A stretch of 32,311 bases of DNA from Saprospiraceae bacterium (lineage in GTDB: Bacteria; Bacteroidota; Bacteroidia; Chitinophagales; Saprospiraceae): positions 1-32,311 of the forward strand of contig JAIPBL010000074.1 of assembly GCA_021739645.1 (NCBI GenBank), given 5' to 3'. The notes below the pieces were generated by a model. It had not been told where the DNA came from. It searched no databases and was given only the letters and a program-made list of their open reading frames with translations. The translations under genes and the position numbers were made by a program. Below are positions 1-32,311 of the stretch, piece after piece. The stretch's first letter is position 1. Every line of letters starts with the position of its first letter.

Positions 1-1
1 T

Positions 2-199
2 GCACAATTTATTGGTCTGACCGAATTGGTGCACGGGCAGGGCAATAAATTGGGCGACCACAAAATTGGCAAAACGTTTACGCAAGTGCAGCCTCCAAAA
101 CAGGGTAAAATGAGCCTGGCTGTTATCTTTGCGAAAAAATATCATGAAAAAATACACCATTTTCGCCTTCACCGTTGTCATGATGGCTTTCGCCTGTGA
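2..199 (+). CDS. 3' end of an unrecognised gene (partial)
   Basis: An open frame enters from the left edge and ends at TGA 197-199. Its codons look like coding sequence (for example a stretch reading KLGDHKIGKTFTQVQPPKQG, then AVIFAKKYHEK). I do not recognise the family. The frame runs 56 bases into the lipoprotein gene that starts at 144, a long overlap for neighbouring genes, so the true end may lie earlier if a frameshift occurred, or the last residues may be a simple read-through of the next gene. The -7 promoter box of the next gene lies inside this frame. Confidence 0.45.
   Translation, partial: AQFIGLTELVHGQGNKLGDHKIGKTFTQVQPPKQGKMSLAVIFAKKYHEKIHHFRLHRCHDGFRL
124..131 (+). promoter_or_regulatory. 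Candidate Bacteroidota -7 box (TATCTTTG)
   Basis: TATCTTTG matches the TAnnTTTG -7 consensus of the Bacteroidota primary sigma factor. It lies 12 bases before the ATG at 144, so the leader would be very short. I see no clear TTG -33 element at the usual distance. Confidence 0.4.
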
Positions 200-1250
200 C
201 ACAACAAAAAATGCTGGCAATCAAGCAGCAACAAACTACAATCCGGCCACGGACACACTTCGGTTGGCGGGTGAAAACCACTTCCGAAATGTACGCCAAT
301 TGACCTTCGGTGGTGACAACGCAGAGGCTTACTGGAGCTTCGATAGCAAGTACCTGACCTTCCAATCAACTTACGACAAATGGGGCACTGCCTGCGACCA
401 AATTTTCTATATGCCTATCAGCACCGGTACGAATGGTGGGCAAAAACCGCAGTTGATTAGCACAGGAAAAGGCAAAACGACTTGTGCCTATTTCATGCCC
501 GGCGATAAGCAAATCCTCTTTGCCAGTACCCACGAGAGCGGAGATGATTGTCCAGAGTCACCACGAAGCGTGGGTGGCAAATACGTCTGGTCAATTCACA
601 AAGAATTTGATATTTACACCGCTGACTTAAAGGGGAATATCGTCAAAAAACTCACCACTTCGCCAGGTTATGATGCCGAGGGTACGGTATCGCCCGACGG
701 TAAAAAAATCGTGTTCACGAGTACCCGCTCCGGTGACCTGGAGCTTTGGACGATGAACATTGACGGCTCCGACCAACGGCAAGTGACCACTGGCCTCGGC
801 TACGATGGTGGCGCTTTCTTCACACCGGACAGCAAGCAGCTCGTCTTCCGCTCCAGCCGCCCGAAGACCGGTGAAGAAGTGAAAAATTACAAAGACTTAT
901 TGGCACAGGGTCTGGTTCAACCGACTGCGCTCGAAATTTTCACTTGCAACGTGGATGGTTCCAACCTTCGCCAAATCACGCACCTCGGCGGTGCAAACTG
1001 GGCGCCTTACATGCACCCATCGGGTAAAAAAGTTCTTTTTGCCACCAATCACCACAGTAAAAGCGGCAGGCAGTTCAATGTTTTCTCTGTCAATCTTGAC
1101 GGCACTGGTCTGGAGCAAATTACTTTTGACGAAGGCTTTGATTCGTTCATCATGTTTTCACCAGATGGCAAAAAAGTTGCTTTTTCCAGCAACCGGAACA
1201 ACGGCGGCGGGCACGACACGAACGTGTTTGTGGCGGATTGGGTAGAGTGA
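144..1250 (+). CDS. PD40 (TolB-like beta-propeller) lipoprotein
   Basis: A 368-residue exported protein. I choose ATG 144 rather than the in-frame TTG at 129, because it gives a clean lipoprotein signal: MKK, a hydrophobic stretch, then a lipobox ending AFAC with Cys18. The rest is a run of PD40/WD40-like blades with the typical core SPDGKKIVFTS, seen at least four times (GTVSPDGKKIVF, FFTPDSKQLVF, MHPSGKKVLF, MFSPDGKKVAF), each followed by a strand such as ELWTMNIDG. Such propellers resemble the TolB C-terminal domain and usually act as binding scaffolds in the periplasm or at the outer membrane. No catalytic domain is attached, so a specific role cannot be given. The stop codon TGA 1248-1250 opens a repeat island. 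Confidence 0.85.
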   Translation: MKKYTIFAFTVVMMAFACDTTKNAGNQAATNYNPATDTLRLAGENHFRNVRQLTFGGDNAEAYWSFDSKYLTFQSTYDKWGTACDQIFYMPISTGTNGGQKPQLISTGKGKTTCAYFMPGDKQILFASTHESGDDCPESPRSVGGKYVWSIHKEFDIYTADLKGNIVKKLTTSPGYDAEGTVSPDGKKIVFTSTRSGDLELWTMNIDGSDQRQVTTGLGYDGGAFFTPDSKQLVFRSSRPKTGEEVKNYKDLLAQGLVQPTALEIFTCNVDGSNLRQITHLGGANWAPYMHPSGKKVLFATNHHSKSGRQFNVFSVNLDGTGLEQITFDEGFDSFIMFSPDGKKVAFSSNRNNGGGHDTNVFVADWVE

Positions 1251-1325
1251 AAGCGGGTGAGAGATGTGAGCGGTGTGAGCGGGTGAGCGTATGAGAGATG
1301 TGAGAGAGTGAGAGAGTGAGAGGGG
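1246..1325 (+). repeat. Iterated-word island (GTGAGAG / GTGAGCG)
   Basis: The gap between the lipoprotein gene and the convergent SDR gene consists of degenerate copies of a 7-base word: GTGAGAG, GTGAGCG, GTGTGAGCG, GTGAGAGAGTGAG. It begins at the stop codon of the lipoprotein gene. Nothing in it looks like a gene. It belongs to a group of similar islands in this window, each with its own word. Confidence 0.8.
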
Positions 1326-1327
1326 TA

Positions 1328-2107
1328 TTATTGAATTTCCTTTTTTACGGCGGCAGAAATCAAGGAAATTTTCAGCCAGTTTGGGAGCAAGGCCATCAGC
1401 AAGCGGTTTAGTTTGTTCATAAAACCCGGAACGATGGTGGCCTTGCCCCCGAGCATTTGTCGAATGGCTATGGCAGCCACCTCCTCCGGCGAAAGCAGGC
1501 CAATCCTACCTTTAACTCCCAGTTTTTCAATGCGTTGCACGATGTCCGCATTGGTCCTCATCGGGCCGGGATGCAGCACACAAACCGAAACCCCCTGCCC
1601 CCGGAGTTCTTCCCGAAGCCCTAGCGACCAGTGGCGGATAAACGCCTTGCTGGCGGGATAAACTGTCTTGTAGCCAATTGGACTGAAAGCGGCCATACTG
1701 CTCACATTGAGCACGAATCCTTGTTTTTGCTGGCGCAAATTTGGGAGCAAAAGCTGGGTCAATAGCACTGTTGCCATCATGTTCAATTGCAAAATGCCAT
1801 CGAGATAATCTAGTTGTACATCCTCAAAACGCTTTGAGCCGCCTCGGCCTGCGTTGTTGATGAGCACATTGACTTGGTAATTATCGTTGATGGTTTGCGT
1901 CAACAATTCCACGTTTTTCCGAAGCGAAAGGTCGGTTTCAAAAAAATGGACAGCGACTTGAAAATCAGCGAGTTCTGTAGCGAGTGAAGAAAGGTTTTCG
2001 TTCGGTAAGGAAATGAGTATCAAGTTGGTTTTGCGCTTCGCCAAATCGAAAGCCATTGCCCGGCCAAGGCCCTGGGAAGCACCGGTAATGATGGCAAATT
2101 TTTTCAT
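1328..2107 (-). CDS. SDR family NAD(P)-dependent oxidoreductase
   Basis: A 259-residue classical short-chain dehydrogenase/reductase. The Rossmann motif TGASQGLG is at residues 8-15, NNAG at 84-87, Ser136/137 in NVSSMAAFSP, and the catalytic pair Tyr150 and Lys154 in YPASK. Length and motif order fit the family. The C-terminal hydrophobic tail (LMALLPNWL) resembles membrane-associated members such as the 3-ketoacyl reductase-like DltE group, but the substrate cannot be read from the sequence. Its ATG overlaps the stop of uvrD (ATGA), so the two genes are very likely cotranscribed and translationally coupled, although no functional link between them is evident. Confidence 0.9.
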   Translation of the reverse strand: MKKFAIITGASQGLGRAMAFDLAKRKTNLILISLPNENLSSLATELADFQVAVHFFETDLSLRKNVELLTQTINDNYQVNVLINNAGRGGSKRFEDVQLDYLDGILQLNMMATVLLTQLLLPNLRQQKQGFVLNVSSMAAFSPIGYKTVYPASKAFIRHWSLGLREELRGQGVSVCVLHPGPMRTNADIVQRIEKLGVKGRIGLLSPEEVAAIAIRQMLGGKATIVPGFMNKLNRLLMALLPNWLKISLISAAVKKEIQ

Positions 2108-4482
2108 ACCATGATTTGCAGCTTCGCAAATTTAAGCATAATCCGTTTCTGTTTGTCCACCTCCAACTCGGGAAAGAAAATCGTCGCCATGCGCTTGTCG
2201 CCACTGCCGTCCACTGCCACCACTTTGCCCTCACCGAATTTCAAGTGAAGCACCTTGTGCCCTGATTGGATATGCTCGCTGGGGCTTGGCTTGAACGTGG
2301 CCGGGTCAACCCGGTTGGCTACCTGCTGTTGCGGCCCACGTGGCTTGAAACTTCCAGTAACGCCGCTCCTCGATGGCGATGCGGACGGTGCGGCCTGAGC
2401 TTGCGCCCGCTCAAAACGGCCTTGCGGTGCCCTCGAACTGGAGCCAATCGGCGATGCCGCATCGAGGTGCGCCATGTTTATTTCATCCAAAAAACGGCTC
2501 GGTGGATTGCTGCGCTCTTGCCCAAAACGGTAGCGACTGGCGGCATAGCTCAACGTCAGGAACTGCTCCGCCCTCGTGATGGCCACGTAAAACAGACGGC
2601 GCTCCTCGTCCAGCCCCTCCGGCGTGTCCATGCTCATGAACGAGGGGAAAAGCTGTTCTTCCAAGCCGGCAATGAAGACGCTCTTGAACTCCAAACCCTT
2701 GGCGGAGTGGACACTCATCAGGGTCACGTGGTCCTCCGTGTCTTCCGTGTTGTCCTGATCGGTCATCAGGGCGATGTTTTGCAAATAACTTGAAAGCGAT
2801 TTGTCAAAACTATCCGGCCCAGTTTCAGCCAATGCCTCTGTTTCTCCGTCCACGGTAAACTGCTCACCACCGACCGTGTCGTCCTCGACGAAGGTTTTTA
2901 TGCCGTCCAAAAGGCTGGTTATGTTGTCCAGCCGCTGGATGCCTTCAATCGTGGTGTCGTTCTTGAGTTCGTCCATCAGACCGGATTTTCGGGCGATGTA
3001 CTCGGCCACCACGTGGGCGTCGTGGGTCTTGGCTTTTTCACCAAAATCCTGAATCATGGCCACGAAGTTCTCAATGGAATTGCGGGTGCGGGGCGGAAAG
3101 GCGGTGAGTGGCAGCGCCTCCCACATCGTGATGCCCCGTTGGTCGGCGAGGGCTGCGATTTTGTCCACCGTTGTGCCGCCGATGGCCCGCTTGGGGTAGT
3201 TGATGACCCGGCGGAGCGCCTCATCGTCCTGTTGGTTGATGGCCAGGCGGAGATAGGCGATGAGGTCTTTCACCTCTTTTCTTTGGTAAAAAGACATGCC
3301 ACCGAACACCCGGTACTTGATGTTGTAATGCCGCATCCATTCCTCGAAAACCCTCGACTGGGCGTTGGTGCGGTACAGGATGGCGATTTCAGTGTTCGAC
3401 AAATGCCAGCGGGTTTTCTGTTCCATGATGCTGTCCGCCACCCGTTTGCCCTCCTCACTGTCCGTGATGGCACGGATAACTTTGATGCGATGACCCTCGC
3501 CCTTGTCACTGAAAATGGTCTTTTGGATTTGCTTGCGGTTGTAAGAAATCACCTCGTTCGCCGCCTGCACGATATGCTCGGTGGAGCGGTAGTTCTGCTC
3601 CAATTTAAAGGTCTTGATGCCGTGCGGCTTAAAGTCCTTCTCGTAGTCAAGGATATTCTGGATGGTAGCACCACGGAAGGCGTAAATGCTCTGGGCATCG
3701 TCGCCGACTACACAGATATTGCGGGGACTGCCGTCGTAACTGATGAATTTTTTTACGATAGAATATTGCAGGTGGTTCGTGTCCTGGAACTCGTCCACCA
3801 TCAGGTACTTGAACTTCTGGCGGTACTTGTTGGTCACCTCCGGGTGGTTCTGGAACAGCTCGTAGAGTCTGAAAAGCAGGTCATCGAAGTCCATCGCCCC
3901 ACTTCGCTTGCAGCGGATGGTGTATTTTTCATAAATCTGGTGGAAAAACGGGCGTTTGCCGAGCTTGTCCTCCTCCATCATATCCGCCCGGTTGACGTAC
4001 ATCTTGGGTGTGATGAGGTTGCTTTTGCAGGAAGAAATGCGGGAACGGATAGCGTTCACGTTGTACTGTTCCTTGTTCAGGTTCAGCTCGTTGATGATGG
4101 ACGAGACAACGCTTTTCGTATCGTCGGTGTCGTAAATCGTGAAATTGCTGGGGTAGCCGATGTGCTGTGCTTCCACCCGGAGTATCTTCGCAAACAGCGA
4201 GTGGAACGTGCCCGCCCAAACCCGCTCGGCCCGTTGGCCCACCACCTTTTGGATTCGCTCTTTCATCTCCTTCGCCGATTTGTTGGTGAAGGTCAGCGCC
4301 ATGATTTCCCAAGGCGCAACGCCTGACTGAATCATGTGGGCGATACGGTAGGTGAGCACCCTCGTCTTGCCGGAGCCGGGGCCAGCGATGACCAGCACCG
4401 GGCCGTCTAGCTGCGTGGCTGCTTGGCGCTGCACGGGGTTGAGTTCGTCGAGGTAAGAATGTTTTACGGGTGATTGCGTCAT
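2104..4482 (-). CDS. uvrD: UvrD/PcrA family ATP-dependent 3'-5' DNA helicase
   Basis: A 792-residue superfamily 1A helicase of the usual PcrA/UvrD length. Walker A GPGSGKT is at residues 34-40. It is followed by motif Ia ALTFTNKSAKEM, motif II DEFQDTN, motif III GDDAQSIYAFRGA, motif IV QNYRS, motif V VTLMSVHSAKGLEF and motif VI YVAITRAE. A low-complexity linker (SSRAPQGRFERAQAQ...) leads to the small C-terminal Tudor-like fold (HLKFGEGKVVAV...) by which PcrA contacts RNA polymerase. The family unwinds DNA in nucleotide excision repair, mismatch repair and removal of stalled complexes. The start is ATG 4480-4482. The bases around this start are duplicated 744 bp away, beyond the Uma2 gene. The SDR gene follows with a 4-bp overlap. 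Confidence 0.95.
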   Translation of the reverse strand: MTQSPVKHSYLDELNPVQRQAATQLDGPVLVIAGPGSGKTRVLTYRIAHMIQSGVAPWEIMALTFTNKSAKEMKERIQKVVGQRAERVWAGTFHSLFAKILRVEAQHIGYPSNFTIYDTDDTKSVVSSIINELNLNKEQYNVNAIRSRISSCKSNLITPKMYVNRADMMEEDKLGKRPFFHQIYEKYTIRCKRSGAMDFDDLLFRLYELFQNHPEVTNKYRQKFKYLMVDEFQDTNHLQYSIVKKFISYDGSPRNICVVGDDAQSIYAFRGATIQNILDYEKDFKPHGIKTFKLEQNYRSTEHIVQAANEVISYNRKQIQKTIFSDKGEGHRIKVIRAITDSEEGKRVADSIMEQKTRWHLSNTEIAILYRTNAQSRVFEEWMRHYNIKYRVFGGMSFYQRKEVKDLIAYLRLAINQQDDEALRRVINYPKRAIGGTTVDKIAALADQRGITMWEALPLTAFPPRTRNSIENFVAMIQDFGEKAKTHDAHVVAEYIARKSGLMDELKNDTTIEGIQRLDNITSLLDGIKTFVEDDTVGGEQFTVDGETEALAETGPDSFDKSLSSYLQNIALMTDQDNTEDTEDHVTLMSVHSAKGLEFKSVFIAGLEEQLFPSFMSMDTPEGLDEERRLFYVAITRAEQFLTLSYAASRYRFGQERSNPPSRFLDEINMAHLDAASPIGSSSRAPQGRFERAQAQAAPSASPSRSGVTGSFKPRGPQQQVANRVDPATFKPSPSEHIQSGHKVLHLKFGEGKVVAVDGSGDKRMATIFFPELEVDKQKRIMLKFAKLQIMV

Positions 4483-4523
4483 GTAACTTGCGTTTGTTGG
4501 AGGTGCAAGTTTACGGCTTTGTT
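4474..4523. repeat. 50-bp direct repeat, copy 1 (uvrD start region)
   Basis: This stretch contains the uvrD start codon and its upstream bases. The same 50 bases recur at 5218-5267 with three mismatches and no gap, exactly 744 bp away. The two copies flank the Uma2 gene. The segment includes a minus-strand TAAACTTG (plus-strand 4505-4512), close to a -7 box. Confidence 0.9.
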
Positions 4524-4548
4524 TTGAACTACTCGGGCCGAGAGGTAG

Positions 4549-4556
4549 TATATTTG
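4549..4556 (+). promoter_or_regulatory. Candidate -7 box (TATATTTG) of the Uma2 gene
   Basis: TATATTTG matches TAnnTTTG and ends 22 bases before the Uma2 ATG. A TTTTG at 4522-4526 could be the -33 element, with a slightly long spacer of 22 bases. Confidence 0.45.
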
Positions 4557-4578
4557 CCTACAAGGGAATAAACAAGCG

Positions 4579-5181
4579 ATGGAAAAAATAACGAGCCTTT
4601 CTCAATTGGACTTGGAAAAGACCTACACCTATGCTGACTACCTGACTTGGCAGTTCGAGCAGGCAGTGGAGTTGATAAAGGGAAGAATCGCCAAAGTGGC
4701 TGCTCCGAGCCGTCGGCATCAAAGGATTTCCTTTAAGCTCAGTGGGACGTTTTATGAATCTTTCAAGAAAAACCCTTGCGAAGCGTACACTGCCCCCTTC
4801 GATGTCCGCCTCTACAACAAAACCAAATCTGCCAAGGCCAACAAGGACATCTACACCGTCGTACAGCCAGATATTTGCGTCATCTGCGATACCAACAAAC
4901 TCGATGATGCTGGTTGTCTCGATGCCCCTGACCTCATCGTTGAAATCCTCTCGCCCGGGAATTCCACCAAGGAAATGAAGACCAAGAAAGACCTTTACGC
5001 CGAAGCTGGCGTCCGTGAATATTGGATTGTTGACCCTGAGCGGGAAACGCTAACCCGCTTCCTGCTGCAAGCCGATGGAGAGTCGTATGACCTTGCCCAG
5101 ATTTTCACGAGCGGCGAGTCGGTGAGGGGGGTTGTTTTCCCGGATTTGGAAGTGGAGTTGGGCGAGGTGTTAAGGGAGTAG
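4579..5181 (+). CDS. Uma2 family (DUF820) endonuclease-like protein
   Basis: A 200-residue protein of the Uma2/DUF820 family, which adopts a PD-(D/E)XK nuclease fold. The N-terminal YTYADYLTW..E..ELIKGRI segment is typical. The putative metal site is Asp98 (VVQPDICVICD), Glu122 (PDLIVEILSPGN) and the Lys-rich KEMKTKKDLYAEAGVREYWIVDP segment that follows. Length is normal for the family. Cellular roles remain unsettled; members are abundant and dispersed in Cyanobacteria and some Bacteroidota, often as orphan genes. Here the gene is alone, divergent from uvrD, and enclosed by 50-bp direct repeats, which suggests it arrived as a separate unit. Confidence 0.88.
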   Translation: MEKITSLSQLDLEKTYTYADYLTWQFEQAVELIKGRIAKVAAPSRRHQRISFKLSGTFYESFKKNPCEAYTAPFDVRLYNKTKSAKANKDIYTVVQPDICVICDTNKLDDAGCLDAPDLIVEILSPGNSTKEMKTKKDLYAEAGVREYWIVDPERETLTRFLLQADGESYDLAQIFTSGESVRGVVFPDLEVELGEVLRE

Positions 5182-5217
5182 CAACGCATTACCAATTCAA
5201 AACAATTATGAGGGTGC

Positions 5218-5267
5218 TTGCGCCATGAAACTTGCGTTTATTGGAGGTGCAAGTTTACGGCTTTGTT
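5218..5267. repeat. 50-bp direct repeat, copy 2
   Basis: This is a 47/50 match to the uvrD start region at 4474-4523. It includes an equivalent of the uvrD start codon (CAT 5224-5226) followed by codons that read MAQ instead of MTQ, but no helicase sequence continues beyond it. It therefore looks like a duplicated flank, not a second gene. Confidence 0.9.
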
Positions 5268-5479
5268 GCGGGGTGGAGCAGCGTTTGGGAAAAACTTAAA
5301 CACGCTGTTGAATACCTGAAAAATATTAAAGTATAAAAAGGGCAAAAACTGACATTTGCCAAGTACCGTTCGAAGGCAGTTTTTCATTCAGCCTTAACGA
5401 GTAAACACCCTGCCTGTGACCTATGCATGGCGAAGCCCTACCCGGAAACGGACTTTTACTCGGCTGGTAATATATAGGA
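5268..5479. other. Non-coding or decayed spacer, no gene recognised
   Basis: About 210 bases between the direct repeat and the ssb remnant. It holds an 8-base inverted repeat AAAAACTG/CAGTTTTT (5344-5351 and 5377-5384) and a nested GGCAAA/TTTGCC. Short open frames on both strands (for example minus-strand residues PFPGRASPCIGHRQGVYSL) do not match a family I recognise. It is probably debris of a mobile or decayed element. Confidence 0.5.
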
Positions 5480-5671
5480 CTGAACAAAGTACTCCTGCTC
5501 GGCAACCTCGGCAAAGACCCCGTAGTGTCAACCCTGGAAGGCAATGTCAAAGTTGCCAAATTCCCCTTGGCCACTACCGAAAGCTATAAAGATGATAAAG
5601 GACAAACCCATTCACAAACTGAGTGGCACAGTATCCTTCTATGGCGGGGACTGGCAGAGCTGGCCGATTTC
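5480..5671 (+). pseudogene. ssb: ssb remnant (N-terminal OB-fold of single-strand DNA-binding protein)
   Basis: The frame reads NKVLLLGNLGKDP, then VSTLEGNVKVAKFPLATTES, then QTEWHSILLWRGLAELADF. This is unmistakably the first 64 residues of a bacterial SSB. The usual ATG is replaced by CTG 5480-5482, with an in-frame TAA at 5468-5470 just before it. The protein breaks off after ELADF, where the reading frame passes directly into an IS30 transposase fragment. More than half of a normal SSB is therefore missing, including the rest of the OB fold and the acidic C-terminal tip. A functional ssb must lie elsewhere in the genome. The protein-level match is still good, so the decay looks recent. 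Confidence 0.85.
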
Positions 5672-5905
5672 AACCGAATCAAGGAACTGCTGAACTGTGA
5701 CTTATTCTTTGCCCACCCCTACTCGTCTTGGGAAAGTGGCTCAATGAAAAAACAAACGGCCTTATCAGGCAGTACATCCCAAAGAAAACCGATTTCGATT
5801 TGTACGACGATGAATTCATCACTTCGATAGAGCAAAAGCTCAACAACAGGCCTCGAAAAACACTCGGATTTTTTACGCCGTTGCAGTTTTCATCAAATTA
5901 CTCAA
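5672..5905 (+). pseudogene. IS30 family transposase remnant (C-terminal part, frameshifted)
   Basis: The sequence DLFFAHPYSSWESGS, then NEKTNGLIRQYIPKKTDFD, then QKLNNRPRKTLGFFTP is the C-terminal part of the DDE catalytic domain of IS30 transposases, with the conserved WE (catalytic Glu), NGL(I/L)RQY and LNNRPRK motifs. One A is missing near 5743, so the first part is in frame with the ssb remnant and the rest is in the next frame. The N-terminal helix-turn-helix and the first catalytic Asp residues are absent. I could not identify terminal inverted repeats. It is a dead fragment that marks a past insertion. Confidence 0.85.
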
Positions 5906-6049
5906 GGGGGGGGGACACCTGTTGCACTTGAACACGAAGACAAAATTGTTGGCGGAGCAGGCTATTATGCAAAAGAAACTGACAAATCAGGACGAATAAC
6001 TTGGATGTTTTTTCACCCAAACTTTTCAGGACGAGTCTCCATGCAATAG
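5906..6049 (+). pseudogene. GNAT acetyltransferase fragment
   Basis: After a run of nine G residues (5906-5914) the frame reads TPVALEHEDKIVGGAGYYA, then GRITWMFFHPNFSGR, then stops at TAG 6047-6049. IVGGAGY and the strand ending in the acetyl-CoA loop (HPNFSGRG in intact proteins) are typical of the middle of a GNAT N-acetyltransferase. There is no start codon and the fold is cut off before motif A is complete, so this is a remnant. It is unrelated in frame and strand to the intact GNAT gene that follows. Confidence 0.6.
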
Positions 6050-6057
6050 TCGTGCAG

Positions 6058-6112
6058 CCCCCAATTCCCCTAATTCCCTAATTCCCCAATTCCCCAATCC
6101 CCAACCCCTCCA
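6058..6112 (-). repeat. Iterated-word island (GGGGAATT)
   Basis: On the minus strand this is a chain of GGGGAATTG, GGGAATTAG and GGGGATTGG. It supplies the last codons and the stop (TAG) of the GNAT gene at 6078: the terminal residues IGELGN are translated from the repeat. Confidence 0.8.
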
Positions 6113-6575
6113 GCGCCTCCCCCGTCAGCCGGTACACCGTCCATTCATTCATCGGCTGGGCGCCAAGGCTTTTGTAGAAATTGATGGCGGGCGTGTTCCA
6201 GTCCAACACCGACCATTCTAGGCGGGCGCAGTTGCGCTCCAGCGCCAGTTTGGCAAGGGTGGCCAGGAGCAGTTTGCCATAACCCCGCCCACGGAACTGC
6301 GGACGCACGAAGAGGTCTTCCAAATAAATACCCGATTTCCCTCGAAAAGTGGAGTAGTTGTGGAAAAACAACGCAAACCCTGCCGGGATTTCCCCTTCAT
6401 GATAAAGAATGACTTCTGCCGCCGGGCGATGGCCAAAAAGCGAGTCCCGAAGCATATCCTCGGTGGCGACGACGTCATCTAGCATCCGCTCATATTCTGC
6501 CAATTCTCGAATGAACTGGAGTATCAGCGGCACGTCATCAATGGTGGCGGGGCGAAGGTTTGGCGAAGAATTCAT
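6078..6575 (-). CDS. GNAT N-acetyltransferase, SSAT/diamine acetyltransferase-like
   Basis: A 165-residue GNAT protein. The start reads LRPATIDDVPLILQFIRELAEYERM, the pattern of the spermidine/spermine (thialysine) acetyltransferase branch. The acetyl-CoA motif is VRPQFRGRGYGKLLLATLA, preceded by YLEDLFV, and the family's WNTPAINFYKSLGA segment follows. It likely transfers an acetyl group to a small polyamine or amine-containing amino acid in the cytoplasm; the exact substrate is inferred. The last six residues (IGELGN) come from the downstream repeat island and are not part of the fold. Another island separates it from the protease gene upstream. Confidence 0.88.
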   Translation of the reverse strand: MNSSPNLRPATIDDVPLILQFIRELAEYERMLDDVVATEDMLRDSLFGHRPAAEVILYHEGEIPAGFALFFHNYSTFRGKSGIYLEDLFVRPQFRGRGYGKLLLATLAKLALERNCARLEWSVLDWNTPAINFYKSLGAQPMNEWTVYRLTGEALEGLGIGELGN

Positions 6576-6608
6576 AAGTGTTTGTTCTTTTTTTGAAACT
6601 GTGTGCTA

Positions 6609-6651
6609 TCCCAATTCCCCAATTCCCTCAACTCCCAGTTTCCAATTTCCA
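6609..6651 (-). repeat. Iterated-word island (GGGAATT / GGGAGTT) overlapping a stop codon
   Basis: On the minus strand the bases read as repeats of GGAAATTG, GAAACTGGGAGTT, GAGGGAATT, GGGGAATT. The stop codon of the protease gene (TGA, plus-strand 6628-6630) and its last residues WKLETGS lie within the repeated words. The word is nearly the same as in the island at 6058-6112, so the GNAT gene has similar islands on both sides. Confidence 0.75.
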
Positions 6652-7731
6652 CGCCCCCCCGAACTGCTCCACCAACCTATTATCGTACTGGTCAGCCTTT
6701 TCGAAGAGGTTGCGAAAGCGTTTCATGCCCGTGTCAAGGGTAAGGTAGCGGTCGAAAATGACGAGTGAAAGGACGATTTCCTGCCCTCGAACGCTAAAGC
6801 TCAGGGCTTCCAGTTCATGGTTTTGGCGAAGCAAAAATTCGTAAACGGATTGAATGTTAGTTGTCGGCAAGTCGCAGAGAATAGCATCTCCAGCGATGAG
6901 GCCATTGGGTTCATAGTAGCTGACAAAGATGTTTGCGCTGCCGTTTCTGACCTCCCAAACGTTGGGGCCACGGCGGGCGAGGCGGGTATCGTGGCCGCAT
7001 TTCTCCAAAATCTCCTCGATGGTGCGGGCAATTCCAGCGGGTTCGTACTGTTCGGCCTCACTGGGCAGTTCGATGGGTGCTCCGCAATTGGGGCAGTAAC
7101 CGTCCGACTTGGCCTGTTCGAACACGGCCTGCTTACAGTTTTGACAACGAGTGCCCACCTCTCCTCCACCCTGCTTCCACATTGCCAGCGACTCGGCGAG
7201 GTAACGCACCGGTAACGAGAACCCCATGCTCTCGCCCCCGTTCACAATAAAAGTGTTCACGCCGATGACTTCTCCATGTTTGTTGACGAGCGGGCCGCCG
7301 CTGTTGCCGGGGTTCAGTGCCGCATCGTGCTGGATGTACGGCAGGTCGTCCTGCAAATATTCTATGCCAGACACGATGCCCTGCGTTGCCGAAAACTTCA
7401 GCCCGAACGGGTGGCCAATGGCCACCACGACATCCCCCACCGACACGCTTTTACTGGCTGCCAGTGCTGCTACCGGAACGTCGGGGCAAGGCGGTGCTGC
7501 AATAAAGGCGAGGTCGTAACGAGGGTCGGTGAACACGACCTTGGCCAGTTGGCGGGGCAATAGCGGACCATCCACTATCACTTCTCGGTTGCCCTGCACC
7601 ACATGGTCGTTGGTGACAATGACGCCCCCAAAGGGGTATTCCGTCTCCCGCAACAGGAAACCCGTACCCGTGCTGTATGGCGTAGCTATCTGAATGACGA
7701 TGTTTCGGTACTGCTCAATGACGTTTTGCAT
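6628..7731 (-). CDS. Trypsin-like serine protease with zinc ribbon and YbjN-like domain
   Basis: A 367-residue protein starting at ATG 7729-7731; the longer frame has only a TTG start. Residues 1-185 are an HtrA/S1C-type trypsin fold with the full triad His43 (TNDHV), Asp73 (YDLAFI) and Ser144 (NPGNSGGPL). Residues 196-216 form a four-Cys zinc ribbon (CQNC...CPNC). Residues from about 231 to the end resemble the YbjN/CesT-chaperone-like fold (IEEILEKCGHD..., VSYYEPNGLIAGDAILC...). There is no signal peptide, membrane segment or PDZ domain, so it probably acts in the cytoplasm, unlike DegP-type proteases. The zinc ribbon and C-terminal domain may recognise substrates in place of PDZ domains; this is inference. 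It is divergent from the DUF423 gene. Confidence 0.85.
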   Translation of the reverse strand: MQNVIEQYRNIVIQIATPYSTGTGFLLRETEYPFGGVIVTNDHVVQGNREVIVDGPLLPRQLAKVVFTDPRYDLAFIAAPPCPDVPVAALAASKSVSVGDVVVAIGHPFGLKFSATQGIVSGIEYLQDDLPYIQHDAALNPGNSGGPLVNKHGEVIGVNTFIVNGGESMGFSLPVRYLAESLAMWKQGGGEVGTRCQNCKQAVFEQAKSDGYCPNCGAPIELPSEAEQYEPAGIARTIEEILEKCGHDTRLARRGPNVWEVRNGSANIFVSYYEPNGLIAGDAILCDLPTTNIQSVYEFLLRQNHELEALSFSVRGQEIVLSLVIFDRYLTLDTGMKRFRNLFEKADQYDNRLVEQFGGAWKLETGS

Positions 7732-7741
7732 GTGAAAGGTG

Positions 7742-7763
7742 CATTTGCTGCGGAGCAAATGTA
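7742..7763 (-). promoter_or_regulatory. Inverted repeat overlapping a -7 box (TACATTTG)
   Basis: CATTTGCT and AGCAAATG (7742-7749 and 7754-7761) form a perfect 8-base palindrome with a 4-base centre. Its right arm overlaps TACATTTG on the minus strand (7763 to 7756), a match to TAnnTTTG, 24 bases before the protease ATG. This is a possible operator over the start site. Confidence 0.4.
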
Positions 7764-7854
7764 GGGGATGGGGGGCAGATTTTTTTGAGAAACACCAAGT
7801 TTGACTTTATCCTCCATAAGTTCACAAAAAACTATGGCCATCTTTCAAATACAT

Positions 7855-7862
7855 TAGTTTTG
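7855..7862 (+). promoter_or_regulatory. Candidate -7 box (TAGTTTTG) of the DUF423 gene
   Basis: TAGTTTTG fits TAnnTTTG and lies 37 bases before the ATG at 7900. No convincing -33 element is visible. Confidence 0.4.
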
Positions 7863-7899
7863 CACCGACAACAGTTTCCAACTCCAACGAAATTTTTCA

Positions 7900-8352
<453 letters not shown>

Positions 8353-8357
8353 AATTA

Positions 8358-8388
8358 GACCTGCCAAGTTTTTGAAACTTGGCAGGTC
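8358..8388. repeat. Perfect 14-bp palindrome between DUF423 and kinase genes
   Basis: GACCTGCCAAGTTT (8358-8371) and AAACTTGGCAGGTC (8375-8388) pair perfectly across a 3-base loop. It fills almost the whole gap before the kinase ATG at 8407. It is not followed by a long T run, so it is not a classical terminator. It looks like a dispersed palindromic element, though only one copy is in this window. Confidence 0.9.
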
Positions 8389-8406
8389 TTGCCCGCCCAG
8401 CGAAAA

Positions 8407-9768
8407 ATGACCTATTTCATCGGCCTCGATATCGGTACTTCCAGCACCAAGGCTGTCGCTTTCGACCACTCAGAGCGGGCGGTTGGCGAGGTGACGAGGC
8501 ACTACCCCACCCTCAGCCCAAAGCCAGACTGGCAGGAACAAGACCCTGAGCAAGTCGTTCGTGCAGCCACGTCAGCAGTGAAAAAACTGGTAGAGATGCT
8601 CGGCCAAGCGCCCGCCAGCATTGCCCTCAGCGCCGCCATGCACAGCCTCATCGCCGTGGACGGCAAGGGGCAGCCGCTCACCCGCAGCATACTTTGGTCG
8701 GACAATCGGGCGGCTTCCATTGCTTCGCAACTAAAAGGAACACCGCTCGGAAAGGACATCTACCGGCACACCGGCACGCCCATCCACCCCATGTCGCCGC
8801 TGCCAAAAATCGCTTGGCTTCGCCAACATGAACCCGCCATTTTCCAAAACACAGCCAAGTTTTTAGGGATAAAAGAATACCTGCTCTTCCAGCTCTTCGG
8901 GGAGTTTTTCACCGACCAGTCAATGGCTTCCGCCACCGGCCTTTTCGATGCTGCTCGTCTCGATTGGCACGGCCCTTCTCTCGATTTTGCAGGCATCACC
9001 CCGTCTCAGTTGCCGCAGCATGTCTCGCCGTTTTTTACTCTAGGAAAAATAAAGCCAGCCGCTGCCCGCAGTATGGGCATCCCCACCGAAATCCCTTGGG
9101 TTATTGGTGCTTCAGATGGTTGCCTCGCCAATCTGGGTGCTGGCGCAATGTCGCCGGGAGAGGCCGTGCTGTCCATCGGCACGAGCGGGGCGCTGCGCAT
9201 CACCACGCACCATCCCGTGTACGACCCCAGTGAGCGCATCTTCAACTACCTGCTTTTTCCGCCAACTGCTGACCAACCAGCCACCTACGTAACGGGGGGA
9301 GCCAGCAACAACGGGGCAGTGGTTTATGAGTGGTTTTGCCGCCAGTTTTTTGGTTTGTCGCCTTCGGCAAAAGGCATGGAGCGCCACCGGGCTGCCATGC
9401 AGCAAGTGCCGCTGGGCTGCGACGGGCTGCGTTTTCAGCCGCATATCCTCGGTGAACGGGCGCCACTTTGGGACGCCGCTGCCACGGGCAGTTTTCAGGG
9501 AATTCGGCCATTTCACACCCTCGCCCATTTTCACCGGGCGGTGCTGGAGGGGATTCTTTGGAACATGAAAGCAATCGGGGATGTGCTGGAAGAAGTGGCT
9601 GGGCCGTACCACGTCATTTTCGCCAACGGCGGTTTTACCAAAATGCCGTTTTGGGTAGAGATGGCTGGAGAGATTTTTGGAAAGAAAATAATCGTTTCTG
9701 GAAACGAAGGCGGACCAGCGCTGGGTGCTGCAATGCTGGGAAAACGAGCGCTTGAAATGGAGAATTGA
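8407..9768 (+). CDS. FGGY family carbohydrate kinase, probable gluconokinase
   Basis: A 453-residue sugar kinase. I choose ATG 8407 (MTYFIGLDIGTSSTKAVAFD); the extended frame begins with a TTG inside the spacer. The N-terminal phosphate-binding motif DIGTSSTK, the SDNRA segment and TGTPIHPMSPLPKIAWL are characteristic of FGGY gluconate kinases, and GGASNNGAVVYEWF plus GNEGGPALGAAMLG mark the C-terminal ATPase lobe. It probably makes 6-phosphogluconate from gluconate and ATP in the cytoplasm; xylulose or another polyol as substrate cannot be excluded. The gene is isolated, with no transporter or regulator beside it. The last codons (ATG GAG AAT TGA) belong to a long inverted repeat. Confidence 0.85.
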   Translation: MTYFIGLDIGTSSTKAVAFDHSERAVGEVTRHYPTLSPKPDWQEQDPEQVVRAATSAVKKLVEMLGQAPASIALSAAMHSLIAVDGKGQPLTRSILWSDNRAASIASQLKGTPLGKDIYRHTGTPIHPMSPLPKIAWLRQHEPAIFQNTAKFLGIKEYLLFQLFGEFFTDQSMASATGLFDAARLDWHGPSLDFAGITPSQLPQHVSPFFTLGKIKPAAARSMGIPTEIPWVIGASDGCLANLGAGAMSPGEAVLSIGTSGALRITTHHPVYDPSERIFNYLLFPPTADQPATYVTGGASNNGAVVYEWFCRQFFGLSPSAKGMERHRAAMQQVPLGCDGLRFQPHILGERAPLWDAAATGSFQGIRPFHTLAHFHRAVLEGILWNMKAIGDVLEEVAGPYHVIFANGGFTKMPFWVEMAGEIFGKKIIVSGNEGGPALGAAMLGKRALEMEN

Positions 9769-9799
9769 GAATTCGAGGCTGCATTCTCAATTCTCCATT
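9756..9799. terminator. 17-bp perfect hairpin between convergent genes
   Basis: AATGGAGAATTGAGAAT (9756-9772) pairs perfectly with ATTCTCAATTCTCCATT (9783-9799) around a 10-base loop. It is made of the iterated word GAGAATT. It contains the kinase stop codon (9766-9768) and sits between two convergent genes, followed by T-rich sequence. It may act as a two-way terminator. Confidence 0.6.
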
Positions 9800-9811
9800 T
9801 TCAATTTTCAA

Positions 9812-10942
9812 TTATTTAAAGTGCTTCAGCATAATCACCTCCTTGTCCGTCAAATGCCGGAAGTGCCCACGCCCAATGTCCTTCTTCGTCAAACCCGCAT
9901 AATAAGTCCGGTCAAGTTTCACGACCTCGTAGCCGAGATGCTCGAATATGCGCCGCACGATTCGGTTCTTTCCCATGTGGATGCTTATTTCCAGCTCGTT
10001 TTTACTTTCACCAGCGTAGTGCAGGCTGTCCACGGGGGCAAGGCCATCTTCAAGGGTTAAACCTTTTTGCACTTTTTCAAAATCTGCTTTGTGAAATGCC
10101 TTATCGAGGGTCACGTAATAGACCTTCTGCACTTGGTGGCTGGGGTGCGAGAGTTTTTTGGCGAGGTCGCCGTCGTTGGTGAGCAGCAGCAGACCGGAGG
10201 TCATCCGGTCGAGGCGACCAACGGGGAAAATGCGTTCCTCCACCTTTTGTCCAATTATATCAAGGACGGTTTTGCGCCCTTTCTCGTCATTGGAGGTGGT
10301 GATGATATCCCTCGGTTTGTTCATCAGGATGTACACCTTGCGCTCCTCTAGTTTTACAACTTCACCTTTGTAACGCACCTCATCTGTAGGCTGCACGGGG
10401 TAGCCAGGGTTGGGTTCCACCTCGCCGTTCACCGTCACGAGGCCCTGTTTCACGAACTCCGCCGACTGCCTTCTTGCGGCGATGCCGCAATGCGAAAGGT
10501 ACTTGTTGAGGCGCATCGGCTCCTCCATTTCTTGGTGGGAAACAGGCTTGGGCGGCGGCACGTTTTTGCCCATCGGCCTTTTGGCCTTTGAAAAACGCTT
10601 GCGGTCTTGTGGGTTTTCTTCCTGCCGGGGCCTGTTGGATGGACGCTCACTGACGGGGCGGTCATCATTGTGCTTCGGTTTTGGCCCACGGTCACGAGCT
10701 GGGCGTTCCTCCCGCTGCGCTGGCTTTGGTGCTTCTTTCTTCGCAAACGGCGCCCAAAATGGCGTTTTCTTTGGGGTTTTCTTCGCCGGGCGGGGAGCCG
10801 AAGTCACGCTTGACTTGCGGTTACTGGCTGCTCCTGCACTTTCCTTTTTCGGAGGTACGCCTTGCCCTGCTTTGGAGGCTTTTTTCGGTGCAGCGGCCTT
10901 CTTGGCAGCTGGCTCACGCTTTGGCCTTTTATCTTCTTCCAT
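9812..10942 (-). CDS. RsuA/RluB-type 16S/23S rRNA pseudouridine synthase
   Basis: A 376-residue protein. Residues 1-140 are a long, Lys/Pro/Arg/Ala-rich, probably disordered tail. From about 143 an S4 RNA-binding domain follows (MRLNKYLSHCGIAARRQSAE). The catalytic domain then carries ILMNKPRDIITT and the active-site Asp245 in PVGRLDRMTSGLLLLTNDG, ending with KNRIVRRIFEHLGYEV. This is the RsuA/RluB/RluE/RluF group, which converts specific uridines of rRNA to pseudouridine; RluB-like activity on 23S rRNA is the most likely guess. Basic N-terminal extensions are common in Bacteroidota members. It is downstream of the DEAD-box helicase gene on the same strand, which fits ribosome assembly. Confidence 0.9.
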   Translation of the reverse strand: MEEDKRPKREPAAKKAAAPKKASKAGQGVPPKKESAGAASNRKSSVTSAPRPAKKTPKKTPFWAPFAKKEAPKPAQREERPARDRGPKPKHNDDRPVSERPSNRPRQEENPQDRKRFSKAKRPMGKNVPPPKPVSHQEMEEPMRLNKYLSHCGIAARRQSAEFVKQGLVTVNGEVEPNPGYPVQPTDEVRYKGEVVKLEERKVYILMNKPRDIITTSNDEKGRKTVLDIIGQKVEERIFPVGRLDRMTSGLLLLTNDGDLAKKLSHPSHQVQKVYYVTLDKAFHKADFEKVQKGLTLEDGLAPVDSLHYAGESKNELEISIHMGKNRIVRRIFEHLGYEVVKLDRTYYAGLTKKDIGRGHFRHLTDKEVIMLKHFK

Positions 10943-10984
10943 GTTGAATTATTCGCAATAAAAATAGTGGGGAGTTTACCCCAA

Positions 10985-11013
10985 AGGTGACAAATTTCAA
11001 AAAAGTGTCACCT
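10985..11013. repeat. 8-bp inverted repeat after the DEAD-box gene
   Basis: AGGTGACA (10985-10992) and TGTCACCT (11006-11013) can pair across 13 A/T-rich bases. It directly follows the DEAD-box stop and lies upstream of the pseudouridine synthase gene, so it may be a weak terminator or an operator. No T run follows the stem. Confidence 0.5.
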
Positions 11014-11015
11014 CT

Positions 11016-12458
11016 CTAGGCTGCCGGAGGTGCAGGGGGAGTTGTTGCCGGTGCTTGTCCACTGCCGCCTTCTCCGCTATTTCCGCCACGTCCTCTGCCA
11101 CGATTTCGTCCGCCACGGTTGCGGCTTTTCCTGCGTTCGCCGCCTTCCGCATTACCACCGTCTCCTTCCGCACGTGGGGGTTGGGGGCCACGAGGGGGGC
11201 GATGCTCGCCACCTGTTGAACGACCGCCTCCTCGGCGCTGTCCGCCCGAAGAATGACCACCGCCACGGGGTGGCCTTCCGCCGCCGCCGCCGCCTCTGCC
11301 ACCTCGGTGTTCAGAACTGCCGCCACCACTTTCCAGCCCTTCGGGCAAGGGCAGCACTTTTACTTTCAGTTCCATTAATTGCTCAATGCGCATAAATTTC
11401 TTGCGGCCCATGCGGCCCACCAGTGTGTAGGCTGCCCCCAAAGCATCGGCACGGGCAGTTCTTCCGATACGATGAACATAATCTTCGGGGTCGCTCGGCA
11501 CGTCAAAGTTGATGACGATTTCGATGCCCTTGATGTCAATGCCACGAGAAAGCACGTCGGTGGCGACAAGGATTGGCACGGTGGCATTTTTGAAAGTAAG
11601 CAAAGTATCTTCCCGCTGCTGCTGTTCCAAGTCGGAGTGAATATCGTTGGATTTGAAGCCCTTGTTTTTGAGGTGGTTGTTGAGTTCTTTCACCGCCCTT
11701 TTGGTACCAGCAAAGATGAGCACCCGCTTTTTCGGGTCTTCATTGCGCAGCAACATTTCAATGAGGCGGTTCTTTTTTTCATCTTCCACAAAAAAGACGC
11801 CCTGCGTGATGCCCGCCGCTGGCTTGGAAATGGCGATACTGATTTCTAAGGGATTGCGGAGCAAACTTTGCGAAAACTTGCGGATTTCGTTGGGCATGGT
11901 GGCAGAGAACAAAAAGGTCTGCCGGGCACGTGGAATCTTGTTGACAATGGTCATGATGTCCTGCACGAAGCCCATGTCGAGCATCCGGTCTGCCTCATCG
12001 AGTACGAGGTGGCGCACAGTGTCCAGATTCACGTAGCCCATTTGAAGGTGGGCCAAGAAACGACCGGGAGTTGCCACGACTACGTCCACGCCTTTTTTCA
12101 GCGCCCGCATTTCCATTTCCATGGAGTGTCCGTCACGCCCACCATAAATCGCCACCGAACTAACGGGGGTGAAATAGGAAAAGCCCTCCAGTTGTTGGTC
12201 AACCTGGACGGCCAGTTCTCGGGTAGGCTCCAAAATGATGGTGTCAATCCCCGCAATGGGGTCGGAAATCAGGCGGTTCAAGATGGGAAGCAAGAAGGCA
12301 GCGGTTTTTCCGGTGCCGGTTTGGGCGCAAGCGAGAACGTCCTGCCCATTCAGCAGGGCTGGTATCGCTTGTTCCTGAATGGGTGTGGCATTTTCAAAGC
12401 CCATGGCGTCCAAACCTTCCAACAGCGTTGGCGCCAATCCTAAGTCAGCAAACTTCAA
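11016..12458 (-). CDS. DEAD-box RNA helicase, RhlE-like, with Arg/Gly-rich tail
   Basis: A 480-residue protein that starts at TTG (12456-12458), giving the family's usual beginning MKFADLGLAPTLLEGL. Motifs in order: Q motif (ATPIQEQAIP), Walker A AQTGTGKT (residues 45-52), PTRELA, TPGR, DEAD, SAT, and HRIGRTAR. The last hundred residues are RGG/GGR-rich (GGRGGGGGGRPPRGGG) and end in a Pro/Ala tail. This is typical of Bacteroidota RhlE/CsdA-like helicases, in which the tail binds RNA. The family remodels RNA in ribosome assembly and mRNA decay, often in the cold. There is no close in-frame ATG that would keep the Q-motif region complete. Confidence 0.92.
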   Translation of the reverse strand: MKFADLGLAPTLLEGLDAMGFENATPIQEQAIPALLNGQDVLACAQTGTGKTAAFLLPILNRLISDPIAGIDTIILEPTRELAVQVDQQLEGFSYFTPVSSVAIYGGRDGHSMEMEMRALKKGVDVVVATPGRFLAHLQMGYVNLDTVRHLVLDEADRMLDMGFVQDIMTIVNKIPRARQTFLFSATMPNEIRKFSQSLLRNPLEISIAISKPAAGITQGVFFVEDEKKNRLIEMLLRNEDPKKRVLIFAGTKRAVKELNNHLKNKGFKSNDIHSDLEQQQREDTLLTFKNATVPILVATDVLSRGIDIKGIEIVINFDVPSDPEDYVHRIGRTARADALGAAYTLVGRMGRKKFMRIEQLMELKVKVLPLPEGLESGGGSSEHRGGRGGGGGGRPPRGGGHSSGGQRRGGGRSTGGEHRPPRGPQPPRAEGDGGNAEGGERRKSRNRGGRNRGRGRGGNSGEGGSGQAPATTPPAPPAA

Positions 12459-12692
12459 AGTTTTACTATTTAATTGATAAAAATCCTGTCAAAAAACTTC
12501 CGTTTGCCGTGGGGTGGTTGGTGTATTTTGTCAGGTTTGTTTTGATAAAAACCCCAAACAAGACAGTAGGTTTCACGGCGGGTTGAATTTCTGAAAGTCT
12601 CGCTTTTCAAAAAGCGGCGCAAGATTCAATTTTTTGCCCAATTTTTTCAAAGAAACTTACTCTACTAGAGCTGTACGGGCAAATATGTCCTA
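12459..12692. other. Spacer between DEAD-box and dnaB genes
   Basis: 234 bases with no coding signal. A 7-base inverted repeat CGCTTTT/AAAAGCG with a 2-base loop lies at 12601-12616; it has no T run on either strand. The minus-strand promoter of the DEAD-box gene must be here, but no perfect TAnnTTTG box is present at a convincing position. Confidence 0.4.
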
Positions 12693-14225
12693 CTAAAACG
12701 GAATATCCTCGTCATCGTTCATTTTTGAGGGCACGGTCATCACTTTCGATGGCTGGAACGGCGTGGCAAATGGGTCACTGCTCGGGAAGCTGTCAAAGCT
12801 GGTTTCTTCCAGGTCGCCGAACTTGGCAAACTGGTCGGTGAAGCGCAGTTTCACGGTGTCGAGTGCGCCGTTCCGGTGCTTCGCAATGATGATTTCGGCA
12901 ACGCCTTTGAGCGACTGTCCCGATTCGTCTTCGAGAATTTGGTAGTATTCGGGGCGATAGATGAAGGTCACGATGTCTGCATCCTGCTCAATTGCGCCGC
13001 TTTCGCGTAAATCCGACAACTGTGGCCGCTTCGTCCCGCCTCTCGTCTCCACTGCCCGACTGAGCTGCGATAGAGCGATTACTGGCACGTTCAGCTCCTT
13101 GGCCATGGCCTTCAGTGCTCGTGAAATACTGCTGATTTCCTGCTCCCGGTTGCCGCCTTTGTTGGTTTCCATGCCCCCGCTCATGAGCTGGAGGTAGTCG
13201 ATGATAACCATGGAGATGTCGTGCTGCATTTTGAGGCGTCGGCACTTGGCCCGTAGTTCAAAGATGTTGATGGCGGGGGTATCGTCAATATAAATAGGGG
13301 CTTCACTCAGGTGCTCAATTGTAGTGTGCAACTGCTGCCATTCGTAGTCTTCGAGCTTGCCGTTGCGGAGCTTGCTACCCGCTATTTCGGCTTCCATGGA
13401 AATGAGGCGCTGAACTAGTTGCGTACTGGACATTTCCAATGTAAATAAGGCTACACCTTTTTTGAAATCCATCGCAGCGTTGCGGGCGAGAGCGAGCACA
13501 AACGAGGTTTTACCCATACCCGGCCTGGCTGCTACGATGACTAGGTCGCTGGGTTGCCAGCCGCTGGTTAGGCGGTCGAGGGCGGTGAAACCTGTTGGAA
13601 CACCCGTTAGACCGTCTTTTTTGTTTTTGAGTTCTTCTAGGATTTTTAGGGTCTTGCTGGCCAACTCGCCCATGCTTTCGTACTGGCGGCTGAGGTTGTT
13701 TTGGGTCACGTTGAACAGGCCCTTCTCTGCGTCGTCGAGCAGGGTGAACACGTCGGTGGTGTCCTCGTAGGCATCCCGGATGATTTGGGTAGAAACCTTG
13801 ATGAGTTCCCGTTGGATATGCTTTTGCGCCACGATGCGGGCGTGGTACTCGATGTTGGCGCTGGAGCCGACCCGATTGGTCATTTCCACCAAATAGTAGC
13901 CACCGCCGATGCTGTCGAGGCCCCCGGCTTTTTTCAGCTCCTCGGTGACGGTGAGCAGGTCAACTGGGTGCGATTTATCGAAAAGGCTCAAAATAGCCCG
14001 ATAAATCAGCTGGTGGGCATCAGAATAAAAGCTTTCCGAGCGCAGGATGTCGAGCACTACTGGTAGTGCATCTTTGTCGAGCATGAGCGCCCCAAGTACG
14101 GCTTCTTCGAGGGGAAGGGCTTGTGGTTGCACCTTGCCAAACACATAATCAGACAGCTCGCCCTCTTGTCGGCGCAGTTTGGATTTTATTTCCGAATTTT
14201 TCTTTGCAGGATTGTTGTCAGGCAT
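12693..14225 (-). CDS. dnaB: Replicative DNA helicase DnaB
   Basis: A 510-residue replicative helicase. I choose ATG 14223-14225 (MPDNNPAKKNSEIKSKLRR); the longer frame would need a GTG. The N-terminal domain (PQALPLEEAVLGALMLDKDALPVVLDIL) and linker are followed by the RecA-like core with Walker A AARPGMGKTSF, Walker B VIIDYLQLM, and the conserved ALSQLSRAVETR, KRPQLSDLRESGAIEQDAD and KHRNG motifs. DnaB forms the hexamer that unwinds the replication fork and recruits DnaG, which is encoded about 3.4 kb away. The C-terminus is a short acidic extension (DDEDIPF) similar to the tip of SSB proteins; such a tail is seen in Bacteroidota DnaB proteins. Confidence 0.97.
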   Translation of the reverse strand: MPDNNPAKKNSEIKSKLRRQEGELSDYVFGKVQPQALPLEEAVLGALMLDKDALPVVLDILRSESFYSDAHQLIYRAILSLFDKSHPVDLLTVTEELKKAGGLDSIGGGYYLVEMTNRVGSSANIEYHARIVAQKHIQRELIKVSTQIIRDAYEDTTDVFTLLDDAEKGLFNVTQNNLSRQYESMGELASKTLKILEELKNKKDGLTGVPTGFTALDRLTSGWQPSDLVIVAARPGMGKTSFVLALARNAAMDFKKGVALFTLEMSSTQLVQRLISMEAEIAGSKLRNGKLEDYEWQQLHTTIEHLSEAPIYIDDTPAINIFELRAKCRRLKMQHDISMVIIDYLQLMSGGMETNKGGNREQEISSISRALKAMAKELNVPVIALSQLSRAVETRGGTKRPQLSDLRESGAIEQDADIVTFIYRPEYYQILEDESGQSLKGVAEIIIAKHRNGALDTVKLRFTDQFAKFGDLEETSFDSFPSSDPFATPFQPSKVMTVPSKMNDDEDIPF

Positions 14226-14646
14226 TGTTGCTTTTTGTTGATGGCAGTTCACTCAACATGTACGGTCGGTTGCGAATTCACAAAGTTACTAAGAATAATC
14301 CCAAAGGCCACCTCCCCGTTTTCCCCTTAGGGTGTTGGTAATCGAGCCTGAATTGTGGACATTTTATTTTTATTAAAAAAACTGCTTGAAAGCCAAAACA
14401 ACTATCCCAACTGAGCAAACCACATCTGTTTGATAACCAATGTTTTAATTCCAACCCGGAAGTTGCTGCCCTACTAAGAACCAGCTTTTAACTTTTAAAA
14501 GCAACTGTGGATAAAATGCGCTCTCCGTTAATTTCGTCCGTATGGTTTTATATTTTTTGCCTTACCTTGCCCCCGCTTTCGGCAACACCTAAAAAGCAAA
14601 GAAATATTCACCCCAGACTATTCGACGCTGGATTTTACAATTACAC
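14226..14646. other. Divergent promoter region dnaB / deoC, with a DnaA-box match
   Basis: About 420 bases without a gene. On the minus strand TAACTTTG (plus-strand 14281-14288) is a good -7 box for dnaB. At 14506-14514 TGTGGATAA is a perfect DnaA-box sequence (TTATCCACA on the other strand), and just before it lies the palindrome GCTTTTAA/TTAAAAGC (14484-14502). A single DnaA box can occur by chance. The deoC promoter is not obvious; TATATTTT at about 14550 is a partial match. Confidence 0.45.
14281..14288 (-). promoter_or_regulatory. Candidate -7 box (TAACTTTG) of dnaB
   Basis: TAACTTTG on the minus strand fits TAnnTTTG, about 55 bases before the dnaB ATG. A TTTG further upstream is too close (13-base spacer) to be a good -33 element. 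Confidence 0.4.
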
Positions 14647-15294
14647 ATGGACTTAGCTCGATATATTGACGCAACAATTCTAAAGCCCGACACAACGCTC
14701 GCCGACATCAAAAAACTCTGCGAAGACGCCAAAAAACACGGATTTGTAGCTGTGTGCGTACCACCTTTTTTTGTGAAGGATGCCGTCAAGGCATTGGACG
14801 GAACCCCAGTTATCATTAGCACAGTTGTTGGATTCCCAATGGGGTATTCTGCGACCCCGGCCAAGGTTGAAGAGATAAAAAAAGCCATTGACGAAGGTGC
14901 CACGGAACTGGATTGTGTCATCAATATTTGTGCAGTAAAAAGCAAGCAATGGAGTTACGTTCGGAACGAAATTGACTCCATGGCCATGGCTTGCCAAATG
15001 CGTGGCAAAACCATCAAGCTCATACTGGAAACAGGCTTATTGACTGAAACGGAAATTGTCAAACTCTGTGAAATTGCAACAGAGGTAAAAGTCAATTTCG
15101 TTAAAACCTCGACCGGGGTGAATGGCAAAGGAGCTTCCGTGAAAATCATAGAAAGTCTCCGTAAAAAATTGCCACCTACTATTAAAATCAAAGCTTCGGG
15201 CGGCATTCGTGACCGAAAATTCGCAGAAGAACTGGCGGCCGCAGGTGCTGACAGGATTGGCACATCGGCAGGAACAGCCATCGTCAACGGTTGA
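14647..15294 (+). CDS. deoC: Deoxyribose-phosphate aldolase
   Basis: A 215-residue class I aldolase of normal length. Key residues of the DeoC barrel are present: the Schiff-base Lys153 in FVKTSTG, the second Lys182 in IKASGGIRD, and the ELDCVIN strand with Asp89. VVGFPMG at 60-66 is also conserved. The enzyme splits 2-deoxyribose 5-phosphate into glyceraldehyde 3-phosphate and acetaldehyde in deoxynucleoside breakdown. The start ATG 14647 gives the usual MDLARYIDATILKPD. No other deo genes are beside it. The SPOR gene follows after a short gap, so the two probably share a transcript. Confidence 0.96.
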   Translation: MDLARYIDATILKPDTTLADIKKLCEDAKKHGFVAVCVPPFFVKDAVKALDGTPVIISTVVGFPMGYSATPAKVEEIKKAIDEGATELDCVINICAVKSKQWSYVRNEIDSMAMACQMRGKTIKLILETGLLTETEIVKLCEIATEVKVNFVKTSTGVNGKGASVKIIESLRKKLPPTIKIKASGGIRDRKFAEELAAAGADRIGTSAGTAIVNG

Positions 15295-15317
15295 TTTTCA
15301 ATGAAATGAGAAAGACT

Positions 15318-15716
15318 ATGAAAAAATTCATCTTCCCACTCGTGTTACTGGTCTTTTGCTGCGCCACCTCGCAAGCTCAGGGCAATGTCACCGAAAAAGT
15401 TGAACCAAAAGTCGCTTTGCTGATGCAGCGCTTCGTCGATATCAACAAAAGCACCAAGACCATCTCTGGCTGGCGAATCCAGATACTTGCCACTACCGAC
15501 CGCCAGCGCATTGAGGATGCGCTTCGTAAATTTGAGTCCCAGTATCCGAATATTCCCGCCGATTGGGTGCAGTCAAAACCATACTACAAATTGCGTGCAG
15601 GTGCCTATACGTCCAAGCGGAATGCCATTGCTGCGCAATACTTGCTCAAAAATGACTACCCAACCGCCTATCCTGTAACGGACAACGAAATCAAACCGGA
15701 AGAGCTAATTAAATAG
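15318..15716 (+). CDS. Exported SPOR-domain protein
   Basis: A 132-residue secreted protein. I choose ATG 15318 (MKKFIFPLVLLVFCCATSQAQG), which gives a clean signal peptide cut after SQA; ATG 15306 is also possible. The mature part reads GWRIQILATTDRQRIEDALRKF, then YYKLRAGAYTSKRNAIAAQYLLKNDYPTAYPV. This is a SPOR domain, about 75 residues that bind glycan strands lacking stem peptides at division sites. With only a signal peptide, a short linker and a SPOR domain, it is a minimal periplasmic peptidoglycan-binding protein. It lies 23 bases after deoC, and its stop codon TAG opens a repeat island leading to dapD. Confidence 0.85.
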   Translation: MKKFIFPLVLLVFCCATSQAQGNVTEKVEPKVALLMQRFVDINKSTKTISGWRIQILATTDRQRIEDALRKFESQYPNIPADWVQSKPYYKLRAGAYTSKRNAIAAQYLLKNDYPTAYPVTDNEIKPEELIK

Positions 15717-15798
15717 GTCTGAGATATGGAGGTCTGAGGTATGTGCTCACTCATACCTCAGGCTTCTATACCTCATACCTCGCACCTCATACCTCACA
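15714..15798. repeat. Iterated-word island (GGTCTGAGGTATG and its complement)
   Basis: The whole SPOR-dapD gap is built of GGTCTGAGATATGGA, GGTCTGAGGTATG, then the reverse complement CATACCTCAGG and several CATACCTC words, running up to the base before the dapD ATG. It starts at the SPOR stop codon. The two halves can form a hairpin. Positions 15725-15743 match 21719-21737 at 18 of 19 bases, so this word occurs at two loci. Confidence 0.9.
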
Positions 15799-16617
15799 AT
15801 GTCGCAATTAGAAAGTATCATCAACTCGGCATGGGAAGACCGCTCCATGCTCAACGACAAACCTGTGCAAGAGGCCATACGGCACGTCGTTTCTCTGTTG
15901 GACACGGGCAAGCTGCGTGTCGCTGAACCCACTTCCGACGGTGAATGGAAAGTAAACGATTGGGTGAAAAAAGCGGTCATCCTCTATTTTCCCATCCAAA
16001 AAATGGAAACCATCGAGGCACCGCCTTTCGAGTTTCACGATAAAATCCCGCTGAAAAAAGGCTTCGCTGCCCAAGGCGTCCGGGTAGTGCCACATGCCAT
16101 TGCACGGCATGGATGCTTCCTCGAACCGGGGGTTATTTTGATGCCTAGCTACGTGAACATCGGCGCCTACGTCGGCGCTGGGAGCATGGTTGATACATGG
16201 GCAACGGTTGGTTCCTGCGCTCAAATCGGCAAAAACGTACACCTCAGCGGCGGTGTGGGCATTGGCGGTGTGCTGGAACCCCCACAGGCTGCCCCGACCA
16301 TTATCGAAGATGAGTGCTTTATCGGCTCACGTTGCATTGTAGTAGAAGGCGTTAGAATTGAGCGGGAATCGGTACTGGGCGCCAATGTTGTGCTTACGCA
16401 ATCAACGCATATCATTGACGTAACTGGTCCTACACCAGTCACTCATAAAGGTAGGGTTCCCGCTCGTTCGGTGGTCATTCCTGGTACGTATTCCCGGCAG
16501 TTCCCAGCTGGGGATTATGGTGTTTCCTGTGCCCTCATCATCGGCAAGCGCACTGAAAGCACTGATAAAAAAGTGTCACTGAACAGCGCACTGCGAGAGT
16601 ACGGCGTGGCCGTTTGA
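15799..16617 (+). CDS. dapD: 2,3,4,5-tetrahydropyridine-2,6-dicarboxylate N-succinyltransferase
   Basis: A 272-residue DapD of standard length. The N-terminal domain contains LDTGKLRVAEP and WKVNDWVKKAVILYFPI. The C-terminal left-handed beta-helix has hexapeptide repeats (VNIGAYVGAGSMVDTWATVGSCAQIGKNVHLSGGVGIGGVLEP) and the acyl-CoA binding segment APTIIEDECFIGSRCIVVEGV. It adds succinate from succinyl-CoA to tetrahydrodipicolinate in the succinylase route to meso-diaminopimelate and lysine. The start ATG 15799 directly follows the repeat island, so any ribosome binding site lies within the repeat. A strong terminator follows. Confidence 0.97.
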   Translation: MSQLESIINSAWEDRSMLNDKPVQEAIRHVVSLLDTGKLRVAEPTSDGEWKVNDWVKKAVILYFPIQKMETIEAPPFEFHDKIPLKKGFAAQGVRVVPHAIARHGCFLEPGVILMPSYVNIGAYVGAGSMVDTWATVGSCAQIGKNVHLSGGVGIGGVLEPPQAAPTIIEDECFIGSRCIVVEGVRIERESVLGANVVLTQSTHIIDVTGPTPVTHKGRVPARSVVIPGTYSRQFPAGDYGVSCALIIGKRTESTDKKVSLNSALREYGVAV

Positions 16618-16634
16618 CCATTTTCCAAAACAAC

Positions 16635-16669
16635 AAAGCCCCGGTCATGTGCATGGCCGGGGCTTTTTT
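16635..16669 (+). terminator. Intrinsic terminator of dapD
   Basis: AAAGCCCCGGTCATG pairs with CATGGCCGGGGCTTT (one G-T pair) around a 2-base loop, followed by a run of six T residues ending at 16669. This is a classical strong Rho-independent terminator 17 bases after the dapD stop. Confidence 0.93.
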
Positions 16670-16741
16670 GGTTGGACTTATCGCTGCAACTATCTTTCAG
16701 CAGCAAGGTCCATATTTTCAAAGGTGAACTAAGAAAGGAAA

Positions 16742-16800
16742 GAAAACTACCCCTACCGCCCGAAGGTTTCAGGGTAGTCCCACACACTATTAGAACACCC
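16742..16800. repeat. Structured repeat copy A (hairpin + conserved 22-base block)
   Basis: Arms ACTACCC (16746-16752) and GGGTAGT (16772-16778) enclose 19 bases. They are followed by the block at 16779-16800 that begins CCCACACACTAT and ends AGAACACCC. Copies B and C have the same architecture. Read on the minus strand, the hairpin is followed by TTTTC. This copy differs from the other two by one base in the block (T instead of G at 16791). Confidence 0.85.
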
Positions 16801-16818
16801 ACTATTTAGACTCATAAA

Positions 16819-16888
16819 GGTTTCAGGTTTGGGGCTTAAAGTTTCAGGGGAGTCCCTGCGTGAAACCTGAAACGGAAAACCTGAAACC
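16819..16888. repeat. Iterated-word island (GGTTTCAGG and complement)
   Basis: GGTTTCAGGTT (16819-16829) and AACCTGAAACC (16878-16888) pair perfectly, and inside them GTTTCAGG (16841-16848) pairs with CCTGAAAC (16866-16873). It is another degenerate-word palindrome, placed between structured repeat copies A and B. The loop of copy A contains the same word. Confidence 0.85.
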
Positions 16889-16890
16889 AA

Positions 16891-16952
16891 GAAAAAACCA
16901 GCCCTACGTCCCGAAGGGTTTCGGGCTGGTCCCACACACTATGAGAACACCC
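16891..16952. repeat. Structured repeat copy B (hairpin + conserved 22-base block)
   Basis: Arms ACCAGCCC (16897-16904) and GGGCTGGT (16923-16930) enclose 18 bases with an inner CCC/GGG. The block at 16931-16952 is identical to that of copy C. On the minus strand the hairpin is followed by six T residues, as in an intrinsic terminator. On the plus strand the block is followed by AATATCTTTTTT. Confidence 0.88.
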
Positions 16953-16982
16953 AATATCTTTTTTGGCCTACCCCAAAAGGGG

Positions 16983-17043
16983 CGAGTCATGCGTTTTGAG
17001 TTTCGAGTTGGGAGGCCTCGGTTAACTTGGACTACATGACTCG
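16983..17043. repeat. Inverted repeat upstream (minus sense) of copy B
   Basis: CGAGTCATG (16983-16991) and CATGACTCG (17035-17043) pair perfectly over a 43-base loop. On the minus strand it precedes copy B, with a CCCC/GGGG hairpin in between (around 16972-16983). It may be part of a larger folded RNA. Confidence 0.6.
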
Positions 17044-17145
17044 TTAATGCCATTTATTTCAATCAAAATCTTAGTTTTCAAGTTGATTGCGAGTTTCTTT
17101 AAACCCGCCAAAAGCATTCAAGGACTCAATCACTTGAAAGATGGT

Positions 17146-17204
17146 GAAAAAACTGCCCCTACCACACAAGGTAGCGGGGCAGCCCACACACTATGAGAAC
17201 ACCC
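17146..17204. repeat. Structured repeat copy C (hairpin + conserved 22-base block)
   Basis: Arms CTGCCCC (17153-17159) and GGGGCAG (17176-17182) with an inner pairing TACC/GGTA (17160-17163, 17170-17173). The block at 17183-17204 is identical to copy B. On the minus strand the hairpin ends in six T residues. Copies B and C also share a TATCTTTT sequence just beyond the block. Confidence 0.88.
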
Positions 17205-17667
17205 AATTATATCTTTTGGTAAAATTTTGTTGTGTAGTAGAAAAGAAATTTGCCCTTTGTAGGTAGGAGAAAATTCGTTTTTAAGCCTTCTCATCAGTTT
17301 TTGTTTTTTCGCCTTGCGATGCCTTTTTGCTTCCAAGTTTGTTCATCGTTAAAGACAACCTATAGATGTACAAACCCCAAAAATTTCACACACCGAAAGC
17401 ACAACTCTCGAAAAAAATATTTCTACAGCAATTATAAAAGGTTGATTCTCAGTTGGTAAGTTCTCGTTTGTGTGGTCAGCCTAGTTTGTTGAGGCTTGAG
17501 GAGCAGCGTCATCGTAGGCTTTCCATTCCAATTTTCAAAAATAATCTACTTTTGTTGACGCCGTGATATTCCTAAAAACACTGCCAAAAGAACGTATTGT
17601 TGGGCAATGAAGTTGCCTTACGTTTGTTTTGAGTTGAAAAATCTTTCAAGAACAAACAATTATTCTA
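17205..17667. other. dnaG upstream region
   Basis: About 460 A/T-rich bases before dnaG. Short minus-strand frames rich in Lys and Arg (around 17271-17345) could encode a small basic peptide, but base composition alone explains them. The dnaG promoter is at the right end of this stretch. No RNA gene could be recognised with confidence. Confidence 0.4.
17597..17626 (+). promoter_or_regulatory. Promoter of dnaG (TTG - 19 bp - TACGTTTG)
   Basis: TTG at 17597-17599 and TACGTTTG at 17619-17626 are separated by 19 bases, which fits the Bacteroidota -33/-7 pattern. The -7 box ends 41 bases before the dnaG start. It is the best full promoter match in the window. Confidence 0.6.
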
Positions 17668-19641
17668 TTGATTCCACAGAAAACAGTGCAAGAAATCCTC
17701 GAAACCGCTAAAATCGAGGAAGTCATTCAGGACTATGTCAACCTGAGGAGACGGGGCGTGAACATGATTGGCCTATGCCCATTTCACAACGAAAAAACCC
17801 CGTCATTCACAGTCTCTCCAGCCAAAAATATCTTCAAATGCTTCGGCTGTGGCAAGGGGGGCGACCCTGCCAAGTTCGTGATGGAGCACGAACACCTCAC
17901 CTACCCCGATGCACTGCGCTACCTCGCCCGCAAGTACCGCATCGAGGTGGAAGAAGTGAAGCTGACACCAGAGGCGGTCGCTCAACAGCAGGCCGAGGAG
18001 AGTCTTTACATCCTCAATGATTACGCCCGCCAATTTTACCAAGACCAGCTTTTTGAAACAGACATGGGCAAAAGCGTGGGCTTGAGCTACTTCAAGGGGC
18101 GAGGCTTTCGGGAGGAGACCATCCGCAAGTTCGGACTGGGCTATGCGCCCAACGAACAAGATGCCTTTGTAAAAAAAGCAACCCAGACGGGCTACAAGCT
18201 CGAATTCTTGAAAAAACTGGGCCTTGCTTCGCAATACGACCGTGATTTTTTCCGCAACCGGGTGATGTTCACCATCCACAACCTGAGTGGGAAGCCCATC
18301 GCCTTCGCCGGGCGAATCATGGAAAAAGACGTCAAGGCGCCCAAGTACATCAACTCGCCGGAGACGGAGATTTACGTTAAAAACAAGAACCTCTACGGCG
18401 CTTTTTTTGCCAAAACCGCCATCCGAAAGGCCGATGAGTGCATCCTCGTGGAGGGTTATACCGACGTGATTTCGCTGCACCAGGCTGGCATCGAGAACGT
18501 GGTGGCAAGTTCCGGCACCTCGCTCACCGATGGTCAGATTGCACTCATCAAACGTTTTACCCCCAACATCAAAATCCTTTACGATGGCGATGCAGCGGGT
18601 GTAAAAGCAGCACTGCGCGGGCTTGACATGGTGCTGGAGAAGGATATGAACGTGCGGGTGGTGCTCATCCCCGACGGCGATGACCCCGACAGCTACCTGC
18701 AAAAAGTAGGCGCCACGGCCTTCCAGGAGTTCATTGACAAACAGTCCCAGGATTTTATCTTGTTCAAAACCAACCTGTTGCTCGCCGAGACGAAGGGTGA
18801 CCCCGTGAAAAAGGCAGGCCTGGTCCGGGACATCGTGGATAGCATCAGCCGGGTACCCGACCCCTTCAAGCGCTCATTTTATGTGAAGGAATGTGCAAGG
18901 GTCATGGAGTTGGAGGAGGCCGTGCTGGTTTCGGAAGCGAACAAGGCGGTGCATCAAATCCTTCAAAAACGGGACTTAGACAAGCGTAAGAAGCAGGAGG
19001 TAAAAATCAACATCGTGCCGGAAGATGGTGAGTTTCCGACGGAGGTGCCGCCCGACGACCAGGGTGAACACTCTTTCGTTGCGCCCAAGCCACGAACCGC
19101 TGGCCACGAATTCCAGGAGCGGGACATCGCAAGGATATTGGTGGAAGCCGGAGAAAAAATTTACGACGAAGAAGAAAACATGACGGTGGCCGAATTTGTG
19201 CTCGGCAATATTGAGGACGTACTGGAAGATTTCGACAACCCAGAATATTTGCGCATCGCTAAGGAGGCCATGCAGCTCGTATTGGGCAAATCGCCCGTGA
19301 CCACGCAGTATTTCATCGGCCACAACGACCAGACAATCAGTGAATTAGCAGTGGATTTACTGCACTCACCCTGGGAGTACAGCCCCGGCTGGGAATTGCA
19401 CGAAATGTATTTGAGGTCGCAAAAAAAGCCCGAAGAGAATTTCAACAAAGACAGCCTGAGCGCCCTGCTCCAGTTCAAGCTCCGCAAAGTGATTCGGCTT
19501 TGCGAAAAAAATCAGTTGCAAATGAAAGAGGTGGCCTCTGACGATTCCACCCAACTATTGCGCTTAATGAAAGTGCAGATGAAACTGAACGAAATGCGCA
19601 ATGAGTTGATGAAACAGTTGGGAATGGTGGTTTTGAAATAG
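17668..19641 (+). CDS. dnaG: DNA primase DnaG
   Basis: A 657-residue primase. The start is TTG 17668-17670: it gives the family's usual N-terminus MIPQKTVQEILETAKIEEVI, and no ATG comes before the zinc-binding domain. The CHC2 zinc finger uses Cys37, His40, Cys58 and Cys61 (CPFH...CFGC). The TOPRIM domain has Glu262 in EGYTDV and the metal-binding DGDAAG (Asp306, Asp308). A helical C-terminal region that would bind DnaB makes up the rest. It synthesises RNA primers at the replication fork. Unlike the rpsU-dnaG-rpoD operon of Proteobacteria, it stands alone here, with a 1-kb unusual region in front. Its stop codon TAG leads into a GGGATGAGG repeat. Confidence 0.97.
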   Translation: MIPQKTVQEILETAKIEEVIQDYVNLRRRGVNMIGLCPFHNEKTPSFTVSPAKNIFKCFGCGKGGDPAKFVMEHEHLTYPDALRYLARKYRIEVEEVKLTPEAVAQQQAEESLYILNDYARQFYQDQLFETDMGKSVGLSYFKGRGFREETIRKFGLGYAPNEQDAFVKKATQTGYKLEFLKKLGLASQYDRDFFRNRVMFTIHNLSGKPIAFAGRIMEKDVKAPKYINSPETEIYVKNKNLYGAFFAKTAIRKADECILVEGYTDVISLHQAGIENVVASSGTSLTDGQIALIKRFTPNIKILYDGDAAGVKAALRGLDMVLEKDMNVRVVLIPDGDDPDSYLQKVGATAFQEFIDKQSQDFILFKTNLLLAETKGDPVKKAGLVRDIVDSISRVPDPFKRSFYVKECARVMELEEAVLVSEANKAVHQILQKRDLDKRKKQEVKINIVPEDGEFPTEVPPDDQGEHSFVAPKPRTAGHEFQERDIARILVEAGEKIYDEEENMTVAEFVLGNIEDVLEDFDNPEYLRIAKEAMQLVLGKSPVTTQYFIGHNDQTISELAVDLLHSPWEYSPGWELHEMYLRSQKKPEENFNKDSLSALLQFKLRKVIRLCEKNQLQMKEVASDDSTQLLRLMKVQMKLNEMRNELMKQLGMVVLK

Positions 19642-19665
19642 GGATGAGGGATGAGGGCAACGGCT
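19639..19665 (+). repeat. Short iterated-word island (GGGATGAG)
   Basis: TAGGGATGAGGGATGAGGGC begins at the dnaG stop codon. It is a short version of the island between lpxD and lpxC-fabZ (24529-24600), which uses the same word GGGATGAGG. Confidence 0.75.
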
Positions 19666-19670
19666 TTTCG

Positions 19671-20063
19671 CTAATTCTGATTACTCCGTGGCTTGCTGTT
19701 GCCTATCTCCGTGGCTTGCACAGGCGGGCTGTCAATTAATTCGAACAAATCTTTCAGCGGCACGGGCTTCTCCGAGCGGAACTGCTCTGTGCCATCTTTT
19801 TTCATCAAAACAAGGGTAAACTCGTCCCGGTCAACATCGTGGTGGTCGTACATCCGGCGAAAGGTGCGGGCATCGGCGAAGACGGCAATCCAAATGTCCC
19901 GCTGCACCACGCCTGCCGAGTCGGATTGAAGCCATTTGCGCTGGAGTTGGAGGTCGGTGTTGGTGCTGTCACCAGCAAATAGCATTAGCCGACGGACGCC
20001 TTGGGCCTGCACAACCACAGCGGAAAAGGCCAGAAAGAAAATGATGGTGGCGAAATTTTTCAT
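19671..20063 (-). CDS. DUF4174 family exported protein
   Basis: A 130-residue protein starting at ATG 20061-20063, with the signal peptide MKNFATIIFFLAFSAVVVQAQG; the frame extends upstream without a good start. The mature part follows the DUF4174 pattern: RRLMLFAGDSTNTDLQLQRKWL, then QRDIWIAVFAD, then EFTLVLMKKDGTEQFRSEKP, then LKDLFELIDSPPVQATE. The fold is thioredoxin-like but there is no CxxC pair, so it is unlikely to be a redox enzyme. The function is unknown. It lies about 134 bases downstream of the FkbM gene on the same strand and convergent to dnaG. Confidence 0.82.
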   Translation of the reverse strand: MKNFATIIFFLAFSAVVVQAQGVRRLMLFAGDSTNTDLQLQRKWLQSDSAGVVQRDIWIAVFADARTFRRMYDHHDVDRDEFTLVLMKKDGTEQFRSEKPVPLKDLFELIDSPPVQATEIGNSKPRSNQN

Positions 20064-20197
20064 CCGATGGAAATTCGTTGGAGCACTCAAGCTAGTTGAA
20101 CCGCCTTGCAAATATCGCATATCAAGGTCAAGTGGGGGTATTATTTTTTTAGAATGACGGGAATGTGGCAGATATGGCCATCCTTGCAACACAGTGG

Positions 20198-21106
20198 TTA
20201 CTTCCGCAAGACAATATTATCGGAATCGAGGCCAAGCTTGCTCATTGCAGCCTCGACATTGCCGCAAGGCAACAGCCCTCCGTCAGTATCTATCCTAAAA
20301 ACCTGATAACCAATTGCTTGCACAAAAGCCACTGCTTCCCGGTGCGCCTCATTCTGGCTATTGGAAAGCAGGTATTCCATCACCACAAGCGGTGAGTTTG
20401 TTGCAAGAAACTGCTGCATTCCTTTCAAGACTTGTGGTTCGGAACCCTCCACATCAATCTTGATCATATCAGGGTTTATTTTTCCTTCGGTAAAATAATC
20501 GTCCAGCCGAATTCCTGCCACCTCGATGGGCTGCGAGGGATTATTCTTTAACCAAGTTGCATTTTTTATTTCTGGCAAAACAAGCGAGTTGTACTCGGAA
20601 TAAAGCGCAGGAAATTCATTGAAAACCAGCGTCTTATCCACGTCGGAAGCTGCACGGTGAAGTGGTTCTATGTTGGCAAACGGCGCCGTGTTTTTTTGTA
20701 AAATCCCAAACGTGGAGCGGGAAGCCTCGAAAGCCAGCACCCTGCCCTTTTCCCCCACCAATTGCGAAGCAAGCAAACTGAAATAACCAAAATGCGCCCC
20801 AACATCGCAGAAAACATCGCCGGGCTTCAGGTTTTTCATCAAAAAACGGGCGAGTCGGATTTCTGAGTCGTGCGTTTTTGCCCCAAACAAAAAAATCTCG
20901 GTAGCTGATGGCAGCACCACCTCCATCTCCGTACCGAAAAAAGTGCTGGTCTTAGCGAACCTTCCCCGTTTTGTAAGTGGATAAACCAGCCGCCAGTACC
21001 CAATGGCCTTGAGGTAGCGCAACGGGTTGTTCAGCAACCTGTCCAGTACGCTTCCACGTGCAAGTCGCTCGATTTTTTCCAGCTTTTTTTCAAGTGTTGA
21101 AAGCAT
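20198..21106 (-). CDS. FkbM family SAM-dependent methyltransferase
   Basis: A 302-residue protein starting at ATG 21104-21106 (MLSTLEKKLEKIERL). The start overlaps the stop of the PepSY gene (TGATG), which suggests translational coupling. The SAM-binding motif is PGDVFCDVGAHFGYFSLLASQLVG, with the acidic FEASRSTFGIL after it. The FkbM signature MIKIDVEGSEPQVLKGM is followed by VVMEY. FkbM proteins O-methylate sugars or secondary metabolites; the acceptor here is unknown. Because the gene lies next to lipid A genes, a lipopolysaccharide sugar is conceivable, but this is inference from position. Confidence 0.88.
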   Translation of the reverse strand: MLSTLEKKLEKIERLARGSVLDRLLNNPLRYLKAIGYWRLVYPLTKRGRFAKTSTFFGTEMEVVLPSATEIFLFGAKTHDSEIRLARFLMKNLKPGDVFCDVGAHFGYFSLLASQLVGEKGRVLAFEASRSTFGILQKNTAPFANIEPLHRAASDVDKTLVFNEFPALYSEYNSLVLPEIKNATWLKNNPSQPIEVAGIRLDDYFTEGKINPDMIKIDVEGSEPQVLKGMQQFLATNSPLVVMEYLLSNSQNEAHREAVAFVQAIGYQVFRIDTDGGLLPCGNVEAAMSKLGLDSDNIVLRK

Positions 21107-21684
21107 CAGGATTCGTTGCCAGATTTCAGTTTGCGCATCCGCCGGGGATTGAGCCACATCCAAAAACCGGAAAAGGCAAGCAGCATGAGGCTAATGGAAG
21201 TTATGGTGGTGTAGCTAATCTTGGCTTGCTCGTTCTTGGTGCCAAGCAATCGGTCCATGATGGTACCGTCGTGTACGTGTTCTACGAAATCGTGGAGACG
21301 GGACTCGCTCGAAAGCACCTTGCCAGTGCCACAGTCAAGTTGCAACTCCGTGTAATGATGCACGAATGCCACCTTGGCAATTGCCTTATCGGGGCGGATG
21401 TCAATCCGGTCTATCAATGGGTCAAGGTGGAGGCTGTCTTTTACGTACCCAATGGCGATTCTTTGCAGGCTGTCAATCGGAATCCAAAAGGTGGCATCAG
21501 GGTTCACGCCTTGCTGGGTGGACGGTTTGAGTCCAAACTGTTTTTTCCAACCCAACAGCACTCCAGTTAGGCCAATGATGAACATGAACGCAAACAGCGG
21601 TACAGCCACAAACCGGTGAATACGGCGGTAGCTTCTAGTCTTCCTGGCTAATTGTTCTGTTTTGTGGTGCATGAAATCCCGCAT
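21106..21684 (-). CDS. PepSY domain transmembrane protein
   Basis: A 192-residue membrane protein. The N-terminal helix follows a basic stretch (RKTRSYRRIHRFVAVPLFAFMFIIGLTGVLLGWKK), typical of PepSY-associated TM proteins. The periplasmic loop contains one PepSY-like unit (AKVAFVHHYTELQLDCGTGKVLSSES) followed by HDFVEHVHDGT, and a second helix (ISLMLLAFSGFWMWLNPRR) ends in a basic tail. Family members are linked to iron uptake or flavin-based reductases, where His residues near the membrane bind haem; His-rich segments are present here. The protein is short compared with four-helix PiuB types. An iterated-word island separates it from lpxA. Confidence 0.85.
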   Translation of the reverse strand: MRDFMHHKTEQLARKTRSYRRIHRFVAVPLFAFMFIIGLTGVLLGWKKQFGLKPSTQQGVNPDATFWIPIDSLQRIAIGYVKDSLHLDPLIDRIDIRPDKAIAKVAFVHHYTELQLDCGTGKVLSSESRLHDFVEHVHDGTIMDRLLGTKNEQAKISYTTITSISLMLLAFSGFWMWLNPRRMRKLKSGNES

Positions 21685-21707
21685 AAATTGCAGGACAAAG
21701 GTAGTAA

Positions 21708-21784
21708 AAGGTATGAGGTATGGAGGTCTAAGGTATGGTTACACAAATACTTCAGACCCCCATACCTCAGAACTCATAACTCAT
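21708..21784. repeat. Iterated-word palindrome (GAGGTATGGAGGTCT) at the lpxA stop
   Basis: The left half (GAGGTATGGAGGTCTAAGG) and the right half (ACTTCAGACCCCCATACCTC) can pair over about 22 positions, with three non-Watson-Crick places. The right end merges into the lpxA stop codon (TGA, plus-strand 21781-21783). The word is shared with the island before dapD. Confidence 0.88.
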
Positions 21785-22623
21785 TTTTTTCCCGTGAGGC
21801 CCTGAAAACCCCGCATGATACCTCGGTCAGCCTTGCGGAGAAATTCGAGAATATAGTCACGTTCAAGTGTTGCCTCAATTTCAGTCTCTATGATTTCAAT
21901 GGCCTGTGTGGTATTGAAACCTTTCACGAAAAGGATTCGGTAAACGTCCTGAATGACGTGGATTTGCTCGGGTGTGAAGCCCCGGCGGCGCAGGCCAACG
22001 GAATTGATGCCAGCGTAGGAAAGTGGCTCCCGTGCGGCTTTTACAAAGGGTGGAATGTCCTTACGGACCAATGATCCGCCACCGACAAACGCATGTGCGC
22101 CAATTTTCACAAACTGGTGAACGGCGCTAAGACCGCCCAGCGTCACAAACTCTTCAACCTCAATATGACCCGCCATCGTCACACCGTTGGCTACGACGCA
22201 GTTCTTGCCGATGTGACAATCGTGGGCCACGTGAACATAAGCCATGAGCAGCGTTCCTTCTCCGATGGTCGTCGTTTGGCTGGCTTTGGTGCCCCGGTTC
22301 AGTGTCACGTACTCCCGCACAATGACATTGTCGCCAAGTTCCACCAGGCTGTATTCTCCTTTAAACTTGAGGTCTTGGGGCACGGCACCTACGACTGCAC
22401 CCGGGAATATCTTACAGCCGTTACCAATCCGGGAGCCGTCCATGATGGTTACGTTTGGGCCAATCCACGTGCCATCGCCAATGACAACGTCCCGTCCGAT
22501 GGTGGTAAATGGTTCAATGGTAACATTTTGGCCAATTCGGGCTTCGGGATGGATGAATCGCATGATGTGGCTACTGCCGTTGAGGTGTGGTAAAACAGCT
22601 GGCTGTTCAGTAGTAATTTTCAT
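21781..22623 (-). CDS. lpxA: Acyl-ACP--UDP-N-acetylglucosamine O-acyltransferase
   Basis: A 280-residue left-handed beta-helix acyltransferase. Hexapeptide repeats run from RFIHPEARIGQNVTIEPFTTIG to GGLSAVHQFVKIGAHAFVGGGS. The catalytic His is in the segment MAYVHVAHDCHIG, and the C-terminal helical domain has the LpxA pattern GINSVGLRRRGFTPEQI. The enzyme adds 3-hydroxyacyl to UDP-GlcNAc, the first step of lipid A synthesis. The first 20 residues (up to MRFIHPEARIG) are an extension relative to the usual start; Met21 (22561-22563) is an alternative. It belongs to the lpxD - lpxC/fabZ - lpxA order common in Bacteroidota. Confidence 0.93.
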   Translation of the reverse strand: MKITTEQPAVLPHLNGSSHIMRFIHPEARIGQNVTIEPFTTIGRDVVIGDGTWIGPNVTIMDGSRIGNGCKIFPGAVVGAVPQDLKFKGEYSLVELGDNVIVREYVTLNRGTKASQTTTIGEGTLLMAYVHVAHDCHIGKNCVVANGVTMAGHIEVEEFVTLGGLSAVHQFVKIGAHAFVGGGSLVRKDIPPFVKAAREPLSYAGINSVGLRRRGFTPEQIHVIQDVYRILFVKGFNTTQAIEIIETEIEATLERDYILEFLRKADRGIMRGFQGLTGKK

Positions 22624-23096
22624 TATAATGTTGAAATGTTATAAGTGTGTTCTCGAAACTGAAACTTAGCGTAACCAAATCAAGAAACCCGGAACTTCCA
22701 GAAATCACACCAACATGAACAAAAACTAACTTGTTCGGTCGGATTAGTAGCTGGTCGGAGAGAAAAAAATCAGGTAGAATGAAGGATGTAAAATCGTCGG
22801 ATTTCGAGTCTTTTAAAAAAAGCAGGTTGATAACTTGGTTTGTTTGTTTGAAAAAAAGTTGGTCAAGGCTACACTAAATTATTGGTAATCAGCGGGTTAA
22901 TTTTCGGTCAGTTGCCTTTTGCCATTCTCATTTACACCAAACTGAGTTCGTAGTGCTTTTTATACTTGTCCTTTCAAATTGGTCAATTATTCTCCGGTTG
23001 TACTCCGTGTTTCTTCTTAACGTCTTTTTAACTAAATACGCTTCTTTTTATTGTCTGTTAAAAACAGGTTTTTCAAAAAGACAAGTGAATTTTCTT
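22624..23096. other. Long spacer between lpxA and lpxC-fabZ
   Basis: 470 A/T-rich bases inside an otherwise compact gene set. I see no coding frame, RNA gene or iterated-word island. There is a small palindrome CTGTT/AACAG (23055-23067). lpxA therefore probably has its own promoter, although no perfect TAnnTTTG box was found close to its start. Confidence 0.5.
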
Positions 23097-24518
23097 TCAA
23101 GCCTCTTTTACGAGTACCTCCTCCGGCTTCTCCGTTCGGCGCACAATCTGAGCAGTCAGTTCTCCCTCGGACACGAGCTTGTTCCCCACGTAAGCCGTTC
23201 CGTGCATCTGCACCAGCCCCCGGCGGATGGGCGCCGTAAGCTCCATTTTCAAAATCAAAGTATCACCAGGTGAAACCTTGTTCTTGAACTTCATCCCGTC
23301 AATTTTCACGAAGTAAGTGTCCCAGTTGCCTGGGTCGCCCACTTTCGAAAGGGCTAGGATGCCACCTGCCTGTGCCAACGCCTCGATTTGAAGCACGCCG
23401 GGGAATACTGGGTTCCCTGGGAAATGGCCTTGAAAAAACGCTTCGTTGAAAGTCACGTTTTTTACGCCAACCACATGGTTGTCAGAGATTTCGATGATTT
23501 TGTCCACCAACAAAAACGGGTAGCGGTGCGGAAGGTACTTGGCCACTTCCATCGTGTTGTACACCGGCTCGGCGTTGGGGTCGTATTTTGGTACGCCCTT
23601 CATCCGACGTTGCTCCAGCCAAGCTTTTTTTAGCAGCTTCGCAAACTCCACGTTGGCCGTATGGCCTGGCTTTGTTGCCACGATTTTGCCCTTGATGGGT
23701 TTTCCGACCAGTGCCAAATCACCCAAAACATCGAGCAGTTTATGGCGGGCAGGCTCATTATTGAAGAACAGCTCGATGGTGTTCAAGATGCCTTCCTTGT
23801 CAATTTTTACGCTTGGCTTGTTCAGTTTTTTTGCCAACGCATCTAGCTCATCTTGGTTCATCAGCCGGTCCACGATGACGATGGCGTTGCTCAGGTCGCC
23901 GCCTTTGATGAGGTTGTGGTCAACGAGGTATTCCAGCTCGTGCAGGAAAACGAAAGTGCGGCAAGGGGCTATTTCAGCAGAAAAATCCTCCTCACTAGAC
24001 AAGGAGGCGTATTGCTGGCCAAGAATTTTCGAGTTGAAATCAATCATCGTCGTTACCTGAAAATAATCAGCTGGCATGGCTACCAGTTCCGTTCCGGTCG
24101 TTTCATCAAAAAACCGGATAGGCTCCGTTATTTCAAGGTAATCCCGTTCCTCTGCCAATTCGGCGAGGCCCGCTTCCTGCAATGCCCGGACAAAAGGTGC
24201 TGCACTGCCATCGAGAATTGGCACTTCTGGGCCATCAATTTGAATCAGGACATTGTCGATGCCCAGCCCAAACAGCGCCGCCATGGCATGTTCCACCGTA
24301 CTCACGTGAGCATCGGCCTGCTGAATGGTAGTACCCCGCAGCGTGGACACCACCTGGTTCACATCGGCTTTGATGAACGGTTTTTCACTCAGGTCTATCC
24401 GCTGGAACCTGACACCCTGCCCCGACTCCGCCGGGAGAAAGGTCATCGTCACGTCTTGTCCAGTGTGCAGGCCGATGCCCTTGATAGTCACTGGCTGTTT
24501 TATGGTATGTTGATTCAT
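23097..24518 (-). CDS. lpxC/fabZ: Fused LpxC deacetylase - FabZ dehydratase
   Basis: A 473-residue two-enzyme fusion typical of Bacteroidota. Residues 1-310 are UDP-3-O-acyl-N-acetylglucosamine deacetylase: TIKGIGLHTG at the start, zinc-binding His77 in HVSTVEHAMAALFGLGIDN, and the C-terminal ARHKLLDVLGDLALVG and PGHTANV segments. From about 330 follows 3-hydroxyacyl-ACP dehydratase FabZ: LPHRYPFLLVDKI, then FFQGHFPGNPVFPGVLQIEALAQ with the catalytic His and Glu. LpxC performs the committed step of lipid A synthesis, and FabZ competes for the same hydroxyacyl-ACP pool, so fusion may balance the two pathways. The gene follows lpxD after a repeat island. Confidence 0.97.
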   Translation of the reverse strand: MNQHTIKQPVTIKGIGLHTGQDVTMTFLPAESGQGVRFQRIDLSEKPFIKADVNQVVSTLRGTTIQQADAHVSTVEHAMAALFGLGIDNVLIQIDGPEVPILDGSAAPFVRALQEAGLAELAEERDYLEITEPIRFFDETTGTELVAMPADYFQVTTMIDFNSKILGQQYASLSSEEDFSAEIAPCRTFVFLHELEYLVDHNLIKGGDLSNAIVIVDRLMNQDELDALAKKLNKPSVKIDKEGILNTIELFFNNEPARHKLLDVLGDLALVGKPIKGKIVATKPGHTANVEFAKLLKKAWLEQRRMKGVPKYDPNAEPVYNTMEVAKYLPHRYPFLLVDKIIEISDNHVVGVKNVTFNEAFFQGHFPGNPVFPGVLQIEALAQAGGILALSKVGDPGNWDTYFVKIDGMKFKNKVSPGDTLILKMELTAPIRRGLVQMHGTAYVGNKLVSEGELTAQIVRRTEKPEEVLVKEA

Positions 24519-24528
24519 AGTCTTAAAC

Positions 24529-24600
24529 AGGGATGAAGAATGAGGGGTGAGGGATGAAGTACCTACGGCTTACATTCCTCATCCCTTTTCCCTCATCCCT
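24529..24600. repeat. Iterated-word palindrome (GGGATGAGG) at the lpxD stop
   Basis: Words GGGATGAAG, AATGAGGGGTGAGGGATGAAG on the left and ATTCCTCATCCC, TTTTCCCTCATCCC on the right form a long imperfect hairpin. The lpxD stop codon (TGA, plus-strand 24593-24595) and its last glycine are read from the repeat word. It fills the lpxD - lpxC gap. Confidence 0.88.
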
Positions 24601-25615
24601 TTTTTATCAGTTCATTTAATTTCTTGTAAATAGCTGGCAATTTTTTAAAAACTGCATACGAACGCAGGTAGTCGCTGTAGGGTATTGCTGGCGAACCGTA
24701 CAGCGCTGTCCCAGTTTGTTTCACCGAAGCTGCGACGCCGCTCTGGGCTTGCACCTGTGTGCCATCGGCTACTTCGATATGTCCGACGAAGCCCGCCTGA
24801 CCACCGATTCGGCAGTTTTTACCGATTTTGGTGCTGCCCGCAAAACCCGCTTGCGCCGCCACCACAGTATGCTCGCCGAGGTCCACGTTGTGCGCCACCA
24901 TCACGAGATTATCGAGCTTGACGCCCTGCCGGATGAAGGTGCTGCCCATCGTAGCCCGGTCAATGGTCGTATTGGCGCCGATTTCCACATCGGCCTCCAC
25001 CACCACGTTGCCGAGTTGAGGGAGTTTGAGAAAACGGCCATCAGTCTGCGGCACAAAGCCGAAACCGTCACTGCCAATGACCACGTTGCTGTGCAAAATG
25101 CAGTTGTCGCCAATGACGCAGTCGTGGTAAATCTTCACACCGGGATAAATGGTACAGTTGCGGCCAACCGTCACGTTTTTACCCACAAACACTTGCGGAT
25201 GGATGGTTGTACCTCCAGCAACGGTCGTGCCTTCCTCCACCACGCTGAACATGCCCACCGATACGGCATCCCCTAAAATAGCAGTAGGGTGAACAAAGGC
25301 TCGGTCGGAAATTCCACTTTCCGACTGCATTTGCCCACCGAATTTTTCCATCAGAATGCGGAGCGAGTTATAGACGTCGTCCACCCGTATCAGGGCTGCC
25401 GCAGCAACTTTTTGGGTTGGGGAAAAATCACGGGGAACGAGCACGGCAGCCGCTGGGGTCGTGTAGGCGAAGTGCTCGTAGCGGGGGTTGGCCAAAAAAG
25501 TGAGCGTGCCGGGACCTCCCTGCTCAATCTTACCTGGCTTGCTCACCAGCACCTCGCCGTCGCCCTCCAAGGTGCCACCGAGCATTCGGGCTATTTCTTT
25601 GGCTGCAATTTGCAT
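24593..25615 (-). CDS. lpxD: UDP-3-O-acylglucosamine N-acyltransferase
   Basis: A 340-residue protein starting at ATG 25613-25615 (MQIAAKEIARMLGGTLEGDGEV). The N-terminal uridine-binding domain is followed by a hexapeptide left-handed helix (PTAILGDAVSVGMFSVVEEGTTVAGGTTIHPQVFVGKNVTVG), with the family segment SNVVIGSDGFGFVPQ and the catalytic His in LVMVAHNVDLGEHTVV. It attaches the second hydroxyacyl chain in lipid A synthesis. The open frame continues upstream through a repeat island without a start, so longer forms are not credible. A -7 box only six bases before the ATG suggests a leaderless message. Confidence 0.95.
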   Translation of the reverse strand: MQIAAKEIARMLGGTLEGDGEVLVSKPGKIEQGGPGTLTFLANPRYEHFAYTTPAAAVLVPRDFSPTQKVAAAALIRVDDVYNSLRILMEKFGGQMQSESGISDRAFVHPTAILGDAVSVGMFSVVEEGTTVAGGTTIHPQVFVGKNVTVGRNCTIYPGVKIYHDCVIGDNCILHSNVVIGSDGFGFVPQTDGRFLKLPQLGNVVVEADVEIGANTTIDRATMGSTFIRQGVKLDNLVMVAHNVDLGEHTVVAAQAGFAGSTKIGKNCRIGGQAGFVGHIEVADGTQVQAQSGVAASVKQTGTALYGSPAIPYSDYLRSYAVFKKLPAIYKKLNELIKKG

Positions 25616-25620
25616 GGGCG

Positions 25621-25628
25621 CAAAGATA
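25621..25628 (-). promoter_or_regulatory. Candidate -7 box (TATCTTTG) of lpxD
   Basis: TATCTTTG on the minus strand ends five bases before the lpxD ATG. If used, transcription would start at or next to the start codon. The region where a -33 element should be is occupied by the TTGGCAG repeat. Confidence 0.45.
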
Positions 25629-25666
25629 GTTGCAGTTGGCAGTTGGCAGTTAGCAGTTGGCAGTTT
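25629..25666. repeat. Heptamer tandem repeat (TTGGCAG)
   Basis: TTGCAGTTGGCAGTTGGCAG followed by TTAGCAGTTGGCAG: about five copies of a 7-base word with small changes. It lies between the divergent lpxD and HemC-like genes, directly upstream of the lpxD -7 box. It is the only island in the window not at a stop codon or beside copy A/B of the structured repeat. Confidence 0.9.
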
Positions 25667-25726
25667 TTTGGATTTTCGCCAACCTTTCTGGTTTTGGCGA
25701 GTAATTTTGCCGCAAAAAAACGCATT

Positions 25727-26557
25727 TTGAGGAAAATAAAAATTGGGACACGGGACAGCGCACTGGCACTTTGGCACGCCAACTACGCCAAGTTTTCTTT
25801 GGAGGGAAAAGGCGTGGAAGCCGAATTGATCAGCTTCGCAAATTCGGAGGAAATAGGAGCGGCGCTGCTGCGGGGCGACTTGGACATGAACGCACATTCC
25901 CTCAGCGACCTGCCCACCACCCAGCCTGACGGCCTCGTGATTGCAGGCGTCAGCCTTCGGGAAGACCCCGCCGACTGCCTGCTCATCCGGCAGGGGGAAA
26001 CCGTTAGCAACCTATTATTTAAGCTAAAAAATAGCGCCGTAGTTGGTGCCTCCGCTGCTCACCGAAAAGCGCAGTTATTCAGCTATCGCCCCGATGTACA
26101 GTTCGTGGATCGCATCGGTGACGTGCCTATCAACCTCGACCAGCTTCGCTCCGGCAATTGCGACGCCTTCATCATCGCCAATGCCGACCTTGCCCGCCTC
26201 CACTTGGAATTGGATGGCTTCGAGAAAATTAACCTCAACGTGCGGGAATTTGTGCCTGCTCCTGGGCAGGGCGCACTCGCTTACTTTTGCTGTTCCGACG
26301 ACCTCGAAACCCGTCGCCTCATCCAGCAGCAGCTCCACGAACCGAACACCTCCGCCGTGACCAATGTGGAGCGTAAAGTGCGGAAACTTGTCGGTGATGA
26401 ACTGCCCCTCGGCGTCTTTTGCGAGCGGGACAGCAGCGGCAACTATCACGTCTGGGCCGCCTTGGCCGATGCTTGGGATAAACCCGTGCGGCGGGTGCGG
26501 CTTTCGCAAAGTACGAACTTGGGATTGGCGGAGAAGGTGGTGGAGGGGTTGGGGTGA
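25727..26557 (+). CDS. HemC-like protein lacking catalytic residues (degenerate hydroxymethylbilane synthase paralog)
   Basis: A 276-residue protein starting at TTG 25727, matching the HemC start (RKIKIGTRDSALALWHANY). Homology to porphobilinogen deaminase runs throughout: AHSLSDLPTTQPDGL, EDPADCLL, NSAVVGASAAHRKAQLF, EFVPAPGQGALA. Yet the enzyme's key positions are changed. The Lys before the catalytic Asp is Ser60; the first Arg of the TSSxRR motif is His; the RGNVxTR loop reads IGDVPIN; and the cofactor-binding Cys of the EGGC motif is missing (GDELPLG). About 20 residues are also lost after residue 37. It cannot hold the dipyrromethane cofactor, so it is a non-catalytic paralog, decaying or with another role. 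A true hemC should exist elsewhere. Confidence 0.85.
   Translation: MRKIKIGTRDSALALWHANYAKFSLEGKGVEAELISFANSEEIGAALLRGDLDMNAHSLSDLPTTQPDGLVIAGVSLREDPADCLLIRQGETVSNLLFKLKNSAVVGASAAHRKAQLFSYRPDVQFVDRIGDVPINLDQLRSGNCDAFIIANADLARLHLELDGFEKINLNVREFVPAPGQGALAYFCCSDDLETRRLIQQQLHEPNTSAVTNVERKVRKLVGDELPLGVFCERDSSGNYHVWAALADAWDKPVRRVRLSQSTNLGLAEKVVEGLG
26274..26550 (+). repeat. Duplicated segment, copy 1 (HemC-like 3' end)
   Basis: The last part of the HemC-like gene is repeated 1193 bp downstream. Over 270 aligned bases I count 27 mismatches and no gaps. Confidence 0.9.
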
Positions 26558-26603
26558 ATACTGGCAAAGGCAAATTGAACCCAAATTTCATCTTGTTTTT
26601 TTG

Positions 26604-26611
26604 TATTTTTG
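26604..26611 (+). promoter_or_regulatory. Candidate -7 box (TATTTTTG)
   Basis: TATTTTTG fits TAnnTTTG and ends six bases before the ATG at 26618, so this would be another nearly leaderless start. It appears to come with the two-gene cassette. Confidence 0.4.
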
Positions 26612-26617
26612 TAGCAA

Positions 26618-27149
26618 ATGACCATCAAGAAAAAATACCATATTGATATCGAAATTGACCGCTTGACGAATAGCGTCCAAAACACGATTTCCGGTGACAG
26701 CTTCGCTACCGAGGTGCTTGAAGTGGAAAAAGCAGATTTGAAAACCATCACGAAAACGAGTGGTTGGTTGTTCGACTGGAAATCCGAATTTAAAGCAAGT
26801 GACCGCAAACTTTATAAACTTGCCATCATCGGAAACCCTCAAATTGTGCAGGGCTTGGTCAGCACCAGCGACTATGGCGACCACTTCTATCTTCATTTGG
26901 TGGAAAGCGCACCATTTTAGCCTAGGAAAGAAAAAGCTTTATGAAGGCGTTCCCGGTAATTTATTTGCATTCGTCTGTAAACTGTCATGGGACAAAGGCT
27001 ATGAAGGTTTTGTCTCGTTTCAATCCAAAACCAAACTAATTGAACACTATGAAGCTGCAATAGGTGCCACTCATGTTGGTGTCCATAAAATGGTTATCTT
27101 TCCTGATTCCGCACTGAGACTTATCAACCAATACTTTAAAATTCAATAA
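26618..27149 (+). pseudogene. Frameshifted gene of a GNAT-like Bacteroidota family
   Basis: The first frame (100 residues, MTIKKKYHIDIEIDRLTNSV ... SGWLFDWKSEFK ... YLHLVESAPF) ends at TAG 26918-26920. The next frame continues the same protein: SLGKKKLYEGVPGNLFAFVCKLSWDKGYEGFVSF, then THVGVHKMVIFPDSALRLINQYFK, ending at TAA 27149. Removing one T from TTTT at 26915-26918 restores a single protein of about 176 residues. I recognise the shape as a small acetyltransferase-like protein common in Bacteroidota, without a known function. Either the gene is inactive, or slippage at the T run makes a full product, or it is a sequencing error. The following small gene starts one base after its stop. Confidence 0.75.
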
Positions 27150-27150
27150 A

Positions 27151-27339
27151 ATGGGACATATAAAAGAACCAAAAGGCATTGACCTAGTGGTTGCACCAAT
27201 GCCATTTACAGAGGAAGACCGCAAACACATAAGCACCATTATCCAAGAATATAAGAAGACTGGCAAAATACCTGTCAGCAGAAAAGCTGGGCAGAAAAAG
27301 CTCAAGAAAAAACACGTGGCTTCTCAAAACCAACATTGA
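27151..27339 (+). CDS. Small basic protein, partner of the GNAT-like gene
   Basis: A 62-residue protein reading GHIKEPKGIDLVVAPMPFTEEDRKHISTIIQEYKK, then a Lys-rich tail. It begins with ATG one base after the stop of the frameshifted gene, so the two form an operon. The segment KEPKGIDLVV...LTEEDR...IS..I is a pattern I have seen in small Bacteroidota proteins next to this GNAT-like family, but no function is established to my knowledge. A toxin-antitoxin relation can be suggested from size and order only. There is no ribbon-helix-helix or other known antitoxin DNA-binding motif. Confidence 0.65.
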   Translation: MGHIKEPKGIDLVVAPMPFTEEDRKHISTIIQEYKKTGKIPVSRKAGQKKLKKKHVASQNQH

Positions 27340-27466
27340 AAAGTAGTTTTTTTTGAACATTGGCCTTCCTTCTTCACACGTCATGCATTGGTGAATCATG
27401 GGTTTGGTGAAGTGGGTAGCAAAAATCTTTGTCCACTACACCTTCATTGGCCTCCCCGCCTGCAAT

Positions 27467-27753
27467 ACCTTGCCTACCTCTGCTGCACCGATGACCTAGA
27501 GACCCGCCGCCTCATCCAGCAGCAGCTCCATGAACCGAACACCTCCGCCGTGACCAACGTGGAGCGCAAAGTGCAGAAACTTATCGGTGATGAACTGCCC
27601 CTCGGCGTCTTTTGCGAGCGAGACAGCAGCGGCAACTACCACGTCTGGGCCGCCTTGGCCGATGCCTGGGACCAGCCCGTTCGACGGTTTCGGCTATCGC
27701 AGAGTACGAACTTGGGATTGGCGGAGAAGGTGGTGGCGGGGTTAGGTGATTGA
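27467..27753 (+). pseudogene. Truncated second copy of the HemC-like gene (3' end only)
   Basis: The frame reads LAYLCCTDDLETRRLIQQQL, then NVERKVQKLIGDELPLGVFC, then NLGLAEKVVAGLGD, and matches the last 92 residues of the HemC-like protein with 7 changes. The first two thirds are absent and no start codon is near. About two thirds of the nucleotide differences are silent, which means the two copies diverged while the protein was under selection, or that one was copied from a functional relative. Like the longer copy it lacks the cofactor Cys. The GNAT-like cassette sits between the copies. Confidence 0.85.
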
Positions 27754-27803
27754 CGATTTTGGATTTACAACTTACGAGTACTAGGCCAGTGCTAAATAGT
27801 TTA

Positions 27804-29327
27804 TCACTCCACCTTCACCAGCTTCCCGCCTTGCACCCATTGCTCCCCATCCATTATCCGGTAAAAATAGAAGCCCTGCTCCAGTCCGTTCACATCGAAC
27901 ACATTGTTGATGGCAGACAGCGAACGCTCCATCACCAGACGCCCCAATGCATCGAAAAGCAGTAGGCTCGCTTGCCGTGGTGCTTGGCTTGGGAAAGCCA
28001 CGGTAAAATAATCCACGCAAGGGTTTGGAAAAACCCTTACTCCTTCTTCCACCTGAGGCTCTATACTCGCTGTGGTCGTATCCTTGTACGGGAAGGCGAT
28101 GGTGCTGTCGCAGGCACCCCCGAAACGGTACATGGGCAGGTTGGGGACGTTAAAGACAAGGTTCGAAGGAGAACGGAGTGCCCTGGCCTCGAATCCGCAG
28201 GCTGCCCCCTTTTCGTTGGGGCGATGCACTACGTGGAGGTAGTAGGTGCTGGTGGCGGGACCGAGGTACATCCGACAGTCGGGGCCAAGGGTGATAAAAC
28301 CGATGCCCACTGGCCAGTTGTCCTCGTCGTAGCTGATATGATGGGCGACGTGCTCCACGCTGTTGCCATCCTGCAGGTCTATCTGGTACAGGTCAACACC
28401 AGAACTGGCATAGATGAAGCGGGAGTCAAAGGAGAAGGCAACTCCCAGAGCGGTGTCGTCCTCTGTCGCTGGGTAGGGTATCACTTGTAGGTTGGACACC
28501 TCGGCTGTAGCGTTGTTGAAGCTATATAGATATATTTCTTTCAATTGGTCTAAGTTGTAGGCCAACATGGAGGCATCAGGTGAAAAAGCCACCTGACCGA
28601 TATTAATATCATAATTTAATATTGGATTTCCAAATTCCTGCACAAAAGGCCCCTGCACCGTATCCTGCCCTCCGATAAGGAACCAATTGAACCTGTTGGT
28701 ATTGTATTCTATCATATTGGCCCACCACTTGTCCCCGTCGGCATGGAGGCAAGCGGTCAGAACACTATGGTTGTAAAGCCCCTGTAAAAGTTGTTTCTTT
28801 TCTTTGAGATAGTAGCTGCTGTCTGCTTTCCGAACAAAAGTGCTGAGATAAAGCTTTGTGGATAGGACATCCAGTATCGAAAGCGAATCGAAGATGATAT
28901 TATCTTTGTGGATAAGGTAAACAATACTGTCGTTGCCTATCTGTGGGAGGAAGACGGTGAGCTGATCTCCGATATAGCCCCCATAGCTCTGATCTCCGCA
29001 ATGGACATTGTAGCCCCAGCCCGGCGTCAGTGATTCGGAACCGGGCACCAATTGGAAGTCTTGGTCGTACACTGCACAGTTGTTGGTGGTAAGCACCAGT
29101 TGCCCGTCCCCGTCGCAAATAAAGCTGCCGCTGGAACCGAAGCCGAGGCCGTCCGTGAAGGCGTGGCTGTATATCGCCACGGTGTCCCCGGTGAAGTCGA
29201 GTAGGGTAAGGTCGGGGATGCCGACATCTGCACCGCTGCTGTAGCCCATAGGCCATTGGTAGTCCCATTTTTGGGCCGTAGCGAACACTGGTAGCAGGAA
29301 GGGTAGGATTAGAATAAAATGTTTCAT
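27804..29327 (-). CDS. Secreted protein with T9SS type A sorting domain
   Basis: A 507-residue protein starting at ATG 29325-29327 with the signal peptide MKHFILILPFLLPVFATAQ. The body has propeller-like strands (IGQVAFSPDASMLAYNLDQLKEIYLYSF, GVAFSFDSRFIYASSGVDLYQIDLQDG) and paired Cys residues (CGFEAR, GGACDST). It resembles the WD40-like gliding or adhesion proteins of Bacteroidota with the RSPSNLVFNVPNLPMYRFGG segment. The last 75 residues form a type A sorting domain: VRVFPNPCVDYFTVAF, LFDALGRLVMERSL, GLEQGFYFYRI, GKLVKVE. The protein is therefore exported by Sec, then secreted or anchored by the type IX system. Its ligand is unknown. A terminator lies just before its start. Confidence 0.88.
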   Translation of the reverse strand: MKHFILILPFLLPVFATAQKWDYQWPMGYSSGADVGIPDLTLLDFTGDTVAIYSHAFTDGLGFGSSGSFICDGDGQLVLTTNNCAVYDQDFQLVPGSESLTPGWGYNVHCGDQSYGGYIGDQLTVFLPQIGNDSIVYLIHKDNIIFDSLSILDVLSTKLYLSTFVRKADSSYYLKEKKQLLQGLYNHSVLTACLHADGDKWWANMIEYNTNRFNWFLIGGQDTVQGPFVQEFGNPILNYDINIGQVAFSPDASMLAYNLDQLKEIYLYSFNNATAEVSNLQVIPYPATEDDTALGVAFSFDSRFIYASSGVDLYQIDLQDGNSVEHVAHHISYDEDNWPVGIGFITLGPDCRMYLGPATSTYYLHVVHRPNEKGAACGFEARALRSPSNLVFNVPNLPMYRFGGACDSTIAFPYKDTTTASIEPQVEEGVRVFPNPCVDYFTVAFPSQAPRQASLLLFDALGRLVMERSLSAINNVFDVNGLEQGFYFYRIMDGEQWVQGGKLVKVE

Positions 29328-29332
29328 AAAGA

Positions 29333-29371
29333 TAAAAATGAGGCTGGGAGGCGCACGGCAAGCCTCCCAGC
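29333..29371 (-). terminator. Intrinsic terminator directly before a start codon
   Basis: On the minus strand GCTGGGAGGC and GCCTCCCAGC form a perfect 10-bp stem with a 9-base loop (plus-strand 29343-29371), followed by CTCATTTTTATC. It terminates the beta-helix gene, but its T run ends only six bases before the ATG of the next T9SS gene. Confidence 0.8.
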
Positions 29372-29397
29372 ACATGGAAGTTTAACAGCGTGGTATA

Positions 29398-32160
29398 TCA
29401 ATGCAGTACGACAAACCGGACTGGGCCTTCCTTCTTGTTGGAAGGATATAGAAAATAAACCCCTTCTGCCAATTGGCTGGTATCCAGCTTTAATTGGGTC
29501 TGCGTAGGGGATAGACCATAAACACGCACTACTCTTCCGTAGGCATCCAGCAAGGCCAAGTCGGTTAGACCATGCTCTTTTGGCAGTTCCACCCTTGCTG
29601 ATTCGTCGGCAGGAATAGGTGCTATCCTGAGGCTTGAAGGTAGTGATGTCATACCCCCATGTGAAAGGCTGCTACGCTCCTCGACACATTCGTCCTCGTA
29701 TTCCACATACTCCAAGCTGTGCTCTGCCAGCAATGCCCTTGCAATGTACACGCCTTCGCCACCTTCACCAACACATTGCAAGGCTATTTCTGCCAAATCC
29801 GTGCTATCTTCTTCGGAAAAGCCCCCAAATTCAGGGTCAAGTCTATACAGCAGCAAAGCATTGATTGCCTTCAGGTTCTCCCCAGAAGTGGTGGTCTGGG
29901 TGCCGATACTGTTGTTCACACTCAGCATATCGTCCAGCATAGTATCAATAATTGCCTGCTTATCCATCACCAAAATTGAAAAAGTGTCCAATTTTTGGTC
30001 CATTAATAGCTTAACGGCTACAAAATCAGCTACAAGGGCTGAGTCAATTATCAGCATGTTGGTGGATGTGTCCTTTACCCACCAGACCACACTATCCAAT
30101 TCATTTCCCAAACTGTCAAGGATTTGGCTTAGGCTGTCAATTTCAAGGTTTAGCAGGTCGGATTGGCCAACGGCTACATCCGTGAATGTCGCAGCGTCCC
30201 TGTAGCGATTTTCAAATTCGATGAATTTGGCAAAATCAGTGCTGGAGAGGCTGTCATGATACCATGTATAGAAATCCCCCGTAAGGGTAGTAAGTGCAGA
30301 CAAGTCCTCCAAGTGGCGGTAGAGTTTCAATTTGGTATCGAATGCCACCTCATCCCCAAAAACAGTATCTATCCGAATGTTCAGCAGATTGATATCGGTT
30401 TGGGCAGCATTTTCAAGTACTTCCTGTTTAGTCAGATATTCATTGCATTCATATTGGTCAACACCTGCTGATTTCTTGATAAACCAAGGGTGGGTGAAGC
30501 TAGTTGGCAAGAAGTACGGATAATGTGATTCCCCTTGGTAGTTTTCGGGATAAGAGCCTGAACTATACCTGTATCTCCCAATGCGGTATTGGCTTTGTAC
30601 AGCAATGTAATCAGGAGCAAAATGCTTTGCCTTTGGAGTTAACGCCAAGCTTTCATCGAAGATATTTCCAGCAAGTTCTTGTGGCTGGGTGCTTGCATTT
30701 GAGTTTAAATCACTGCCGTACATTAAGTTGTAAGTTCCATAGGCTCCAGAGAAATCGTTTATTCTAATAATGCTGCCCGCACAGGTATTCATTACCGACA
30801 TGGCAGTGCTTGCCCCTTTCATGGTATTGCAGTATATAGTGGCATCCGTTCCAGAAATTGCCAGGTTGTTTTTTGTGCTAAAAGGAGCTTCCATTATGTT
30901 GCTGATTACCGTATTATTCAGTCCTCCAGTGATATAGATATTATAGGAAGGGGACGTAAAATCGGTTTCATTATTGAATATATTGGCATACCTAACATCG
31001 CCTAAAAAGATGTTCCTGTTGATATAGCTTACAGATGGCATATTGCTGGGTGGGGTAGCACCTGACCTTAAGGCTGTATTACCCCCAATGTTCCAATTAT
31101 GGTTTCCGGAGCCAATACCCGCCAACCAAACATTATGACTGACAGCATTTAAGTTGTTGAACAGGATGTCAGCTTTTGAAGGAAGTACGGAGCCCCAGAT
31201 ATTGTGCACACATTGATACATGCTTGAATTTTCCACCTTCGTATATTGGTTCGCCATATTTGTTAGCCTGTTTATGCCTGTGTTCCAATTAATAAACACA
31301 CTATTTGTAACCCGAAGATTATTGGTGCCTTTGGTGAATATTCCGATTCCTTTACCACCGTTTCCAGTGCAAATCATATTGTCAAGTATTACGCTGCTAT
31401 TAGACTCGTTTACCCTAATCCCGTTACCACAATCTTGAATAGCAAGACCCATAGCCACTAAATTGGTGCCTTCCAAGTAAATACCATATTTTTCCATATT
31501 GTTGATGATTAAATAAGGTAGCCCAGTAGCCATGGTCAGATTGAGGTCTGAAGTATTTTCGAGATGGATGCCCTCATCGCAATATTCAAAAAACGAAATA
31601 GAATTGCCCCATGGGCTATTCAAGCCTGTAAAGCTAATCTCCTTAAAGTCAGGCCCAGTGGCTGCGAGACCCTTCACGCAATATCTTATCTCAGAATCCA
31701 CAAAATTGAAGGAGGTTCTATTTTCCATTTTGACCCCGACAGTAGCTCCTCTTAGCATTGTGCGTTTTCCAAAATCAAGCTTGCCCCCATTTGGAACTGA
31801 AAGTGTGCTAGGCAACAGTTCAATTCCTTCCCAACCATAATCACACTCATGAATGTTTTCCCATGAGGTGTGCAGTGTGTACCCTTCCTTCACCTTAATT
31901 TTTGAACCTGGCAACATAATGAGGTCACTTGCACGACCATCAGAATTAGGATAGTTGGAGGTAAACCAATAATTCTGGTCAATAACCAATGTTCCATTAA
32001 CTGCAATCCTTTGAGGGTTTCCATCAGATTGATTTGGGGCAAGCAAAGGTCCACTGCCGCCAGTTAATGAACTTAATAAGGTGGGCTGACCATAGGTACC
32101 AATAGGTTCAATGTCATCAACTTTGAATGTCGTGGTGGAAAATGTAACAGTAGGGCTCAA
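29398..32160 (-). CDS. Right-handed beta-helix T9SS protein, N-terminus disrupted
   Basis: About 920 residues. The first 430 are parallel beta-helix repeats rich in Asn and Gly (GIHLENTSDLNLTM, GIYLEGTNLVAMG, GIRVNESNSSVILDN, RVTNSVFINWNTGINR). A helical, Leu/Asp-rich middle follows (LLNLEIDSLSQILDSLGNELDS). The end is a T9SS sorting domain (RIAPIPADESARVELP, LALLDAYGRVVRVYGL, LAEGVYFLYP). No proper start exists: the frame opens right after a TAG at 32200-32202 with residues EVIFAQTLRLYFDLSP, where FAQ looks like the end of a signal peptide. The listed start is a TTG at 32160. The signal sequence seems to have been cut off by the element at the right edge, so secretion is doubtful. Confidence 0.75.
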   Translation of the reverse strand: MSPTVTFSTTTFKVDDIEPIGTYGQPTLLSSLTGGSGPLLAPNQSDGNPQRIAVNGTLVIDQNYWFTSNYPNSDGRASDLIMLPGSKIKVKEGYTLHTSWENIHECDYGWEGIELLPSTLSVPNGGKLDFGKRTMLRGATVGVKMENRTSFNFVDSEIRYCVKGLAATGPDFKEISFTGLNSPWGNSISFFEYCDEGIHLENTSDLNLTMATGLPYLIINNMEKYGIYLEGTNLVAMGLAIQDCGNGIRVNESNSSVILDNMICTGNGGKGIGIFTKGTNNLRVTNSVFINWNTGINRLTNMANQYTKVENSSMYQCVHNIWGSVLPSKADILFNNLNAVSHNVWLAGIGSGNHNWNIGGNTALRSGATPPSNMPSVSYINRNIFLGDVRYANIFNNETDFTSPSYNIYITGGLNNTVISNIMEAPFSTKNNLAISGTDATIYCNTMKGASTAMSVMNTCAGSIIRINDFSGAYGTYNLMYGSDLNSNASTQPQELAGNIFDESLALTPKAKHFAPDYIAVQSQYRIGRYRYSSGSYPENYQGESHYPYFLPTSFTHPWFIKKSAGVDQYECNEYLTKQEVLENAAQTDINLLNIRIDTVFGDEVAFDTKLKLYRHLEDLSALTTLTGDFYTWYHDSLSSTDFAKFIEFENRYRDAATFTDVAVGQSDLLNLEIDSLSQILDSLGNELDSVVWWVKDTSTNMLIIDSALVADFVAVKLLMDQKLDTFSILVMDKQAIIDTMLDDMLSVNNSIGTQTTTSGENLKAINALLLYRLDPEFGGFSEEDSTDLAEIALQCVGEGGEGVYIARALLAEHSLEYVEYEDECVEERSSLSHGGMTSLPSSLRIAPIPADESARVELPKEHGLTDLALLDAYGRVVRVYGLSPTQTQLKLDTSQLAEGVYFLYPSNKKEGPVRFVVLH

Positions 32161-32199
32161 ATCAAAATAAAGCCTTAGGGTTTGCGCAAAAATAACTTC

Positions 32200-32310
32200 C
32201 TACTTATATTTTTGATTTGGGGCGATACTATAGTTCCATTCCCCATGAAATTTAGCTTCTGTCAAATTCACCTTTTCAAGCGCTTCGTCCGACACTACAA
32301 TTCCTTTTAT
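32200..32310 (-). CDS. C-terminus of a probable ISAzo13-type transposase (partial)
   Basis: On the minus strand the frame enters from the right edge as IKGIVVSDEALEKVNLTEAK, then FHGEWNYSIAPNQKYK, and stops at TAG 32200-32202. The ending FHGEWNY(S/T)I is what I recall from ISAzo13/Rhodopirellula-type DDE transposases. Only 36 residues are visible, so the assignment is tentative. It is in the same frame as the beta-helix gene and directly upstream of it. The roughly 40 bases between the stop and the first beta-helix residues would then contain the end of the element. Confidence 0.55.
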   Translation of the reverse strand: MKGIVVSDEALEKVNLTEAKFHGEWNYSIAPNQKYK

Positions 32311-32311
32311 G

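Follow-up and report, generated by a model that had tools for sequence, protein, structure and literature searches.

Three tandem units lie between dapD and dnaG in a Saprospiraceae genome, each of which reads on the minus strand as TGGGTGTTCT(N)ATAGTGTGTG followed by an intrinsic terminator. They were found in a stretch of 32,311 nucleotides that was analysed as a whole (the window). Sequence comparison suggests that these are small regulatory RNAs of a family not described before, and we consider it reasonably probable that the units form a multicopy family of trans-acting sRNAs of Saprospiraceae and their kin, of the seed-plus-terminator type and FopS-like in working; relatedness to FopS is not claimed, and the likeness that we draw by analogy lies in the way of working. 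New here are the divergent synteny with dnaG, the bipartite block, promoter-like motifs ahead of leading units only, and viral copies. Saprospiraceae are common in activated sludge and in the sea, and for Bacteroidota other than gut genera, little is generally known of regulatory RNAs.

Architecture of the units

The sequence-only reading had described three hairpin-plus-block units between dapD and dnaG, and we located all of their parts, i.e. arms, loops, A runs and block. The span given for them, 16742-17204, is correct; it does not include the likely array promoter, which is on the minus strand near 17361-17390. The block had been called nearly invariant, which stands, as one base varies among the window units, and 22 bases long, whereas we count 23. 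On the minus strand, the window blocks read TGGGTGTTCT(C/A)ATAGTGTGTGGG, then hairpin, then T run; on the plus strand, the 23 bases are CCCACACACTATNAGAACACCCA, the single variable base being T in unit 1 and G in units 2 and 3.

Unit 3, which is proximal to dnaG and would be transcribed first, has its block TGGGTGTTCTCATAGTGTGTGGG at 17183-17205 (minus strand) and its intrinsic terminator at 17147-17182 (minus strand; arms 17176-17182 and 17153-17159, loop of 16 bases, T6 at 17152-17147). The block of unit 2 is at 16931-16953 and its terminator at 16892-16930 (both minus strand; arms 16923-16930 and 16897-16904, loop of 18 bases, T6), while the block of unit 1, with the variant base (TTCTAATAG), is at 16779-16801 and its terminator at 16743-16778 (both minus strand; arms 16772-16778 and 16746-16752, loop of 19 bases, T4). 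The A runs on the plus strand are at 16743-16746 (unit 1), 16892-16897 (unit 2) and 17147-17152 (unit 3). The covariance model R1, which was built from 20 diverse units, matches unit 3 at 17147-17208 (80.4 bits, E 1.4e-19), unit 2 at 16892-16956 (68.4 bits) and unit 1 at 16741-16804 (60.7 bits). On the far side of the array, the convergent neighbour is dapD (15799-16617, plus strand; Pfam THDPS_N_2 and Hexapep), for which an inverted-repeat search gave a terminator-like inverted repeat at 16628-16673; the divergent neighbour is dnaG, encoding DNA primase (17668-19641, plus strand; Pfam Zn_ribbon_DnaG, DNAG_N and Toprim).

The spacer at 16819-16888 contains imperfect palindromes, the arms of which are tandem variants of one short word that differs from place to place (e.g. 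GGTTTCAGGTTT with AACCTGAAACC; GAGTTTTGAGTT). Like palindromes are present between or before units in L020, L021, L023, L025 and L042, and similar ones occur elsewhere in the source genome ahead of some genes (L274, before the gene at 464-2894).

Conservation of block and terminator

The block is not confined to the window but occurs in a fourth copy in the source genome and in many genomes of the family. In the 6.16-Mb source genome, a search that allowed up to three mismatches gave four block places, all with 0 mismatches, and 0 for the reversed pattern; thus, the block is not a chance occurrence. The 12-base pattern alone, searched with two mismatches in the window, was not significant (3 places versus 1.9 expected; 31 of 100 shuffles equal). 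The fourth copy is on another contig (G000:C28:31662-31684) and is followed by a hairpin and then TTT only.

Among 187 distinct units, each of the 18 fixed positions of the block deviates in at most two units, a constancy that is overstated because most loci had been retrieved by the block itself. Moreover, in 20 further loci from the model search (19 picked among the lower scores and one array, L215), GGTGTTCT and ATAGTGTG are exact in 23 of 29 model matches with 1-3 bases between them. In these loci, variation affects the flanks and the central base, L209 and L199 have insertions at the centre, and single changes within the block halves are present in few loci (L207, L212, L201). Because the halves are kept while flanks and centre vary, the element is, on sequence grounds, bipartite, i.e. 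GGUGUUCU-(1-3 nt)-AUAGUGUG. An A/T-rich stretch of about 10 bases, directly ahead of the block, is common to the units (176 units). Many single-sequence folds contain a weak 4-bp helix within the block, and the conserved element is predicted to be mostly single-stranded. That an element of 17-20 nt is near-constant while the identity of the adjacent DnaG falls to ~39-45% amounts to a strong and testable constraint.

The reading of the units as minus-strand intrinsic terminators with a common leading block extends beyond the hairpins and T runs of the window. A terminator-like hairpin was detected behind the block in 175 of 197 distinct units as compared to 23.2 in shuffled sequence, starting 0-10 nt past the core in 173 of the 175 and having a median of -21 kcal/mol and 14 pairs. 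The remaining 22 units fail the terminator test, with a hairpin still visible by eye in most; nine of them are of the second-locus type described below, with a T run only after a further hairpin. The compensatory stem changes that had been proposed from the window recur in homologous stems, which keep pairing and covary in 20 diverse units on four of five measures. Specifically, two-sided change was observed in six of seven stem pairs (3.0 on average after shuffling; 2 of 500 shuffles reached this) and covariation was scored at 0.328 versus 0.211 shuffled (0 of 500 as high); by contrast, further pair types were not above shuffles (11 versus 10.0; 155 of 500). The structured-RNA reading thereby survives two of the three refutations named with the sequence-only reading, namely that the block is absent elsewhere and that homologous stems lose their pairing. 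Antiterminator pairing of the block with a terminator arm, which was seen in folds of some unit-1-type sequences only and is not general, was dropped.

Distribution across genomes

With up to two mismatches, a 21-base pattern is present in 23 of 60 genomes (reversed control, 0 of 60), i.e. in 14 of 14 genomes of the genus (the source genome included), in 9 of 23 other family members and in 0 of 23 genomes from other families of the order. One match with two mismatches and without a matching hairpin (L048) is probably due to chance; its genome has other copies. R1 matches 73 of 150 family genomes, the family in these counts being Saprospiraceae/Lewinellaceae as judged by named matches, and, in a phylum sample of 395 genomes, only three, which belong to the same family, with no match outside it (stricter filters were used above 40 genomes). 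A scan of named genomes gave at least 115 stretches. Among the 80 matches listed, the titles are Saprospiraceae, Saprospirales, Lewinella, Neolewinella, Lewinellaceae, Flavilitoribacter and Phaeodactylibacter as well as unspecified Bacteroidetes, Bacteroidota, Bacteroidia and Chitinophagales. The exception among these listed matches is a contig of a MAG labelled Robiginitomaculum, an alphaproteobacterium, with an exact block (L124); this contig is probably mis-binned.

In 18 of 18 inspected family genomes without an R1 match, no core with up to four mismatches was detected in the 1000 bases upstream of dnaG (only 221-828 bases in four genomes); therefore, the unit is dispensable in many lineages. 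On a DnaG tree of 79 carriers and 31 non-carriers, in which L199 was scored as a non-carrier though a variant unit is present, the presence of the unit needs 15 changes as compared to 27.2 when shuffled (0 of 500 as low). We read the range of the unit as old origin with repeated loss or transfer.

A recurrent second locus, next to which a homologous gene (486 aa in the source genome) is divergently placed, was found in 11 of 51 compared loci, comprising 44 block loci without a dnaG start, the second locus of the source genome and six dnaG loci. In the window's genus, alignment places the block of the second locus within a longer conserved region. In the source genome (L005:4240-4760, contig C28), an element GGAGCGGTTATAAGTAGTTATTTTCTGT with a terminator is followed by a region with the pairable ends GGCGAGGAAGC and GCTTCCTTGCC, and then by block, hairpin and another terminator; the orthologs are L024, L036, L040 and L042. 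From its sequence, the second locus looks like a further conserved noncoding RNA. An Rfam search with four second-locus stretches gave only a tRNA (L043) and one chance-level match.

Promoter-like motifs

Alignment of 13 orthologs together with motif counts gave a promoter-like motif divergent from dnaG, consisting of TGTGAAATTT at 17390-17381 and CATCTATA at 17368-17361 on the minus strand, from which the array transcript would start near 17350. The 13 aligned orthologs in the window's genus share the TGTGNANTTT-like and TCTTA-like boxes, and several of these genus orthologs have CGTCTTA as second box.

Motifs of three types are present ahead of 47 of the 138 units that lead and of none of the 56 that follow in tandem, a contrast that is partly circular because the motifs were drawn from first units after inspection. 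One of the three motifs was found for 34 of the 107 single units and for 13 of the 31 units that lead an array; 91 of the 138 leading units, including 18 of the 31 array leaders, have no recognised promoter motif. The housekeeping type precedes 11 of 138 first units (shuffled 0.95) and 0 of 56 later units, and its -7 box ends 29-65 nt ahead of the block in 10 of the 11 cases and 7 nt ahead in one. The CGTCT type, ACTTT-N(11-15)-CGTCT, precedes 26 of 138 first units (shuffled 0.45), many of them in Lewinella-like clades, and 0 of 56 later units; it ends 40-76 nt before the block in 22 of the 26 and lies 122-191 nt ahead of it in the remaining four. Finally, the genus type precedes 11 of 138 first units (shuffled 0.0) and 0 of 56 later units, its second box ending 121-156 nt before the block in 11 of 11. 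In a search for a promoter regulon, strict forms of two of the motifs have 0 places in 1.09 Mb (reversed, 0 and 3), but the genus form as used also misses the window's own site, so that these counts carry no weight. In its letters, the CGTCT-type motif resembles ECF-sigma promoters; in Flavobacterium psychrophilum, a CGT-box motif has been ascribed to an ECF factor (PMC9723704).

Proposed mode of action

Three readings had been offered for the units, and that of short RNAs ending at their own terminators is the best supported, because block and terminator occur at many loci, the stems change in a compensatory manner, the leader is variable and there is no coding signal. Tandem attenuators are unlikely in the window, because read-through on the minus strand enters the 3' end of dapD, which is on the other strand, and no convincing gene was seen downstream.

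For trans-acting sRNAs, transcription would start upstream of the dnaG-proximal unit, divergent from dnaG, at a promoter that differs by clade, i.e. of the Bacteroidota housekeeping type in some and of the CGTCT-box type in others. The RNA would comprise, in this order, a variable leader, the mostly single-stranded GGUGUUCU-(1-3 nt)-AUAGUGUG and an intrinsic terminator making the 3' end. Because later tandem units have no recognised promoter, transcription would, we infer, enter them by reading through the terminator before them, and they are perhaps cut free in the A/U-rich stretch ahead of each block. The bipartite element would be the working part. Its most likely role would be to pair with a number of mRNAs close to where their translation begins, and an RRM protein, of which this genome has five, may assist as partner.

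Terminators between promoterless units would be an awkward design unless read-through is substantial. We regard as rather unlikely the fuller scenario of a family-wide, dnaG-tied array in which one promoter serves terminator-separated units, read-through sets the dose, and phages carry the element, in one case at the end of a tail operon, to enter or block the host network. In this scenario, the regulon would be tied to replication through its link to dnaG. Dosage of an sRNA by read-through along a terminator-separated array would, if it operates, be unusual.

Within the trans-acting sRNA reading, we lean by analogy towards pairing with mRNAs rather than protein binding; in Bacteroides, the seeds of FopS (PMC11697453) and MasB (PMC10994844) pair with mRNAs, and MasB does so through the stretch before its terminator (PMC10994844). 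In a weak test, which covered 689 gene starts (1.09 of 6.16 Mb, 18% of the source genome), neither the duplex energies nor the longest complement was above that of shuffled seeds. The complement of the 13-base core with one mismatch gave one extra place in the source genome beyond the four copies, and the reversed control gave four. This extra near-complement (G000:C56:15901-15913, L305) is inside a reading frame, away from the gene start. A site ahead of an 860-aa gene (L271), exact over 9 bases, was rejected as a target, being one of 4 such sites where 4.4 are expected.

Alternatively, the GU-rich bipartite element might bind an RRM-type protein, the RNA being a protein sponge or another protein-binding RNA to which tandem units add sites, much as CsrB-type RNAs titrate a protein. 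The near-constancy over 17-20 nt with a tolerant centre suits two protein contacts, GUGU is present in both block halves, the genome has five RRM matches, the tandem arrays reach five units, and complementary sites were not in excess at the 689 gene starts. However, only one unit is present in 66 of the 88 dnaG-linked loci (7 have two, 11 three, 3 four and 1 five), and intrinsic terminators between units would limit the number of sites per RNA. We hold a protein-binding RNA, which is the main rival reading, to be an unlikely explanation.

Position relative to dnaG

Among 135 loci examined, 133 have a block at the mismatch limit used, and 89 of these include the dnaG start. The blocks are upstream of dnaG in 89 of 89 loci and all divergent from it in 87; the two non-divergent loci, L092 and L206, are apparently a single site represented in two collections. 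With duplicates removed and earlier loci added, there are 88 distinct loci that contain dnaG, and in 87 of these the unit lies upstream of the gene in divergent orientation; in the sole exception, L206, the unit has the same direction as dnaG and is 136 bases upstream. The distance from the unit to the dnaG start is 80 to 3400 bases with a median of 282, and is at most 1000 bases in 85 of the 88 loci. In 44 of the 133 block-bearing loci, no dnaG start is in reach, these being a mix of short contigs and real second loci.

Such a position could also be that of a cis-acting device, in which the dnaG promoter is adjusted by divergent transcription or by the terminators, without any trans function of the RNA. 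The divergent placement in 87 of 88 loci speaks for it, as do the closest cases, with ~80 bases from the dnaG start to the block, so that both promoters share that space. However, a conserved, transcribed block of 17-20 nt is unneeded for such a role, the distance to dnaG ranges up to 3400 bases, the 44 loci have no dnaG start in reach (some being short contigs), and the fourth copy of the source genome and the viral copies sit elsewhere; we find a cis-acting dnaG device distinctly improbable.

Viral copies

An exact 18-base scan of viral contigs gave three stretches (L342, L343 and L344). L342 and L344 are the same phage segment with a row of tail genes, assigned by PHROGs to baseplate, tail and tail-fibre or tail-fibre assembly, and the unit starts 5 nt past the stop codon of the final gene in this row. 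A host-type block and then a hairpin are present at the end of this row (L342:5368-5800, and L344), and this unit is a candidate 3'-UTR-derived phage sRNA. L343 represents a second viral lineage with a DNA methyltransferase gene and two other proteins without a PHROGs match. R1 scored L343 with 54.4 bits and L342 and L344 with 43.0 bits. Because a looser 16-base scan gave nine viral stretches versus eight for the reversed pattern, only viral stretches with a hairpin and a model score were counted. L350 has 30.1 bits and a matching hairpin without a clean T run, and we take its neighbouring genes to be Mu-like; L345-L349 (12.9-25.8 bits) are probably due to chance. None of the eight reversed-pattern viral loci was scored by R1 at E up to 1, and blastn of one 68-base unit against the phage collection gave no match. 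In total, the unit is present in two clear viral lineages and one possible one.

The sequence-only reading had also considered a small dispersed element. This is unlikely as the main reading, as the dnaG-adjacent position is kept across genera, but minority loci and a few viral contigs show that units move. A mobile or phage-spread terminator element without a host role would be in line with units at several unrelated loci and in these two clear and one possible viral lineages; however, the dnaG position is kept while DnaG identity to that of the window drops to ~39-45%, and the block is more strongly constrained than the rest; we give this explanation very little probability. Finally, that a conserved small peptide terminates in the block (frame TGG GTG TTC TCA TAG) is barely conceivable: although an open frame runs by eye into the block in some dnaG-proximal units of the genus, and one frame other than the named one has an upstream median of 13 versus 11 codons shuffled, the named frame has a median of 3 open codons versus 9 shuffled and ATG in 13% versus 20% (195 units), ATG rates are at most 0.01 above shuffled in any frame (195 units), stops are present directly before and inside the frame in the third-unit type and within the frame in unit-1-type sequences, and the coding reading was rejected because the 195 units have no clear coding signal in upstream frames and the frame is not kept open through the block.

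Comparison with known RNAs

The element had not been recognised from its sequence, and likewise no Rfam family reaches its gathering threshold in the window. A search of 16650-17350 against Rfam 15 (cmscan, E up to 10) gave five sub-gathering matches, none of them named FopS, in a copy that may omit the FopS model; similarly, 20 further loci gave five weak matches, all below gathering. BTnc201/MasB (RF04177) matched one window unit with 32.2 bits (E 0.00096) as compared to a gathering score of 105 and, with E up to 0.5 allowed, matched none of 20 other loci; homology to BTnc201/MasB was dropped because of the sub-gathering score and the lack of repetition in these loci. In the open-licence PMC literature, no report was found of a Saprospiraceae or Lewinella sRNA or of a divergent dnaG-linked sRNA in Bacteroidetes. 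An exact northern probe, the covariance model, the viral copies and cultured carriers (Neolewinella, Lewinella and Flavilitoribacter) make function and partner directly testable.

To our knowledge, a one-promoter, terminator-separated array is not typical of Qrr, LhrC and other multicopy sRNA families. Like the units, these families, which belong to other phyla, consist of paralogous copies with shared sequence (PMC11697453). Rfp18 of Flavobacterium psychrophilum is likewise a Bacteroidota sRNA thought to act on mRNAs, but its predicted pairing region is the third stem-loop (PMC9723704). MasB is closer in layout, being ~100 nt long with a GUGUU...GUGUGUG stretch ahead of its terminator; positions 41-50, which by count fall within this GU stretch, belong to the part that pairs with mRNAs (PMC10994844).

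FopS comprises 14 paralogous sRNAs of Bacteroides thetaiotaomicron, which repress SusC-like mRNAs and have the RRM protein RbpB as binding partner (PMC11697453). FopS RNAs are ~65-70 nt long with the seed at the 5' end and a housekeeping promoter directly upstream (PMC11697453), whereas the putative promoter motifs described here mostly end ~29-76 or 121-156 nt before the block; moreover, neither tandem arrays nor a dnaG link were seen in the parts of the FopS description at hand (PMC11697453). The likeness to FopS lies in multicopy paralogous RNAs in Bacteroidota, the sequence of which is also present in phage, in an RRM protein as partner there (PMC11697453) and RRM genes in this genome, and in a conserved element, predicted to be single-stranded, that is followed by a terminator.
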